Source: Oceanobacter kriegii DSM 6294
GTDB lineage: Bacteria; Pseudomonadota; Gammaproteobacteria; Pseudomonadales; Oceanobacteraceae
Direction: 5' to 3'
NCBI RefSeq assembly: GCF_000422845.1
Contig: NZ_AUGV01000009.1
Coordinates: forward strand, 1-64,000
DNA: 64,000 nt
In this document: positions 1-64,000 of the stretch, piece after piece
Position numbering within the stretch: the first letter of the stretch is position 1
Layout of the letters: each line of letters starts with the position of its first letter
Position numbers and translations under genes: made by a program
The notes under the pieces: generated by a model
What the model was told of the DNA's origin: nothing
What the model saw: only the letters and a program-made list of their open reading frames with translations
The model's database searches: none

Positions 1-678
1 GGTTCTGCTCTGATGGCTCTGAACGGCCAGGACGACAACGAAATGGGTACTACCGCTGTTAAGAAGCTGGTTGAAGCCCTGGATTCCTACATCCCAGAAC
101 CAGAGCGTGCGATCGACGGTGCATTCATTATGCCTATCGAAGACGTATTCTCCATTCAGGGTCGTGGTACCGTTGTTACCGGTCGTGTTGAGCGCGGTAT
201 CGTACGTACTGGTGAAGAAGTTGAAATCATCGGTATCAAGGAAACTACCAAAACCACTTGTACTGGTGTTGAAATGTTCCGTAAGATCCTGGACGAAGGC
301 CGTGCAGGTGAGAACGTAGGTGTACTGCTGCGTGGTACCAAGCGTGACGAAGTTGAGCGTGGTCAGGTACTGGCCAAGCCAGGTTCCATCACTCCGCACA
401 CCAAGTTCGAATCCGAAGTATACGTACTGGGCAAAGATGAAGGTGGTCGTCACACTCCATTCTTCAAAGGTTACCGTCCACAGTTCTACTTCCGTACCAC
501 TGACGTAACTGGTGCTGTTGAGCTGCCAGAAGGCGTTGAGATGGTAATGCCAGGTGATAACGTGCAGCTGGGTGTAACCCTGATTGCTCCTATCGCCATG
601 GACGAAGGTCTGCGCTTCGCGATCCGTGAAGGTGGCCGTACTGTTGGTGCTGGCGTTGTAGCCAAAATCGTTGAGTAA
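1..678 (+). CDS. tuf: Elongation factor Tu, 3' part (5' end outside window)
   Basis: EF-Tu delivers aminoacyl-tRNA to the ribosomal A site as a GTP complex. The frame is open from base 1 (Gly-Ser-Ala-Leu), which corresponds to about residue 170 of the E. coli protein, so most of the GTPase domain lies outside the window. What remains is the end of domain 1 and the whole of beta-barrel domains 2 and 3, with family blocks such as [36 protein letters not shown] and [18 protein letters not shown], ending in [10 protein letters not shown]. It sits directly upstream of the S10 operon, as tufA follows the str operon in many Gammaproteobacteria. A second tuf copy elsewhere is likely but cannot be seen here. 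Confidence 0.98.
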
Positions 679-720
679 TCAATGATGCCCGGGCCAGTCA
701 CTCTTTGATTGGTCCTCATC

Positions 721-755
721 AAAACCCCGATCATTCGCATCGGGGTTTTGTTTTC
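721..755 (+). terminator. Intrinsic terminator after tuf
   Basis: An 11-bp perfect stem (AAAACCCCGAT / ATCGGGGTTTT) with a 7-nt loop is followed by a T-rich stretch. It lies 43 bases after the tuf stop codon and before the S10 promoter, so it should separate the two transcription units. Confidence 0.85.
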
Positions 756-809
756 TCCCCTCGAGATTCCTGCCTTACCTCGCCTTTGTGGCATTTTTAT
801 TTTTCTAGG

Positions 810-838
810 TTGACACTTTTTGTACAGCCGCATACAAT
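810..838 (+). promoter_or_regulatory. Sigma70 promoter of the S10 operon
   Basis: TTGACA, a 17-bp spacer and TACAAT form a near-consensus sigma70 promoter. It lies about 60 bases upstream of the rpsJ start and just after the tuf terminator. The leader between it and rpsJ is short (about 50 nt), much shorter than the 170-nt L4-responsive leader of E. coli, so the classical S10 leader attenuator does not seem to be present in that form. Confidence 0.85.
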
Positions 839-896
839 TCGCGTCCCCTTGAATTGGGGGAGAACGAGCTCTGGCACATAAATTTGGAGTTTGGTA

Positions 897-1205
897 ATGA
901 ACCAACGAATCCGTATCCGTTTGAAAGCGTTCGACCATCGCCTGATCGATACCTCGACTCAGGAAATTGTCGATACTGCTAAACGTACGGGCGCTCAGGT
1001 ACGTGGTCCTATCCCACTGCCTACTCGTAAAGAGCGTTTTACCGTTCTGGTTTCTCCGCACGTCAACAAAGACGCGCGCGACCAGTACGAAATCCGTACA
1101 CACAAGCGCATGCTCGACATTGTTGAGCCAACTGAAAAAACTGTTGATGCGCTGATGAAGCTGGATCTGGCTGCCGGTGTGGAAGTTCAGATCAGTCTGG
1201 GTTAA
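897..1205 (+). CDS. rpsJ: 30S ribosomal protein S10 / NusJ
   Basis: S10 is a head protein of the 30S subunit and also acts as NusE in antitermination complexes with NusB and NusG. The 102-residue product begins [15 protein letters not shown], nearly identical to the E. coli N-terminus. This decides the ATG at 897 over an upstream in-frame TTG at 891. A GGAG Shine-Dalgarno sequence lies 8 bases before the ATG. It is the first gene of the S10 operon, directly after a strong promoter. Length matches the family (103 in E. coli). Confidence 0.98.
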
Positions 1206-1220
1206 TCGAACCGTTTAACC

Positions 1221-1264
1221 TTACACAGTGCTCTGTGTAACGCCCGTATTTAGAAGATTGGGCG
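1221..1264 (+). other. Double hairpin in the rpsJ-rplC spacer
   Basis: The 100-base gap between rpsJ and rplC holds a perfect 8-bp stem-loop (TTACACAG-TGCT-CTGTGTAA, 1221-1240) and directly after it a CGCCC/GGGCG stem (1241-1264). No T-run follows, so it is not an intrinsic terminator. It is the longest gap among the first genes of the operon. It may be an RNA processing or translational control element; no function is proven by sequence. Confidence 0.5.
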
Positions 1265-1305
1265 GCCATAGTGGGTTTTAGCCCCGTACACGAGAGGTAT
1301 ATAAA

Positions 1306-1932
1306 ATGGCAATTGGTATTGTCGGTAAAAAAGCGGGCATGACTCGCGTATTTACCGAAGAAGGTCAATCTGTTGCTGTTACTGTCCTGGAAGTTACACC
1401 TAACCGTGTTAGCCAGGTAAAGACCGTTGAAACTGACGGTTACAGTGCAATTCAGGTTGCTTATGGCGCTAAGAAAGCGTCTCGCGTTTCCAAGCCGGAA
1501 GCCGGTCACTTCGCCAAGGCGAATGTTGAAGCAGGCAGTGGCTTGATCGAGTTCCGTACTGAAGAAGCTTTTGAAGCTGGCCAAGAACTGTCTATTGAAC
1601 AGTTTGAAGCTGGTCAGAAAGTTGATGTTACCGGTACCACCAAAGGTAAGGGCTTCCAGGGTGGCGTTAAGCGCTGGAACTTCCGTACTCAGGATGCTAC
1701 TCACGGTAACTCCCTGTCTCATCGCGCACCAGGTTCTATTGGTCAGTGTCAAACTCCAGGCCGTGTCTGGAAAGGCAAGAAAATGGCCGGTCACATGGGT
1801 TCTGAACAGCAGACTACCCAAAGCCTGGAAATTGTACGCGTTGATGCGGAAAACAAACTGTTGCTGATCAAAGGCGCGGTTCCTGGTGCTCCAGGTTCTA
1901 ACGTTGTTGTCAAGCCAGCAGTCAAGGGGTAA
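1306..1932 (+). CDS. rplC: 50S ribosomal protein L3
   Basis: L3 is an early-assembly 50S protein that binds 23S rRNA near the peptidyl transferase centre. The 208-residue product begins [16 protein letters not shown] and carries the family loop [14 protein letters not shown] followed by Gln-rich [19 protein letters not shown], the region in which E. coli L3 is methylated on Gln150 by PrmB. A GAGAGG ribosome binding site precedes the ATG. It is followed after 3 bases by rplD. Length matches E. coli (209). Confidence 0.98.
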
Positions 1933-1935
1933 GCG

Positions 1936-2538
1936 ATGGAACTGAAAACTAACGCAGGTGCTGCGGTAGCGGTTTCCGACGCTACTTTTGGCCGTGAATT
2001 CAATGAGTCTCTGGTTCACCAGGTTGTTACCGCCTATATGGCCGGTGGCCGTCAGGGTACCAAAGCTCAAAAGACCCGTTCCGAAGTTGCTGGCGGTGGC
2101 ATCAAGCCATGGCGTCAGAAAGGTACTGGCCGTGCTCGTTCTGGTACATCCAGCAGCCCAATCTGGCGCTCTGGTGGTGTAACTTTCGCAGCCAAGCCAC
2201 GTAACTTCGAACAGAAAGTTAACAAGAAGATGTACCGCGCTGCGATGCAGTCCATCTTGTCTGAACTGGTTCGTCAGGAACGCCTGGTTGTTGCTGATTC
2301 CTTCGCTGTGGAAAGCCACAAGACCAAGGAATTCGTTGCCAAGCTGAACGAACTGGAACTGGACAACGTTCTGATCATCTCTGAAGAGATCGACGAGAAG
2401 CTGTACCTGGCTGCTCGCAACGTTCCTCACGTTGGTGTTGCTGAAGCGACTTCTATCGATCCTGTAAGCCTGATCGCGTTTGAGAAGGTTTTGGTGACTG
2501 TGCCGGCCCTGAAGCAGCTTGAGGAGGCTTACGCATGA
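1936..2538 (+). CDS. rplD: 50S ribosomal protein L4
   Basis: L4 binds 23S rRNA domain I, lines the exit tunnel, and in E. coli represses the S10 operon at transcription and translation. The 200-residue product has the tunnel-loop segment [18 protein letters not shown] and the conserved [11 protein letters not shown] that follows. It starts with ATG 3 bases after rplC and overlaps rplW by 4 bases (ATGA), showing translational coupling. Whether it still autoregulates here is open because the long E. coli-type leader is not seen upstream of rpsJ. Confidence 0.98.
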
Positions 2539-2831
2539 TCCGTGAACGTCTTTACAAGGTGCTGTTGGCACCTCAGATCTCTGAAAAAGCTACCTGGGTA
2601 GCAGAGAAGCACGGCCAATACGTATTCCGTGTTGCTGCTGACGCTACCAAGCCAGAGATCAAAGCCGCCGTTGAAGCTCTGTTCGAAGTGAAAGTTCGCT
2701 CCGTACAGACTGTAAACATCAAAGGCAAAACCAAACGCACTGCCCGCGGCATGGGCAAGCGCAACGATGTTCGCAAAGCATACGTTCGCTTGGTCGACGG
2801 TCAGGACATCGACTTTGCAGACGCGGAATAA
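2535..2831 (+). CDS. rplW: 50S ribosomal protein L23
   Basis: L23 sits at the tunnel exit and is the docking site for trigger factor and SRP. The 98-residue product begins [20 protein letters not shown] and contains the [17 protein letters not shown] stretch typical of the family. It overlaps the end of rplD by 4 bases and is followed 11 bases later by rplB, so it is inside one polycistron. Length agrees with E. coli (100). Confidence 0.97.
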
Positions 2832-2842
2832 GGAGCTGAGTT

Positions 2843-3670
2843 ATGGCATTGGTTAAAACTAAACCGACTTCAGCTGGCCGTCGTCACCTGGTTAAAGTCG
2901 TAAACAACGAACTGCACAAAGGCAAGCCTCACGCAGCTCTGTTGGAAAAGAACAGCAAGTCTGGTGGTCGTAACAACAACGGTCGTATCACCACTCGCCA
3001 CATTGGCGGTGGTCACAAGCATCACTACCGTATCGTTGACTTCAAGCGTAACAAGGATGGCATCCCAGCCGTTGTTGAGCGCCTGGAATACGATCCAAAT
3101 CGCTCTGCGAACATCGCTCTGCTGAAATACGCTGACGGTGAACGTCGTTACATTCTGGCTCCTAAAGGCCTGCATGCTGGTGACGAAGTTGTTTCCGGTG
3201 ATCACGCGCCTATCAAAGTAGGTTCCGCGATGTCACTGCGTAACGTTCCAGTGGGTTCTGTAGTCCACAACGTTGAGCTGAAGCCAGGCAAGGGCGGCCA
3301 GATCGCTCGTTCCGCTGGTACTTCTGCTCAGCTGGTTGCTCGTGAAGGTGCTTACGCGACTCTGCGTCTGCGTTCCGGTGAAATGCGTAAGGTCCTGGTT
3401 GACTGTCGCGCTACCCTGGGCGAAGTAGGCAACTCTGAGCACGGTCTGCGTGAACTGGGTAAAGCTGGTGCTTCTCGCTGGCGCGGTGTTCGTCCTACCG
3501 TTCGCGGTGTGGTAATGAACCCGGTTGACCACCCACACGGTGGTGGTGAAGGTCGTACCTCTGGTGGTCGTCACCCTGTTACTCCATGGGGCGTTCCAAC
3601 CAAGGGTTACAAGACTCGTAAGAATAAGCGTACCGATAAGCTGATCGTACGTCGTCGTTCTGCGAAATAA
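2843..3670 (+). CDS. rplB: 50S ribosomal protein L2
   Basis: L2 is a large-subunit core protein near the peptidyl transferase centre and bridges the two subunits. The 275-residue product shows the conserved C-terminal block [19 protein letters not shown] then [22 protein letters not shown], with the histidine equivalent to E. coli His229. An AAGGAG site lies 6-11 bases before the ATG. Length is that of the family (273 in E. coli). Confidence 0.98.
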
Positions 3671-3688
3671 CTAAGAGAGGATTGAACT

Positions 3689-3964
3689 GTGCCACGTTCA
3701 TTGAAAAAAGGTCCGTTTATCGACCATCACTTGATGAAGAAGGTAGAGACCGCTCTTGAGAAGAACGACAAGCGTCCGATCAAGACCTGGTCTCGCCGCT
3801 CCACTATCTTCCCGGATTTCGTGGGGCTGACCATCGCTGTTCATAACGGCAAACAACACGTGCCTGTTTTCGTAACCGAAGACATGGTTGGACATAAACT
3901 CGGCGAATTCGCGCTGACCCGTACCTACAAGGGTCACGTAGCGGATAAGAAAGCCAAGCGATAA
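3689..3964 (+). CDS. rpsS: 30S ribosomal protein S19
   Basis: S19 is a 30S head protein that pairs with S13 and contacts the A-site finger. The 91-residue product begins [19 protein letters not shown], the family signature. The start is GTG, preceded by AGAGAGG. Length equals the E. coli protein (92). It lies 18 bases after rplB and 14 before rplV. Confidence 0.97.
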
Positions 3965-3978
3965 GTAAGGGGTGAATC

Positions 3979-4314
3979 ATGTCTGAAGTAGCCGCTGTAT
4001 TGCGTGGTGCACGCTTGTCCGCTCAGAAAGCTCGCCTGGTTGCTGACCAGATCCGCGGCAAGAAAGTGGATGACGCTCTGGAAATTCTGTCCTTCAGCAC
4101 CAAAAAAGGCGCTGACCTGGTCAAGAAAGTTCTGGAATCTGCCATCGCCAACGCTGAACACAATGATGGCGCCGACGTAGACGAGCTGATTGTCAGCACC
4201 GTATACGCCGACGAAGGTCTGACGATGAAGCGCATTCGCCCTCGTGCGAAAGGTCGCGCCGATCGTATCTTCAAGCGCACTTGTCACATCACTGTGAAAG
4301 TTTCAGAAAAATAG
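3979..4314 (+). CDS. rplV: 50S ribosomal protein L22
   Basis: L22 lines the exit tunnel; its beta-hairpin is the site of macrolide resistance and arrest-peptide sensing. The 111-residue product carries [19 protein letters not shown] near the N-terminus and the hairpin block [18 protein letters not shown] followed by [11 protein letters not shown] ribosome binding site AAGGGGTG precedes the ATG. rpsC begins 11 bases later. Confidence 0.97.
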
Positions 4315-4325
4315 GAGTTGGTCAG

Positions 4326-5018
4326 ATGGGTCAGAAAGTTCATCCAACCGGTATCCGCCTGGGTATTACCAAGGACCACAATTCTGTGTGGTATGCCGGT
4401 AAGGACAAGTATGCAGACAACCTGCTGACTGATATTGCTGTTCGTTCCCTGATCGAAAAGCGCCTGGAAAAGGCTTCAGTAAGCAAAGTTGTTATTGAGC
4501 GTCCTGCTCAAAACGCCAAAGTTACCATCCACACTGCCCGTCCAGGCATCGTGATTGGTAAGAAAGGCGAAGACGTTGAGGTTCTGCGTAAGGACCTGAG
4601 CGAAGTGATGGGTATTCCAGTACACATCAACATCGAAGAAGTTCGCAAGCCGGATCTGGATGCCAAGCTGGTAGCCCAGAGCGTTGCCTCTCAGCTGGAA
4701 CGTCGTGTTATGTTCCGTCGCGCTATGAAGCGTGCGGTACAGAACGCTATGCGTGGCGGTGCTGAAGGTATCAAGATCCAGGTGAGTGGTCGTCTGGGTG
4801 GTGCTGAAATTGCGCGTGCCGAATGGTACCGCGAAGGTCGTGTGCCTCTGCACACTCTGCGTGCCGATATCGATTACGCAACCTACGAAGCACACACTAC
4901 TTACGGTGTTATTGGCGTGAAGGTTTGGATCTTCAAAGGCGAAATCCTGGGTGGTATCCAGGAAGTTCGTGAGCGCGCCAAGAACCAGGGTAAGAAAAAG
5001 TCTGGCGGCCGTTCATAA
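4326..5018 (+). CDS. rpsC: 30S ribosomal protein S3
   Basis: S3 is a 30S head protein at the mRNA entry channel with helicase activity together with S4 and S5. The 230-residue product starts [14 protein letters not shown]; this family N-terminus and a TAGGAG site decide the ATG at 4326 rather than the in-frame upstream start at 4281, which would overlap rplV. The KH domain GxxG loop is visible as [11 protein letters not shown]. The C-terminus is Lys-rich (GKKKSGGRS). E. coli S3 has 233 residues. Confidence 0.97.
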
Positions 5019-5030
5019 GGGGATTGAGTT

Positions 5031-5444
5031 ATGTTGTTACCAAAACGTACCAAATTCCGCAAAGTCCAGACTGGTCGTAACCGTGGCCTGGCCATTCGTG
5101 GCTCCAAGGTTTCTTTCGGCGAATACGCTCTGAAAGCAACCGGCCGCGGCCGTCTGACTTCGCGTCAAATTGAAGCAGCTCGTCGTGCTATGACTCGTAA
5201 GATCAAGCGTGGCGGTAAAATCTGGATCCGTGTCTTCCCTGACAAGCCGATCACCGAAAAGCCTCTTGAGGTTCGTATGGGTAAAGGTAAGGGTAACGTT
5301 GAATACTGGGTATGCCAGATTCAGCCAGGCAAGGTTCTGTATGAAATGGAAGGCGTTTCTGAAGAGCTGGCTCGCGAAGCATTCGCACTGGCTGCTGCAA
5401 AACTGCCTTTCGATACCACGTTTGTTAAGCGGACGGTGCTGTGA
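5031..5444 (+). CDS. rplP: 50S ribosomal protein L16
   Basis: L16 binds near the A-site tRNA elbow and completes 50S maturation. The 137-residue product begins [11 protein letters not shown] and contains the conserved segments [17 protein letters not shown] and [17 protein letters not shown]. The arginine in the latter block is the position hydroxylated by YcfD in E. coli. It overlaps rpmC by one base (TGATG), so reinitiation is likely. Confidence 0.97.
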
Positions 5445-5635
5445 TGAAAGCAAGTGAACTGAAAGAAAAGTCAGTGGCTGAGCTGAAATCTCAGCTGAAT
5501 GAACTGTTGAGCGAACAATTCAAGTTGCGTATGCAGAAGGCCACTGGCCAGCTGGGTCAGACTCACCTGATCGGTCAGACTCGTCGCGACATCGCTCGAG
5601 TTAAGACTCTGTTGGCACAGAAGGCAGGTGAATAA
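5444..5635 (+). CDS. rpmC: 50S ribosomal protein L29
   Basis: L29 is a small two-helix protein at the tunnel exit next to L23. The 63-residue product [17 protein letters not shown] has the length of the E. coli protein. The ATG at 5444 overlapping the rplP stop is preferred over a GTG one codon upstream. The family motif [16 protein letters not shown] is present. It is followed two bases later by rpsQ. Confidence 0.96.
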
Positions 5636-5637
5636 TC

Positions 5638-5904
5638 ATGACTGAGAACACACAGACCGTTCGTACCCTGAGTGGTAAGGTCGTGAGCAACAAGATGGAC
5701 AAGTCCATCACTGTGCGTGTTGAACGCTTTGTAAAGCACCCGATCTACAAGAAGTTCGTTAAGAAGTCCACCAAGGTGATGGCTCACGACGAAGCAAACG
5801 AATGTCAGATCGGTGACACTGTTACAGTTAAAGAGTCGCGTCCTTTGTCCAAGAACAAGACATGGGCGCTGGTTTCAATCGACGAGCGCGCCGCCAAGGT
5901 CTAA
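5638..5904 (+). CDS. rpsQ: 30S ribosomal protein S17
   Basis: S17 is a primary 16S rRNA binding protein with an OB fold. The 88-residue product includes [22 protein letters not shown] and the C-terminal [15 protein letters not shown], both characteristic. The start ATG lies two bases after rpmC. The next gene, rplN, begins 31 bases later and has its own AGGAG site. Confidence 0.97.
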
Positions 5905-5935
5905 GACCGGGCGCAGTTAGTTAGGAGCGAATAGC

Positions 5936-6304
5936 ATGATCCAGACACAATCCATGCTGGACGTTGCCGACAACAGCGGCGCGAAGCGTGTTCAGTGCAT
6001 TAAGGTACTGGGCGGCTCTCATCGTCGTTATGCCGGCATCGGTGATTTGATCAAGGTATCCGTGAAGGAAGCAATTCCACGCGGTAAAGTGAAGAAAGGC
6101 CAGGTAATGAACGCCGTGGTTGTACGTACCCGTAAAGGTATTCGTCGCCCGGATGGTTCTATTATCCGCTTTGACGTCAACTCTGCAGTTCTGCTGAACG
6201 CATCTCTGGCGCCAATCGGTACTCGTATCTTTGGCCCTGTGACTCGTGAACTGCGTTCTGAGAAGTTCATGAAGATCATTTCCCTGGCACCAGAAGTGCT
6301 TTAA
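5936..6304 (+). CDS. rplN: 50S ribosomal protein L14
   Basis: L14 contacts 16S rRNA in an inter-subunit bridge and binds the silencing factor RsfS. The 122-residue product begins [18 protein letters not shown] and contains [19 protein letters not shown]; both blocks are diagnostic, and the length equals E. coli (123). In E. coli this gene opens the spc operon; here only 31 bases separate it from rpsQ and no promoter stands out, so one transcript is likely. Confidence 0.97.
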
Positions 6305-6320
6305 GGGGAGGGGACAGAAT

Positions 6321-6635
6321 ATGTTGAAAATTCGTAGTAAAGACGAAGTGGTAGTTATCGCTGGTAAAGACAAGGGCAAGCGCGGCTCAGTACAAAAAGT
6401 ACTGGCTGACGGTCGTCTGATCGTAACCGGTGTTAACATGGTGAAAAAACACCAGAAGCCAAACCCGTACCTGCAGCAGCCAGGTGGTATCATTGAGAAG
6501 GAAGCCGGTATTCAGGCTTCCAACGTAGCCATCTGGAACCCTAAGACTGAAAAAGCTGACCGTGTTGGCTTCAAGGTTGAAGGCGACAAAAAGGTACGTA
6601 TCTTCAAATCCACTGGCGACGTCATCGACGCCTGA
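6321..6635 (+). CDS. rplX: 50S ribosomal protein L24
   Basis: L24 is an assembly initiator that binds the 5' domain of 23S rRNA through a KOW motif. The 104-residue product has the KOW core [20 protein letters not shown] at residues 7-26 and the later [21 protein letters not shown] run of AGGGGAGGGG precedes the ATG as a strong ribosome binding site. Length equals E. coli. Confidence 0.97.
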
Positions 6636-6653
6636 TAGGAGCTGGATACTGCT

Positions 6654-7190
6654 ATGTCACGTTTAGAAAACCTGTACAAAGAAGAAGTAGTAGCCAAGCT
6701 GAAAGAAGAGTTTGGTTACAAAAACATTATGGAAGTGCCTAAAATCACCAAAATCACCCTGAACATGGGTGTTGGTGAAGCTCTGGGCGATAAGAAACTG
6801 CTGGACAATGCCGTTGCCGATATGGAAGCGATCTCTGGCCAGAAAGTTGTTATCACCAAGGCACGTAAATCAGTAGCGGGCTTCAAGGTTCGTGAAGGTT
6901 GGCCTATCGGCTGTAAAGTGACTCTGCGTCGCGATCGTATGTGGGAATTTATGGACCGTCTGGTCGATATCGCACTGCCTCGTGTACGTGACTTCCGTGG
7001 TATCAACGGTAAGTCTTTCGACGGTCGCGGTAACTACAGCATGGGTGTGAAGGAACAGATCATCTTCCCGGAAATTGACTACGACAAAGTAGACAAGGTT
7101 CGCGGTATGGATGTGACCATCACTACGACAGCCAAAACGAACGAAGAAGGCCGTGCTTTGCTGAAAGCGCTGCAGTTCCCGTTCCGTTAA
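6654..7190 (+). CDS. rplE: 50S ribosomal protein L5
   Basis: L5 is part of the 5S RNP and contacts the P-site tRNA. The 178-residue product has [16 protein letters not shown] and the block [20 protein letters not shown]. In E. coli the S8 repressor site lies at the start of this gene; no structural test of that was possible here. Length matches E. coli (179). Confidence 0.97.
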
Positions 7191-7202
7191 TAGGAGTTAG
7201 TC

Positions 7203-7508
7203 ATGGCTAAAATTAGCATGAAGCAGCGTGAAGCCAAGCGTGAGAAACTGGTAGACAAGTTTGCTGCCAAGCGCGCTGAGCTGAAGGCAATCATCAAGAA
7301 TCCAGAATCTTCTGATGAAGAACGTTGGAATGCACAGATGGCACTGCAAAAGCTGCCTCGCGATTCTTCCGCGAGCCGCCTGCAGCGTCGCTGTCAAATG
7401 ACTGGCCGTCCACATGGCGTTTACCGTAAGTTCAAGCTGTCACGTATTAAGTTGCGTGAAGAAGGCATGAAAGGTAACGTACCCGGCCTGAAAAAAGCTA
7501 GTTGGTAA
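7203..7508 (+). CDS. rpsN: 30S ribosomal protein S14, zinc-independent long form
   Basis: S14 helps assemble the 30S head. The 101-residue product [20 protein letters not shown] is the long form and has no CxxC pairs, so it does not bind zinc. It ends in [18 protein letters not shown], the typical C-terminus. A TAGGAG site precedes the ATG. A 79-base gap with a hairpin separates it from rpsH. Confidence 0.97.
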
Positions 7509-7527
7509 GCACTCCCGCTTCGCATTA

Positions 7528-7550
7528 CCGGGGTTAATCGCCCCGGTTTT
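7528..7550 (+). terminator. Hairpin with short T-run between rpsN and rpsH
   Basis: A 6-bp GC stem (CCGGGG / CCCCGG, loop TTAATCG) is followed by TTTT and then G. It resembles a weak intrinsic terminator or attenuator inside the spc operon. Because essential genes follow without an obvious new promoter, partial readthrough or a role in mRNA processing is more likely than full termination. Confidence 0.45.
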
Positions 7551-7587
7551 GTCGTCGTGGCCGCTGTACAACAGAGGTAATTATTAA

Positions 7588-7980
7588 ATGAGTATGCAAG
7601 ATACGTTGGCGGATATGTTCACCCGCATTCGTAATGCCCAGCAAGCTGGACATACGACTGTGAACATGCCGTCTTCCAAAATCAAAGCATCTGTTGCCAA
7701 AGTATTGGAAGCAGAAGGCTACATCAGTGGTTTTTCAGTAGACGAAGCGGCCAAGCCGACTCTGTCTATCGAACTGAAATACTACGAAGGCAAGCCTGTT
7801 ATTGAACGCATCCAGCGTGTTTCACGTCCTGGTCTGCGTCAGTACAAGGGTGCTGCAGAACTGCCTAAAGTTGAAGCAGGTCTGGGCGTAGCCATCGTAT
7901 CCACCTCCAAAGGCGTCATGACTGATCGCGCTGCCCGTGCTGCGGGTGTCGGCGGTGAAGTTATCGCCACTGTATTCTAA
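7588..7980 (+). CDS. rpsH: 30S ribosomal protein S8
   Basis: S8 binds the central domain of 16S rRNA and in E. coli is the translational repressor of the spc operon. The 130-residue product begins [18 protein letters not shown] and ends with the conserved [22 protein letters not shown]. An AGAGG site precedes the start. Length equals E. coli. Confidence 0.98.
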
Positions 7981-7991
7981 GGGGGGATACC

Positions 7992-8528
7992 ATGTCTCGC
8001 GTCGCTAAGGCTCCTGTACAAATCCCTGCTGGCGTTGAAGTCAAGCTGGGTGAAGGAACAATCTCCGTTAAAGGCAAACAAGGCACTCTGGAACTGGCTG
8101 TCCACTCTTACGTGGCCATCAACCAGGAAGAAAGCGCCCTGACGTTTGCTGCTACCAAGGAAAACGATAAGAAAGCTACCGCTATGGCTGGTACTTTCCG
8201 TGCCCTGGTTAACAACATGGTTACTGGTGTAAGCGTTGGTTTCGAAAAGAAACTGATTCTGCAAGGTGTTGGTTATCGTGCCAAAGCCGCTGGTAACACT
8301 CTGAATTTGAACCTGGGCTTCTCCCACCCAATCGATTACGTTCTGCCAGAAGGCGTTTCTGTTGAAACTCCTAGCCAGACCGAAATCGTGATCAAAGGTG
8401 CGGACAAGCAAGCGGTTGGTCAGGTTGCTGCAGAAATCCGCGGTTACCGTCCGCCTGAGCCATACAAAGGCAAGGGTGTTCGCTACGCTGACGAAACTGT
8501 TCGTCGTAAAGAAGCCAAGAAAAAGTAA
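7992..8528 (+). CDS. rplF: 50S ribosomal protein L6
   Basis: L6 lies at the base of the L7/L12 stalk near the sarcin-ricin loop. The 178-residue product has the two-domain family pattern, with [15 protein letters not shown] in the middle and [16 protein letters not shown] near the C-terminus. Length equals E. coli (177). It starts 11 bases after rpsH. Confidence 0.97.
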
Positions 8529-8538
8529 GGTCTAGGCC

Positions 8539-8889
8539 ATGAATGAGAAGAAAAAAGCTCGTCTGCGCCGTGCCCAGAAAACCCGGATTAACATCCGTGA
8601 AAAAAGCGCGGTCCGTCTGTGTGTACACCGTACACCACGACACATTTATGCTCAGATCATCTCTGCCAATGGCGCTAGCGTCCTGGCAACGGCTTCTACC
8701 GTAGAAGCGGATCTGCGTAACGATACAACCGGTAACGTAAGTGCAGCTACCAAAGTAGGCCAGCTGATTGCTGAGCGTGCTAAAGCTGCTGGCATTACCA
8801 AGGTCGCTTTCGATCGCTCCGGTTTTAAATACCATGGTCGTGTTAAAGCTCTGGCTGACGCGGCTCGTGAAAACGGCCTCGAATTCTAA
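8539..8889 (+). CDS. rplR: 50S ribosomal protein L18
   Basis: L18 binds 5S rRNA together with L5 and L25. The 116-residue product has the basic N-terminus [16 protein letters not shown] and the C-terminal block [20 protein letters not shown]. Length matches E. coli (117). rpsE begins 11 bases later. Confidence 0.97.
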
Positions 8890-8900
8890 GGGTATTGATC

Positions 8901-9425
8901 ATGGCAAATAACGAACGTAATAACGATCGCAACAACGATCGTAACGAAAGCGAATTCCAGGAAAAGCTGGTTCAGGTTAACCGTGTAGCCAAAGTAGTTA
9001 AGGGTGGTCGTATCTTCGCGTTCACCGCTCTGACTGTTGTTGGTGACGGCAATGGCCGTGTTGGCTTCGGTCGCGGTAAATCCCGTGAAGTTCCAACTGC
9101 TATTCAAAAAGCAATGGAACAGGCCAAGCGCAACATGATTAACGTTCAACTGGACGGCAACACTTTGCAGTACCCTGTAAAGGCTCGCCACTCCGGTTCC
9201 CGCATCTACATGCAGCCAGCATCTGAAGGTACCGGTATTATTGCCGGTGGCGCAATGCGTGCCGTACTGGAGATGGTTGGTATCAAGAACGTTCTGGCCA
9301 AGTGCTACGGTTCTACCAACCCGAACAACGTGGTTCGTGCAACTTTCAACGGTCTGGCGCAGATGCAGTCTCCTGAACAGGTAGCTGCCAAGCGCGGTAA
9401 GTCCGTAGAAGACATTCTGGGGTAA
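8901..9425 (+). CDS. rpsE: 30S ribosomal protein S5 with Asn/Arg-rich N-terminus
   Basis: S5 supports translational accuracy and the mRNA entry helicase. The 174-residue product carries the double-stranded RNA-binding motif [20 protein letters not shown] and later [18 protein letters not shown]. The ATG at 8901 is chosen over an in-frame TTG at 8895 because AAGGG sits at the right distance. The first 16 residues are a short repeat of the type [13 protein letters not shown], longer and more Asn-rich than in E. coli (167 residues), encoded by repeated AACGATCG units. Confidence 0.96.
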
Positions 9426-9430
9426 TTGAA

Positions 9431-9616
9431 ATGGCTGATAAAACTATCAAAGTTACCCAGACTCGCAGCACTATTGGCAAACTGCCAAAGCACCGCGAAA
9501 CCATGAAAGGTCTGGGCCTGCGTCGCATTGGTCACACTGTTGAACTGGAAGATACTCCTTCCGTTCGCGGCATGATCAACCAAGTTCAATACATGGTTAA
9601 GGTAGAAGGGGAGTAA
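9431..9616 (+). CDS. rpmD: 50S ribosomal protein L30
   Basis: L30 is a small 50S protein. The 61-residue product has the family core [20 protein letters not shown] and [20 protein letters not shown]. It lies five bases after rpsE and one base before rplO, so expression is tightly linked. Confidence 0.96.
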
Positions 9617-9617
9617 C

Positions 9618-10052
9618 ATGCGTCTCAATGAATTGAGCCCAGCTCCTGGCTCCAAGACAAACCGTAAGCGCGTTGGCCGTGGTATCGGTTCCGGTCTGGG
9701 TAAGACTGGTGGCCGTGGTCACAAAGGTCTGAAGTCCCGTTCCGGCGGTAGCGTTGCTCCTGGTTTCGAAGGCGGTCAGATGCCTATCCACCGTCGTCTG
9801 CCAAAATTTGGCTTCACTTCTCGCAAGGCTCGTTTCGTGGCGGAAATCCGTCTGAACGAACTGGCCCTGGTTGAAGGCGACGTTGTAGATCTGGCAGCAC
9901 TGAAAGCAGCAGACGTAATCGGCGAACAGTTCAAATCTGCTCGCGTAATTCTGTCTGGCGAAATCAGCAAGGCTGTGACTGTTAAAGGTCTGAAAGTCAC
10001 TAAAGGCGCGAAGGCTGCCATCGAAGCAGCAGGCGGTAAGGTCGAAGACTAA
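9618..10052 (+). CDS. rplO: 50S ribosomal protein L15
   Basis: L15 is a late-assembly 50S protein. The 144-residue product begins [21 protein letters not shown] and has the Gly-rich rRNA-binding N-terminal half ([14 protein letters not shown]). Its stop overlaps the secY start by one base (TAATG), which couples ribosome and translocon production. Length equals E. coli. Confidence 0.97.
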
Positions 10053-11377
10053 TGGCTACCCAAGGCTCACTACCACAAGGAATGAACAAGGGTCTGGGCG
10101 AATTATTCGCTCGGATCCGGTTCGTGCTCCTGGCAATTGTTGTATACAGGATTGGTACCCACATTCCGGTACCAGGGATTAACCCGGACGCACTCGCTCG
10201 GTTGTTTGAACAGAATCAGGGTACCATCCTTGAAATGTTCAATATGTTCTCGGGTGGTGCACTTGAGCGCATGAGTATTCTTGCGCTCGGTATCATGCCG
10301 TACATCTCTGCATCCATTATCATGCAGTTGCTTACGGCAGTGAGCCCGCAGCTCGAGCAGTTGAAGAAAGAAGGTGAATCCGGTCGTCGCAAGATTACCC
10401 AGTACACCCGTTACGGCACCGTGCTTCTGGCTACGGTGCAGGCGTTCGGTGTGTCTGCGGGTCTGGCAGGGCAGGGTGTTACCTTCTCCTCCGGCCTCGA
10501 CTTCTACATCGCGGCTGTACCGTCCTTCGTGGCCGGTGCGGTATTCATGATGTGGTTGGGTGAGCAGGTGACTGAACGGGGTATCGGCAACGGTATCTCT
10601 ATCCTGATCTTCGCCGGTATTGTTGCCGGGTTGCCAAGTGCAATTGGTCAGGCGTTCGAATCTGCCCGCCAGGGTGATCTGAATATCCTGTTGTTGCTGG
10701 TCATCGCTGCTCTGGCTGTAGCTGTGGTTGCGTTTGTTGTCTTCGTTGAACGTGGACAGCGTCGCATCACCATCAACTACGCCAAGCGCCAGATGGGCAA
10801 TCGTCAAATGGCTCAACAGCAGTCGAGCCATCTGCCGCTGAAACTGAACATGGCGGGCGTTATCCCGGCCATCTTTGCTTCGTCCCTGTTGTTGTTCCCT
10901 GCCTCTCTGGGTCAGTGGTTCGGTAAGGGTGAAGGCATGGAATGGCTGCAAGACGTCAGCCTGGCGTTGGCGCCTAGCCAGCCGCTTTATATCGTATTGT
11001 TTGCTGCCGGTATCATCTTCTTCTGCTACTTCTACACGGCGTTGATGTTCAACCCGAAAGATGTGGCCGAGAACCTGAAAAAATCCGGTGCTTTCATCCC
11101 TGGGATTCGTCCTGGTATCCAGACTGCCAAATACATTGACGGTGTGCTGGGTCGACTGACTCTGTTCGGATCGATCTATATCGCTGCCGTATGTCTGTTG
11201 CCACAATTCCTGGTGGTTGCTGCCGACGTACCTTTCTACTTCGGTGGTACTTCCTTGCTGATTGTTGTTGTGGTGGTCATGGATTTCATGGCGCAGGTGC
11301 AATCTCATCTGATGTCTCATCAGTATGAGTCCCTGATGAAGAAAGCAAACCTCAAGAATGTGGGTTCAGCTCGCTGA
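10052..11377 (+). CDS. secY: Sec translocon channel subunit SecY
   Basis: SecY forms the inner-membrane protein-conducting channel with SecE and SecG and is driven by SecA or the ribosome. The 441-residue product has ten hydrophobic segments. Family blocks include [16 protein letters not shown] after TM1, [15 protein letters not shown], the loop [19 protein letters not shown], and the C-terminal [17 protein letters not shown]. Length matches E. coli (443). It is translationally coupled to rplO and followed 20 bases later by rpmJ, the usual spc operon end. Confidence 0.98.
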
Positions 11378-11397
11378 GCCCATTTTAGGAGACAGTC

Positions 11398-11511
11398 ATG
11401 AAAGTACGTGCGTCTGTTAAAAAAATGTGCCGTGAATGTAAAATCATTCGTCGTAACGGCAGTGTGCGTGTGATCTGTACAGATCCAAAGCACAAACAAC
11501 GTCAGGGTTAA
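11398..11511 (+). CDS. rpmJ: 50S ribosomal protein L36, zinc-ribbon form
   Basis: L36 is the smallest 50S protein. The 37-residue product [19 protein letters not shown] has the C+ zinc ligands Cys11, Cys14, Cys27 and His32. The start ATG follows a TAGGAG site 20 bases after secY. The C+ form is noteworthy beside the zinc-free S14 in the same operon. A gap of about 100 bases with an imperfect inverted repeat (about 11526-11582) separates it from rpsM. Confidence 0.96.
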
Positions 11512-11613
11512 TTTCCTGTCGAGGCGGGTGCGAGAACAAGTTGCTTGCTTTTTAGTTAATCAGCTTGTAGTATCTCGCGCCCTTTCATCAAGTAAAGTGT
11601 AACGGAGTTAGAC

Positions 11614-11970
11614 ATGGCCCGTATTGCCGGTGTCAACATTCCTGACAACAAGCATGCAGTAATTTCCCTGACCTACGTTTTTGGCGTTGGTAAGACTACT
11701 GCCAAGCAGATCTGTGCCGCTACTGGCATCGCAGAAGACACCAAGATTGGTACTCTGAGCGAAGATCAGCTTGACCTTATCCGTAATGAAGTTGCCAAGT
11801 TCACGGTTGAAGGTGACCTGCGTCGCGAAGTACAAATGAACATCAAGCGTTTGATGGACATGGGTTGCTTCCGCGGTATCCGTCATCGCCGTAGCCTGCC
11901 ACTTCGCGGTCAGCGTACTAAAACAAATGCTCGTACCCGTAAGGGTCCGCGCAAGCCAATCCGTAAGTAA
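11614..11970 (+). CDS. rpsM: 30S ribosomal protein S13
   Basis: S13 forms inter-subunit bridges and contacts the P-site tRNA. The 118-residue product begins [20 protein letters not shown] and ends in the basic tail [18 protein letters not shown]. It is the first gene of the alpha-operon set (rpsM-rpsK-rpsD-rpoA-rplQ). Length equals E. coli. Confidence 0.98.
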
Positions 11971-12041
11971 TTACGAGTTGGTCTTTTAGTGTAGCTGCAT
12001 TCACTTGTTGCAGTGTTGATATTAAAAGCAGGATTTAAAGA

Positions 12042-12431
12042 ATGGCTAAGCCACAACGAACAACCAAGAAGAAGGTTAAAAAGCAGGTAGTGGACGGCAT
12101 CGCCCACATCCATGCCTCTTTTAACAACACCATCGTGACCATTACTGACCGTCAAGGCAATGCTCTGTCCTGGGCAACTGCCGGTGGTTCTGGTTTCCGT
12201 GGTTCCCGTAAGAGCACTCCTTTCGCCGCTCAGGTGGCTGCAGAGCGTGCTGGTGAAGCTGCTAAAGAGTATGGCTTGAAGAACCTGGACGTTGAAGTTA
12301 AAGGTCCTGGTCCTGGCCGTGAATCTGCAGTTCGCGCATTGAATGCTTGTGGTTACAAAATCACAAACATCACTGACGTGACTCCGATTCCTCATAACGG
12401 CTGTCGTCCACCTAAGAAGCGTCGCGTATAA
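12042..12431 (+). CDS. rpsK: 30S ribosomal protein S11
   Basis: S11 lies on the 30S platform and contacts the mRNA exit region. The 129-residue product has [21 protein letters not shown] and the C-terminal block [18 protein letters not shown]. Length equals E. coli. It starts 71 bases after rpsM and is followed by an AAGGAGG site for rpsD. Confidence 0.98.
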
Positions 12432-12444
12432 GGAGGCAGAATAA

Positions 12445-13065
12445 ATGGCACGTTATATTGGTCCTAAGTGTAAACTGTCCCGTCGTGAAGGAACTGATCT
12501 GTTCCTGAAGAGCGGTATCCGCGCACTTGACTCAAAATGTAAAGCAGAAACCAAGCCTGGCGTTCATGGCGCTGGTCGTGGTCGTCTGTCAGACTACGGT
12601 CTGCAGCTGCGTGAAAAGCAAAAAGTTCGTCGTCTGTACGGCGTTCTGGAAAAGCAATTCCGTAGCTACTACAAGGAAGCAGCACGCCGCAAGGGTGCTA
12701 CCGGTGAAAACCTGCTGCAACTGCTGGAATCCCGCCTGGATAACGTTGTTTATCGCATGGGCTTCGGTTCCACTCGTGCAGAATCCCGTCAGCTGGTTTC
12801 TCACAAGGCAGTCACCGTTAACGGTCGCACTGTAAACATTCCGTCTTTCCAGGTTAATGCTGGTGATGTGATTGGTATCCGCGAAAAAGCCAAAAACCAG
12901 GCTCGTATCAAGTCCGCTCTTGAGCTGGCTGGTCAACGTCCTGATTGTGGCTGGATCAATGTGGATTCCAGCAAGATGGAAGGAACTTACACCAACGTTC
13001 CGGAACGCGCTGATCTCCCTGCAGAGATCAACGAAAACCTGATCGTGGAACTTTACTCCAAGTAA
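12445..13065 (+). CDS. rpsD: 30S ribosomal protein S4
   Basis: S4 nucleates 30S assembly and is the translational repressor of the alpha operon in E. coli. The 206-residue product begins [19 protein letters not shown] and carries the S4 RNA-binding fold with [20 protein letters not shown] then [18 protein letters not shown]. Length equals E. coli. Confidence 0.98.
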
Positions 13066-13086
13066 TAGAGGAGCTTAGGGGCAGCT

Positions 13087-14088
13087 ATGCAGCGTGCAGT
13101 GAACGAATTTTTGACACCTCGAAACATCCAGGTAGACGAAGTTAGCGCTACCCACGCCAAGGTCACCCTTGAGCCTCTGGAGCGCGGCTTCGGTCACACT
13201 CTGGGTGCGGCCCTGCGTCGCATTTTGCTTTCTTCCATGCCGGGTGCGGCAGTGGTCGAATGTGAAATCGATGGCGTATTGCACGAATACAGTGCAATCG
13301 AGGGCGTTCAACAGGATGTTATTGAAATCCTGCTGAATCTTAAGGGTGTTGCAGTCAAACTGCATGAGCGTGATGAAGCCAGCCTGACCGTTACCAAAGT
13401 CGGTCCGGCTACGGTTACAGCTGCTGATATTCAACTGGATCACGGTGTTGATATCGCCAACCCTGATCACTTCATCGCTGAACTGGGTGAAGGTGCTGAG
13501 CTGAAGATGACTTTGAAAGTTGCCTCCGGCCGCGGTTATGAAACCGTTGAAGCGCGTTACCAGAGCGACGAAGAGACCAAGGCAATTGGCAAGCTCCAGC
13601 TGGACGCCACTTACAGCCCGGTCAAGCGCGTTTCCTACAGTGTAGATTCTGCACGTGTAGAACAGCGTACTGACCTGGACAAGTTGGTGATCGATCTGGA
13701 GACCAACGGCACTATTGATCCGGAAGAAGCGATCCGTCGTTCCGCGACCATCTTGCAGCAGCAGTTGGCAATCTTCGTCAATCTTGAGAATGACGAAGTG
13801 GTTGAGCAGGTACGTGAAGAAGAGGAAATTGATCCGATTCTGCTGCGTCCTGTAGACGATCTGGAACTGACCGTTCGTTCCGCCAACTGTCTGAAAGCAG
13901 AAAACATTTACTACATTGGTGATCTGATCCAGCGTACTGAAGTTGAGCTGCTGAAGACACCTAATCTGGGTAAGAAGTCTCTGACTGAAATCAAAGACGT
14001 TCTGGCCTCCCGTGGTTTGTCATTGGGTATGCACTTGGAAAACTGGCCACCAGCCAGCCTGCGTAACGACGACAAAGTACTGGCTTGA
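13087..14088 (+). CDS. rpoA: RNA polymerase alpha subunit
   Basis: Alpha dimerises to start RNA polymerase assembly, and its C-terminal domain binds UP elements and activators. In the 333-residue product, residues 1-235 form the N-terminal domain ([20 protein letters not shown], then [20 protein letters not shown]). The C-terminal domain has [18 protein letters not shown], which contains the Arg equivalent to E. coli R265, and [20 protein letters not shown]. Length is close to E. coli (329). Confidence 0.98.
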
Positions 14089-14120
14089 TCAGAACGTTCA
14101 GTTAGTAAGGAATTTAAACC

Positions 14121-14531
14121 ATGCGTCATCGTAAAAGTGGTCGTCACTTCAATCGTACCAGCGCACACCGTCAAGCCATGTTCAAAAACATGGCGGTGAG
14201 CCTGTTCGAACACGAAGTTATCAAGACGACTTTGCCTAAGGCAAAAGAACTGCGTCGCGTCGCTGAGCCGCTGATCACTCTGGCTAAAGAGGATTCAGTT
14301 GCGAACCGTCGTCTGGCGTTCTCCCGTACTCGCAGCAAAGAAGCTGTTGGTAAACTGTTCAACGAACTGGGCCCACGCTACAAAGCGCGTCCAGGCGGCT
14401 ATATTCGTATCCTGAAGTGCGGTTTCCGTGCTGGTGATGCGGCTCCTATGGCCTACGTTGAGCTGGTTGACCGTCCAGTGAACGTTGCTGAAGAAGACGT
14501 GGTTGAAGTTCAGGACGATGCAGCTGAATAA
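14121..14531 (+). CDS. rplQ: 50S ribosomal protein L17
   Basis: L17 sits near the tunnel exit. The 136-residue product begins [20 protein letters not shown] and contains [20 protein letters not shown]. Compared with E. coli (127 residues) it has a short acidic C-terminal tail ([13 protein letters not shown]). It is the last gene of the superoperon and is followed by a strong terminator. Confidence 0.97.
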
Positions 14532-14560
14532 GCTCATTTGACTGGCTCGCCAACAGAAGA

Positions 14561-14582
14561 ACCCGCTTCGGCGGGTTTTTTT
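14561..14582 (+). terminator. Terminator of the ribosomal superoperon
   Basis: A 6-bp GC-rich stem (ACCCGC / GCGGGT) capped by the stable TTCG tetraloop is followed by a run of T residues. It lies 30 bases after the rplQ stop codon. This is a textbook intrinsic terminator. Confidence 0.92.
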
Positions 14583-14614
14583 GTGCCTGTTATTTGAGTG
14601 TCGATAGTCTCTTG

Positions 14615-14740
14615 CCGGAAGTCGGAAGTCGGAAGTCGGAAGTCGGAAGTCGGAAGTCGGAAGTGAGCGGGCCGCGCAGGCTCGGAAGTCGGAAGTCGGA
14701 AGTCGGAAGTGAGCGGGCCGCGCAGGCTCGGAAGTCGGAA
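14615..14740 (+). repeat. Heptamer tandem repeat GTCGGAA with a 25-bp inset repeated twice
   Basis: Six uninterrupted copies of GTCGGAA (14621-14662) are followed by a 25-bp segment beginning GTGAGCGGGCCGCGCAGG, three more heptamers, the same 25-bp segment again (14709-14733), and one more heptamer. This gives a higher-order 46-bp unit. Seven is not a multiple of three, so copy changes would shift frames, but no supported gene crosses it. It lies between the rplQ terminator and a minus-strand terminator. Length variation by slipped strands is expected (inference). Confidence 0.95.
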
Positions 14741-14775
14741 GCGGAGCGCTATATGGCAATGGCAAAAGGCAGGCA

Positions 14776-14800
14776 TAAAAAATGCGAACCGGGGTTCGCA
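14776..14800 (-). terminator. Intrinsic terminator for the minus-strand aminopeptidase gene
   Basis: A perfect 8-bp stem ATGCGAAC / GTTCGCAT with a 4-nt loop is followed, on the minus strand, by a run of five T residues. It lies about 160 bases beyond the stop codon of the minus-strand aminopeptidase gene. Confidence 0.75.
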
Positions 14801-14824
14801 TCAAAGGAAGGTACTCATCCGTGA

Positions 14825-14930
14825 GTGACGATCATGATGTGGTGTTAACCACACGTCACAAATGTAGGTGAAACGCCTGTAAGTTACAGGCGGAGCTTGT
14901 AAGGAATCGTCATTGCTTGAATATTCAAGC
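14825..14930. other. Cluster of three inverted repeats, possible structured RNA
   Basis: Three separate palindromes lie in about 105 bases: GTGACG...CGTCAC with an inner TGTGGT/ACCACA (14825-14859), CGCCTGTAA/TTACAGGCG (14874-14892) and the perfect 16-bp GCTTGAATATTCAAGC (14915-14930). The stretch lies between the aminopeptidase stop codon and its terminator, so it may be a structured 3' UTR or a small RNA made from that end. No known RNA family was recognised. Confidence 0.4.
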
Positions 14931-14958
14931 ATAAGGTCCCTCTGAATAATCAGAAGCT

Positions 14959-16320
14959 TCAGTCAGCAAAGCGGCTGTTGAGGTATTCAAACACCGCGCG
15001 CAGGCCCATAGCTTCACCACCGGTTGGACGACCCGGCAGTTTGCGGTTGTTCCATGCCATCACATCGAAGTGCACCCACGGGGTGTCATCAATAAACTCC
15101 TGCAAATACAGGGCTGCGGTAATGGCTCCGCCGAATGGGCTGGCGGCACTGTTCACCAGATCGGCAATGTCGCTTTTCATCATATCGGCGTAAGGCTGGT
15201 GCAGCGGCAGTTGCCATACCGGGTCGGTGACTCGTTCTCCGGCGTCTGAGAGCGCCCGTGCGACGGTTTTGTCGTTGCAGAAGAAGCCCGGTAGCTCAGT
15301 CCCCAAAGCCACACGGCAGGCGCCTGTGAGCGTGGCGAAATCGATGATGATTTCCGGCTTGTCTTCAATGGCTTCTGCCAGCGCGTCGCACAGCACCAGA
15401 CGGCCTTCGGCGTCGGTATTGTCGATTTCTACGGTCAGTCCCTTGCGGGTTGGCAGTACGTCCCCTGGGCGGAAGGCATTGCCGCTGACGGCGTTTTCAA
15501 CCGCCGGTACCAGTACCCGCAAGCGTACATTCAGTTTGCTGGCCATGATCAGGCTGGCCAGCCCCAGTACATGGGCAGAACCGCCCATGTCCTTCTTCAT
15601 TTGGCGCATGAAATTGCCGGGCTTGAGGTTCAGGCCACCGGAGTCAAAGCAGACGCCTTTGCCCACCAGAGTGACTTTCGGCGCGTCCGGGTGACCCCAG
15701 CTCAGGTCCAGCAAACGCGGTTCGTGAATACTGGCGCGGCCAACGGCGTGGATCATCGGGTAGTTCAGCTCCAGCAGATCATCGCCAATGATTTCGTGGA
15801 ATTCAGCACCGTGTTGCTCGGCCAGCTTGCTGGCGGCATCGGCCAGATGCTGGGGCATCATGTCCTGGGCCGGGGTATTGATCAGGTCACGGGTCAGGCT
15901 AACAGCCGTCAGGGTGTTGTTCACACGGGTCAGCAGCGCTTCGTCGGTTAACAGCAGATGGGCCTGTGGCTTTGTGTTTTCCTTGTAGCGAGTGAAGCGA
16001 TAGGCGCCTGCACCCCATCCAAAGGCGATGTTAAACAGCTCGTCATCGCTACGGTCGCCTTCAACGGCGTAGTGGCCTGCTGGCAGCTGGTTGGCAAGGT
16101 CACCGCAGACGAAGGATTGATCGTATTGCTCGGCCACAAACAGGGCTTCTATGCCGTGCTCGCCAGGAATCAGAATCAGGCCTTTGCCCTCGTAGCCGTT
16201 GGCCTCGAGCCAGCTCTCGGCATGGCTGTGTTCGGCCTTCCACTGTGGGTATTCAGCACCGGTCAGGAAGGTGATTGGGCGGGTTTCGCTGTCGTTTTGC
16301 AGCTGATCAATAATGTCCAT
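14959..16320 (-). CDS. M17-family leucyl aminopeptidase-like protein
   Basis: This is a cytoplasmic two-metal exopeptidase that removes N-terminal residues from peptides. The 453-residue product has the M17 catalytic half at about residues 190-450: VGKGVCFDSGGLNLKPGNFM (metal-binding Lys and Asp), KKDMGGSA, and the signature NTDAEGRLVLCDAL with the remaining ligands. The N-terminal domain is short and divergent, as in PepB-like and putative aminopeptidases rather than classical PepA. The ATG at 16320 is preferred over an in-frame GTG at 16332. It is transcribed towards the ribosomal operon and appears to be a single gene with its own terminator. Substrate preference cannot be told from sequence. 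Confidence 0.9.
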   Translation of the reverse strand: MDIIDQLQNDSETRPITFLTGAEYPQWKAEHSHAESWLEANGYEGKGLILIPGEHGIEALFVAEQYDQSFVCGDLANQLPAGHYAVEGDRSDDELFNIAFGWGAGAYRFTRYKENTKPQAHLLLTDEALLTRVNNTLTAVSLTRDLINTPAQDMMPQHLADAASKLAEQHGAEFHEIIGDDLLELNYPMIHAVGRASIHEPRLLDLSWGHPDAPKVTLVGKGVCFDSGGLNLKPGNFMRQMKKDMGGSAHVLGLASLIMASKLNVRLRVLVPAVENAVSGNAFRPGDVLPTRKGLTVEIDNTDAEGRLVLCDALAEAIEDKPEIIIDFATLTGACRVALGTELPGFFCNDKTVARALSDAGERVTDPVWQLPLHQPYADMMKSDIADLVNSAASPFGGAITAALYLQEFIDDTPWVHFDVMAWNNRKLPGRPTGGEAMGLRAVFEYLNSRFAD

Positions 16321-16562
16321 AACAATATCCACTCAATAAGTGAGTTCAGACTAGCCGGTTCGGCGCTTTAATTCGAGCCTCCCGCTGTCCAGCGCGCCAG
16401 CAACAGCGTCTATGGTATGGAACGCCTGTAGGCTCGGTGATATGAACAGTTGGCGGCTCGGAGCAGCGGTATGCGCTCTCCAGACGGTGATCAGGCTCTG
16501 GAGAATCAGCGTTCAGTGATAGACTTTGTCGCGTTTGAATCCGTAGTGCATGTGGGGACAGA

Positions 16563-16997
16563 GTGATTGCAGAATTCATAGGTGGCGCCTTGATTGGACT
16601 GGCGGCGATCTGGCTCTGGCTGGCCAATGGCCGCATCAGTGGAATGACCGGGGTGATCTCCAGTTGCTTCAGTTGGATTGGCCGCGGCGAGCGCAATCGC
16701 TTGTGGGCGGTGTGTTTTGCCTTCGGGTTGATTCTATCCATGCCGGTATTGTTAATGCTGGGATACATGCCGGAAGCCGTCGACATGACAAGCCACAAGG
16801 GGCTGATCATCGCAGGGGGACTGTTGGTTGGAGTGGGCACCTATGTGGCCAACGGCTGTACCAGCGGCCACGGTGTCTGTGGTATGGGGCGTATGTCACT
16901 GCGCTCGGTGGTTGCAACCCTGGTGTTTATGGGCTTTGCCATTCTCACGGTGGCCGTTATGGCGCAAGTGCAGCGATTGATGGAGGCTGGCTTATGA
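16563..16997 (+). CDS. YeeE/YedE-family transporter half, first subunit
   Basis: This is an inner-membrane protein of the YeeE/YedE (sulfur transport) family. The 144-residue product has about four hydrophobic segments and the family motif NGCTSGHGVCGMGRMSLRS, with two cysteines at the pore-like site. In related proteins such cysteines take part in thiosulfate uptake. It starts with GTG at 16563 after a GGGGA site and overlaps the next gene by 4 bases (ATGA). The family often occurs as two adjacent half-length proteins, as here. A sulfur substrate is inferred from the family only. Confidence 0.85.
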   Translation: MIAEFIGGALIGLAAIWLWLANGRISGMTGVISSCFSWIGRGERNRLWAVCFAFGLILSMPVLLMLGYMPEAVDMTSHKGLIIAGGLLVGVGTYVANGCTSGHGVCGMGRMSLRSVVATLVFMGFAILTVAVMAQVQRLMEAGL

Positions 16998-17461
16998 GTA
17001 CGTCGGTATCTGAAAGCAACTCATCGATCAGTGCCCGTTATCTTGGCTCATTGTTCAGCGCATTGTTGGCGGGCTTGCTGTTTGGCATTGGCTTGCTGCT
17101 GTCTGGTATGAATAACCCGGCCAAGGTACGTGGCTTTCTGGACATCTTTGGAGCCTGGCAGCCTGCGTTGATGGCGGTCATGGGCGCTGCCGTGCTGGTG
17201 TTTGCGATTGGCTGGCGACTGATCGGTAAACGGCAGCAACCGCTGTTTGAACGCCAGTTCCATACGCCGACGATGAGCAGTATCAATGTGCGGTTGATCA
17301 CTGGAGCAGCGATGTTTGGCATTGGCTGGGGCATGGTTGGGCTGTGCCCGGGGCCTGCATTGGTTGATATCGCTACCATGAATGGCGATGTATTGTTGTT
17401 TGTGCTGGCCTTGCTGGTTGGCAATCGGTTGGCGCACTGGCTGATTGGCCCGGCACGTTGA
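16994..17461 (+). CDS. YeeE/YedE-family transporter half, second subunit (DUF6691 type)
   Basis: The 155-residue membrane protein has about four hydrophobic segments and the paired family motif GWGMVGLCPGPALVDIA, again with a conserved cysteine. It also has SGMNNPAKVRGFLDIFGAWQ near the N-terminus, typical of the second half-protein of YeeE/YedE pairs. It starts at an ATG overlapping the stop of the first half-gene, so the two are translated together and likely form one transporter. Confidence 0.85.
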   Translation: MSTSVSESNSSISARYLGSLFSALLAGLLFGIGLLLSGMNNPAKVRGFLDIFGAWQPALMAVMGAAVLVFAIGWRLIGKRQQPLFERQFHTPTMSSINVRLITGAAMFGIGWGMVGLCPGPALVDIATMNGDVLLFVLALLVGNRLAHWLIGPAR

Positions 17462-17598
17462 TTCGCCCTGGGCTGACAGGTAAGTCGTAATGTCACATCA
17501 GTGACACCAAATCGCCACCGGAACGTCAACCAGCCGCAACCCGACTGTCATCGGCGGGATGCTTAATCGACGCATTAGGGATTTACGTCGAATGCGCC

Positions 17599-19254
17599 AT
17601 GCCTCTGACTCGCCGGGAGTTTCTGCTCGACAGCGCAGGAACCACGTTGTTTGCCTCCGCAGGCCCGCAACGCAAACAGCGCAGTAACTATCCATTTCGC
17701 CATGGCATTGCCAGTGGCGACCCACTGACCGACCGGGTCATTCTCTGGACCCGGATCACTCCCGCGCTTGAAACCACAGATTCCGAACTGATACTGCGCT
17801 ACCGCTGGTTGATGGCCACCGATGTGGCGTTAACGCAGGTGGTGCGCTCTGGTCAGGGGCAAACCTCCGCACAGCGGGATTTCACCGCCAAGGTGGATGT
17901 CGACGGCCTGTCACCCGGGCAAACCTACTATTACGCGTTCGAAGTTGATGGCCACTGGTCCGACGTTGGCCGTACCCGCACCTTGCCCACTGGCAGAGTC
18001 GATCATCTGCGCATTGCCTATACCTCCTGCTCGAATTTCGCCAAGGGCTTTTTCAACGTTTACAAGGAGTTGGCCAAGCGTGCTGACCTCGATGTGGTAC
18101 TGCACCTGGGTGACTACATCTACGAATACGCCGAACTGGAAGATTGCGTGCGCACAGGCCGCGTGAATGAGCCGCTGAAGGAAATTCGTACCCTCGATGA
18201 ATACCGCACCCGCCACGCCTGTTACAAGCGCGACAAGGACTTACAGGAGGTCCACCGTCAGCATCCCTTTATGGTGATCTGGGATGACCATGAGGTGGCG
18301 AACAACGCCTGGGTCGGCGGTGCCGAACAGCACAGCGATGCCGACTCTGGCGACTGGCGTCAGCGCCTCAATGGCGCGGTGCGAGCGTATCTGGAATGGA
18401 TGCCGATTCGTGAGCCGGATCGCAGCAATATGGGCATCTATCGCAGCTTTCGGTTTGGGGATCTGGTGGACCTCAGCATGCTGGATACCCGCTTGGCCGG
18501 CCGTGACCGACAGGCTGAGACACTGGCTGAGCGCGACCGTAACGATCGCACCTTACTGGGGTTTGAACAGGAAAGCTGGTTTTACAGCCAGCTGGTGAAT
18601 GCCCAACAGCAACAGATAACCTGGAAGCTGATGGGCCAGCAGGTGATGGTGGCGCAACTGGGCACCAACACCATGCCGATCAATTACGATCAGTGGGACG
18701 GCTACCCGGCAGCGCGTCAGCGCCTGTTCGATTGCGTGCGGCAAAGCCAGGTGGATAACTTCGTGGTGCTTACCGGCGATATTCATTCATCGTGGGCGCT
18801 GGAATTGTACGATGACCCCTTTGCAGAGGGCGAAGCCACGCCGCTTGGCGTCGAGTTCGTGACCCCGGCGGTTACGTCCGAGGGCATTGCCAACCAGACT
18901 CGCGCCAGTCTGGCCGCCAGTTCGGTACAAGCGCTGTTGCCACACCTGCACTTTGTCGATTTTTACTATCGCGGTTACGTACTGCTGGATATCACCCATG
19001 AGCGTTTGCAGGCCGAGTGGTGGGTGGTCGACAACGTCGCTTCTCACCGTTACAGCAGTGACTGCTTGCGAGCTGTGACGGTAGAGGCCGGTTCGGCCCG
19101 GTTACAGGATGCGGTCAGTGTGTCGAAGGCCAAAGCCAGCGCGCCATTGGCTCCGGCCTTTGCCAACGATCTGGCGTTTCTGAGACGCTGGCAGCCAGTC
19201 GCTCAGGACAGCAGCGAGCAGATGGTTGCTGTCCATTCCGAAGGTGCTTATTAG
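17599..19254 (+). CDS. phoD: PhoD-like alkaline phosphatase / phosphodiesterase
   Basis: PhoD enzymes hydrolyse phosphate mono- and diesters outside the cytoplasm with Ca/Fe cofactors. The 551-residue product begins MPLTRREFLLDSAGTTLFAS, a twin-arginine-like leader (TRREFLL) with an unusually short hydrophobic part. An N-terminal beta domain follows (FRHGIASGDPLTDRVILWTR). The metallophosphatase core has LGDYIYEYAEL, WDDHEVANNAW and GDIHSSWALELYDD, which supply the metal-binding Asp, Asn and His residues. It stands alone, with a divergent-looking 137-base upstream region and a convergent hydrolase gene downstream. No convincing Pho box was seen. Confidence 0.9.
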   Translation: MPLTRREFLLDSAGTTLFASAGPQRKQRSNYPFRHGIASGDPLTDRVILWTRITPALETTDSELILRYRWLMATDVALTQVVRSGQGQTSAQRDFTAKVDVDGLSPGQTYYYAFEVDGHWSDVGRTRTLPTGRVDHLRIAYTSCSNFAKGFFNVYKELAKRADLDVVLHLGDYIYEYAELEDCVRTGRVNEPLKEIRTLDEYRTRHACYKRDKDLQEVHRQHPFMVIWDDHEVANNAWVGGAEQHSDADSGDWRQRLNGAVRAYLEWMPIREPDRSNMGIYRSFRFGDLVDLSMLDTRLAGRDRQAETLAERDRNDRTLLGFEQESWFYSQLVNAQQQQITWKLMGQQVMVAQLGTNTMPINYDQWDGYPAARQRLFDCVRQSQVDNFVVLTGDIHSSWALELYDDPFAEGEATPLGVEFVTPAVTSEGIANQTRASLAASSVQALLPHLHFVDFYYRGYVLLDITHERLQAEWWVVDNVASHRYSSDCLRAVTVEAGSARLQDAVSVSKAKASAPLAPAFANDLAFLRRWQPVAQDSSEQMVAVHSEGAY

Positions 19255-19268
19255 ATATCACTGAATCT

Positions 19269-20294
19269 CTAAGGTTTGGACACCTGGGCCTCTGACAGCA
19301 AAAAGCGGCGGCAGTCGTCGGCGCTGACGTCCGGGTTTTCTTCCATCGGCAAATGGCCACATTCCGGGTACAGCAACAGCTGGCTATGAGGCAACTTCTG
19401 TTGGAATTGCTCGGCATGATCGACCGGCATCCAGGGATCGTCTTGTCCCCACAGAATCAGGGTGGGTTGCGTCACCATATCCAGCAGCGTGGTATCAAAG
19501 CCCATCTGGTCACGGATAAAGCGCATCACCCGTGCCGCAGCGACGCGATTGCCTTCACGCATCATCATGTCGTAGTAACGGGACTTCTGTTCCTGGGTCA
19601 CCAGCTCGGGGTTATGAAACACCTGTTCGAGCAATTCGCCAATTACCGCAGGATCAATCCTGCTGCGGGAATACAGCCAGCCACCACCCGGCATCGACAG
19701 ATTCAGCATGAAGGTCGGTGGTACAAAGAAGAAGCCGGCACTGTCGACCAGCACCAATTTATCCACATGCTGGGGATACCGAGCAGCAAACTCCCAGGCC
19801 ATCCAGCCGCCCAGTGAATTCCCTGCCACATGGCAATGAGAAAGATTTAACTGATTGATAAATTGCGCAAGGAAGTCGCTGTACAGATGCTTTACCATCC
19901 CCTTCGGGTGTGGCCCGGTAAGGCCAAAATTGGGCAAGTCGAGACTGATGACGCGGAAGTCATCGACCAGTCGTTCGGTCCAGGGCATCCAGGTATGCAA
20001 GGAGGCAAACAGTCCGTGCAACAACAGCAGCACCGGCTTGTCTGAGTCTTGCTGGTCGGCGCTATCGCGGTAATGCACCTGCATACCGTCGATCTCCAGA
20101 TAGCGGCTGTCGGGCAGTTGCCAGCGCTGTTGCACCTGCTCCAGCGGCAGCGCACCGGTTTCCTGCATCCAGTAGTCGGGTTGCAGCCAGGAAGTTTTAA
20201 GCAAGGGATTGTCCAGCCAAGGGTTCCACATAAGGTGCTCCAGCGACGATCTGCAATGACCGCTCAGGCGTTTGAATAGCAACCGTATCACCAT
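19269..20294 (-). CDS. Alpha/beta hydrolase
   Basis: This is a serine hydrolase of the alpha/beta fold. The 341-residue product starts MVIRLLFKRLSGH and has the oxyanion block LLLLHGLFASLHTWMPW, the nucleophile elbow GNSLGGW, the acid in LILWGQDDPWMPVDHA and the histidine in PECGHLPMEEN. This is a complete triad. A start further upstream at 20426 is possible but would run into the promoter region of the divergent stomatin gene. The N-terminal 60 residues may form an amphipathic membrane-associated segment. The substrate cannot be predicted. Confidence 0.82.
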   Translation of the reverse strand: MVIRLLFKRLSGHCRSSLEHLMWNPWLDNPLLKTSWLQPDYWMQETGALPLEQVQQRWQLPDSRYLEIDGMQVHYRDSADQQDSDKPVLLLLHGLFASLHTWMPWTERLVDDFRVISLDLPNFGLTGPHPKGMVKHLYSDFLAQFINQLNLSHCHVAGNSLGGWMAWEFAARYPQHVDKLVLVDSAGFFFVPPTFMLNLSMPGGGWLYSRSRIDPAVIGELLEQVFHNPELVTQEQKSRYYDMMMREGNRVAAARVMRFIRDQMGFDTTLLDMVTQPTLILWGQDDPWMPVDHAEQFQQKLPHSQLLLYPECGHLPMEENPDVSADDCRRFLLSEAQVSKP

Positions 20295-20347
20295 AGACCT
20301 CCGGCTTGGCCGGAACCAGTAGAAAGGACAAAAGAGGACGTTTTCCC

Positions 20348-21295
20348 ATGGATCAGATTTTATCAATGGTGTTGTCAGTGCAATTTGTAGCGCTGGTGTT
20401 TGTGATTGTGCTGCTGCGCAGCTCAATCAAATTTGTACCGCAGAACCGTGCCTGGTTGATTGAGCGTTTCGGTAAATACAACGCAACCAAGGAAGCCGGT
20501 CTGAATTTCATTGTGCCTTTCATCGACAAGGTCGCGGCTGACCGCTCGCTGAAAGAGCAAGCGGTTGATGTACCAAGCCAGTCTGCCATCACCAAGGACA
20601 ACATCACCCTCAGCGTTGATGGCGTGCTCTACTTCCGGGTGCTGGACCCGTACAAGGCCACCTATGGCGTTGATAACTACGTGTTCGCGGTAACTCAGTT
20701 GGCGCAAACCACCATGCGTTCCGAGCTGGGTAAAATGGAGCTGGATAAAACCTTCGAGGAACGTAACCAGCTCAACACCAATATTGTGTCCTCCATTAAC
20801 GAAGCCGCCGAGCCGTGGGGCATTCAGGTGATGCGTTACGAGATCAAGGACATTGTGCCGCCGCAGTCCGTGATGCAGTCAATGGAAGCGCAAATGAAGG
20901 CCGAGCGGGTTAAACGTGCGCAGATTCTGGAATCCGAAGGTGACCGCCAGTCGGCCATTAACGTTGCAGAAGGTGAGAAGCAGGCGCGGGTACTGGCGGC
21001 TGAAGCGGAAAAAGCCGAGCAGGTTCTGAAAGCCGAAGGTGAAGCTCAGGCGATCGTAGCCGTAGCTCAGGCCCAGGCCGACGCCCTGCGTATGGTGGGT
21101 GAGTCTGCCAATACCCCGGACGGTCAGAGCGCGGTGCAGCTGGAGCTGGCGACCAAGGCCATCGAAGCCAAGCACGCCATCGCCAAGGAATCTTCAGTGG
21201 TATTGCTGCCAGACAACGGCACCGATGCCAGCAGCATGGTGGCCAGCGCCACAACCATTATTCAGTCGTTGAACAAGCAAAAAACAGGCGTTTGA
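20348..21295 (+). CDS. qmcA: SPFH/stomatin-like membrane protein (QmcA type)
   Basis: SPFH proteins form large membrane-anchored cages that organise membrane proteins and proteases. The 315-residue product has one N-terminal membrane segment (residues 5-25), the band-7 domain (VPQNRAWLIERFGKYNATKE, then DNITLSVDGVLYFRVLDP), and a long Ala/Glu/Lys-rich coiled coil (about residues 170-240). The ATG at 20348 follows AAGAGGAC. It is followed by an NfeD-like gene, the standard partner, in the same arrangement as E. coli qmcA-ybbJ (yet in the opposite relative order there), so the two likely work as a complex. Confidence 0.9.
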   Translation: MDQILSMVLSVQFVALVFVIVLLRSSIKFVPQNRAWLIERFGKYNATKEAGLNFIVPFIDKVAADRSLKEQAVDVPSQSAITKDNITLSVDGVLYFRVLDPYKATYGVDNYVFAVTQLAQTTMRSELGKMELDKTFEERNQLNTNIVSSINEAAEPWGIQVMRYEIKDIVPPQSVMQSMEAQMKAERVKRAQILESEGDRQSAINVAEGEKQARVLAAEAEKAEQVLKAEGEAQAIVAVAQAQADALRMVGESANTPDGQSAVQLELATKAIEAKHAIAKESSVVLLPDNGTDASSMVASATTIIQSLNKQKTGV

Positions 21296-21417
21296 GCCTG
21301 ATCGGGTCGGCATGCACCGGCGTTGCTGGTGTATGCTGACGGTTTGCTTGTTTATTTGTTCGGAGCCTTGTTTCAGGCCCTGGTTGTTTTTGTCGAACGG
21401 ATTATCAGGAAGTCATT

Positions 21418-21876
21418 ATGGAGTTTATTTCGTCACACATGTCGCAAAGCCTGCTGGTGCTGGGGATTGTGGCGCTGATCATTGAAGTGGGTCTGCTGGG
21501 CTTCAGCTCAATTGTGCTGTTTTTTGCCGGTATCTCACTGTGTGTGAATGGCCTGCTGATGATGTTTGGCGTGCTGCCGGAAACCCTGACAGCGGCGCTC
21601 TGGAGTAACGCCATCCTGATCACGGTATTGGCGGTGCTGCTGTGGAAGCCATTCAAGCGACTGCAAGACAACCGTGCACCGGACAAGCTTAATTCCGACT
21701 TTGCCCGCGATGCCTTTGTGCTGAACGAAGACGTGCATTTGAACGACAATGTAACGCGCAAATATTCCGGCATTGAATGGAAACTGAAAAGCGAGCAACC
21801 GTTGGCAGCCGGTACCCGGGTTCGGGTAGATCGCACCGAAGTGGGCGTGATGTGGGTGGTACCGCTTGAGCAATGA
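21418..21876 (+). CDS. NfeD-like membrane protein (YbbJ type)
   Basis: NfeD-short proteins have transmembrane helices followed by a C-terminal OB fold and pair with stomatins. The 152-residue product has two or three hydrophobic segments in the first 80 residues. The C-terminal beta domain has KYSGIEWKLKSEQPLAAGTR and VDRTEVGVMWVVPLEQ, which matches the family. It lies 122 bases after the stomatin gene. Its 3' end overlaps the TTG start of the pseudouridine synthase gene. Confidence 0.88.
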   Translation: MEFISSHMSQSLLVLGIVALIIEVGLLGFSSIVLFFAGISLCVNGLLMMFGVLPETLTAALWSNAILITVLAVLLWKPFKRLQDNRAPDKLNSDFARDAFVLNEDVHLNDNVTRKYSGIEWKLKSEQPLAAGTRVRVDRTEVGVMWVVPLEQ

Positions 21877-22879
21877 GTCGGGTTACTGGCTGACGGGCGA
21901 GGTATTTGTTGAACAGCCATTAGCGCAGTTGTGGGCGCACTGGCATCAAAAGGTTGAGCATTACGGCTTCGAGCAGGCGTTAGAATCCGGCTGGATCGAA
22001 GTCGCGGCACAGGGCAAGGCCATTGAGCTGCGTGCCGACAGCCTGCTGGCCATTGGCCAGCAATGGCGCTTCTGGCTGCCTGAGCATCAGGAAGGGCCGG
22101 TGTCTTCCCGGTGGCAAACCCTCTGGCAGCACCATGAAGTCATGGCGGTTCACAAGCCGGCCAATCTGCCGGTCAGTCGCACCACCCGCAATTTGTTCGA
22201 CACCCTCATTGGCCGGGTGCGGCGCGAAAGCCCCTACGACGACGCGCATTTGTTGCACCGGCTGGACGCCGAAACTTCCGGCATCACCTTGCTGGCGTTG
22301 GAAAGCCATTACGACCGCAAGTGGAAGAAAAAACTCGATCGCCTGATGACTTCCAAGCGCTATCTGGCACTGGTCGATGGCGTGCCGTCGTGGCAGCAGC
22401 AAGAGTTGGAATGCTGGCTGGCTGAACGTAGCGACAGCGCAATTCGGTCCCGGGTGCACTGCATTGCCGGACAGGCGGATCAGCCACCGGACGGGGCGCA
22501 ATGGATCAAGCCCAAATGGGCTCGCACCGGCTTTACGGTGCTGGCCTCAAACAACGGCCAAAGCCTGATTGAATGCCGCTTGTACAGCGGGCGCAGACAC
22601 CAGATACGAACCCAGCTGGCCTGGCTCGGCCACCCGATTGTGGGCGATAAAATCTACTCCCATGACGGCGCGTTTTATTTGCAACGGCTGGAGCGTGATC
22701 TGGACGATGCGGATTACCAGACACTGGGTGCAAACCATCATCTGCTGCATGCCTGGCAACTGCAGCTTAACCTTTACGGTGAAGCGTACGCGGTGACGGA
22801 TACTAACTTGTCGGATCAGTGGCCGGAGTGGGTGCATAAAGCCGTTCGCAGTGCCGATTTTCTAACAGCTGATCGGTAA
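21866..22879 (+). CDS. RluA-family pseudouridine synthase
   Basis: The enzyme isomerises uridine to pseudouridine in structured RNA. The 337-residue product has the catalytic motif LLHRLDAETSGITLLALE, whose Asp is the nucleophile of the family, and the C-terminal block SGRRHQIRTQLAWLGHPIVGD. The N-terminal ~85 residues are divergent and do not show a clear S4 domain. No in-frame ATG lies before the catalytic domain, so a TTG at 21866 inside the nfeD 3' end is the likely start. Substrate (rRNA or tRNA) is not determined; TruC- or RluA-like roles are both possible. Confidence 0.85.
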   Translation: MSNESGYWLTGEVFVEQPLAQLWAHWHQKVEHYGFEQALESGWIEVAAQGKAIELRADSLLAIGQQWRFWLPEHQEGPVSSRWQTLWQHHEVMAVHKPANLPVSRTTRNLFDTLIGRVRRESPYDDAHLLHRLDAETSGITLLALESHYDRKWKKKLDRLMTSKRYLALVDGVPSWQQQELECWLAERSDSAIRSRVHCIAGQADQPPDGAQWIKPKWARTGFTVLASNNGQSLIECRLYSGRRHQIRTQLAWLGHPIVGDKIYSHDGAFYLQRLERDLDDADYQTLGANHHLLHAWQLQLNLYGEAYAVTDTNLSDQWPEWVHKAVRSADFLTADR

Positions 22880-22993
22880 AAACTCAGGCAATTATTGAAG
22901 CTTTTCTCAGTTGTGCGGAAATTAATCAAAACTTCTCGCCGCCGATTGGAAACAGGGTCTATATTGGACGTGTCTTTATACGGGAGAAAAGAC

Positions 22994-23839
22994 ATGTTCG
23001 CTGACAACCAACCCAATTCATTCGCCGCACACCCTTCGGTATACCTGTCAGGTGACTGCGGTTACGCCATTGACGGCAACACCATTACCCTCAACATTGA
23101 AGCCATTAACAACGACCGCTCGGAAGGCAATCTGAGCGGCACCTTGTTGCTGGAACTGCGTGCGTCCCGAACGGGCGATCGTCAACAGCACGTGCTGACG
23201 CACACGGTACTGGGCACACTGGCTGGCCAGTGTTTCTTCCCACAATGCCAACACCTGCTGCCGTTTGAAGAGCCACCGGTTGGTCAGTGGCAACTGTCGT
23301 TGCAACTGCGTGAATGGGACGGTGCGGAATACCAGCTGGTCGACAGCATGACCTTTGCCTGTGACTACGTGGTTGAGCCTGAGCTGGATGTGCTGAACGG
23401 CAAAAACGTGATTGAAGTGGCATTTGGTAGCACTGCTGGCTCTGAGGAAGTGAAGGAAGCTGCCTCGAAAACGACAGAGCCTGAGAAGGCCGCGGTGAAA
23501 CAAGTGCCTGTTGCCAAAAAGCCTGCTGCCAAAAAAACTGTTGCCAGGAAAGCGCCGGTTTCCAACAAAGCTTCTGGGGCCAAAACTACCAAAGCCACTG
23601 CGGCTAAAAACCAAGCGCCAGTGGCCAAGGCCGAAGTGTCTGAAACAAACAGCACAACGACCAGCGTGAATGTGAACAGCGCCACTCTGGCACAGTTACA
23701 GTCATTGGCGGGTGTCTCGCGCAAGCTGGCTGAGGCGCTGGTGGAAGGCCGTCCTTATTACAAGGCCAAGGACCTGCTGGAAGTGAAAGGTCTGGGCAAG
23801 AAAACCCTCGAAAAAATCCTGCTTCAACTGAGCTTCTGA
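22994..23839 (+). CDS. Helix-hairpin-helix protein with histone-like Lys/Ala-rich linker
   Basis: The function is unknown. The 281-residue product starts MFADNQPNSFAAHPSVY after GGGAGAAAAGAC. Residues 1-150 look like a beta-sandwich with repeated LLLELRAS / LSLQLREW strands. Residues 155-225 are a Lys/Ala/Pro-rich tail (AAVKQVPVAKKPAAKKTVAR), like the H1-like tails of bacterial nucleoid proteins. The last 60 residues are a ComEA-type double helix-hairpin-helix (VNVNSATLAQLQSLAGVSRK, then EVKGLGKKTLEKILLQ). DNA binding is inferred. It is a single gene with a strong terminator. Confidence 0.75.
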   Translation: MFADNQPNSFAAHPSVYLSGDCGYAIDGNTITLNIEAINNDRSEGNLSGTLLLELRASRTGDRQQHVLTHTVLGTLAGQCFFPQCQHLLPFEEPPVGQWQLSLQLREWDGAEYQLVDSMTFACDYVVEPELDVLNGKNVIEVAFGSTAGSEEVKEAASKTTEPEKAAVKQVPVAKKPAAKKTVARKAPVSNKASGAKTTKATAAKNQAPVAKAEVSETNSTTTSVNVNSATLAQLQSLAGVSRKLAEALVEGRPYYKAKDLLEVKGLGKKTLEKILLQLSF

Positions 23840-23868
23840 GCCCGTTTTCAGTTCTTGAAACACAAAGC

Positions 23869-23905
23869 GGCAGGCCCGGAACATCCGGGCCTGCCGTCTT
23901 TATTT
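23869..23905. terminator. Strong bidirectional terminator
   Basis: An 11-bp GC-rich perfect stem GGCAGGCCCGG / CCGGGCCTGCC with a 5-nt loop is followed by GTCTTTATTT. It lies 30 bases after the helix-hairpin-helix gene and just before the end of the convergent reductase gene, so it can serve both. Confidence 0.85.
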
Positions 23906-23923
23906 GCGAAAACAGGTAATTGA

Positions 23924-24913
23924 TCAGCGCTTCATAAACGACAGCTCAGGGCCGACCGGCACAATGCGGGTCGGGTTGATCATGTCGTGGCTGTAGTAGT
24001 AGTGACGTTTGATGTGGTCAATATTGACTGTCTCAGCAATGCCCGGGTGATCGTACAAACGCTTCAGGTACGCCGACAGCGCCGGGTAGTCCTCGATGCG
24101 GCGGACGTTGCATTTGAAGTGACCAACGTAAACGGCATCAAAACGCACCAGCGTGGTAAACAGACGCCAGTCGGCCTCGGTCAGCACGGCGTTGCCATCG
24201 TCATTCGCCACCAGAAAATCCTGCTGCTGCAGAATGGTCTCGGCTTTGTTCAGGGCTTCAAATACCCGCGCCACATTGGCTTCGTATTTATCCGCCTGAG
24301 TGGCAAAACCGGATTTGTACACGCCGTTATTGATGTCGTGATACACCCACTCGTTCACGGCATCAATCCGTTCACGCAGGGCTTCTGGATAGTAATCGTC
24401 GTGGTTGCCCGTCAGCTCGTTAAAGGCGGAATTGAACATCCGGATAATCTCGGACGACTCGTTGCTGACAATGCAGTTTTGCTGTTTGTCCCACAGTACC
24501 GGCACGGTCACGCGGCCGCTGTAATCGACCTTGTTGCGGGTGTACACCTGGTGCATGTAGTCCGAGTTGAACAGCGCATCGCCGCTGGAGCGAAAGCGTT
24601 GCTGTTCGTGTTCGGTGTCAAATTCCCAACCGTTGGACAGCATGTCCGGAGACACAACGGATACATCGATGTGGGCTTCCAGTTGCTTCAGTTTGCGGAA
24701 AATCAGTGTGCGGTGCGCCCACGGGCAGGCCAGTGATACATACAGGTGGTAGCGACCGGATTCTGCGGCAAAGCCACCCTTGCCAGTCGGGCCGGGTTCG
24801 CCATTGGCGGTTACCCAGTTGCGTAGCTGGGCGTCTTCGCGCTGGAAGGCACCGTCAGAGGCTTTGGTGTCGTACCATTGATCGTGCCATTCGCCATTAA
24901 CCAGCAATCCCAT
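23924..24913 (-). CDS. yqjG: Glutathionyl-hydroquinone reductase (GST superfamily, YqjG type)
   Basis: These enzymes reduce glutathionyl-hydroquinones to hydroquinones. The 329-residue product starts MGLLVNGEWHDQWYDT, the family N-terminus, which decides the start over the upstream in-frame candidate at 24961. The catalytic cysteine is in LYVSLACPWAHRTLI. Later blocks are NSDYMHQVYTRNKVDYSGRV, VPVLWDKQQNCIVSNESSEI and the C-terminal helical domain with EADWRLFTTLVRFDAVYVGH. Length matches E. coli YqjG (328). Confidence 0.93.
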   Translation of the reverse strand: MGLLVNGEWHDQWYDTKASDGAFQREDAQLRNWVTANGEPGPTGKGGFAAESGRYHLYVSLACPWAHRTLIFRKLKQLEAHIDVSVVSPDMLSNGWEFDTEHEQQRFRSSGDALFNSDYMHQVYTRNKVDYSGRVTVPVLWDKQQNCIVSNESSEIIRMFNSAFNELTGNHDDYYPEALRERIDAVNEWVYHDINNGVYKSGFATQADKYEANVARVFEALNKAETILQQQDFLVANDDGNAVLTEADWRLFTTLVRFDAVYVGHFKCNVRRIEDYPALSAYLKRLYDHPGIAETVNIDHIKRHYYYSHDMINPTRIVPVGPELSFMKR

Positions 24914-25047
24914 CGGAAGCTCCCGTAATTCGTTGAAAGTGCTGACAGTGTAGGCAATCAATTAAACGAAAAAAGCTCAATAAATACGAAAAACCGTTCG
25001 AGAAATATGAAAGATCGTCGGCTGCTTGGGATTTGGCTATCGACTGT

Positions 25048-25182
25048 TAGGGGAGGAGGTAGAGGCTGGGTGATGGAGGTTGGGTGATAGATAGCGAGAA
25101 AGCCAGAAGATCAGAAAGCCAGAATAGAAGTAGGGGCAGAAGAAAAAGAAAAAGGAAAAAAATAGAAGTGGGGGAGTGGTGA
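25048..25182. repeat. Purine-rich low-complexity tract
   Basis: About 130 bases are almost all A and G on the plus strand. They include short direct repeats (AGAAAGCCAGAA twice, GGGTGATGGAGG and TTGGGTGATAG) and a long A/G run. Open frames across it encode only homopolymer-like Phe/Ser/Leu and are not taken as genes. It lies upstream of the reductase gene and downstream of the aldehyde dehydrogenase gene. Confidence 0.7.
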
Positions 25183-25206
25183 GCAGGGCGGTAGCCCATA
25201 AACACA

Positions 25207-25268
25207 AACAGGAGCCGAAGCTCCTGTTGCGATTCACAACTGGTGTTGCCCGCACGCAGTGCGGGCAA
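25207..25268 (-). terminator. Tandem hairpins ending the aldehyde dehydrogenase transcript
   Basis: Two perfect stems lie just after the stop codon on the minus strand: TTGCCCGCAC / GTGCGGGCAA (25246-25268) and AACAGGAGC / GCTCCTGTT with a CGAA/TTCG loop (25207-25228). The second is followed by TTTGTGTTTAT on the minus strand and is the likely release site. Confidence 0.8.
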
Positions 25269-25279
25269 TCAGGCTTCGA

Positions 25280-26803
25280 TTAGAAGAAACCCAGTGGATC
25301 AGTGCTGTAGCTAACCAGCAGGTTCTTGGTCTGCTGGTAGTGATCCAGCATCATCTTGTGGGTCTCACGGCCAACACCGGACTTCTTGTAACCACCGAAG
25401 GCAGCGTGTGCCGGGTAAGCGTGGTAGCAGTTGGTCCATACACGGCCAGCTTCGATACCACGGCCCATGCGGTAAGCACGGTTCATATCGCGGGACCATA
25501 CACCAGCACCCAGACCGAACTCGGTGTCGTTGGCGATTGCCAGAGCTTCAGCTTCGTCCTTGAAGGTAGTTACCGCTACCACAGGGCCAAAGATTTCTTC
25601 CTGGAATACGCGCATGTCGTTGGTGCCTTTCAGCAGGGTAGGCTGGATGTAGTAGCCAGTGCCCAGGTCACCGTTCAGAGCTTCAGCGTCACCACCGGTC
25701 AGTACTTCAGCGCCTTCGTCACGACCAATCTGCAGGTAGCCCATGATCTTCTCGAACTGCTGCTGGGAAGCCTGAGCACCCACCATGGTGTCGGTATCCA
25801 GTGGGTTACCGCGCTTGATCTGACCGATACGCTCAACCACCTTGGCGATGAACTTCTCGTAGATGCTTTCCTGAATCAACAGACGGGAAGGACAGGTACA
25901 TACTTCACCCTGGTTGAAGAAGGCCAGTACCGCACCTTCAACACACTTGCTGATGAAGCTGTCTTCGCAATCCATGACGTCTTCGAAGTAGATGTTAGGG
26001 GACTTGCCGCCCAGCTCTACCGTGGAAGGAATGATGTTCTCAGCAGCACACTTCATGATGTGCGCGCCAACCGGAGTCGAACCGGTGAAGGCGATCTTGG
26101 CGATACGGGTAGAAGTGGCCAGCGCCTGACCGGCTTCAGCACCAACGCCGTTGACGATGTTCAGTACGCCCGCTGGCAGCAGGTCGCCGATGCATTCCAT
26201 CAGGATCAGGATGGATACAGGAGTCTGTTCGGCAGGCTTCATAACGATACAGTTACCGGCAGCCAGTGCTGGCGCCAGTTTCCACGCTGCCATCAGCAGT
26301 GGGAAGTTCCAAGGGATGATCTGACCAACAACACCCAGAGGCTCGTGGAAGTGGTAAGCAACGGTGTTTTCGTCGATGTCACCGATGGTGCCTTCCTGAG
26401 CGCGTACACAGCCAGCGAAGTAACGGAAGTGGTCAGCAGACAGTGGTACGTCAGCAGCCAGGGTTTCACGAACGGCTTTACCGTTGTCCCAGGTTTCGGC
26501 TACTGCCAGTTTTTCCAGGTTGGCTTCGATGCGGTCAGCAATCTTCAGCAGGATGTTGGCGCGTTCGGTAACAGAGGTTTTGCCCCAGGCGTCTTTGGCA
26601 GCGTGTGCTGCGTCCAGTGCTTTTTCAATATCCGCTGCATCAGAGCGAGGAACCTGACAGAACACCTGACCGTTTACCGGGCTGATGTTGTCCATGTAGT
26701 TGCCGTTTACTGGTTCAACCCACTCACCGCCGATGAAGTTGCCGTAGCGTTCTTTGAAGGTTACGACTGAGCCTTCTTGGCCAGGATTTGCATAGATGGT
26801 CAT
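25280..26803 (-). CDS. aldB: NAD(P)-dependent aldehyde dehydrogenase (AldB/ExaC type)
   Basis: It oxidises acetaldehyde and similar aldehydes to acids. The 507-residue product has the ALDH blocks [31 protein letters not shown], the glutamate in [15 protein letters not shown] and the catalytic cysteine in [13 protein letters not shown]. The double-cysteine CTCPSR and the C-terminal YSTDPLGFF are typical of the AldB/ExaC group used in ethanol oxidation by Pseudomonas. It is a single gene with a ~420-base upstream region shared with the divergent epd gene. Either the symbol aldB or exaC could apply. Confidence 0.92.
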
Positions 26804-27223
26804 GTTGGTTCTCCGGGTAATTATTGTTATCGCAAACAGAGTTTTGATGGCTCGGACGTCAGGTCCGCGTCAATGCGAGTCCGACCAGTTTGCTGGATGG
26901 TTTGCGACCCGGTCATTTGGCATCCTTGTTTAATTCGACGGAACCTTGGTCGTAGTTCCAAAGGAGTAGAAATTGCCCTTTGTGTGACTTGCATCAAACG
27001 GAGTGCGTCAGTGAGGGATTTTTTGGCAAATCAGGTCGTAGCAGAAAGTCGCAGCGAACCGCGTTCAAAGCAGGGCAGTCAGGCTTTGGACGATTTCGAT
27101 GGGCGATTTTGATGGCTGGTTGCTATGTCGGGTTCGATGGCTGGTTACATTTGCCACACCTGGCCAATTGCCGGACAATAGCCGCCCCTGACGACAGACC
27201 CCATTTCAGGATCGCCTGACGAT
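26804..27223. other. Intergenic region between divergent aldB and epd
   Basis: This 420-base stretch must hold the promoters of both flanking genes. A direct repeat of CGATGGCTGGTT occurs at about 27110 and 27135. No consensus sigma54 or sigma70 promoter could be assigned with confidence, and no convincing gene was seen in either direction. Confidence 0.5.
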
Positions 27224-28252
27224 ATGACCACTCGCATTGCCATTAACGGTTTTGGCCGGATAGGACGTTCGGTATTACGCGCGCTGTATGAAAACCGTTA
27301 CCGCGAGCAGCTGCAAATTGTGGCTATTAATGAACTCGCCGATATCGACTCACTCAGCTACATGCTGCGCTACGACAGCACCCATGGGCGCTTTCCCGGC
27401 GAGGTGGTGGTTGAAGGCCCGGGGTTGTTGCGCATTAACAACGACCTGATCCGTTGCTATCACGAAGCCGAGCCCGAGCAGTTGAACTGGGCCGAAGATC
27501 AGGTCGATCTGGTACTGGAATGCAGCGGTCAGATCCGCAACCGTGACGATGCCGAGGCCCACTTGCAGGCCGGTGCCGCGCGGGTACTGATTTCCAACCC
27601 GGCCGACAGCGCCGTTGATAACACCATTATCTACGGCATCAATCAGGACAGCCTGACCGCCGAGCAGCAGATCGTCTCCAACGGCTCTTGCTCGACCAAC
27701 TGTCTGGTGCCGCTGCTGACGGTATTAAACGAGGCCTTTGGTATTGAGCGTGGGGTGACCACCACCATTCACTCGGCAATGAACGACCAGCCGGTGATCG
27801 ATGCCTACTCCAGCGACCTGCGTCGAACCCGCTCGGCAGTACAGAGCATCATTCCGGTCGACACCGGCTTGCCGAAGGGCATTGCCCGCTTGATGCCAGA
27901 ACTGGACGGCAAACTGGAAAGCCTGCACGTGCGGGTGCCGACCATTAACGTTTCGGTATTAGACGTCAGCTTGCAGCTGGGCTGTGACACCACGGTCGAG
28001 GCGGTGAACCAGTTATTGCAGCAGGTCGCCAACGACCGCTTCAAAGGGCTGGTGGGCATCAGCTATGAACCCCACGCCTCGACCGACTTTAACCACGACC
28101 CGCGTTCCGCCATCATCGACGCCACCCAGACCCGGGTCAGCGCCGGTTCGATGCTGAAGCTGTTTGTCTGGTTTGATAACGAATGGGGCTTTGCCAACCG
28201 CATGCTGGATACCGCCGTGCGGATGGGCCAGCTGTACGGCTCGAACGACTGA
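27224..28252 (+). CDS. epd: D-erythrose-4-phosphate dehydrogenase
   Basis: Epd oxidises erythrose 4-phosphate to 4-phosphoerythronate for pyridoxal phosphate synthesis. The 342-residue product belongs to the GAPDH superfamily: INGFGRIGRSVLRALYE at the N-terminus, catalytic Cys in SNGSCSTNCLVPLL, and the His in TTTIHSAMNDQPVIDAY. The C-terminal DFNHDPRSAIIDATQTRVS and WFDNEWGFANRMLDT separate Epd from true GAPDH, where an EPVVS-type block stands. It precedes pgk, as epd-pgk-fba does in E. coli. Confidence 0.92.
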   Translation: MTTRIAINGFGRIGRSVLRALYENRYREQLQIVAINELADIDSLSYMLRYDSTHGRFPGEVVVEGPGLLRINNDLIRCYHEAEPEQLNWAEDQVDLVLECSGQIRNRDDAEAHLQAGAARVLISNPADSAVDNTIIYGINQDSLTAEQQIVSNGSCSTNCLVPLLTVLNEAFGIERGVTTTIHSAMNDQPVIDAYSSDLRRTRSAVQSIIPVDTGLPKGIARLMPELDGKLESLHVRVPTINVSVLDVSLQLGCDTTVEAVNQLLQQVANDRFKGLVGISYEPHASTDFNHDPRSAIIDATQTRVSAGSMLKLFVWFDNEWGFANRMLDTAVRMGQLYGSND

Positions 28253-28408
28253 TTCAAGGCGCTTGCCTCGACGGATGAGCACCCGGCGGGCAAGCGTTGT
28301 CATTCTGGCGACACTGGCTAGCGATAAGAGACTAGCGACTGTTGCCATGCAATCTCACAATAAAAGGCTTGGCTTTGGGCCAGCAACACAACTACTGAGG
28401 AAAGCACA

Positions 28409-29572
28409 ATGTCTGTGATCAAAATGACCGATCTGGATTTGAAAGGAAAACGCGTCCTGATCCGTGAAGATCTGAACGTACCGGTAAAAGACGGCAAGGT
28501 AACTTCCGATGCGCGTATTCGCGCCTCCCTGCCAACCATCCAGCACGCGCTGGAAGCCGGTGCCAAAGTCATTGTGATGTCTCACCTGGGTCGTCCGACC
28601 GAAGGCGAATACGCCGATGAATTCTCCATGCAGCCAGTAGCAAACCACCTGGGTGGCCTGCTGAACCGCGAAGTGAAGGTGGTTAAAGACTTCGAAGCGG
28701 GTGTTGAAGTAGCCGAAGGCGAACTGGTGCTGCTGGAAAACGTGCGCTTTAACAAAGGCGAAAAGAAAGACGAAGAAGCACTGTCAAAAGCCTACGCGGC
28801 CCTGTGTGACGTATTCGTAATGGACGCGTTCGGTACCGCACACCGCGCTCAGGCGTCCACTCACGGTGTTGCCAAATTTGCTCCGGTCGCTGCTGCTGGC
28901 CCATTGCTGGCCGCTGAACTGGACGCACTGGGCAAGGCGCTGGACAAGCCAGCCCGTCCGCTGGTGGCCATCGTTGGCGGTTCCAAGGTATCGACCAAGC
29001 TGGAAGTGCTGAACAGCCTGTCTGACATCTGTGACCAGATCATCGTGGGTGGCGGTATTGCCAACACCTTCCTGGCCGCTGCTGGCAAGTCAGTGGGCAA
29101 GTCTCTGTACGAAGCGGATCTGATTGACTCTGCCAAGGCGCTGATGGAAAAGGTTTCCATCCCGGTTCCAACCGACGTGGTGTGTGGCAAGGAATTCTCC
29201 GAGTCTGCCGAAGCGACCCTGAAGTCTGCCGACGATGTGGCTGAAGACGACATGATCTTCGACATCGGTCCGGATTCTGCCGCAGCTCTGGCTGAACAGC
29301 TGAAAGAAGCCAAAACCATCATCTGGAACGGCCCGGTAGGCGTGTTCGAATTCGACCAGTTCGGCGAAGGTACCAAAGCCCTGTCGCTGGCGATTGCCGA
29401 GTCTGAAGGCTTCTCTATCGCTGGTGGTGGCGACACCCTGGCAGCTGTCGACAAGTACGACATCGCCGACAAGGTGTCCTACATCTCCACTGGCGGCGGT
29501 GCCTTCCTGGAGTTTGTAGAAGGCAAGACCCTGCCTGCGGTAGCGGTTCTGGAAGAACGCGCCAAGGGTTAA
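28409..29572 (+). CDS. pgk: Phosphoglycerate kinase
   Basis: Pgk transfers phosphate from 1,3-bisphosphoglycerate to ADP in glycolysis. The 387-residue product has [19 protein letters not shown], the substrate-binding [26 protein letters not shown], and the nucleotide-binding [17 protein letters not shown] with [10 protein letters not shown]. Length equals E. coli (387). It follows epd by 156 bases. That gap contains a GC-rich inverted repeat (about 28260-28296) without a T-run, so a separate pgk promoter is possible. Confidence 0.97.
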
Positions 29573-29590
29573 TCCGGACAGCCGGAAAGC

Positions 29591-29620
29591 AAAAAGCCGC
29601 TCGAATTGAGCGGCTTTTTT
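29591..29620 (+). terminator. Terminator after pgk
   Basis: A 12-bp stem AAAAAGCCGCTC / GAGCGGCTTTTT with a 5-nt loop GAATT ends in a T-run. It lies about 20 bases after the pgk stop and also suits the convergent aldolase gene. Confidence 0.92.
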
Positions 29621-29668
29621 GTGCCTGACAGAATTGGCGATCAGCTAGTTGTTGTCAGGTCTTAGCTA

Positions 29669-30568
29669 TCAGGTAATCGACGCCTGATAAATCGACTCGA
29701 TGGTGCGGTTCAGGGTGCCAGTGAAGTCGCCATCGCTCTGACGCGCAGACAAACCTTCGGTAAGAGCACGAGAGAAGCTCGCAATCATGCCTTCATTGTT
29801 GGTCAGTCGACGGTTGGATTCTTCACGGCTGTAACCACCAGACAAGGCAACCACCTGAATCACCCGAGGGTGGGCGATGCACTCGGCGTAGAAGTTGTCC
29901 TGCTCTGGCAGGGTCACCTTCAGCATCACGTTCTGGTCATCGGCCAGTTGGTCCAGCTGGCTCAACAATGCGGCTTTCAACAGCGCTTCGGCATCGGCTT
30001 TGTCGGCACAGTGAATATCCACCTCTGGCTCAATGATCGGCACCAGACCGGCCGCCAGAATCTGGCGTCCAATCTCAAACTGCTGGGCAACCACAGCCGT
30101 AATGCCGTCGGCATTGGCTTGCTTGATCACCGAGCGCATCTTGGTGCCAAACACGTCTTTTGCGTTGGCTTTGGCCAGCAGCTCATCCAGCTGTGGCATT
30201 GGCTTCATCAGCTGCACGCCATTGGCTTCGTCGGCCAGGCCCTTGTCGACTTTCAGGAACGGCACCACCTGCTTGTCTTGCCACAGGTAGTGGGAAGACG
30301 GCTTGCCGTTGATTTCGCGGTCGAGGGTGTTTTCAAACAGGATGGCGCCCAGCACGCGCTGGCCGTCAAACGCGTCGTTGGTGACGATGCGGGTACGCAT
30401 TTCGTGCACCTTGGTGAACATGGCCTCATCGCCGTCGTATTCGTTTTCTTCTACACCGTACAGCTTCAGCGCCTTGGGGGTGCTACCACCGCTTTGGTCA
30501 AGGGCGGCAACGAAGCCTTTCTGTTGGGTGACTTTGTCCAGCATGGCAAGTTGGGCGGGTGAAACCAT
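29669..30568 (-). CDS. fda: Class I fructose-bisphosphate aldolase
   Basis: It cleaves fructose 1,6-bisphosphate through a Schiff base with lysine and needs no metal. The 299-residue product matches the short bacterial class I group: KGFVAALDQSGGSTPKALKL near the N-terminus, VLGAILFENTLDREI, VPIIEPEVDIHC, and the Schiff-base lysine in QNVMLKVTLPEQ. Length fits the S. aureus Fda type (296). It is divergent from the class II aldolase gene at 30834, so the organism has both mechanistic types side by side. A Fur-box-like site lies in the shared region. Confidence 0.93.
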   Translation of the reverse strand: MVSPAQLAMLDKVTQQKGFVAALDQSGGSTPKALKLYGVEENEYDGDEAMFTKVHEMRTRIVTNDAFDGQRVLGAILFENTLDREINGKPSSHYLWQDKQVVPFLKVDKGLADEANGVQLMKPMPQLDELLAKANAKDVFGTKMRSVIKQANADGITAVVAQQFEIGRQILAAGLVPIIEPEVDIHCADKADAEALLKAALLSQLDQLADDQNVMLKVTLPEQDNFYAECIAHPRVIQVVALSGGYSREESNRRLTNNEGMIASFSRALTEGLSARQSDGDFTGTLNRTIESIYQASIT

Positions 30569-30705
30569 GGTGACTACTCCCTGTTCTCGTGTTGTTGGTC
30601 GGTTGTGAGTGGTGTGCTCGTTCGGACTGGCCGCGGCAGGTCGATAGGACGTGTGGTCTCCGCGTTGGTCGCCAGTTTTGGCTATTTATACCATTAAAGT
30701 AAAAA

Positions 30706-30720
30706 TGATAATTGTTATCT
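30706..30720. promoter_or_regulatory. Fur-box-like palindrome between the two aldolase genes
   Basis: TGATAATTGTTATCT contains GATAAT-T-GTTATC, one mismatch from the Fur core GATAAT-N-ATTATC. It lies 138 bases upstream of the class I start and 114 bases upstream of the class II start. On the minus strand TATAAA lies about 18 bases downstream of it, so the site would overlap the -35 region of a class I promoter. Binding by Fur is inferred. Confidence 0.5.
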
Positions 30721-30833
30721 TTTTGTTTTGGTTGAAGATTTTCCTGACAAGCATGCATTAACAGGGTCTGAAAGCGGCGGCGTGAGTGATACAATCATGC
30801 GACCACAATATCTTATAATGCAAAGGAAACCCC

Positions 30834-31898
30834 ATGGCCCTGATTAGCATGCGCCAGATGCTGGATCACGCCGCCGAAGTTGGTTACGGCGTACCGGCGT
30901 TTAACGTCAACAACCTGGAACAGATGCGCGCCATTATGATGGCCGCAGACAAGACCGATTCTCCGGTTATCGTGCAGGCTTCTGCCGGTGCGCGCAAGTA
31001 CGCGGGTGCCCCTTTCCTGCGTCACCTGATCCTGGCTGCCATTGAAGAATTCCCGCACATCCCGGTATGTATGCACCAGGATCATGGCACCTCTCCAGAC
31101 GTGTGTCAGCGTTCTATCCAGCTGGGTTTCAGCTCCGTGATGATGGACGGTTCTCTGGGTGAAGACGGCAAGACCCCGACTTCCTACGAGTACAACGTGG
31201 ACGTGACCAAGCGCACCGTTCAAATGGCTCACGCCTGTGGCGTTTCTGTAGAAGGCGAACTGGGTTGTCTGGGTTCCCTGGAAACCGGTCAGGCCGGCGA
31301 AGAAGACGGCATTGGCGCTGAAGGCATCCTGTCTCACGACCAGATGCTGACCGACCCGGAAGAAGCCGCTGACTTCGTCAAGAAAACCGGTGTTGATGCC
31401 CTGGCCATTGCCTGTGGTACTTCTCACGGTGCTTACAAGTTCACTCGTCCACCAACAGGCGACATCCTGGCGATCGACCGCATCAAGGAAATCCACAAGC
31501 GCATTCCAGACACTCACCTGGTGATGCACGGTTCTTCCTCTGTGCCACAAGAATGGCTGGCGGTGATCAACGAATTCGGTGGTGAAATCCCGGAAACCTA
31601 CGGCGTGCCTGTTGAGCAGATCGTTGAAGGCATCAAGTACGGCGTTCGTAAAGTGAACATCGATACCGACCTGCGTCTGGCCTCTACCGGTGCGACCCGT
31701 CGCTTCCTGGCTCAGAACCCAAGCGAGTTCGACCCACGTAAATTCATGGCCAAAACCGTTGATGCCATGATGGACATTTGTGTGGCACGTTACGAAGCCT
31801 TCGGTACTGCGGGCAACGCCAGCAAGATCAAACCGATCTCTCTGGACAATATGTTCGAGCGTTACCTGACCGGTGAACTGGACCCAAAAATCGGCTAA
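30834..31898 (+). CDS. fba: Class II (metal-dependent) fructose-bisphosphate aldolase
   Basis: It cleaves fructose 1,6-bisphosphate with a divalent metal, usually zinc. The 354-residue product has the metal-binding histidines in [14 protein letters not shown], the catalytic [23 protein letters not shown], and [18 protein letters not shown]. The type is that of the calvin-cycle/Pseudomonas-like class IIB proteins rather than E. coli FbaA. An AAAGGAA site precedes the ATG. A TATAAT hexamer at 30814-30819 is very close to the start and could only give a very short leader. Confidence 0.95.
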
Positions 31899-31916
31899 TC
31901 GCCATTTTTGAGTGAC

Positions 31917-31959
31917 CAAAAAAAACCGCCTCGGTGTTTAACACCCGGGCGGTTTTTTT
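31917..31959. terminator. Bidirectional terminator between fba and sufE
   Basis: A stem ACCGCC / GGCGGT is extended by an inner palindrome GGTGTTTAACACC. It is bounded by an A-run on one side and a T-run on the other, so it can stop transcripts of fba and of the convergent sufE. Confidence 0.88.
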
Positions 31960-31980
31960 GTGTCTTCGGTGAGCGTCAGA

Positions 31981-32412
31981 TCAGGCGTTGGCAGCGATTT
32001 CGCGAATGCGTTGCACCATGGCGCGGATGCCGTTGCCGCGCGTTGGGCTCAGGTGTTTGATCAGATCGATTTCGGCAAAGTAGCCTTCGATATCAAACGC
32101 CAAAGCGTCAGCCGGGGTCTTGCTGTTGTAGGCGGTCAGCACCATACCCAGCAGGCCTTTGACGATCTGGGCGTCGGAGTCGGCTTCCAGCATCAGCTTG
32201 CCGTCGACGATGGCGGAATCAATCCACACCTGGCTTTGACAGCCACGAATCAGGTGCTCGTCGGTTTTCTTGTCGTCTGCCATGGCGGGCAGCTGCTTGC
32301 CGAGGTCGATGATGTACTTGTAGCGCTCTTCCCAGTCGTCGAAGAAGCCGAGGGTATCCAGCACGTCTTCAACGGTGATGTCGGTGCCAAACGGGTTCGG
32401 TGTCAGGCTCAT
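31981..32412 (-). CDS. sufE: SufE/CsdE-family sulfur acceptor
   Basis: SufE-type proteins take sulfur from a cysteine desulfurase and pass it to Fe-S cluster assembly. The 143-residue product has the active cysteine in HLIRGCQSQVWIDSAIVDGK and the helical TLGFFDDWEERYKYIIDLGK typical of the fold. It lies 10 bases after dapC on the same strand, so the two are probably cotranscribed. No desulfurase gene is in the window, so whether it is SufE or CsdE cannot be decided. Confidence 0.92.
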   Translation of the reverse strand: MSLTPNPFGTDITVEDVLDTLGFFDDWEERYKYIIDLGKQLPAMADDKKTDEHLIRGCQSQVWIDSAIVDGKLMLEADSDAQIVKGLLGMVLTAYNSKTPADALAFDIEGYFAEIDLIKHLSPTRGNGIRAMVQRIREIAANA

Positions 32413-32422
32413 GGGCTTCTCC

Positions 32423-33637
32423 TTACGCCTGTTCGGCTTCTGAGTTCAGTTTTTCAACAAAGGCACGAATGCGCAGGGCGGCTTCGCGGCACTCATCGAC
32501 GCTGGCGACCAGCGCCATACGCACACGGCCAGCACCCGGATTCACGCCATCGACGGTGCGGGATACATACGAACCCGGCAGTACCGTGATGTGCTGTTCT
32601 TCAAACAGACGCTGGGCAAACAGGTCGTCGGCAATCGGGGTTTTTGGCCATAAATAGAAGCTGGCGTCGGTCTGTTCGATGTCCATCACCGGCTGCAGGA
32701 TTTCCAGGAAGGTCTGGAATTTCTCGGTGTACAGACGACGGTTTTCTTCCACGTGGGCTTCGTCGTTCCAGGCGGCGATGGCAGCCATCTGGGTCTGAAT
32801 CGGCTGGGCGCAACCGTGGTAGGTGCGGTACAGCAGGAACGGCTTCATGATCTTGGCATCGCCAGCGATGAAGCCTGAGCGCAGACCCGGCAGGTTGGAG
32901 CGCTTTGACAGCGAGTGGAACACCACACACTTGTCGTAATCGTCACGGCCCAGCTCGGCACAGGCTTGCAGCAGGCCCGCAGGGGCTTGCTTACCGTCGA
33001 CCCACAGCTCGGAGTAACACTCGTCAGAGGCAATCACGAAGTCGTGTTTGTCGGCCAGCGCGATCAGCTTCTTGAAGTCGTCGGTGGTCAGGGTAGAACC
33101 GGTCGGGTTGCCCGGGGTACACACGAACAGCACCTGACAGTCGTTCCAGACTTCGTCAGAAACGGAATCGAAGTCGGCATTGAAGCCGGTGTTTTCCAGA
33201 CATGGCAGGAAGTACGGCGTGGCACCGGCCAGATAGGCGGCGCCTTCATAGATCTGGTAGAACGGGTTCGGGCTCAGCACCAACGGGTTGGCTTGGCTGC
33301 GATCCACCACCGCCTGGGTGAAGGCAAAAATGGCTTCACGGGTGCCGTTGACCGGAATCACCTGGGATAGCGGGTCGACCGCGTTCAGTTTGAAACGCTT
33401 TTCCAGCCACTCGGCACAGGCCTGGCTCAGCTCTGGCATGCCCTTGGTGGTCGGGTAGTTTTCCAGACTCTGGATATTGTCGATCATGGCTTGCTGAACA
33501 AACGCCGGAGCCGGATGTTTGGGTTCACCAATAGACAGGGAAATGTGTTCCAGCGCCGCGTTCGGGGTTACGGCGGCCTTCAGTTTGGCCAGTTTCTCGA
33601 ACGGGTAGGGTTGCAGCTTGCTCAGATCCGGATTCAT
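32423..33637 (-). CDS. dapC: Succinyldiaminopimelate transaminase
   Basis: DapC is a pyridoxal phosphate aminotransferase in the succinylase branch of lysine and meso-diaminopimelate synthesis. The 404-residue product starts MNPDLSKLQPYPFEKLAKL, which fixes the start over an in-frame upstream ATG. It has the fold type I features NPFYQIYEGAAYLAG, CTPGNPTGSTL, the Asp in DECYSELW and the PLP lysine in SLSKRSNLPGLRSGF. It is followed by sufE. Confidence 0.93.
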   Translation of the reverse strand: MNPDLSKLQPYPFEKLAKLKAAVTPNAALEHISLSIGEPKHPAPAFVQQAMIDNIQSLENYPTTKGMPELSQACAEWLEKRFKLNAVDPLSQVIPVNGTREAIFAFTQAVVDRSQANPLVLSPNPFYQIYEGAAYLAGATPYFLPCLENTGFNADFDSVSDEVWNDCQVLFVCTPGNPTGSTLTTDDFKKLIALADKHDFVIASDECYSELWVDGKQAPAGLLQACAELGRDDYDKCVVFHSLSKRSNLPGLRSGFIAGDAKIMKPFLLYRTYHGCAQPIQTQMAAIAAWNDEAHVEENRRLYTEKFQTFLEILQPVMDIEQTDASFYLWPKTPIADDLFAQRLFEEQHITVLPGSYVSRTVDGVNPGAGRVRMALVASVDECREAALRIRAFVEKLNSEAEQA

Positions 33638-34030
33638 GTCGCACCAATTGCTTGTAAAACTCACAGCCGGGCTGTGGACGGACAAATTTGCGCCGATTAT
33701 AGCGGCTGGGACTAAAGGGGACATCTATTTAATCCGGTGCCCGCTCTGGGTTTCTGGATGGTTGTGAATCACGAAGCCAGTTGGCAGTCCTGACAGGTCA
33801 AGTCAAAAACTGGCGACACAGAGTCGGAATCATCCAGCAGCCCCCGAAGGGCGCGGGTTGCCGCTTCACATAGCTGTGTTGGATAACTTGAAAAGGACGC
33901 GTCATTTCACTGCGTTATCCGCCTTGCTCTGAAAACCGGCAACACTCGCGCAGAGCTGTGCAGGATTAAGTAGATTTCCCCTCAAGTTCAGTCGCTTATG
34001 ACGTAATCATAAAAGCTGGGCTGCAGAAAC
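33638..34030. other. Intergenic region upstream of dapC
   Basis: This region of nearly 400 bases holds the dapC promoter at its low-coordinate end. A GC-rich middle part (about 33840-33970) contains CCCCGAAGGGCGCGGG and TTGGATAACTTGAAAAGGAC, which has the look of a dispersed intergenic element. No gene or known RNA was recognised. Confidence 0.4.
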
Positions 34031-34059
34031 AACAAAGCCGCTGGATCAGCGGCTTTGTT
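34031..34059 (-). terminator. Terminator of the Tim44-like gene
   Basis: A 13-bp perfect stem AACAAAGCCGCTG / CAGCGGCTTTGTT with a GAT loop lies about 20 bases beyond the minus-strand stop codon and ends in TTTGTTGTTT. Confidence 0.88.
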
Positions 34060-34077
34060 TGGTTCTATCAGAAGGCC

Positions 34078-34977
34078 TTATTCGGCTTCGATACCAACCA
34101 CCAACCATGGGTTGGCACTGTTGCTGGTGTCACGCTCCAGGTGCCAGGTATCGAAGATACCGTCTTCGGAGTTGTCACCCAGATCGCGGCTACGGCCACG
34201 GAACAGTACGCTGATTTGACGGACGCTACCGACTTCGTCTGCACGGACGATGTCTGCCGCCAGATCCAGCACTTCGGTTTGCGGCGGTGCATCGTTCATG
34301 GCTGAACGTTGCTGGGCCAGCGCTTCGTACAGGTCGGCCGATACGTACTCACGAATGGTTTCCAGATCGCCGTCGTTCCAGGCTTGCTGCACCTTGCGGT
34401 AGTGATCCAGTGCGCCGCCGATAAAACCAACGTGGTCGAAGTCGGCAGGCAGGTTCATTGGTGGTGCCTGACGGGCAGCGTCCATCATACCGCCCAGGCT
34501 GGTGGCCGAGCTGGTACGTTGTTGGGTATTGGCACCATTCGGAAACGGTGACTGTGGCTGTGCTTGTGAATGAGGGGCAGAGCCCTGATAGGCATGACCT
34601 TGCTGTTGCGGTCGGGAGCCGCGCAACAGTTTGAACAGCACAAAGGCCACCAGTGCTAACAGCAGGATGTCCATAAACTGGATGCCTTCAAAGGCACCGC
34701 TGCCCAGCAGGTAGGCAAACAGGCCACCGGCCAGCAAACCACCCAGCATGCCGCCCATCAGGCCTTTGCCCATGCCGCTTTTGCTGGTTTGCCCGGTCTG
34801 GGCTGCGGATTGATTTTGTTGAGTACTGTCCGGCGTAGCCTTTTTCTGGGCCGGAGCGGTGGAATAACTTTTGCCAAAGCCGCCGCTGCCAAAACGCTTT
34901 TTGGCTTCAGCTGGCTGAGGGGAGACCATGGCGATGACCATGAAAACGGCTGCGAACAGTGACCAGAAGGACTTCAT
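34078..34977 (-). CDS. Tim44-like domain membrane protein
   Basis: The role is not known; bacterial Tim44-like proteins are membrane-anchored and of unclear function. The 299-residue product has a signal peptide (residues 1-25, ending PQPAEAKK), a Gly/Gln/Ser-rich spacer, a Gly-rich hydrophobic segment (MGGMLGGLLAGGLFAYLLG) and a second membrane helix (FMDILLLALVAFVLFKLLRG). Another Gln-rich linker leads to a C-terminal Tim44-like domain with QQAWNDGDLETIREYVSADL and DTWHLERD. It appears to be transcribed alone with a good terminator. Confidence 0.85.
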   Translation of the reverse strand: MKSFWSLFAAVFMVIAMVSPQPAEAKKRFGSGGFGKSYSTAPAQKKATPDSTQQNQSAAQTGQTSKSGMGKGLMGGMLGGLLAGGLFAYLLGSGAFEGIQFMDILLLALVAFVLFKLLRGSRPQQQGHAYQGSAPHSQAQPQSPFPNGANTQQRTSSATSLGGMMDAARQAPPMNLPADFDHVGFIGGALDHYRKVQQAWNDGDLETIREYVSADLYEALAQQRSAMNDAPPQTEVLDLAADIVRADEVGSVRQISVLFRGRSRDLGDNSEDGIFDTWHLERDTSNSANPWLVVGIEAE

Positions 34978-35136
34978 ACAAACCTCTAGCGATTGAATTC
35001 TTGAGTGCTGATCCGCCTGTCGGCGTTATTGGAATACGTTTGTCAGCTTTGACTTACCCGAGTATTAAGCTCGGATAAGTCGCAGTTTAACAGAATTCAG
35101 GAGTGGCAGAACAACTTGCGGCTAACCAGAAAAGGC

Positions 35137-36507
35137 TTACCAGAACAGCCAGCTGTAGAGGGCCAGAAACAGGATACACACCAGATTCAGCCACATGCCA
35201 ATGCGCATCATGTCTTTCTGAGGCACAAAGCCGGTGCCAAAGACGATGGCGTTCGGTGGCGTAGCGACCGGCAGCATAAAGGCGCAGGACGCAGAAACAC
35301 CAATCATGATGCTCATGATCACAGGGTCGATGCCCATGGCTTCGGCAATGCCCGCGAATACCGGTACCAACAACGCGGCACTGGCGGTATTACTGGCAAA
35401 TTCGGTCAGGAACACCACAAAGGTGATGATGCCTGCCAACGTCAGGATACCGCCGATACCACCGAGCATGTCGCCGATGGATTCGGCCAGAAACACACTG
35501 GTACCGGTGGTTTTCAGTACCGCACTGAGGGTCAGGCCGCCACCAAACAGCAACAACACCCCCCAGTCGGCGGTTCGTTCAATGTCTTTCCATTGCACTA
35601 CCCGGGTCACGCCCAGCGCCAGAATGGCACACAGCGCAACAATGGTATCGAACTTGGCCAAACCGCCCAGCATGGCGTTGATCTGGCCACTGAAAATCCA
35701 GCACACCACCGCGGCCATAAAAATGCACAGGGTCAGAATGCGGCTGTGGGTCCACTCCAGCGGCTCATGGTCAATCTCGAATTTATGGCTTAGGTTCGGT
35801 TTGGTGATGATGTACAGCAGACCCACGCACAGTGGCAGCAGAATCAGCGCAATCGGCATGGCCGCTTCCATCCAGTCAGCAAAGCTGAGTTTGGCTTCGG
35901 CGGCGGCAATGGCGTTTGGCGGGCTCCCCACCAGCGTACCGATACCGCCAATGCTGGCGCAGTAGGCAATGCCCAGCAACACAAACAGGTAGGTGCCGTG
36001 GTCGTCATCGTTGTTGATCTGGTTCAGCAGGCCCATCGCCAATGGCAGCATCATCGCGGCAGTGGCGGTGTTGCTGATCCACATCGACAGCCCGGCGGTA
36101 ACGGCAAAGATCAGCAGTACGGCAATGGTCATACGGCCTCGTGCCAGCACCATGACCTTATCGGCGATGGCCTGATCCAGCTTTTGTACCCGCAAGGCGG
36201 CTGCCAGAGCAAAGCCACCCAAAAACAGGAAAATAATCGGGTTGGCGAAATTACTGAGTGCCTTGGGCGTATCGAATACCCCAAGGAACACCGCCAGAAT
36301 CGGCACCATCAGCGCGGTAATCGACACATGCACGGCTTCGGTAAGCCACAAAATGGCGCAGAACGTCAGAATGCTGAGGCCGACCACCACATCGTGTTGG
36401 TAGGGCAGGGTGTTCAGCAGTACCAGCATCAGAATGACGTTGGCGATAAAAATCAGGCTATTACGGTTCAGCAGCCAATGCTGGAACGCTTTGACAACAG
36501 CGATCAT
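35137..36507 (-). CDS. DASS/SLC13-family sodium:dicarboxylate symporter
   Basis: This is an inner-membrane importer of C4-dicarboxylates or similar anions driven by sodium. The 456-residue product has about eleven hydrophobic segments and both Ser-Asn-Thr substrate/sodium motifs of the family: [18 protein letters not shown] and [17 protein letters not shown]. It also has [12 protein letters not shown] and [14 protein letters not shown]. It resembles VcINDY by this pattern. It is a single gene; divergent from it at 36780 is a TonB receptor gene. Confidence 0.92.
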
Positions 36508-36779
36508 TGTTATGTTTTCCTCACAGTCGTTGGCTTGGGATCTCGTTCAAAACGGTGCTGCGTTATTCAGAGTGTCCCCAGGTAACAGAATGTTATTGGT
36601 TGGGCGCGGACCTGTCTGTTGGCTCAAGGTACCCATTGACTTTTTAGGGATTTATTAAATCTGACTTTTTATTTTTTGAAATGTAAAAAAGTTCAATCAT
36701 TGTTGTTAATGGGATTTATTATCAAATAGCATGCGTTCCATTCGATGGACAGACCGTTTCCCAGGAGCACAGCTTTCCC

Positions 36780-38783
36780 ATGAGCACGTCACGTTTTCCC
36801 TATTCTGAACTCAAAACCCTGCCCGTTTCCTTGGGCTTGATCAGTTTTCTGGCGATCAATCCGGCATTGGCCGAGCAGTCCGACAGTGAGGACGTGCTGG
36901 AAGAAGTGGTGGTCACTGCGACCATGAAAGCTCGCAGCGTGGCGTCGGCACCGGCGTTTTCGTCGGTGTTTACCGCAGAAGATCTGGCCGAAGCGCCGGT
37001 GAACAGTCTGTCTGACTTTCTCGATTCGGCCGTGGGTATCAGTAATCTGGCGGATGCCTCTGGCCGTGACGAACTGCAAATTCGTGGTTTGGGTGGCGAA
37101 TACACCGTGATACTGGTGAACGGCAAGCGGGTATCTTCGGCCGGCGCCATGTGGCGCGGCGGCGACTTTGACCTTAACTCGGTGCCATTGGGTGATATTG
37201 AGCGTATTGAAATCATTCGTGGCCCAATGTCGTCGTTGTACGGCGCCGATGCCATTGGTGGTGTGGTCAACATCATCACCAAGCAGCCAACCGATGAGTG
37301 GAGTGGTCAGCTGGGCGCGGAATACCGTGCCGTAACCTCCGGCAAGGGCGGTGACCAGTACCGCGCCAACGCCTCGATCTCCGGTGCCTTGAGTGATTCG
37401 GTGGACCTGGCGCTGGGCGCGGAAAAGCTGGGGCAGGATGCCTGGTACGCAGATGGCGATGCCAGTACTTCAACGGACGCGCCGGATCGTGAAGAAAAGA
37501 AAGCCCTGAACCTCAACAGCACGATCAGCTGGCAGGTGAATCCAAACCACGCGTTGCAGCTGGAACTGGCGCGTAACCGCGATGAACGTCCATACGCGCT
37601 GTATTCCGGTGGCTCGGCCAGTCGTGAACAGGACATTACCCGTACCGACATCGGCCTCAACTGGACGGGTCAGTGGGAGAGTCTGCAAGCTCAGGCTTAC
37701 ATCAAAAGCGAGCACTCCGACATCCATGACTACAACAGCTCATACGATGATCCGCAGTCGCGCAATCTGGAAGAGGACAACCTCTACACCAAAGCCTGGC
37801 TGTCGGGGTCGATCGGCTTTATTGACTGGCTGGCCGGTTTTGACCGTCGCACCCAGACCATCAAGGACGCCGCGACCTATCTGGATACCGGTGAATACGA
37901 CGTGACCACCAATGCCTGGTTTGCCCAGGGCGAAGCCTTCCTGACCGATGATTTCAGCGTCACTCTGGGTGGCCGTTTGGACGACCACGAACTGTTTGGC
38001 CAGAACTTCTCGCCAAAAGCCTACGCGGTGTACCAGCTATCCGATGCACTGACCCTGAAAGGCGGTGTTTCGAAAGCCTTCAAAGCCCCGGACGGCAGTA
38101 AATTGAGCGCTGAATACGCCATTATTTCCTGTGGTGGTGATTGCACGCTGGCAGGCAACCCGGATCTGGAACCGGAAACCAGCATCAACTACGAAGCCGG
38201 TTTCGAGCTGAACCTGAGCCGCTTTGATCTGACCATGGCGTACTTCAACAACCGCATCAAGGATCTGATTGAGCGCGAAGTCGGGTACGACACCGATGGC
38301 AACCCGATCTCCGCGGAGTGGATCAACGTTGCCAAGGCCACCACCAAAGGCTACGAAGCTCAGGGTTCCTATGACCTGACCGACAGCATGGTTCTGAGCG
38401 CCAACTACACCCGCTTGATGACGTCGTACGAAGACGCCGATGGCAACAAGGTCGTACTGGAGCATCGCCCGGAACATGAGGCTGGCGTGAAGTTGAACTG
38501 GCGAGCGCTGGATCGTTTCAACGTTAACCTCGATGTGGCCTACAAGGCGGGCATGCAGTACTCCGCCTGGAGTAACGCCAGCGGCAGCTGGGTGCAGGTG
38601 TACAACAAACTGCCGGGCTACTACGTCTGGAATCTGGGCATGGCCAGCGACATCGGCGATGACCTGAAACTGACCTACGGGGTGAAGAACCTCAGCAATA
38701 CCCGTCTGGATAACATCAACGATAACTACAACGGCAGTGTGATGGGGCGCAGTGTGTATCTGGGTGCCCGCTACCAGTTCTGA
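36780..38783 (+). CDS. TonB-dependent outer-membrane receptor (siderophore type)
   Basis: It imports a large nutrient, likely a ferric siderophore, through the outer membrane using TonB. The 667-residue product has a signal peptide (to ALAEQS), a TonB box EEVVVTATM (residues 41-49), a plug domain with LQIRGLGGEYTVILVNGKR and IEIIRGPMSSLYGADAIGGV, and a beta-barrel ending in the expected terminal Phe (YLGARYQF). It leads a cluster with two small membrane proteins and a PepSY protein; this set is known from iron uptake loci. A clear Fur box was not found upstream, only AT-rich sequence. Confidence 0.92.
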   Translation: MSTSRFPYSELKTLPVSLGLISFLAINPALAEQSDSEDVLEEVVVTATMKARSVASAPAFSSVFTAEDLAEAPVNSLSDFLDSAVGISNLADASGRDELQIRGLGGEYTVILVNGKRVSSAGAMWRGGDFDLNSVPLGDIERIEIIRGPMSSLYGADAIGGVVNIITKQPTDEWSGQLGAEYRAVTSGKGGDQYRANASISGALSDSVDLALGAEKLGQDAWYADGDASTSTDAPDREEKKALNLNSTISWQVNPNHALQLELARNRDERPYALYSGGSASREQDITRTDIGLNWTGQWESLQAQAYIKSEHSDIHDYNSSYDDPQSRNLEEDNLYTKAWLSGSIGFIDWLAGFDRRTQTIKDAATYLDTGEYDVTTNAWFAQGEAFLTDDFSVTLGGRLDDHELFGQNFSPKAYAVYQLSDALTLKGGVSKAFKAPDGSKLSAEYAIISCGGDCTLAGNPDLEPETSINYEAGFELNLSRFDLTMAYFNNRIKDLIEREVGYDTDGNPISAEWINVAKATTKGYEAQGSYDLTDSMVLSANYTRLMTSYEDADGNKVVLEHRPEHEAGVKLNWRALDRFNVNLDVAYKAGMQYSAWSNASGSWVQVYNKLPGYYVWNLGMASDIGDDLKLTYGVKNLSNTRLDNINDNYNGSVMGRSVYLGARYQF

Positions 38784-38787
38784 TTCT

Positions 38788-39147
38788 ATGACCCACTTAT
38801 TGCTTGTATTGGCCACGGCCCTGGCAACGTCGGCGTTCTGCCTGACGTTGCCGGGTCAACGATGGCGACATCAGCCCCTCTCTGCCCATTGGCGGAGCGG
38901 GGCTTTACTGTGTCTGGCGCTGCTGCTGATCGTCTGGTGCTGGCGTATTGAAACACTGGCAGCCGTGCTGAGTTGGTTGACCACCGTGATGCTGTCGCTA
39001 TCACTGTTTCCTGCGCTGGCGCTGATGCGGCCGACACCCGAGGCGGGACCTGCCAGCCAGAGTCACCGCACGGCGGTTGAGAAAGTGAATAAAAAGGTGA
39101 AAGGAACAGCGGATAAAGGCAAAGCGGATAAAGGAAAAGCGCAATGA
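38788..39147 (+). CDS. Small inner-membrane protein, DUF3325-like
   Basis: The 119-residue product has three hydrophobic segments in the first 85 residues (LLLVLATALATSAFCL, LLCLALLLIVWCW, LSWLTTVMLSLSLFPALALM). A hydrophilic tail follows, ending in a Lys/Gly repeat (KGTADKGKADKGKAQ). Position and topology match DUF3325 proteins that lie between TonB receptors and PepSY proteins. It begins four bases after the receptor gene and overlaps the next gene by four bases. The function is not known. Confidence 0.7.
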   Translation: MTHLLLVLATALATSAFCLTLPGQRWRHQPLSAHWRSGALLCLALLLIVWCWRIETLAAVLSWLTTVMLSLSLFPALALMRPTPEAGPASQSHRTAVEKVNKKVKGTADKGKADKGKAQ

Positions 39148-39455
39148 AACAGACATCCGAGTCCAAAGCCGTATTCCGAAACCACTGGTGGCTGAAAACC
39201 CTTGTGGCTCTGGGGCCGGGCTTCGCCTTGTCGATTGGGCTGGTAGGCCTGTTTGCCTGGTGGGGGCCGGGCGGCATCGACGCTCCGAATAAGGTGCAAT
39301 TCAATATGTGGATGGTGCCGCTGGTGTGGCTGGTGGTGCTGAATCTGGTCTACCCGATGCGGTCAGGCTGGCAAGCGCTGGGCTGGATTGGTGGGCTGGC
39401 TTTGCTGACGCAGATTTTACTCTACTTCAGCCGTACGCAATGGGGGATTCAGTGA
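39144..39455 (+). CDS. Small inner-membrane protein, DUF3649-like position
   Basis: The 103-residue product has three hydrophobic segments (LVALGPGFALSIGLVGLFAW, MWMVPLVWLVVLNLVY, WIGGLALLTQILLYF). It resembles by position the DUF3649 proteins of TonB/PepSY clusters. It overlaps the genes before (ATGA) and after (TGATG), so all four cluster members are translationally linked. A role in ferric siderophore handling at the inner membrane is inferred from context only. Confidence 0.65.
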   Translation: MKQTSESKAVFRNHWWLKTLVALGPGFALSIGLVGLFAWWGPGGIDAPNKVQFNMWMVPLVWLVVLNLVYPMRSGWQALGWIGGLALLTQILLYFSRTQWGIQ

Positions 39456-41110
39456 TGGCCAAAGCAGGCATCAAGGTACGTGGCGAATGGCTGAAAATGT
39501 ACAAAACCCTGCATACCTGGGTGGGCATTTGCTCGGGGCTGCTGCTGTTTGTGGGCTTCTTTGCCGGTGCCTTGACCATGTTCGAGGAGCCACTGCAACG
39601 CTGGGCCAATCCTCCGCAGGATAACCTGCGCCCGGCCAGTGAGATGGCGGCCGCCGAACTGGGCCAGCTGGTGGATACCGTGCTGCAACAGCACCCCGCT
39701 GCGCGCAAGGACATGACCGTGCATCTGCAAGACGGTAGCCCGGCTCCGGTGGTGTGGCACGAAGGGCCGTTCAGCCGCGATATTGATTTGCAGGCCAGCG
39801 AGTTTCAGGCGTCGCTGGATGCACAGGGACAACTGCAGGTGCGTCAGTACGTACCGGGCCAACTGGCGGAGCTGATCGACCAGCTTCATCGCAGCGCCGG
39901 GATTCCCGGTGATGTTGGCCACGATGTGTTGGGTGTTTACCTGATGGGTGTTGCGGCGTTTTTGTACAGTCTGGCGCTGGTGTCCGGTCTGGTGTTGGTG
40001 TTGCCTGCCATCGTGCGGGACTTTCTGGTGTTGCGGCCAGAGAAAAGCAACAAGCGCTTCTGGCTCGATGCCCACAACCTGATTGGCATTACCAGCCTGC
40101 CGTTTCATCTGGTGATTGCGCTGACGGTGGTGGTGTTTGCCTTTCACGATGTGTTTTACGACTCCATGGCCGAACTGGTGTACGGCGAACAGCCGATGTT
40201 TGGCGGCCGTGGCGGCGCACCCGCGAGCAGTTACTCCATAGAAGCCTTGCCACCGTTCAATGAGATATTGCAGGGCATTGAGGCCGAAGCACCGGGCTTT
40301 GGCATCAAGTCGGTGGATCTGTTTAACCTGGAGTCGGCTCGTCCGGCTGCGCGAGTGGCGCTGAGTACCGACGATTTCGTTACCCGTGGTGCCCGCGAGG
40401 GCTATCTGGTGCTGAATCCGTACACCGGGGAGGTGACCAACCGCAACATTGTTCCTGGGCAGGAGGATGTCTGGAGTGGCTTGGTTGCGACCTTCTTCGG
40501 CATTCACTTTGGCAGTTTTGGTGGCCTGACCATGAAATGGCTGTACTTCCTGTTGGGCATCAGCGGTGCCTTTGTGTTCTACAGCGGCAATTTGCTGTGG
40601 ACCGAGAGCCGCCGTAAAAAGCTGCAACAGGCGCAGCCCCATCGGCGTCGGTTTCATTCCGTCACTGTGATGCGAGCACTCACAAACGGCGTGTGTCTGG
40701 GCGTGATAGCAGCGGTGGCCGCCGCCATGGTGGTGGCCAAATCGGCAGGCCTGTTTGCTGCCGTTTCCAGTGAGCTGTTGTCCACAGGCTCAGTTGGGCA
40801 GGGCGCGGTGAATCAATGGTTGGTAACCACTTACTATGTCGTGTTTCTCGGCTGGCTGTTGTGGGCCTGGCTACGACGTATGTCGCCAGCCCGCAATGCC
40901 ATTGAAATGCTGGTGGCCACGGCGCTGGTTATTTGGCTGATTCCGGCCTGTGGGTTGTTATGGCTGCTGCTTGGGCACACACAGATGTCGATGTTGTCGT
41001 TGGCGGTTGAAATGACCGCATTGGTTGGCGGAGCCGGGCTGATGTTCTGGGCGCAGGTATTGCGTCGCAAGCAAGTGGACGCAGCCGACACTGTGTTGGC
41101 TGCTGGATAG
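39455..41110 (+). CDS. PepSY-associated transmembrane protein
   Basis: PepSY-TM proteins are inner-membrane proteins, several of which act as ferric-siderophore reductases. The 551-residue product starts MAKAGIKVRGEWLKMYKTLH and has the family entry helix HTWVGICSGLLLFVGFFAGA. Two periplasmic regions and further helices follow, with histidines in LIGITSLPFHLVIALTVVVF and FFGIHFGSFGGLTMKW as possible heme ligands. Four more helices occur in the last 200 residues. It is the last gene of the TonB receptor operon. Confidence 0.85.
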   Translation: MAKAGIKVRGEWLKMYKTLHTWVGICSGLLLFVGFFAGALTMFEEPLQRWANPPQDNLRPASEMAAAELGQLVDTVLQQHPAARKDMTVHLQDGSPAPVVWHEGPFSRDIDLQASEFQASLDAQGQLQVRQYVPGQLAELIDQLHRSAGIPGDVGHDVLGVYLMGVAAFLYSLALVSGLVLVLPAIVRDFLVLRPEKSNKRFWLDAHNLIGITSLPFHLVIALTVVVFAFHDVFYDSMAELVYGEQPMFGGRGGAPASSYSIEALPPFNEILQGIEAEAPGFGIKSVDLFNLESARPAARVALSTDDFVTRGAREGYLVLNPYTGEVTNRNIVPGQEDVWSGLVATFFGIHFGSFGGLTMKWLYFLLGISGAFVFYSGNLLWTESRRKKLQQAQPHRRRFHSVTVMRALTNGVCLGVIAAVAAAMVVAKSAGLFAAVSSELLSTGSVGQGAVNQWLVTTYYVVFLGWLLWAWLRRMSPARNAIEMLVATALVIWLIPACGLLWLLLGHTQMSMLSLAVEMTALVGGAGLMFWAQVLRRKQVDAADTVLAAG

Positions 41111-41299
41111 GGATTTGCAATTGGCTATCGAAATCAAAACTCTGATTGCTAATAGCTATATAAGGCAGAGAAAAAAGCGATTTCCGAAACGCAGATCAGG
41201 GGACTAATCTGACTCTATCGATTGATTGAAGCTTTTAAGTAAATCAAGTCGATTCCTAAAAGCTATTTGAAAGACTATTCAAGAGTCAGGAGAAATCCC

Positions 41300-41479
41300 A
41301 TGAGCAATGTGTTCCGCTACCTCGCTGCCGCTTCCACTGGTATTTCTGCCAGCAACAACAAAGTGTCAGCCTCTGCCCAACCGGCTGCCCGTCGTCGTGA
41401 CGAGAGCCCGTGCAACTACGACAACAACTACTACGGTGATCAGGTGTGCCAGAGCTGCAAGGTCGATTTCAAAGGCTGA
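41300..41479 (+). CDS. Orphan 59-aa peptide with Cys/Tyr/Asp-rich C-terminus
   Basis: The product was not recognised. It begins MSNVFRYLAAASTGISASNN after a good AGGAGA site, which decides the ATG at 41300 over an in-frame ATG at 41267. The N-terminal half is Ala/Ser-rich. After an ARRRDE segment comes PCNYDNNYYGDQVCQSCKVD, with three cysteines, three tyrosines and several acidic residues. The leader-core look resembles a ribosomally made, modified peptide precursor, but no modification enzyme gene is adjacent. Small secreted or metal-binding protein are alternatives. Confidence 0.55.
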   Translation: MSNVFRYLAAASTGISASNNKVSASAQPAARRRDESPCNYDNNYYGDQVCQSCKVDFKG

Positions 41480-41531
41480 CCGCTTGGTATGACCAGCCGA
41501 GCTGGTTATCAGGCCTGGCTACCAAGGCTGA

Positions 41532-42020
41532 TTACCACGGCTGAATAGGCACCGTCGAAATGCTGTTCTTCGGCGAGCCTTCCACCAGTTTGTCGGAATA
41601 CACCAGATACACCAGCGTGTTGCGTTTCTTGTCGAGGAAACGCACCACCTGCATGGTTTTGAACAGAATAGAGGTACGAGCGTTGAATACTTTCTCGCCG
41701 TCTTCCAGTTCATCAACAATGCGAATCGGGCCTATCTGACGGCAGGCAATGGCCGCATCCGAGGTGTCTTCAGCCAATCCCAGCGAGCCGGAAATTCCGC
41801 CTTTGCGAGCGCGGCTTAAATGGCACGCCACGCCTTCTACTTTGGGGTCATCAAAGGCTTCAATCACAATGCGGTGGTTTTTGCCGATCAATTTGAACGC
41901 AGTATCGACCTCGCCAATCACTTCGGCGTTGGCGCTGGTGAAGGTGGCGGCAATGGCGATCACTGACGCCGCGATGCCAACAGCCGCAGCTTTGATGGCA
42001 TCCAGTAACGGGGTTTTCAT
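41532..42020 (-). CDS. creA: CreA family periplasmic protein
   Basis: CreA is an exported protein of unknown biochemical role, first known from the E. coli creABCD locus. The 162-residue product has a signal peptide (residues 1-32, ending TFTSANAEV). It then closely follows E. coli Cre[61 protein letters not shown] and [16 protein letters not shown]. No creBCD genes are nearby. The start [15 protein letters not shown] is chosen over an upstream ATG because it begins the signal peptide. Confidence 0.92.
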
Positions 42021-42110
42021 GGAAAGTCCTGTTGTTGCATATCCTTGATCCAGACGCTGGCGGGTTAACCCAGCAAGCTCTTGGAACGCCAACAGCATAA
42101 CCGGGTTCCG

Positions 42111-43841
42111 TCAGTTGAGCATCTGATAGCAGAGCACCAGCAGCAATAGCAGCTCAAGTGCAGCGATGGATTGCCAGAAGGCTACCGGGTTGCGCTGTAC
42201 CAGCGGTGGCCGGGTTTGTTTCAGATACTGTTGATTGGGGTGGCGCAGGTCGTAGACGAATTCGGCCAGATCATCGTAGCGCTTCAGCGGATCGATCTGG
42301 CAGGCCCGTTGAATGGCGCTGTCGACCCAGGCGGGCACTTCGGTGTGTTCGTCGTTCAGAATGCTGCGATATTCCAGTCTGCGTTGCGCCGACTGCGAAC
42401 GGCAGTGAGCCACCCGAGTGCCATACGGATACTGGCCGGTGAGCATGTGATACGTGAGCACCGCCAGCGAAAACTGATCTGACTCGGTCGAGCCGCCCAA
42501 GCCAATAAAATACTCCGGCGCCATATACAACGCAGTACCCGGCAGCGGTTCTTCCGTTTGCATTCCTGCTTCCATCAAACCGCGCACCGCCGTCGAACCA
42601 AAATCGATGATTCGCACGGTGCCTGCGTGGTCGATCAGCACATTGCCGGGCTTGAGATCCTGATGCAGCATTTCCAGCCGATGAAAGGCCCGTAGCCCTC
42701 GGGCAATTTGCTCAATGATTCCTCGAACCACCTCCAGTGACGGCTTGGAGTTGTCTTCCAGCCACTGCGTCAGAGTCTGACCGTCGACGTATTCGGTGGT
42801 GGTGTACAAATAGTTGCGGGGCCGATTGGGCAGCTGGGGTTGCAGCACATGGGGGCTGTTGATGCGACGGCTGATCCATTCTTCCATCAGAAAACGATCC
42901 AGATAGTCAGCGTCTTGTTGTAACTCCCCGGAAGGGACTTTCAACGCTACCTGTTTGCCGCTGTCGATATCTTCTGCCAACCACACGTGACTGCGGCTGG
43001 AGGTGTGCAGATTGCGCAGTACCCGATAACCGTCGAACTCCATGCGGGCATCCAGTGCCGGTGGCAATGGCAGCTGTTGCAGTTCCGCCACCGGGCTATG
43101 ACCGCGAGCAGTCGGCAAGCCCGTTACCTGAATCACCTGCAAGGTGAGGTTGTCGTCACTGCCTCTCTCCAACGCATCTTCGGCAATCTGGCGAGCGGCA
43201 TCGTCAAGGTTATCGCTGTGCAGCTGCAAGGTCTGGTCGATAAATGCCGGGTCGGCAAAGTCATGGATGCCGTCGGTGGTTAATAAAAACACATCGCCGG
43301 ACTCCAGCTCGACACTGTGCTCGTCGATGTCTGCCAGTGGCCGCATGCCCATGGCATTGGCCAGATAGCTTTTGCGGTTGTGCTCCCACACCCGGTGGTC
43401 GCGGGTCAGTTGTTCCATTGATCCATTGCGCAAACGGTAGATACGGCTGTCGCCAAGGTGGAACAGGTGGCCACTGCGCTGGCGCAGAATCAGCACAGCA
43501 AGGGTGCAGACATAACCGCGGTTAAAGTCGTTGCGAAAGGGGCTTTGCAGGGTTTGGGAATGCAGCCAGGCATTGGTGGCGGAGATGACCTTGTTGGCCG
43601 ATTGCTTCACCGACCAGCTTTCCGGGGTGCAGTAGTAGTCGCTTAGAAAGTTACCAACGGCGGTTTCGGCCGCCTGACGGCTGACGTCGCTGCTGCTAAT
43701 GCCATCGGCGATGGCAAACGCAAGACCTTTCAACGCGCCTTCGTTACCTTGCGGCAGCTTGCCGTCGTGGAAGTCCTGATTGTGTGCTTTACGGCCCTTG
43801 TCGGAATAGTGGCCATAGCGAACCTGCAACTGGCTGGTCAT
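42111..43841 (-). CDS. Bifunctional PP2C phosphatase / Ser-Thr protein kinase with C-terminal TM
   Basis: One protein both phosphorylates and dephosphorylates Ser/Thr. In the 576-residue product, residues 1-235 are a PP2C phosphatase (AHNQDFHDG, FAIADGISSSDVSRQAAE, HLGDSRIYRLRNG, LTTDGIHDF, SDDNLTLQVI). Residues 255-530 are a Hanks kinase with ATP lysine in KQVALKVPSGEL, catalytic loop HQDLKPGNVLID, RIIDFGSTAV in place of DFG with an intact aspartate, and PGTALYMAPEYF. One TM helix ends the protein. It lies downstream of the nitrite/formate channel gene on the same strand. A similar fusion lies in the nitrate assimilation operon of Pseudomonas. Confidence 0.9.
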   Translation of the reverse strand: MTSQLQVRYGHYSDKGRKAHNQDFHDGKLPQGNEGALKGLAFAIADGISSSDVSRQAAETAVGNFLSDYYCTPESWSVKQSANKVISATNAWLHSQTLQSPFRNDFNRGYVCTLAVLILRQRSGHLFHLGDSRIYRLRNGSMEQLTRDHRVWEHNRKSYLANAMGMRPLADIDEHSVELESGDVFLLTTDGIHDFADPAFIDQTLQLHSDNLDDAARQIAEDALERGSDDNLTLQVIQVTGLPTARGHSPVAELQQLPLPPALDARMEFDGYRVLRNLHTSSRSHVWLAEDIDSGKQVALKVPSGELQQDADYLDRFLMEEWISRRINSPHVLQPQLPNRPRNYLYTTTEYVDGQTLTQWLEDNSKPSLEVVRGIIEQIARGLRAFHRLEMLHQDLKPGNVLIDHAGTVRIIDFGSTAVRGLMEAGMQTEEPLPGTALYMAPEYFIGLGGSTESDQFSLAVLTYHMLTGQYPYGTRVAHCRSQSAQRRLEYRSILNDEHTEVPAWVDSAIQRACQIDPLKRYDDLAEFVYDLRHPNQQYLKQTRPPLVQRNPVAFWQSIAALELLLLLVLCYQMLN

Positions 43842-43885
43842 CAATGCTCCTGAAGTGAATGGGGCATGGTTGTTCAGGCCAAACA

Positions 43886-43926
43886 CAACACTGGCCCCAA
43901 CGGGGTATCCGCAGGGGCCAGTGTTG
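43886..43926 (-). terminator. Long hairpin between the channel gene and the kinase gene
   Basis: A perfect 13-bp stem CAACACTGGCCCC / GGGGCCAGTGTTG with a 15-nt loop lies in the 202-base spacer. The T-content after it on the minus strand is modest (TGTTTGG), so it may only partly stop transcription or may stabilise the upstream mRNA. Confidence 0.65.
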
Positions 43927-44043
43927 AGGGTTATGTCATGGTGATGGCTGTGGATGGGACTGGTGAGCGGTGTTTTTCTTTATCCAGATCAACAGTATCC
44001 AGAGCCACAATATCCAGAACTACAGCCCATGTTGGCAACCCCC

Positions 44044-44898
44044 TTATTTGGCCTTGTCAGCCGGAGCGGTCATGCTGCCAGCGCCGCCGCCCAGTGTGCG
44101 CTTGGCATCCTGGCGAACATGGGTGTAGTACAGCGGCAAGGCGACAAACAGGAAGCCACCCACCAGGTTACCCAGAGCCGTCGGCAGTTCGTTCCAGATG
44201 ATGTAGTCCATTACTGTGAAGTCACCGCCCATGATCATGGAGAATGGGAACAGGAACATGTTCACAATGGAATGCTCGAAGCCCATGAAGAAGAACAGCA
44301 TGATCGGCATCCACATGGCAGCCATTTTGCCGGTAGCAGAGGTAGAGATCATGGCACCAACCACACCCATGGATACCATCCAGTTGCACAGCATGCCGCG
44401 GATGAAAATGGTCAGCCAGCCGTCGATACCGTGAGCGGCGTAACCAACGGTGCGGGATTCACCAATGGTAGAAACCTTGGCAGCCAGCGCGCCGCCATCG
44501 GTGTTGTAACCGTAGGTCAGAATGAAAGAAATCATCACTGCAACCGTCAGGGCACCGGCCAGGTTCCCGCAGAACACCAGTCCCCAGTTGCGCAGCAATT
44601 GCTGCATGTTGCAGCCCGGACGCTTGTCGATCAGTGCCAGTGGCACCAGTGTGAACACACCGGTCAGCAGGTCGAACTTCATCAGATACAGCATGATGAA
44701 ACCAACCGGGAACAGGCAGGCCCCCAGAATGGGAGAGCCGCTCTTCATGGCAACGGTAATAGCGAATACGGCTGCCAGAGCCAGGATAGCACCGGCCATA
44801 AAGGCTCGGATCAGAGTGTCCTTGGTGGACATGAAGATTTTTTCTTCACCAGCGTCCACCATCTTGGTGGCAAATTCGGAAGGTGCGAGATAGGACAT
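44044..44898 (-). CDS. nirC: Formate/nitrite transporter family channel, likely nitrite
   Basis: FNT proteins are pentameric inner-membrane channels for formate, nitrite or hydrosulfide. The 284-residue product starts MSYLAPSEFATKMVDAGEEK and has six hydrophobic segments. The family sequences include AMKSGSPILGACLFPVGFIM, LLRNWGLVFCGNLAGAL and the central-histidine block MGFEHSIVNMFLFPFSMIMG, with ELPTALGNLVGGFLF near the end. The nitrite assignment rests on its upstream control region (sigma54 and NtrC-like sites, antitermination-type leader) and the downstream kinase, not on residues alone; formate remains possible. Confidence 0.85.
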   Translation of the reverse strand: MSYLAPSEFATKMVDAGEEKIFMSTKDTLIRAFMAGAILALAAVFAITVAMKSGSPILGACLFPVGFIMLYLMKFDLLTGVFTLVPLALIDKRPGCNMQQLLRNWGLVFCGNLAGALTVAVMISFILTYGYNTDGGALAAKVSTIGESRTVGYAAHGIDGWLTIFIRGMLCNWMVSMGVVGAMISTSATGKMAAMWMPIMLFFFMGFEHSIVNMFLFPFSMIMGGDFTVMDYIIWNELPTALGNLVGGFLFVALPLYYTHVRQDAKRTLGGGAGSMTAPADKAK

Positions 44899-45003
44899 TG
44901 TCAGTTCCTCTTGATCATGGTTTGCCCGCAGGCGGTTCTGTTTCTTCTGTGCGACGACCTGGCTGTCGCGCCCTGTTTGCCGGGCCGGCTTTTTCTTCAG
45001 GCA

Positions 45004-45063
45004 TAAAAAACGGCGTCCCGCCGCCGTCAGACACACTGACAGAAGCTGGACACCGTTATCCAG
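45004..45063 (-). promoter_or_regulatory. Candidate ANTAR/NasT-type antitermination leader of nirC
   Basis: Read on the minus strand, a 6-bp hairpin CTGGAT-AACGGT-GTCCAG (45063-45046) has a hexaloop with A at position 1 and G at position 4, the pattern known for targets of ANTAR regulators such as NasT/NasR. A second hairpin GTCAG-TGTGT-CTGAC follows (45040-45026). Its 3' side overlaps an intrinsic terminator ACGGCG-loop-CGCCGT followed by six or more T residues (45027-45004). The terminator lies about 105 bases before the start codon. The second loop has five, not six, bases, so the match is incomplete. Confidence 0.6.
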
Positions 45064-45134
45064 ATACATGCATTAAACGATCTTGAATGCGATCTATGGC
45101 TTGGGCCGCCGTTGGCCCGAACCTGACTGAACAT

Positions 45135-45151
45135 AGCAACAGCGGTGCCAA
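45135..45151 (-). promoter_or_regulatory. Sigma54 promoter upstream of nirC
   Basis: On the minus strand TTGGCACCGCTGTTGCT matches the -24/-12 consensus YTGGCACGRNNNTTGCW at all but one defined position, with correct spacing. Transcription would start near 45124 and give a leader of about 226 bases that includes the whole hairpin array. This indicates control by nitrogen availability or another RpoN activator. Confidence 0.75.
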
Positions 45152-45354
45152 ATATTGGCTGTTGGCTGGCTCCAACTGACCGAACGTCGGCCTGATCACA
45201 CTTTTGGATAGCATTGTCATCTATGCCTTGCGGCGGATGTGGACAATTACTCTTCCGAAGAGGATTCAGCCAGTCAGGTGTCTCGCGGTAGATAGGCAGT
45301 GAAGGGTATTCAGGCGCGTTTAAGGCGCGGTGGCAGGCATATTTGCCTTATAAC

Positions 45355-45371
45355 AGCACCAGCCCGGTGCA
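45355..45371. promoter_or_regulatory. NtrC-like enhancer palindrome
   Basis: AGCACC-AGCCC-GGTGCA differs from the NtrC consensus TGCACC-N5-GGTGCA at one position. It lies about 240 bases upstream of the predicted sigma54 transcription start, within the range for an enhancer. Only one such site was found. Confidence 0.55.
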
Positions 45372-45440
45372 GTACGAGCTGGTGGTTATATCTTGCGTTA
45401 TATCTTGCTATGGACAGCAGGCGGGAAGATTAAAACTGGC

Positions 45441-46028
45441 TCAGGCGGCGTGCAGTGGCACAACAGTGGCAGTCGTCAGCTTGTTGACCTTCTGCATCAG
45501 GCTAACCCAGCACTTGTCGACACTGCGTTTGGCCAGTGCTGGCAAACGAATCGATAACGGGTTGAGGTTAGGGCGGCTAACGCCATCAATCAGAATGAAA
45601 TCGATCTGTCCGGCGCGACGGCGCACCATAATGTTGTTCGGGCTGACATCCCGGGTACAAATATGGTTGTCGACCAGATACCGATACAACTGATCGAGTT
45701 TGCGGTTGAGGGTACCGCGGTCAATCTGATTGGCCTTGATGGTCTGGGTCAGCGTCAGCGACACCTCGCCATTGTCATCGTGAATCAGCGGAAACAGCGC
45801 ACCCGTGCCATGGGAGGTTTTGATGTCTCCCATATAAGGAGCGATGAAACGCATATCCACGCCTTTGCGTAGCAAATACAGGAAATAGCGCTTTTCGCGG
45901 CGGGTTTGTTTTTCCGGCTTGGTGCCGACCTTGATGCAAAAGTCGGGATCGTCAGGATGGCGGTAGCAGGCTCTGTCCCTGCCACGACCTATCAATAATT
46001 CAGGGTTAATACTAATCGTTTGCGTCAT
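45441..46028 (-). CDS. yrbL: YrbL-family kinase-like protein
   Basis: YrbL is a PhoP-regulated cytoplasmic protein in Enterobacteria with a truncated protein-kinase-like fold; its function is not established. The 195-residue product has LLIGRGRDRACYRHPDDPDF (glycine-rich start), CIKVGTKPEKQTRREKRYF with a candidate ATP lysine, and ICTRDVSPNNIMVRRR followed by FILIDGVSRPN, resembling a catalytic loop and metal-binding Asp. Length is close to the E. coli protein (210). It is upstream of nirC on the same strand but 540 bases away with a separate promoter between, so linkage is doubtful. Confidence 0.87.
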   Translation of the reverse strand: MTQTISINPELLIGRGRDRACYRHPDDPDFCIKVGTKPEKQTRREKRYFLYLLRKGVDMRFIAPYMGDIKTSHGTGALFPLIHDDNGEVSLTLTQTIKANQIDRGTLNRKLDQLYRYLVDNHICTRDVSPNNIMVRRRAGQIDFILIDGVSRPNLNPLSIRLPALAKRSVDKCWVSLMQKVNKLTTATVVPLHAA

Positions 46029-46176
46029 TGCAGTGCCCGTTTAAAACGGTTGTTCTATTAATATGACTTCCATGTTAAAGCTGAGCAATTATGGGATAAA
46101 TCCGTCTATCCAGTACGAATTGTTTCACAAATATGGATATTTGAAGTATGCAAACTGTGTACAAGTCTGGATTTTG

Positions 46177-46190
46177 TTGATTTATGTCAA
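46177..46190. promoter_or_regulatory. FNR/Anr-box-like palindrome
   Basis: TTGATTTATGTCAA matches TTGAT-N4-ATCAA with one mismatch and is part of a longer TTTGTTGA/TCAACAAA inverted repeat. It lies in the 266-base space between yrbL and the Panacea-domain gene. A weak -10-like CATACT on the minus strand would place it near -45 of yrbL. This is suggestive only. Confidence 0.35.
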
Positions 46191-46294
46191 CAAATAGGCC
46201 GTGACTAGGGGGGCGTCACTGGTTTAAGGGCTCTTGAACAAGCACGCCAACCCTCACTACACTGGTGGCCAAATTCGGACTGCAGGAACGCAGC

Positions 46295-46771
46295 ATGTAT
46301 CGCGCCGTCGACGTAGCCTACAAAATGCTCGAACTGGCCCAGCAACGTCAGCTGGCGCTATCCAACTTACAGCTGCAAAAGCTGCTCTACATTGCCCACG
46401 GTTATTTGTTGGCGTGGAAAAACAAACCCATGTTCAAGGACGACATCAGTGCCTGGAAATACGGCCCGGTGATTCTGGGGGTGTACAACCAGTTTCGGGA
46501 ATTTGGAGCCGAGAAAATTCCGGTCGGTGCGGTGGAAGCGGGGGTGGATGACCATGATGTTATTGAAGCGCTGGAAGGCACCCTGAAACTCTACGGCGAC
46601 CGCGATCCGATGGACCTGGTGAACCTCACCCATCAGCCGAATACGCCTTGGTATTGCGTGTATGAAGAAGAAGATGGCAAGCGCGACCTGTTTGCTCGCA
46701 TACCGAATGACATGATCAAGGATCACTACCGCAAGGTGATCAGCTGCCCTGACAACGTATCCGGACTTTGA
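46295..46771 (+). CDS. Panacea-domain (DUF4065, SocA-like) protein, putative antitoxin
   Basis: Panacea-domain proteins act as antitoxins to many unrelated toxins; SocA of Caulobacter is a proteolytic adaptor for SocB. The 158-residue product has the family start VAYKMLELAQQRQLALSNLQ, then LQKLLYIAHGYLLAW, DISAWKYGPVILGVYNQFRE and WYCVYEEEDGKRD. The ATG at 46295 follows AGGAACG; an in-frame GTG 30 bases upstream is less likely. A small two-TM protein gene starts 15 bases downstream, so the pair resembles a PanAT operon. Confidence 0.85.
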   Translation: MYRAVDVAYKMLELAQQRQLALSNLQLQKLLYIAHGYLLAWKNKPMFKDDISAWKYGPVILGVYNQFREFGAEKIPVGAVEAGVDDHDVIEALEGTLKLYGDRDPMDLVNLTHQPNTPWYCVYEEEDGKRDLFARIPNDMIKDHYRKVISCPDNVSGL

Positions 46772-46785
46772 AAGGAATCGCAGAC

Positions 46786-47142
46786 ATGGACCCGTTTACC
46801 AAAGCCGTACCCAGCCGTCCTGCGACCGTCAAGGAAACCCAGGAGCAGGTGGATTACTCCCTTAAAAAAGACGAACAACTGGTCAAGCTGGCCCACAGCC
46901 GGGCTTTGACCGGTGATGTAAAAGCGAATACCAACCTCAAGATTGGTCTGTCGATGTTTATTTGTTTGCTGATCAGCGGCTGGTTTGTGGGGCTGTTCTG
47001 GTTTATTGGCAGCTATTTCAGCCAGATGCAGACATTGGCAGAGCCTGTGCCCAGCAGCGTGATGTTGGGCATTATTGGCGCAGGCTCCGGTGTGATTGCC
47101 TTGATGGGCTATATCCTCAAAGGCTTGTTTAAAAGCAATTGA
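46786..47142 (+). CDS. Small two-TM protein, candidate partner of the Panacea protein
   Basis: The function is not known. The 118-residue product MDPFTKAVPSRPATVKETQE has a soluble N-terminal half of 55-60 residues and two hydrophobic helices: LKIGLSMFICLLISGWFVGL with FWFIGSYF, and SVMLGIIGAGSGVIALMGYI followed by LKGLFKSN. The ATG follows AAAGGAATCG. Position directly after a Panacea gene, 15 bases apart, suggests a membrane-acting toxin of a PanAT pair, but a housekeeping membrane protein cannot be excluded. Confidence 0.6.
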   Translation: MDPFTKAVPSRPATVKETQEQVDYSLKKDEQLVKLAHSRALTGDVKANTNLKIGLSMFICLLISGWFVGLFWFIGSYFSQMQTLAEPVPSSVMLGIIGAGSGVIALMGYILKGLFKSN

Positions 47143-47149
47143 GTCCGTT

Positions 47150-47941
47150 TTATTCAACCCGGCCGAAGCGGGACTCGGTTTCCTCGTCGCGCAAGGTCAG
47201 CACCTCGTAGCCGTCCTTGGTGACCGCAATGGTGTGCTCCCACTGGGCCGACAGCTTCTTGTCACGGGTAATGACCGTCCAACCGTCTTTCATATGCTTC
47301 AGCTTGCGGTCGCCCTGATTGATCATCGGCTCGATGGTGAAGGTCATACCTTCCTCCAGCTTCATGCCCGTGCCCGGCGCGCCGTAGTGCAATACCTGCG
47401 GGTCTTCGTGCATCTCGCGGCCAATGCCATGGCCACAATATTCACGTACCACGCTGTAACCGGCTTGCTGGGCCACCTGCTGCACCGCAAAACCGATATC
47501 GCCCAGTGTCGCCCCTGGCTTCACCGTCTTGATACCGGCCCACATAGCCTCGTAGGTTTTATCCACCAGACGACGGGCCACTGGCGTGATCTTGCCAACG
47601 CAATACATCTTGCTGGAATCAGCAATAAAACCGTTCTTCTCCAGAGTAATATCGCAGTTGATGATATCGCCATTGCGCAGAATCTGACTGGCCTTCGGCA
47701 TGCCGTGGCACACCACATGGTTTACTGAAGTGTTCAAACAATATGGGAAATCGTACTGACCACGGCTGGCTGGACGGGCGTTCAACTCGTTTTCAATAAA
47801 GTCTTCCACCGCCAGATTGATGTCCATGGTGCTGACACCCGCTTGCACAAAGTCGTCCAGCATCGCAAACACCTGCGCCAGTAAACGACCGGATTCACGC
47901 ATCAACTCCAGTTCTTCAGGGGTTTTCACAACCGCATTCAT
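47150..47941 (-). CDS. map: Type I methionine aminopeptidase
   Basis: Map removes the initiator methionine from new proteins. The 263-residue product has all five metal ligands: the Asp pair in INCDITLEKNGFIADSSKM, the His in GHGIGREMHEDPQVLHYG, and the Glu residues in EEGMTFTIEPMIN and QWEHTIAVT. The substrate His is in VNHVVCHGMPK. It overlaps by four bases with a ParD-like gene upstream, while the usual map copy sits upstream of rpsB; this may therefore be a second copy. It converges with the Panacea cluster. Confidence 0.95.
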   Translation of the reverse strand: MNAVVKTPEELELMRESGRLLAQVFAMLDDFVQAGVSTMDINLAVEDFIENELNARPASRGQYDFPYCLNTSVNHVVCHGMPKASQILRNGDIINCDITLEKNGFIADSSKMYCVGKITPVARRLVDKTYEAMWAGIKTVKPGATLGDIGFAVQQVAQQAGYSVVREYCGHGIGREMHEDPQVLHYGAPGTGMKLEEGMTFTIEPMINQGDRKLKHMKDGWTVITRDKKLSAQWEHTIAVTKDGYEVLTLRDEETESRFGRVE

Positions 47942-48177
47942 CAGCTGGCCTCCTGCGTTCGTGCCTGATGGTGCTCAGAGCGCAATGACGCCAACGGCAA
48001 AGCCTCATTCATCAACAGCTTGCGCGTTAACTCGGCATAACTCAGCTGTGGATAAAACTCCGCCAACATACCAATCTTGATCCAGTACTCTGCCTGCGAA
48101 TTAATCGACCGCGCCATCACCGCACTGGCGTCACGGATTTCCTCATGCAACTCGTCAGAGATTTTGACGATACCCAT
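47941..48177 (-). CDS. ParD-like antitoxin-family protein coupled to map
   Basis: The 78-residue product starts MGIVKISDELHEEIRDASAV and has a ribbon-helix-helix-like first half with MARSINSQAEYWIKIGMLAE, matching the ParD-like family (PF11903 type). A C-terminal helix ASLRSEHHQARTQ follows. Its stop overlaps the map start by four bases. No ParE-type toxin gene is present, so it may act as a regulator of map or serve another role; the pairing with map is known to recur in Gammaproteobacteria. Confidence 0.8.
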   Translation of the reverse strand: MGIVKISDELHEEIRDASAVMARSINSQAEYWIKIGMLAEFYPQLSYAELTRKLLMNEALPLASLRSEHHQARTQEAS

Positions 48178-48357
48178 CTTCTTCCTTACCCCTCACAGAC
48201 ACATCGCCAAGCCGCGATGCCTGATGAAATACAAAACATATACGGATTGTATATTAAGCCTCCGCGAATGATTGTTCCCCTAACAGGGATAGAGCGTTGT
48301 TGCATGAGTTTTACGGGAAATGGCGGTTGGGTGTATCTGGATAAAAAACTGAAAAAT

Positions 48358-48438
48358 GTAGGTCGAATAAAGCCGCGAAGCGGCTGCCATCCGACGTGCT
48401 GCAGGTGCCGGATGGCGCCTTCGGCTTATTCGACCTAC
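48358..48438. repeat. 81-bp palindromic intergenic repeat, copy 1
   Basis: It is bounded by GTAGGTCGAATAA and its exact reverse complement TTATTCGACCTAC. Inside are the nested stems AGCCGC-GAA-GCGGCT and GCCATCCGAC...GTGCCGGATGGC. A second copy of the same length lies at 49791-49871 and a truncated copy at 51104-51164. It is a REP-type element of a kind common in Pseudomonas and relatives. Confidence 0.92.
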
Positions 48439-48458
48439 CAAGTGCCGTAGTGAATATT

Positions 48459-48516
48459 CTCGTTCCCACGCTCCGCGTGGGAACGCAGGGGGGATATCGG
48501 TTACCACGCAGAGCGA
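48459..48516. repeat. Second palindrome family (CTCGTTCCCACGCTCC), copy 1
   Basis: The stem GTTCCCACGC-TCC-GCGTGGGAAC is followed by a trailing ATCGGTTACCACGCAGAGCG. Another copy lies at 51029-51099. This motif is widespread between genes in Gammaproteobacteria. It directly follows the 81-bp element and ends just before the RES toxin gene. Confidence 0.92.
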
Positions 48517-48522
48517 CAGGAG

Positions 48523-49302
48523 CTAAGCCGGTTTGGGCAGCGTGCCATCAACCAGAAAGGACGTCAGCGGAAAATGAACCGTGTTGTGGTTGCCAACCGC
48601 CTTGAAGGTGACCTTGTCGCGGCTGACTTCACACAGCCAACGTTCCATCGACTCTGGACTGCTGTCAGCAAACGGCCGAGGCGTAAACAAGGCGACGCAG
48701 GTCAGAGGCGTTGCACTGCGGGCTGACAAATACTCGAATGCCTCAACCCCAGCAGCGCGCATGCTACTACCGGTGTGCTGTGACGCGCGATAGTCGCTGG
48801 GGTGAGTCAGCATTGCCTGAAATTGATCGAACGGCACTTGCTGTAAGTACACGCCAGTCGTGGTGCGGTAAGACACAGAAAACAGCGTGTGTTCGGTGGT
48901 TAAACGATCGGACGGGCCGGGGAGTGGCATGGCATGCAGAAAAACCAGACGGTAGTACGCTGACTCTGTCAGCGTGGCCTCAACCGAGCAGCCACCGTAA
49001 AACAAGCTGGGCTCGTGCTGTTGGCCAAAGCGAGATCCCCACTTCAATGGTGGGTAGCGGAATGGGGTTTTCAGTAAATAATGCAGTGGTTCATTGGTCA
49101 CTGGGTGGAACTGATACGGGGCCGGTGGTTTGGCCGACTCCAGCAAGTCTTCCAGCACGGCTTGCTCGTCGAGCGAATCGACATAGTTCAGCGTAGCAAC
49201 TTGCTCCTGGCTTTCTACCAAACGCCACAACCGCCCTTCGATTGAACGAATGTGTTGTTCACCCTGACATTGCGCCCAGATATCCGTATCTGTGTGAGTC
49301 AT
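48523..49302 (-). CDS. RES-domain toxin
   Basis: RES-domain toxins (MbcT, ParT, Res types) degrade or transfer from NAD+. The 259-residue product has the RES motif residues spread as in the family: FRYPPLKWGSRFGQQHEPSL, followed by FYGGCSVEATLTESAYYR with Glu and Ser, and a C-terminal PLTSFLVDG. It lies two bases downstream of an Xre/MbcA-type antitoxin gene on the same strand, the standard order. The N-terminal ~60 residues are longer than in compact RES toxins. Confidence 0.88.
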   Translation of the reverse strand: MTHTDTDIWAQCQGEQHIRSIEGRLWRLVESQEQVATLNYVDSLDEQAVLEDLLESAKPPAPYQFHPVTNEPLHYLLKTPFRYPPLKWGSRFGQQHEPSLFYGGCSVEATLTESAYYRLVFLHAMPLPGPSDRLTTEHTLFSVSYRTTTGVYLQQVPFDQFQAMLTHPSDYRASQHTGSSMRAAGVEAFEYLSARSATPLTCVALFTPRPFADSSPESMERWLCEVSRDKVTFKAVGNHNTVHFPLTSFLVDGTLPKPA

Positions 49303-49304
49303 GC

Positions 49305-49676
49305 TCAGACCTTGCCTCGCATGGCATCCAAATAGGTGACCACCGTCATCAACCCTTGCACGGTTTGCATTTGTTCCGCTGGAATACCGCCAGTGGCCGT
49401 GTTGGGGGAGCGCATGAAATGCTTGATCCAGGCGCCATCGCCACCGGCCAGCGCATACAAGGCACGGGCTGCCCGAATCAACAGCAAGGCCAGCTCACCT
49501 TGCTTCGAAGACGGGTCCAGCACCCCTTTATCCTTCAGGCGCGACACACTGCTGCGATTTATGCCAATCACCTGACCCAACTCCGACTGCTTCAGCGTCA
49601 GTTGCTCGGAAGCCCGAAACAACGCCTTGCAGAGCACGGCAGCAGGATCTGGTTGAAGCTGTAACTGAGCAGACAT
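49305..49676 (-). CDS. Xre/MbcA/ParS-type antitoxin
   Basis: The antitoxin neutralises the RES toxin and likely represses its own promoter. The 123-residue product has a helix-turn-helix (LTLKQSELGQVIGINRSSVS) and the C-terminal toxin-binding domain of the family (RAARALYALAGGDGAWIKHF followed by MRSPNTATGGIPAEQM). It is the first gene of the operon, with a divergent AT-rich upstream region. Confidence 0.88.
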   Translation of the reverse strand: MSAQLQLQPDPAAVLCKALFRASEQLTLKQSELGQVIGINRSSVSRLKDKGVLDPSSKQGELALLLIRAARALYALAGGDGAWIKHFMRSPNTATGGIPAEQMQTVQGLMTVVTYLDAMRGKV

Positions 49677-49790
49677 AACGACTCCAAACGGTGATTAAAC
49701 ACACCTTATTCTAGGCTTTTGTGTTCAATTTGCACATTGTGATTTGTAAATGTTCATTTTGGTCTTCTTGGGCTGGCAAAATAATCCATG

Positions 49791-49893
49791 GTAGGTCGAA
49801 TAAAGCCGCGAAGCGGCTGCCATCCGACGTGCTGCATGTGTCGGATGGCGCCTTCGGCTTATTCGACCTACCAAGTGCTGCAGTGAATATTCT
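49791..49893. repeat. 81-bp palindromic repeat, copy 2, with 22 bp of shared flank
   Basis: It is almost identical to copy 1 at 48358, including the GTAGGTCGAATAA / TTATTCGACCTAC ends. The identity extends into the following CAAGTGCTGCAGTGAATATTCT (one or two differences), so the two copies share a longer ancestral unit of about 103 bp. It lies upstream of the RES/Xre operon and 37 bases before an unknown plus-strand gene. Confidence 0.92.
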
Positions 49894-49929
49894 GGTTGTG
49901 CTGGAGTTCCTGTTTTCCACGGAAGCTCT

Positions 49930-50367
49930 ATGTTCATATTCAATGCCCTGAGTTGGTCTTACTGCTACTGGTCGCGAAGAGTTTCCTTGCATCAGGGTGA
50001 ATTGGAACGGCTTTTAAATCTGTTTACTGAGGCGAATTTAACACCAACGAGTATTCTAGGAATGAAAGATAAGATTGACCGCAGACTGCTCGTATACATT
50101 CAAAAGCAAGAAGGTGGTTCGGTTTGTATTGAAATGGTTGAAACCTCCCGTAACGGACTTTCCTATTGGCTCAATGGCGAAATCTGGAACAGAGGACGGG
50201 CCTGCTATAACCGTGAGCGATGCACAAACAAACACGGAGAAATGTGGAAAATAGTCCCGCTAAGCCGACGTCTTTCTTCTCCTCGCTGGGTCACTGAAGC
50301 TTCAGTGGTGGAAATTAGCCGCGCTGCTATCGAGAGGTATAAGCGATGGGTCAACGGATCGACATGA
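49930..50367 (+). CDS. Unknown protein, first gene of a two-gene accessory unit
   Basis: It was not recognised. The 145-residue soluble product starts MFIFNALSWSYCYWSRRVSL and has a mixed alpha/beta pattern with LLVYIQKQEGGSVCIEMVET, YWLNGEIWNRGRACYNRERC and ISRAAIERYKRWVNGST. There are four cysteines, one at residue 12, one in VCIEM and two in CYNRERC, and no signal peptide. A GGAAGCTCT ribosome site precedes the ATG. Its stop overlaps the start of a small membrane protein gene (ATGA). Its place among toxin-antitoxin modules suggests a similar accessory role, by context only. Confidence 0.6.
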   Translation: MFIFNALSWSYCYWSRRVSLHQGELERLLNLFTEANLTPTSILGMKDKIDRRLLVYIQKQEGGSVCIEMVETSRNGLSYWLNGEIWNRGRACYNRERCTNKHGEMWKIVPLSRRLSSPRWVTEASVVEISRAAIERYKRWVNGST

Positions 50368-50567
50368 AAAATAATATCGTCGGGGTTTTACTTGCTTTCG
50401 GGTACCTGGCAGGGATAGGACTGATGATCGCTTTTTGCTACTCGGAGGCTTCTCCTGAAAACAAAGACGGATTCTTTTACGTACTGCTTTTTACCATGCT
50501 GTTTCGGGATCTCATTCTGGAGGTGGTTGGCTATATCAAGACAAAGCTTCACGGGCCCAGGGGATAA
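50364..50567 (+). CDS. Unknown small two-TM protein, second gene of the unit
   Basis: The 67-residue product MKNNIVGVLLAFGYLAGIGL has two hydrophobic stretches (residues 4-26 and 40-56) separated by an acidic loop (SEASPENKDG), and a basic C-terminus (KTKLHGPRG). It starts at an ATG overlapping the stop of the 145-aa gene; an in-frame ATG at 50346 is an alternative. The function is unknown. Confidence 0.5.
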   Translation: MKNNIVGVLLAFGYLAGIGLMIAFCYSEASPENKDGFFYVLLFTMLFRDLILEVVGYIKTKLHGPRG

Positions 50568-50718
50568 AATACACTACTTGCTGGAAAGTAGAATGTGTCA
50601 GTGGAGCGCCGCCCGGAAAAACGCGTAGTACATCAGCGTGTGCGTTCTAATGTGCCTTCACCTACACCATATGGAGATCCTAGTTCCTGTTAATAGCGTG
50701 GGTCAGATAGATAAGCAA

Positions 50719-50928
50719 TCATCTCTGGTTGTTTGGTTTCTTTATGAGAGCTCTGATAGTGGTGAAAATACTGGCTAATACCAGAGCGATGCTGAAAGCT
50801 TCCAGGACGCTCTCTATATTAAACGTATGTGATTTAATTCCCAAAGACGTGGCCATAAGCTTTATGTAGCCTAATGTACATAGGGCGAAAAATAAAAAAA
50901 TACCAACAAAAAAACGAAAATTATTCAC
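50719..50928 (-). CDS. Hypothetical small membrane protein
   Basis: A 69-residue frame starting with GTG (VNNFRFFVGIFLFFALCTLG as written from DNA) would encode two hydrophobic helices and a basic tail (RALIKKPNNQR). The region is AT-rich like neighbouring accessory genes. No convincing ribosome binding site is seen and no homolog was recognised, so this may not be a gene. Confidence 0.3.
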   Translation of the reverse strand: MNNFRFFVGIFLFFALCTLGYIKLMATSLGIKSHTFNIESVLEAFSIALVLASIFTTIRALIKKPNNQR

Positions 50929-51028
50929 TTGCTAAACCTGCTTGTTGGAGTAGCTTTCAAGCATACTCAGCTTCTCCCGGGAATACATCCCGTTAAAATT
51001 GCTACCTGCGGCAATGCTATTATCTTTT

Positions 51029-51164
51029 CTCGTTCCCACGCTCCGCGTGGAAATGCAGGGGCGGGCGGTATCTCGGCTACCACGCAGAGCGTGGGAGCCA
51101 GACAAGCGGCTGCCATCCGACGTGCTGCATGCGTCGGATGGCGCCTTCGGCTTATTCGACCTAC
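51029..51164. repeat. Composite of two palindrome families
   Basis: A copy of the CTCGTTCCCACGCTCC element (51029-51099) is joined directly to a left-truncated copy of the 81-bp element (AAGCGGCTGCCATCCGAC to TTATTCGACCTAC, 51104-51164). The left arm of the 81-bp element is missing, as if one element had inserted into or recombined with the other. It lies just upstream of the HEPN/MNT pair. Confidence 0.9.
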
Positions 51165-51265
51165 ATTAGGGCAGTGCTGTGCTCAAGGTAGTGATGCCGT
51201 GGTTTTATAGCGGCACCTGTGTGTTCTGAGTTAACCTGAAGCGAACCACTCAAAAGGGCGTCCCA

Positions 51266-51670
51266 ATGCTGCAAACAGAATCCTTTGCCAATGCCATTTC
51301 CTCGTTGCAACGTGCAATAGATGAGTATGAGCGCACGGCCAATGAGTTTGTACGCGATGCCTGTATTCAGCGGTTTGAATATACCTATGATCTTTCCCAC
51401 AAGATGCTGAAACGCCACCTTGAGATGACTTCTGCAAACCCGGCGGATGTTGATGGTTACAGCTTCCAGGAGCTGATTCGAACAGGCGCTGAACGAGGTT
51501 TGTTGCTTAATAGTTGGGACTGCTGGGCCAAATACCGGCTGGCCAGAAACATCACCAGCCATAGCTACAACGAAGCCAAGGCCTTGGAAGTGTTCCAGCA
51601 GATTCCGGACTTTCTGAAAGAATCCGAATACCTGTTGGCTCGCCTGAACGACAGCAGCTTTGCGGAGTAG
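51266..51670 (+). CDS. HEPN-domain protein (HepT-like toxin, HI0074 family)
   Basis: HEPN toxins of this group are RNases. The 134-residue product is all-helical and has the RNase-type motif R-x4-H in YRLARNITSHSYNE. It also has ACIQRFEYTYDLSHKMLKRH, typical of the nucleotidyltransferase substrate-binding family. It starts with ATG at 51266 and is followed after 19 bases by its nucleotidyltransferase partner. In the studied systems MntA neutralises HepT by AMPylating it. Confidence 0.9.
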   Translation: MLQTESFANAISSLQRAIDEYERTANEFVRDACIQRFEYTYDLSHKMLKRHLEMTSANPADVDGYSFQELIRTGAERGLLLNSWDCWAKYRLARNITSHSYNEAKALEVFQQIPDFLKESEYLLARLNDSSFAE

Positions 51671-51689
51671 GTCGGTGAAGAGTAGAAGT

Positions 51690-52010
51690 ATGGAACAGCA
51701 ACTCGCCATCAGCCCGTCTGAGCTTCTAATCGTCAAACAGATTCTGAAGCAACATCTTCCAGACGCAATTCATGTCTGGGTCTACGGCAGTCGCGCAAAC
51801 GGCAATGCCAAACGATTTTCAGACCTTGATCTGGCCATTGAACTGGAAGGTGGCAAAACGCTCGACTTTGGACTGCTTGCCCAGCTGGCAATGGCCTTCG
51901 ATGAATCCGAACTGCCCTGGAAGGTCGATATCCTCGATATCAATTCAGCTCCTGCATCCTTTCTGGAAACGGCTCGTAACGGGATTCCATTGGAAAGCAT
52001 CGCCGCTTGA
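51690..52010 (+). CDS. Minimal nucleotidyltransferase (MntA-like antitoxin, HI0073 family)
   Basis: The 106-residue product has the minimal nucleotidyltransferase motif G-S-x-D-x-D in VYGSRANGNAKRFSDLDLAI, and the third acidic residue in KVDILDIN. It starts MEQQLAISPSELLIVKQ at the ATG at 51690, just after the HEPN gene; an in-frame start 30 bases upstream overlaps that gene. It is expected to AMPylate and so inactivate the HEPN partner. Confidence 0.9.
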   Translation: MEQQLAISPSELLIVKQILKQHLPDAIHVWVYGSRANGNAKRFSDLDLAIELEGGKTLDFGLLAQLAMAFDESELPWKVDILDINSAPASFLETARNGIPLESIAA

Positions 52011-52053
52011 GTGTGACTCACTTGTTGCCTTGCTCCTTGTGGGTGGGGCTCTC

Positions 52054-52087
52054 GGTGTAATACGCCTTCGGCTATTACACCCTACGG
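52054..52087. repeat. Third palindrome family (GGTGTAATACGCCTTCGGC), copy 1
   Basis: GGTGTAATA-GCC-TTCG-GGC-TATTACACC forms a perfect hairpin followed by CTACGG. An identical copy lies at 53694-53717 and continues into CCCTACGG. It lies between the HEPN/MNT and the ParE modules. This is a common intergenic element of Gammaproteobacteria. Confidence 0.9.
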
Positions 52088-52128
52088 TGCTGTGCTATTT
52101 TTGAACAACTCCTGCGCGAGGGCTCATT

Positions 52129-52371
52129 ATGACCACCACCATGACCATTCAACTCGACTCCGATCTCAAGCAACGTCTTGATCGGCTGGCTGCTGCCAGT
52201 CAGCAATCCAGCGATGCGCTAGCGTCCGATGTGTTGAAAGACTTTGTAGAATTGAATGAATGGCAGTCGCAGGAACTGCAAGACGCGATCAAGGAAGCCG
52301 ATCGCGGCGAATTTGCCACGGCAACTCAAGTGAAGGAAACGCTTGGGAAGTGGGGAGTGGATGCAGATTAA
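52129..52371 (+). CDS. Ribbon-helix-helix antitoxin (ParD/RelB-like)
   Basis: The 80-residue product has the ribbon-helix-helix start MTTTMTIQLDSDLKQRLDRL with AAASQQSSDALASDVLKDFV. A C-terminal toxin-binding region follows (QELQDAIKEADRGEFATATQ). It overlaps the ParE-type toxin gene by 11 bases, the usual antitoxin-first order. It should autoregulate the pair through DNA binding. Confidence 0.88.
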   Translation: MTTTMTIQLDSDLKQRLDRLAAASQQSSDALASDVLKDFVELNEWQSQELQDAIKEADRGEFATATQVKETLGKWGVDAD

Positions 52372-52651
52372 ATGGCTGGCCAAAGCTCTCAAAAACCTGG
52401 ATGACGAAGCAGAGTTTATTGCTTCCGAAGACCCCGCCGCCGCCCGACTAGTTGTTCAGCGTATCGTTACCGCTGTCAACCTACTTGAAGAAACCCCGAA
52501 CCTTGGCCGCCCCGGCCGTATTGCTGGCACTCGTGAACTGGTGGTTCCCAATACCCGCTACATTATTCCTTATCGGATTAACTCCGGATTGCAGCAAATT
52601 GAAATCTTGCGGGTGTTCCATACCTCGAGGCGATTGCCCGGACAGTGGTGA
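52361..52651 (+). CDS. parE: ParE/RelE-superfamily toxin
   Basis: The 96-residue product MQIKWLAKALKNLDDEAEFI has the family pattern ARLVVQRIVTAVNLLEETPN, LGRPGRIAGTRELVV and the C-terminal IPYRINSGLQQIEILRVFHT with SRRLP. This closely fits ParE-type toxins that act on DNA gyrase, though RelE-type RNase action cannot be excluded from sequence alone. The ATG at 52361 lies inside the 3' end of the antitoxin gene. Confidence 0.88.
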   Translation: MQIKWLAKALKNLDDEAEFIASEDPAAARLVVQRIVTAVNLLEETPNLGRPGRIAGTRELVVPNTRYIIPYRINSGLQQIEILRVFHTSRRLPGQW

Positions 52652-52672
52652 AATTTTATTAAATGGAGTTTT

Positions 52673-53548
52673 ATGTCTGAAATTATTCGTCGTTATATGA
52701 GTTTCGACAAATTTGCATCACTAATGCTCGGGGGAAATCTCTTTCTTCCTAAGATGACGTTGTTCTCAGATGATCTTGAAGGCGGGCTTCCTGCTCACTA
52801 CTTTATATCAATGAGCAACGATGCACCGATTATTGATTTGGCTGTGAATGGAGCCATGGGGCCTATAGGTGAAAGCCAAGCTGTGTGGCACGCAAGATTG
52901 GCTGAAAATGAGAAGCACAGGAAGGCAATCGAGGCGCGTGAGTTTTTAACTCCATTTGGGGCGTATCCATCCAGTGGCATAGAAGCTGTTCACCCTCAGT
53001 GTCGGGAGTGGATCTACGTTAGTTGCTGGAACAGATCTGAAATGGAGTCAGTAGCTATGTGGCAGATTTATGGAGGATCAAGAAATTCTCTTTGCTTGGT
53101 TTCTGACAAAGAGTCTGTCCTGAAGTCTATTGAGTCTCCTGGTCATATGTCGGTAGAGTTCTATGATGTGGAATATATTGATCACGATGAATACGCTGAA
53201 TCATGCCAAAGTGGAAATGGATTTACTCCGTTTAAATTGAAGTCTCAAGAGTATGAATTTGAAAATGAAACAAGATTGATATGTTTCGATCCATCTGTTG
53301 ATTTGACCAAAAGTGATAAAAATCCAGAGAATGGGATGGTGCTATAAATCGGTAATTTAAAGGGGTTGATAAACAAGGTTGTCATATCCCCGGAGGCCGA
53401 TCCGTGGTTCAAAACTGTCGTTGAACAGTTTATGGAAAACTTGGGATTTGAAAGTGCTGTAGTGGAATCAGATCTAAGAAAAGAGCGGTCGTATAATGTT
53501 TGGGATAATCTTATACGGGCCTACGACAAGCGTAACGGTAAGTACTGA
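52673..53548 (+). pseudogene. DUF2971-family gene interrupted by an in-frame TAA
   Basis: The function of DUF2971 proteins is unknown; many lie in defence or accessory islands. The first 224 codons start MSEIIRRYMSFDKFASLMLG and have the family block WIYVSCWNRSEMESVAMWQI. A TAA at 53345-53347 follows MVL. Reading on in the same frame gives IGNLKGLINKVVISPEADPW and FKTVVEQFMENLGFES to a stop at 53548, which is the expected C-terminal domain of the family. A single nonsense codon thus splits a gene of about 291 codons. Readthrough or a sequencing error are alternatives to a true pseudogene. Confidence 0.7.
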
Positions 53549-53640
53549 AAGTTTTCAGCCACACCGGCGTTTTGTTCTCGGGTGAAACGGTATCTACTCC
53601 CAGGCAGTAGCGCGGGAGACAGATCAATTTGTTGAACACT

Positions 53641-53764
53641 CTGTAGGATGTATTAGCGGAACGCGTAATACATCAAATGTAGCGGTGTAATACGCCTTCG
53701 GCTATTACACCCTACGGCTTTGCGATCAAAGCTCGTTGTAGGAGCGAATTTATTCGCGAATGAA
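53641..53764. repeat. Cluster of intergenic palindromes before gatB
   Basis: Three motifs lie in 124 bases: TAGGATGTATTAGCGGAACGCGTAATACATCA (53643-53675, written here as one element with GATGTATTA/TAATACATC arms), the second copy of the GGTGTAATACGCC hairpin (53694-53717), and TGTAGGAGCGAATTTATTCGCGAA (around 53738-53762). All are known types of dispersed elements. A GC-rich segment with repeated GACGTCCGAC follows (about 53815-53840). No gene was seen in the 351-base gap. Confidence 0.8.
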
Positions 53765-53899
53765 GTTACGCGTTTCGGTTCGCTCTGAGGCCAACAAAGC
53801 TTAAGAGCATCGGACGTCCGACTTCAGACGTCCGACCTTCCAACAAACCAGGCATCTGGCCAACCGCTCCAGACGCCTGACGTCAGTCTCCCGACTGTC

Positions 53900-55363
53900 T
53901 TACCCCAACTCTTCCAGCTTCTTCTTCAGCACTTCCATCACCACTTGCGGGTTTACACCTGCTGCGGCTTTACGGGTGAGGCCGATGAATGGACCCATGG
54001 CTTTGCCGCGTTTTTCAACCGGGGTAGCCAGGTAGCCTTCTACCAGTTTCGGGTTGTTGGCCAGTACGTCGGCAACGATGGCTTCGATGGCGCCGGTGTC
54101 GGATACCTGTTTCAGGCCCATGCTGTCGACCAGTGCATCCACACATTCAACTGTGCCGTCGCCCTTACCTTCAACCAATGCATTGAAGACTTCCTTGGCG
54201 CCACCGTTGTTGAGGGTGCTGTCTTTAATCAGGGTCAGCAGGCGGCCGAGTTGTTCGGCGGTCACTGGCAGCTCAGCGATGCTGATTTCCAGGCGGTTGA
54301 GGGTGGCGGAGACGTCGCCTTGTACCCAGTTGGCGGCCAGCTTGTAGTCGCCTGCCAGTTTGGCGGCGGTTTCGAAGTAGTCGGCCAGGGCGCGGTCGGC
54401 AGACAGTACGCCCGCGTCAACGGCGCTGAGGCCGTGGTCGGCGACAAAACGAGCGCGCTTGGCGTCCGGCAGTTCTGGCAGGGTCTGACGTACGGCTTCA
54501 ATGTAGTCGTCGTCGATGATCACTGGCAGCAGGTCCGGGCACGGGAAGTAGCGGTAGTCGTTTTCTACTTCCTTGGAGCGCATGGAGCGGGTTTCGTTTT
54601 TGTCGGCGTCGTACAGGCGGGTTTCCTGAGTGATTTTGCCGCCGTCTTCGAGGATGTCCATCTGACGCTCGATTTCGGATTCGATGGCACGCTCAACGTT
54701 ACGGAAGGAGTTCACGTTCTTGATTTCGGTACGGGTACCGAATTCTTGCTGACCTTTCGGACGCAGGGAAACGTTACAGTCGCAGCGCATGGAGCCCTGG
54801 GACAGGTCGCCGTCACAAATGCCCAAATAAGTCACAATGCTGTGCATCTTCTTGAAGTAGGCGGCGGCTTCCTTGGCGGTACGCAGTTCCGGTTCGGAGA
54901 CGATTTCTACCAGCGGCGTACCGGCACGGTTCAGGTCGATGCCGGACATGCCGTCAAAACCTTCGTGAACGGATTTACCGGCGTCTTCTTCCAGGTGCGC
55001 ACGGGTAACGTTGATGCGCTTGGTTTCACCGTTGTCCAGCTCGATGTCGATGTGACCCATACCAACGGTCGGGTAGTGCAGCTGGGTGGTCTGGTAGCCT
55101 TTTGGTGAATCCGGGTAGAAGTAGTTCTTGCGGTCGAACACGCTGCGCTTGCCAATTTCGGCATCGATGGCGAGGCCGAATTTGACCGCCATGCGCAGGG
55201 CTTCTTCGTTAAACACCGGCAGTACGCCCGGCAGACCCAGGTCTACAGCGCAGGCCTGGGTGTTGGCGTCGGCACCGTATTGGGTGGAGGCACCGGAGAA
55301 AATCTTGGATTTGGTGGCCAGCTGAGCGTGAATCTCAAGGCCAATAACAACTTCCCATTCCAT
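53900..55363 (-). CDS. gatB: Asp-tRNA(Asn)/Glu-tRNA(Gln) amidotransferase subunit B
   Basis: GatB binds mischarged tRNA and activates the carboxyl group with ATP. The 487-residue product has the family start [20 protein letters not shown], the GEDAGKS-like [14 protein letters not shown] region, [16 protein letters not shown] and [21 protein letters not shown]-terminal YqeY-like tail domain follows ([20 protein letters not shown]). It is the last gene of gatCAB, 11 bases after gatA. Presence of GatCAB indicates an indirect route to Asn-tRNA, Gln-tRNA or both. Confidence 0.97.
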
Positions 55364-55374
55364 CAGGGTGCTCC

Positions 55375-56829
55375 TTATGCCAGATCCGCTGGCGTTTGCT
55401 GGTGCCAGTCGGTTACTTGTTGGAATTTATGGCCCAGGTTCAACAGACGGGCTTCGTCGAAGTAGTTGCCGATGATTTGCAGACCAACCGGCAGGCCGTC
55501 GATCTGGCCACATGGGATGGACATGCCCGGCAAACCGGCCAGGTTCAGGGCGATGGTGAAGATGTCTTCGAGGTACATGGCCACCGGGTCGTCGGTCTTT
55601 TCACCGGCCTTGAAGGCTGGAGTCGGGGCGGTTGGGCCCATGATGACGTCAACTTCCTTGAAGGCTTCAACGAAGTCGTTTTTCACCAGACGGCGCACTT
55701 GCTGGGCTTGCTTGTAGTAGGCGTCGTAGAAACCGGCAGACAAGGTGTAGGCACCGACCATGATGCGGCGCTTCACTTCTTCACCGAAGCCTTCGCCACG
55801 GGAGCGCTTGAACAGGTCGGCCACGTCTTCAGGGTCTTCACAACGGTAGCCAAAACGCACGCCGTCCATGCGGGACAGGTTGGCGGAACATTCGGCCGGG
55901 GCAATCACGTAGTAGGAAGGGATCGCCAAATGGGTGTTCGGCAGGCTGATCTCTTTAACTGTGGCGCCCATTTTTTCGTATTCGGCCACGGCCGCACGAA
56001 TCTGGTCTTTCATCTCGGCGCTGAGGTCGTCACGGAAGTACTCTTTTGGCAGACCGATGGTCAGGCCTTCAACGGAGTTGTTCAGCGTGGCGGTGTAGTC
56101 CGGGATTTCGTGGTCAACGCAGGTGGAGTCCTTGGCGTCGAAGCTGGCCATCACGTTCAGCATCATGGCGGCGTCTTCGGCGGTTTTGGCGATCGGGCCA
56201 CCCTGATCCAGCGAGGAGGCGTAGGCAATCATGCCCCAACGGGATACACGGCCGTAGGTCGGCTTGATGCCGGTCACACCACAGAAAGAGGCTGGCTGAC
56301 GGATAGAGCCACCGGTATCAGTACCGGTCGCGCCCGGTACCAGACGCGCGGCTACCGCTGCGGCTGAACCACCGGAAGAGCCACCCGGTACGCGGTCTTG
56401 CGACCACGGGTTTTTCACCGGACCGTAGAAGGATTTTTCGTTGGAAGAACCCATGGCGAATTCGTCCATGTTCAGCTTGCCCAGTGATACTGCACCGGCG
56501 GCCTTGAAGTTGGCGGCAACGGTGGAGTCGTATGGGGCAACGAAGTTGCTGAGCATTTTCGAGCCACAGGTGGTCAGCACGCCGTTGGTGCAGAACACGT
56601 CTTTGTGGGCGATTGGCACGCCAGTCCAAGGGCCTGCGTTGCCAGCAGCGCGGGCTTCGTCGGCGGCTTTGGCTTGTGCCAGTGCTTCGTCACGGGTCAC
56701 GGTGATGAAGCTGTTGTAGGTGCTATCGAGTTGTTCGATGCGGTCGAGCAGGTATTCGGTGATCTCAACGCTGGTGTATTTGCCAGCAGCCAGATCGCTC
56801 GAAATTTCGGCAATGGTTTTGTTGTGCAT
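55375..56829 (-). CDS. gatA: Asp-tRNA(Asn)/Glu-tRNA(Gln) amidotransferase subunit A
   Basis: GatA is the amidase that frees ammonia from glutamine. The 484-residue product has the catalytic Ser-cisSer-Lys triad in [14 protein letters not shown] (Lys), [18 protein letters not shown] and the nucleophile region [19 protein letters not shown]. The sequence [20 protein letters not shown] near the C-terminus also fits the family. It lies 182 bases after gatC on the same strand, a wider gap than usual. Confidence 0.97.
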
Positions 56830-57011
56830 GGGAGCCAGTCCTGTTCGTTGTGTCGCGCGGCGATCACAACGTGAATCCTGTAGTAATTCGGGGCTAATTG
56901 GACGCTTTGTGAAAATCTTTACACAGGCGGGAACTCTTGCCTGTGCCGCTAACCCAATAAGCTCACCAGTTGTTTTTCGCTGGTAATGTTAGCTGCGCTA
57001 ACAGTCCGGCC

Positions 57012-57299
57012 TTATTCGACCACTCTCGGAACCAGATAGTGGCCGCGGTCGGTGGCAGGGGCGATCTGCTGGAAATGCTCGCGCTGATTCTCTTCGGTAA
57101 CCACATCGGCACGCAGACGCTGAACGGCGTCCAGCGGGTGAGCCATGGGTTCAACGCCGTCGGTGTCGGCGGCAGACAGCTGATCGACCAGATCCAGGAT
57201 GCTGCTGAGGTTCTTCTGATAGTCGGCGATTTGGGTTTCGTCGATTTGCAGACGGCACAGTTCGGCGATGTTCCGTACCTGATCTTGATCCAGAGCCAT
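57012..57299 (-). CDS. gatC: Asp-tRNA(Asn)/Glu-tRNA(Gln) amidotransferase subunit C
   Basis: GatC is a small belt-like subunit that stabilises GatA-GatB. The 95-residue product MALDQDQVRNIAELCRLQID has the family pattern with LSSILDLVDQLSAADTDGVE, PMAHPLDAVQRLRADVVTEE and the C-terminal YLVPRVVE. It starts the gatCAB run and is divergent from mreB, with about 130 bases between the two starts. This divergent layout is common in Pseudomonas and relatives. Confidence 0.96.
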   Translation of the reverse strand: MALDQDQVRNIAELCRLQIDETQIADYQKNLSSILDLVDQLSAADTDGVEPMAHPLDAVQRLRADVVTEENQREHFQQIAPATDRGHYLVPRVVE

Positions 57300-57390
57300 G
57301 CAGGTTCTCCAGTGTTTTGACTTGGTTGCAAAGCAGCCGAGCCTAGCACAAATGCGCCTTGCTCTAAATCCCTGCCATTGCTAGAGTTAG

Positions 57391-58467
<1,077 letters not shown>

Positions 58468-58482
58468 CACCTACTGTATTCA

Positions 58483-58512
58483 GCCCTGCTTCTGCCGAGG
58501 CAGGGCTTTTCT
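58483..58512 (+). terminator. Attenuator-like hairpin between mreB and mreC
   Basis: A 7-bp stem GCCCTGC / GCAGGGC with a 10-nt loop is followed by TTTTCTGTTTTTA. In other bacteria mreB is made in excess over mreC and mreD, and a partial terminator here would give that ratio (inference). Confidence 0.75.
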
Positions 58513-58569
58513 GTTTTTAATCTCTGCCTTCTGTAACGTGGGAGTTGGGTTATCAAACCGCAATTTCAG

Positions 58570-59415
58570 ATGCCTCCCTATCAGGGTCAGCGAACCTTGC
58601 TGATCTGCCTGTTGGCGTTGGCCCTGATGTGGGCTGACCAACGCTATCCTTTTGTTCAGTCACTCCGCTACCTGTCCGGTTATGTCCTGTACCCTGCCCA
58701 GCAGTTGTCGCTGTTGCCGTCGTCTTTGGCGGAATGGATGGGCGAGTCGACCACGTCCCGTCGCGACCTGTTGGACGAAAACAAACAGCTGTCGGCCCGT
58801 AATCTGGTGCTGGAACTGAAAGCCCAGCGGCTGGCGTCGCTGGAAGCCGAAAACATCGAGCTGCGCGAGCTGCTCAGTGCGTCCGAGCAAGTCGACGACA
58901 AGGTACTGGTCACCACCGTGGTGGCGGTTGACCCGGACCCCTTCACCAAGCAAATCCTGATCAACAAGGGTGGCGAAGACGGCGTCTTTATTGGTCAGCC
59001 GGTGCTGGATGCCTACGGCCTGCTGGGGCAGGTAGTGGATGTGCTGCCGCATACCTCGCGGGTGATGATGATTGCCGACTCCAACCATGCCATGCCGGTG
59101 CAGATTAACCGAAACGGTGTGCGCGCCATTGCCACAGGCACCGGCTCGCTGGATCGACTGGAGCTGATTTACGTGCCGAACACCGCCGATATTCAGGAAG
59201 GCGACCTGCTGGTGAGTTCTGGCCTGGGCGGTCGCTACCCACGGGGTTACCCGGTCGCAGTGGTCGACAAGGTCGAACATAACGCCGGTGAAATGTTTGC
59301 CACGGTGACGGCAACCCCAAGTGCGCATCTGGATCGCAGCCGTATGCTGTTGCTGATTTTCAGTCAGGGTGCCGGGCAGGTTCCACCAGAAGACCTTTGG
59401 AGGATTCCGCGCTGA
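58570..59415 (+). CDS. mreC: Rod shape-determining protein MreC
   Basis: MreC is a periplasmic scaffold that activates the elongasome (RodA-PBP2). From the ATG at 58570 the product has 281 residues: one N-terminal membrane helix (TLLICLLALALMWADQRYPF), a coiled coil at about residues 60-100, and the twin beta-barrel domain with GQPVLDAYGLLGQVVDVLPH and GDLLVSSGLGGRYPRGYPVA. Upstream in the same frame lies VIKPQFQ, matching the MIKPLF-type N-terminus of Pseudomonas MreC. No ATG, GTG or TTG is present there, and GGGAG sits 7-8 bases before an ATC at 58552. The true start may therefore be non-canonical. Confidence 0.93.
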   Translation: MPPYQGQRTLLICLLALALMWADQRYPFVQSLRYLSGYVLYPAQQLSLLPSSLAEWMGESTTSRRDLLDENKQLSARNLVLELKAQRLASLEAENIELRELLSASEQVDDKVLVTTVVAVDPDPFTKQILINKGGEDGVFIGQPVLDAYGLLGQVVDVLPHTSRVMMIADSNHAMPVQINRNGVRAIATGTGSLDRLELIYVPNTADIQEGDLLVSSGLGGRYPRGYPVAVVDKVEHNAGEMFATVTATPSAHLDRSRMLLLIFSQGAGQVPPEDLWRIPR

Positions 59416-59891
59416 TGTCGGTTGCAGCCTTATTGATCGGCCTGGTGGCCATTTTCTTCGGCTTTGTGATGGAGCACCTGCCGGTGCCGGACCTGATTGT
59501 CTGGTTCCAGCCGTTGTGGGTGTTGGTGATCATTACCTTGCTGGTGTTTCAGGCACCCAGCACCTTTGGTTTGTGGTTGGCCGTACCACTGGGACTGCTG
59601 ATGGACGCCGAGCAGGGCACCTTGCTGGGTACGCATGTGTTTACCCTCGCCATTCATATTTTTCTGGTGCAGCTGTTTTTCCGCCGCATGGAAATCTTCA
59701 ATGTGTTTCAGCAGTTGGCGGTGGTGCTGGTGTTGGCGTTGCTGCATCAGTTATTGCGCTTCTGGCTGGCGCAGGTGTTGTTTGATTTCGCCCATCCGGT
59801 GGACATCTGGGGCCCGGCGCTGAGTTCGGCGTTTGTATGGCCGTGGTTGTTTGCCCTGACCCGCTTGTTGATGCACAGGTTTGGCCGATGA
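59415..59891 (+). CDS. mreD: Rod shape-determining protein MreD
   Basis: MreD is an inner-membrane partner of MreC. The 158-residue product MSVAALLIGLVAIFFGFVME has five or six hydrophobic segments with family features FQPLWVLVIITLLVFQAPST and GLLMDAEQGTLLGTHVFTLA. Its ATG overlaps the mreC stop (TGATG), and its own stop overlaps the maf start, so translation is coupled across the operon. Length fits E. coli (162). Confidence 0.95.
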   Translation: MSVAALLIGLVAIFFGFVMEHLPVPDLIVWFQPLWVLVIITLLVFQAPSTFGLWLAVPLGLLMDAEQGTLLGTHVFTLAIHIFLVQLFFRRMEIFNVFQQLAVVLVLALLHQLLRFWLAQVLFDFAHPVDIWGPALSSAFVWPWLFALTRLLMHRFGR

Positions 59892-60457
59892 TGATTCTTG
59901 CTTCCCAATCTCCCCGTCGGCGTGAGCTGCTGGATCAGATTGGTGTCCCTCACCGTATTCAACCGGCCGACATTGATGAGACCCCTGAGCCTGGCGAGCG
60001 GCCGTCCGATTACGTCGTACGCATGGCGCTGACCAAGGCTCGCACGGTATTGGCGATGAACCCGGACGATGTGGTGCTGGCATCGGATACCAGCGTGATC
60101 ATCAACGATGCGATTCTTGGTAAACCGCAAGATCGTGCCCATCACACGCTTATGTTGCAGCAGTTATCAGGGCATACTCAGCAGGTATTGACCGCCGTGG
60201 CCGTGGTATCTGCTGAACGGGAAAGTTGTGAATTGGTGGTTACGGATGTGACCTTTCGCCAATTGGATGACGAACTGATTGACCGCTATGTTGCTACCGG
60301 AGAAGGTGACGACAAGGCTGGTGGCTATGGCATTCAGGGCCGTGGCGCCGTGCTGGTCGAGAAAATTTCAGGCAGCTACACCAATGTGGTGGGCTTGCCG
60401 CTGGCCGAAACCGCCAGCTTGTTGGAACAACATGGCATCGCCTACTGGCAGTCCTGA
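59888..60457 (+). CDS. maf: Maf-family nucleoside triphosphate pyrophosphatase (YhdE type)
   Basis: YhdE-type Maf hydrolyses dTTP and UTP and modified pyrimidine nucleotides. The 189-residue product has the family N-terminus ILASQSPRRRELLDQIGV, the catalytic DVVLASDTSVIINDAILGKP, and EGDDKAGGYGIQGRGAVLVE. The start ATGATG at 59888 overlaps the mreD stop. Position between mreD and rng is the same as in E. coli (yhdE). Confidence 0.95.
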   Translation: MMILASQSPRRRELLDQIGVPHRIQPADIDETPEPGERPSDYVVRMALTKARTVLAMNPDDVVLASDTSVIINDAILGKPQDRAHHTLMLQQLSGHTQQVLTAVAVVSAERESCELVVTDVTFRQLDDELIDRYVATGEGDDKAGGYGIQGRGAVLVEKISGSYTNVVGLPLAETASLLEQHGIAYWQS

Positions 60458-60584
60458 GCGGCTCTGAGCCTGTTGTCAGGCAGAGACCCGGATGTCAGCG
60501 CCTGTGCCCGTGCACACTCCGCGTGCTTGTTACACGCGCTGAGGATGGCAGTGCCCCCATATTAAGAATTAAAGGGACCTCGCT

Positions 60585-62036
60585 GTGAACGCAGAAATTC
60601 TGATGAACGTGACCCCCACCGAAACCCGCGTGGGGGTGGTCGAAAACGGTGTACTGCAAGAAATCATCATTGAACGTACCAACCATCGTGGTTTGGTCGG
60701 CAATATCTACAAGGGCAAAGTGGTGCGGGTGCTGCCAGGCATGCAAGCCGCGTTTGTGGATATTGGCCTGGAGCGCGCGGCGTTTATCCACGCTGCGGAA
60801 CTGGGTTCACACGATCCGCAAACGCCCATCAACCAGCTGTTGCACGAAGGCCAGTCGCTGGTGGTGCAGGTCACCAAGGACCCGATTGGCACCAAGGGTG
60901 CACGTCTGACAACCCAACTGACCATTCCTTCCCGTTATCTGGTGTACATGCCGGGGGCCGACCACGTCGGGGTTTCCCAGCGCATCGACGATGACGAGGA
61001 ACGCGATCGCCTGAAGCAGATGGTGCAAAACTGCATGGAAGCGGAAGGCCTGACTGGCGAAGCCGGGTTTATTCTGCGCACCGCCGCAGACGGCGTTGGC
61101 GAAGAGGAAATTCTGGCCGACACCCGCTACCTGCGTCGTTTGTGGCGCAAGCTGGAAGAGCGCATCAAGGAGTTCACACCACCATCGGTTATCTACGACG
61201 AGCTGCCGCTGCCATTGCGTACCCTGCGGGATTACGCCCGTCCGGAGGTCGACAAGATTCTGGTCGACTCCCGCGAAACCTTCGAAAAAATCCAGCAGTT
61301 TGCTCATCAGTACGTGCCGGAAGTGGAAGAGCGTTTGGGGTACTACCCGGGCCCGCGTCCTATTTTCGAGCTGTACAGTGTTGAAGATGAAATCCAACGC
61401 GCACTGGAGCGCAAGGTACCGCTGAAAAGCGGTGGTTATCTGGTGATTGACCAGACCGAAGCCATGACCACCATCGATGTCAACACCGGTGGTTTTGTTG
61501 GTCGTCGTAATCTGGAAGAAACCATCTTCAAAACCAACCTGGAAGCGGCCACGGCCATTGGTCGTCAGCTGCGCTTGCGCAATCTGGGCGGCATCATCAT
61601 TCTCGATTTCATCGACATGATGGACACCGAACACCAGCGTCAGGTCCACCGCATGCTGGAAAAGGTGCTGGAAAAAGACCACGCCAAAACCAAGATCAGC
61701 GGTGTGTCGGAACTTGGGTTGGTGGAAATGACCCGTAAGCGTACCCGCGAATCCCTTGAGCAAATGCTGATGGAGCCGTGCAAGGCCTGTGATGGCCGCG
61801 GCTCGGTGAAAACCCCGGAAACCGTGTGCTACGAAATCTTCCGTGAAATCCTGCGGGAGGATCGGGCCTACGGTGCTGGCAACTATCTGGTATTGGCCAG
61901 TCAGCTGGTGGTGGACCGCCTTCAGGAAGAAGACAGTGATGGTCTTGCCGATCTGGAAGCCTTTATCGGCAAAAGCATCAAGTTGCAGGTCGAAGGCCTG
62001 TACGCCCAGGACTACTACGACATCATCCTTCAATAG
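60585..62036 (+). CDS. rng: Ribonuclease G
   Basis: RNase G is a single-strand endoribonuclease that matures the 5' end of 16S rRNA and degrades some mRNAs. The 483-residue product starts with GTG at 60585 (NAEILMNVTPTETRVGVVEN), agreeing with the E. coli N-terminus. It has the S1 domain at residues 35-120 (GNIYKGKVVRVLPGMQAAFV), the catalytic Asp residues in MTTIDVNTGGFVGRRN and GGIIILDFIDMMD, and the zinc link CKACDGRG. Length is close to E. coli (489). The 127-base gap before it may hold a separate promoter. Confidence 0.96.
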   Translation: MNAEILMNVTPTETRVGVVENGVLQEIIIERTNHRGLVGNIYKGKVVRVLPGMQAAFVDIGLERAAFIHAAELGSHDPQTPINQLLHEGQSLVVQVTKDPIGTKGARLTTQLTIPSRYLVYMPGADHVGVSQRIDDDEERDRLKQMVQNCMEAEGLTGEAGFILRTAADGVGEEEILADTRYLRRLWRKLEERIKEFTPPSVIYDELPLPLRTLRDYARPEVDKILVDSRETFEKIQQFAHQYVPEVEERLGYYPGPRPIFELYSVEDEIQRALERKVPLKSGGYLVIDQTEAMTTIDVNTGGFVGRRNLEETIFKTNLEAATAIGRQLRLRNLGGIIILDFIDMMDTEHQRQVHRMLEKVLEKDHAKTKISGVSELGLVEMTRKRTRESLEQMLMEPCKACDGRGSVKTPETVCYEIFREILREDRAYGAGNYLVLASQLVVDRLQEEDSDGLADLEAFIGKSIKLQVEGLYAQDYYDIILQ

Positions 62037-62045
62037 GACCCGGTA

Positions 62046-64000
62046 ATGAGGTTTCTGGCGGCCGTTTGGACGCAAATCTGGATCACGCTGGTGGTCGGGC
62101 TGGTATTACTGGCTCTGTACACCAGCATTGGTCGCCAGTTGATCCCGCTGGTAGAAACCTGGCGGCCGGACGTTGAGCAACAGCTGTCACAGCTGTTGGG
62201 ACAACCTGTGTCCATCGGTCAGCTGGAAGGCGACTGGCGCTATTTATCGCCGGTGATCCGGGTAACGGACATTGAAGTTGGCCCGCTGGATCACCCGCTG
62301 CGGCTTCAACGTCTGGAAGCCGAGCTCGACGTCAGTGCTTCAGCCTTCTATCAGCTACCGGTCTTCAAGCGCATTGAGGTGGATGGCCTGCAAGCCGACG
62401 TCCGCCGCACCGACGATCATCAATGGTTTTCCGGCGACTGGCAGTTGCTGCCGCTGCCTGAAGGCAATACTCAGGATAGCGTTCCTCGCGACAGCCGCAG
62501 CTCCGCCGAAGCCAGGCCTGACAGCCGTCCGCTGTGGGCCAGATTGCTGGAATTGCAGCAAATGGTGGAGCTGGAAAACTGGCAGATCAGCGTCACCAAT
62601 CCCGACGGCAAACTCGATCACCTGAACATCAATCAGTGGCTGTGGCGGCATCAGGGCAATAGCCAGTCGGTGCGTGGCCATATTTCCTGGGGCCGTCAGG
62701 AACTGGCGGATATTTCCATCAATGCTGCGCTTACCGGGCAGGTTTGGCCGTGGCAGTCGCAAAACGGCGAAGTGGTTGCCTACGTTGAACCACAAAGCTG
62801 GACTCGTTGGATTCCGGACGACTTACCCATGGGATTGCAGTTCAAGGAACTGGATGCTGGTGCCGAAGTGTGGCTGACCGTGCGTGACGGTGTCTTACAG
62901 AAAGTGTACGCCGACCTGGCGTTAAGCCACCTGAATCTGGTGACCAACGAAGAGCCGCTGGAGCTCGACAGTGGTCGCATTCAGATTGGCGGCGAACTGG
63001 ATGGCAACGACTGGCACATGCGGGTTAAGCCCCAATTGGGCGATTCCGTGCCGCTGGACGACTTCACCATCAGTCTGATTCAGCTGGATGAATCCTCTTC
63101 ACACCAGCGTGGCTGGCAGTTGGGACTGGCTGAGCTGCAACTGGGCGACGCGGTCGATTACCTGCTTGACCACGGACTTCTGCCAGCACCGTTCGACCAG
63201 TATCTGGGCAATATTCAACCCGGCGGTGTGGCGCAGGACATTCGGGTGTCGGTGCTGCCCGGCGAGCTGGAGCAACTGGATGTTCGTGCAGAGATTCGTG
63301 ATGTACATGGCCTTAGCTACCGTGGCATTCCCGGAATACAGGGGCTGAACGGCAGCCTGCATTTGCAGCCCCGCCGCGGCAAGATTCGCTTTAACGACGA
63401 AGACGTAGTGGTCGACCTCAAGGGTGTATACGACCAGCCTTGGGATATGGATGACCTCTCCGGGGTGTTCAGTTGGCAAATTGAGCCGGATGCTTCCAAG
63501 GTTTGGCTCAGCGACATCAAAGCCCGCTGGAATCATTTGCACCTGCGCAGCGAACTGAGCCTGTTCCTGCCGTCGCGGGCCTCTGGCAAGCCGCAAACCC
63601 TGAGCCTGCTGTTGGGCTTGCCGGACGCCAGCATTCACGACCGCAGCCGCTTGTTGCCGGATTTGCTGGAACCCGAACTGAGCAACTGGCTTGGCACCGC
63701 CTTGCTGGCGGGGGATTTGAAGAACGGTTCACTGGTATTGAACGGCGAGCTGGAAGCCGATCGTCCGGCCAATAGCCTCACTACGCAACTGTACGTTGAT
63801 GTTGACCACGGCGAGCTGGAATACCTGCAAGACTGGCCAATCATCTACAACCTCAAGGGCCGGGTGCTGGTGAATGCGCCATCGGTGGATGCCTGGGTTG
63901 AGCGTGGCCGAACGCTGGGCGGTAATTTGCAGCCCAACAGCACCCGTATTCGTATTCGTAATCAAACTGGGCAGCCAACCCAATTGAAAGTTGCTGGCAA
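62046..64000 (+). CDS. yhdP: YhdP-family AsmA-like protein, 5' part (3' end outside window)
   Basis: YhdP is a very large periplasm-spanning AsmA-like protein that helps move phospholipid to the outer membrane. The frame from ATG 62046 is open to the end of the window for 651 codons. The N-terminus MRFLAAVWTQIWITLVVGLV holds one membrane helix, and the first domain has QQLSQLLGQPVSIGQLEGDW, RYLSPVIRVTDIEVG, the DUF3971 entry pattern. The E. coli protein has about 1266 residues, so roughly half is seen. Gene order rng-yhdP matches E. coli. Confidence 0.93.
   Translation, partial: MRFLAAVWTQIWITLVVGLVLLALYTSIGRQLIPLVETWRPDVEQQLSQLLGQPVSIGQLEGDWRYLSPVIRVTDIEVGPLDHPLRLQRLEAELDVSASAFYQLPVFKRIEVDGLQADVRRTDDHQWFSGDWQLLPLPEGNTQDSVPRDSRSSAEARPDSRPLWARLLELQQMVELENWQISVTNPDGKLDHLNINQWLWRHQGNSQSVRGHISWGRQELADISINAALTGQVWPWQSQNGEVVAYVEPQSWTRWIPDDLPMGLQFKELDAGAEVWLTVRDGVLQKVYADLALSHLNLVTNEEPLELDSGRIQIGGELDGNDWHMRVKPQLGDSVPLDDFTISLIQLDESSSHQRGWQLGLAELQLGDAVDYLLDHGLLPAPFDQYLGNIQPGGVAQDIRVSVLPGELEQLDVRAEIRDVHGLSYRGIPGIQGLNGSLHLQPRRGKIRFNDEDVVVDLKGVYDQPWDMDDLSGVFSWQIEPDASKVWLSDIKARWNHLHLRSELSLFLPSRASGKPQTLSLLLGLPDASIHDRSRLLPDLLEPELSNWLGTALLAGDLKNGSLVLNGELEADRPANSLTTQLYVDVDHGELEYLQDWPIIYNLKGRVLVNAPSVDAWVERGRTLGGNLQPNSTRIRIRNQTGQPTQLKVAG

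Follow-up and report, generated by a model that had tools for sequence, protein, structure and literature searches.

The gene for an FNT-family anion channel in the window (the whole stretch of 64,000 nucleotides of Oceanobacter kriegii DNA that was analysed) lies behind a leader with two ANTAR-type hairpins, the second of which overlaps an intrinsic terminator. Judged from the sequence, NasR-dependent antitermination downstream of an Ntr promoter is likely to control this gene, probably together with the kinase gene that follows it. For nirBD, ANTAR control stacked on a sigma54/NtrC promoter is already described in the available part of PMC12830290, so the regulatory kind itself is not new; what is unusual is the target, an FNT channel, and its kinase partner. 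The arrangement would bring into the NasR regulon of a marine bacterial group an anion channel and probably also a Ser/Thr kinase/phosphatase.

Promoter and leader elements

Between the yrbL-like gene and the FNT gene the minus strand carries, in this order, a palindrome, a sigma54 site, the hairpins P1 and P2 and a terminator:

45441-46028: yrbL-like gene, upstream of the leader
45355-45371, minus strand: NtrC-like palindrome TGCACCGGGCTGGTGCT, TGCACC-N5-GGTGCT, 11/12, centre at about -238 from the predicted start
45135-45151, minus strand: sigma54 promoter TTGGCAC-CGCTG-TTGCT (pattern TGGCACN5TTGCW)
45103-45118, minus strand: ANTAR-type hairpin P1, GGGCC(AACGGC)GGCCC, A1/G4 hexaloop, directly after the predicted start
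45064-45102, minus strand: P1-P2 linker, 39 nt (40 nt if P2 is taken as 5 bp)
45046-45063, minus strand: ANTAR-type hairpin P2, candidate antiterminator, CTGGAT(AACGGT)GTCCAG, A1/G4 hexaloop
45005-45057, minus strand: extended terminator with a T-run at 45010-45005 (six T) and an inner pentaloop hairpin at 45042-45024
44044-44898, minus strand: FNT-family anion channel gene ('nirC'), 284 aa, PF01226 223.1 bits (cut-off 34.6)
42111-43886, minus strand: PP2C phosphatase-Ser/Thr kinase fusion with HQDLKPGN, DFG, GDS and SDDN motifs; optional ATG at 43841

The open reading frame called from 45069 runs through the leader; the start of the channel gene was fixed by the starts of its orthologs at the MSYL/MAYI position, after an SD-like sequence.

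The near-perfect sigma54 promoter of the original prediction (TTGGCAC-N5-TTGCT) is present at 45151-45135. With the usual sigma54 spacing the +1 would fall at about 45124. The palindrome expected about 240 bases further up was also found, at 45371-45355, one mismatch away from TGCACC-N5-GGTGCA, which we took as the NtrC consensus. The window contains one match to TGGCACN5TTGCW (0.20 expected) and one NtrC-like palindrome (0.30 expected). By themselves the two predicted sites are at about chance level for a window of 64 kb, and conservation is their support. In all 17 leaders picked by eye, the window's included, a -24/-12 element lies 11-36 nt ahead of P1, which puts P1 at or near the 5' end of the transcript. 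Eighteen promoters, including that of the window, were scored for NtrC sites (L037, which would have been the 19th, was dropped for want of a sigma54 match), and in 12 of them the best site was matched by at most 5% of 200 base shuffles. Eleven of these 12 have their centre between about -84 and -172; that of the window, at -238, lies farther upstream than those of most relatives. Searches of the genome found rpoN (237.4 bits) and ntrC (761 bits, cut-off 558.6), so that TGGCAC-N5-TTGCW occurs together with both genes. It is somewhat unlikely that the palindrome is instead part of the 3' end of the yrbL-like gene: it does lie about 70 nt past the stop codon of that gene, flanked by ACCAGC/GCTGGT, and at an unusual distance from the promoter, but it agrees with the NtrC consensus at 11/12 positions, no U-tract follows it, and sites of 10-11/12 precede the same promoter in the 11 other leaders where at most 5% of shuffles equal them.

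The hairpin CTGGAT(AACGGT)GTCCAG at 45063-45046, with 6 bp and an A1/G4 hexaloop, had been predicted as the first of the leader. The hairpin is real, but it is P2, because the A1/G4 hexaloop hairpin at 45118-45103, overlooked at that time, precedes it. The hairpin predicted as the second ANTAR target (45040-45026) turned out to lie inside the extended terminator and to form in both computed states, the terminator and the P2-held one, so that a loop of five bases is nothing unusual there. The intrinsic terminator with its T-run at 45010-45005 was confirmed; its overlap, however, is with P2. The 5' arm of the terminator (45057-45048, AACGGTGTCC) consists of the P2 loop and most of the 3' arm of P2, and pairs with the 3' arm at 45018-45009 (GGACGCCGTT). 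P2 therefore overlaps, and excludes, the terminator.

The computed folding energies were -54.8 kcal/mol for the terminator state and -43.2 kcal/mol for the P1+P2 state. In folds of the growing transcript the P2 stem came first, appearing at most steps between 78 and 106 nt, and the terminator prevailed from about 110-114 nt. In the free RNA A1 of the P2 loop may pair with U6 (folds of 82-102 nt transcripts). The pair closing the loop is C-G in P1 and U.G in P2; among the 15 aligned leaders described below the P2 pair is U.G in nine and C-G in six. In SELEX, NasR preferred a C:G pair closing each loop (available part of PMC7496416).

When the intergenic region was shuffled 20,000 times with its dinucleotides kept, two A1/G4 hexaloop hairpins with a terminator overlapping the second never appeared; when the window was scanned in 300-base pieces, they appeared at the leader only. 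The test was devised after the feature had been seen. An ANTAR-loop lookalike at 57852-57863 (GCCAATGGCGGC) lies in an apparent protein-coding frame, which to us looks MreB-like, and was dismissed as a chance match. The window also contains an ordinary ribosomal alpha operon leader (Rfam Alpha_RBS, 11562-11646).

Conservation and spacing of the hairpins

Channel orthologs were searched for in 142 genomes, own genome included, of which 69 gave a match; 30 loci were then read. From these and the named loci 17 leaders were chosen by eye, and 15 were aligned (L095 and L098 were omitted). A1 and G4 are invariant in both loops of all 15 leaders, which were selected for that feature. In the alignment 145 of 150 cells are paired (96.7%). 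The stems covary: 7 of 10 pairs changed on both sides, in 25 cells as compared with 7.1 in shuffles, none of 500 shuffles reached the covariation score, and slid controls collapsed. RNAalifold recovered, unaided, exactly the same 10 pairs. In three loci, L009, L013 and L020 (genomes G006, G002 and G003, of the same genus), the leader has no U-tract terminator. By eye, these leaders carry two A1/G4 loops or remnants of them, and a long stem that would compete with P2. All three have nasR upstream, with cynS between in two.

R1, a covariance model that spans both hairpins and the linker, was built from the aligned channel leaders. Within its own genome the window leader is ranked first by R1. 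Across the 142 genomes, own included, R1 gave 70 matches up to E 0.1, 21 of them at E <= 1e-3. Twenty of these 21 lie directly upstream of the same FNT gene, 14 in training genomes and six outside (G017, G021, G025, G026, G037 and G039); the 21st (G063) adjoins an ANTAR gene. The 49 weaker matches include those before the channel gene (G072), before nrtA (G047) and before a nirB-like gene (G115), and three that adjoin ANTAR genes (G080, G116 and G059); several of the weaker matches whose loci were read precede none of the eight genes queried.

In the 369 genomes of the class, 24 loci besides the window were read at E <= 5e-4, and there was one more row without a locus. Twenty-two of the 24 lie before nas-type genes: 18 nrtA-like, one nasA-like, two nirB-like (34% identity) and one narK-like (29%), the names nrtA, nasA, nirB and narK resting in other genomes on tblastn similarity only. 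The other two precede none of these four. A model trained on channel leaders thus finds nas-type leaders, and we conclude that the motif is the same. Of 73 non-duplicate named channel loci only L077 (Marinomonas, a training row) passes R1, the next being L144 at E 0.13, so the leader is found over only a part of the channel gene's range. It seems to be confined, on the channel gene, to the window's order and near kin. The leaders of L095 and L098 look right by eye but fall below the R1 threshold; they were therefore not counted as R1 leaders, though they remain among the 17 picked by hand.

The linker between P1 and P2 measures 10-41 nt (median 19) in 21 FNT leaders, which as related sequences are not independent, and 40 nt in the window. 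In 26 nas-type leaders it measures 4-49 nt (median 9); a 27th match, L203, is non-canonical and was omitted. According to the available parts of PMC3369931 and PMC8934654, natural linkers of eut leaders are 5-12 nt long, and the effect of EutV is mostly lost at a 14-nt linker and wholly at +20 nt. The window linker lies outside this EutV-type spacing. Folding of the long linker, by which a short spacing would be restored, found no support in the window, as a fraction of 0.335 of shuffles folded as stably. The corresponding fractions were 1.0 for L163, 0.455 for L192 and 0.15 for L209, and better (0.015-0.045) for L184, L214, L182 and L181. Either NasR tolerates longer linkers, or some linkers fold. 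This natural series of ANTAR leaders, with linkers from 4 to 49 nt, allows the spacing rule derived from EutV to be tested directly.

The ANTAR regulator and the proposed mechanism

The genome (a 4.5 Mb assembly, 99.8% complete) has a single ANTAR match, at C1:274266-274421. It lies in a 434-aa NIT-ANTAR protein, encoded at L002:18225-19529, in which both domains score above cut-off (PF08376 170.9 bits, PF03861 63.0 bits). No NCBIfam model matched this protein; its best PDB match is 4akk, a 'nitrate regulatory protein' (E 5.7e-50), which we take to be K. oxytoca NasR. By its domain sequence (NIT plus ANTAR) the ANTAR regulator of this genome is of NasR type and not NasT. A NasT gene had been predicted elsewhere in the genome; this part of the original prediction did not hold, because the sole ANTAR match is NIT-ANTAR. 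The predicted layering of sigma54/NtrC and ANTAR-type control otherwise stood, with rpoN, ntrC, an ANTAR gene, conservation, covariation and the R1 search in its favour.

The NIT-ANTAR gene is clustered on contig C1 with an nrtA-like gene, a NarK-type carrier gene, nirB and a molybdopterin oxidoreductase gene. The carrier and nirB exceed their NCBIfam cut-offs; the oxidoreductase is below cut-off to the Fdh-alpha, NasC and NasA models. The leader of the nrtA-like gene matches R1 with 23.2 bits, and was not returned by the genome-wide R1 scan, whose filters were stricter. At L002:3845-3898 on C1, before this gene, are P1 AGCCC(AATGGC)GGGCT and, by eye, a weak P2, AGC(AAAGGC)GCT; there is a strong terminator and a sigma54-like site with TTGT at -12. 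By eye, the leader of the genome's nirB has A1/G4 loops too, but they are weak, with stems of 2-3 bp, and we do not put it forward as an ANTAR leader.

A nasR gene precedes the channel gene on its strand, ending 320-1139 nt before it, in nine of the 103 non-duplicate loci (L009, L013, L016, L017, L018, L020, L021, L022 and L077; flanks of unnamed loci were 1.5 kb). Five of the nine have an R1-type leader between nasR and the channel gene, and a sixth (L022) has a partial one. L119, additional to the nine, has a 33% partial match to nasR. At L033 (genome G004, contig C52) nasR is downstream of the channel gene; the latter occurs twice here, with the ANTAR (nasR) gene between the copies. Of the 54 genomes that have the channel gene, 19 had both an R1 leader and a long ANTAR gene, eight the ANTAR gene only, one the leader only and 26 neither (p = 4e-7); without the training genomes the numbers were 5/8/1/26 (p = 0.0095), related genomes not being independent. 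'Long' denotes open frames of 400 aa or more, with domains checked in G000 and G002 only. The eight of 27 long-ANTAR genomes without an R1 match (E <= 1e-3) at the channel gene are G002, G003, G006, G036, G090, G103, G115 and G131.

An ordinary attenuator, or a decayed relic, to which no ANTAR protein binds is an improbable reading of the hairpins. The leader as a whole does fold strongly (z -4.0), no Rfam family matches it at gathering thresholds, and its linker is far beyond the EutV range, but stems that covary under fixed loops, the co-occurrence with long ANTAR genes and the return of the motif before nas-type genes argue against this reading. More improbable still is control of a stand-alone nirC by two-component NasS/NasT, the version of the original prediction. 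NasT-controlled leaders do have the same motif, and in some relatives with the channel gene, such as G026, which bears the leader, all ANTAR frames are short. The one ANTAR match found, however, is NIT-ANTAR, and a kinase/phosphatase gene follows the channel gene; for an assembly of this completeness the NasS/NasT version is refuted unless a NasT gene sits in a gap.

NasR-dependent antitermination would then proceed as follows. When nitrogen is short, NtrC-activated sigma54 RNA polymerase would start at about 45124. The transcript would open with P1, and P2 would be next to form. If nitrate and nitrite are missing, the downstream strand would capture the loop and 3' arm of P2 into the extended terminator, as the computed fold suggests, and transcription would stop at the T-run. 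If either ion is present, the NIT-ANTAR protein, whose gene lies apart from the leader in the putative nitrate-assimilation cluster, would bind both A1/G4 hexaloops and hold P2, by analogy with NasR and EutV, and the polymerase would read through. The channel would most likely let in nitrite for assimilation.

Of the known systems that come nearest, K. oxytoca nasF/NasR, in the available parts of PMC7496416 and PMC3369936, shares the NIT-ANTAR regulator, the two A1/G4 hexaloop hairpins and the overlap of P2 with the terminator; by this likeness nitrate or nitrite is the expected signal. Unlike nasF, the target here is an FNT channel gene with a PP2C-kinase gene behind it, on a contig apart from the nas-type cluster and with a 40-nt linker. 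The Pseudomonas nirBD leader (NalA/NasT), as far as PMC12830290 was available, shares the sigma54/NtrC promoter stacked on ANTAR antitermination before a nitrite-assimilation gene, whereas here the sensor is presumably one-component NasR and not NasS-NasT, and the target a channel and not a reductase. E. faecalis eut/EutV (parts of PMC3369931 and PMC8934654) shares the dual hexaloop motif and the exclusive terminator, but its linkers (5-12 nt) differ from the 10-41 nt of FNT leaders. Among the matches listed, literature titles and the starts of abstracts name no NasR- or ANTAR-controlled FNT gene and no pair of FNT and PP2C-kinase genes; the covariance tables of PMC3369931 may list such leaders.

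The channel, its cargo and the kinase neighbour

The channel had been predicted to be of nirC type. It belongs to the FNT family, but it fails the NCBIfam cut-offs of NirC (NF008595, 54.1 of 293 bits), FocA (TIGR04060, 133.3 of 290.1) and fnt (TIGR00790, 148.7 of 232.3), and the nirC label is doubtful by sequence. The best PDB sequence match was LCIA (92.8 bits), as compared with 68.7 for FocA and 46.6 for NirC. The predicted fold (pLDDT 74) matched structures of FocA, LciA, PfFNT, HSC and NirC in Foldseek, a comparison that cannot separate FocA, LciA and NirC. According to the available part of PMC4620153, LCIA is a bicarbonate channel with nitrite activity, and NAR1.1, also of the FNT family, is a nitrite channel that is regulated by nitrate and clusters with genes for nitrate assimilation; unlike our channel these algal NAR1/LCIA proteins are chloroplast proteins. 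The comparisons by PDB sequence search and Foldseek covered LCIA (NAR1.2) alone of these.

Nitrite is the likely cargo, yet cyanate is possible because of the failed NCBIfam cut-offs, the LCIA match and the nearness of cyanase in 27 of 73 loci. The vague label nirC thus gives way to a testable choice, nitrite or cyanate. Under the same leader and NasR control the main cargo might be cyanate, or cyanate and nitrite, or bicarbonate, as part of a broader set that scavenges oxidised nitrogen; we consider this the less probable choice, though one to be taken seriously. In the 73 non-duplicate named FNT loci cynS was within the fetched locus in 27 as against a nas/nir-type gene in 20, with both in six and neither in 32 (flank lengths differ). 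In two genomes of the window's genus nasR, cynS, FNT and kinase genes are consecutive, and on the Psychrobacter plasmid pA17P2 (L215; 17 kb, typed mobilizable) the FNT and PP2C-kinase genes occur together with cynS, which is on the opposite strand. For nitrifiers there is a published hypothesis that an FNT protein encoded next to cynS imports cyanate (parts of PMC10753782 and PMC12342949). Against cyanate, in the 30 relatives cynS was within the 1.5-kb flanks in 0/14 leader-bearing loci and in 8/16 others (p = 0.0027; a cynS beyond the kinase gene would escape these flanks), and in the own genome cynS is on a different contig from the channel gene. Moreover, NasR answers nitrate and nitrite, and cyanate is not among the ions named in the available part of PMC7496416. 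As cynS and the R1 leader exclude each other in the 30 relatives, the channel seems to occur in two settings, nitrate-controlled or cyanase-linked. For the window's channel, entry of nitrite for assimilation is the most likely function.

The FNT gene had been described as stand-alone, but the PP2C-kinase gene is next on the same strand. Of 110 loci, 97 have such a gene on the channel gene's strand with the two starts within 1.5 kb of each other (91 of 103 once known duplicates are removed); in some loci cynS sits between the two, and of the 13 exceptions four lie at contig ends. On the minus strand between the channel and PP2C-kinase genes no terminator-like site was found, and the two are possibly co-transcribed. 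Just past the channel gene (44030-43989, minus strand) a 13-codon Cys-rich frame, MGCSSGYCGSGYC, follows an SD-like sequence. As a micro-ORF it was dropped: no similar frame was seen in the 110 loci scanned, and there was no pattern match in other loci.

A wider reading, which we offer as speculative and rather unlikely, is that FNT and its own PP2C-kinase, often with cyanase, form a widespread module gating nitrite and cyanate, with NasR/NtrC switching its synthesis in response to nitrate through a wide-spaced ANTAR RNA that departs from the EutV spacing rule, and the kinase/phosphatase acting on the channel itself. If so, the kinase of the same type beside NarK in this genome would point to a general post-translational valve on transporters of nitrogen oxyanions.

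At L002:9070-12539, on contig C1, the NarK-type carrier gene is followed by a second PP2C-kinase fusion, a paralog with 38% identity.
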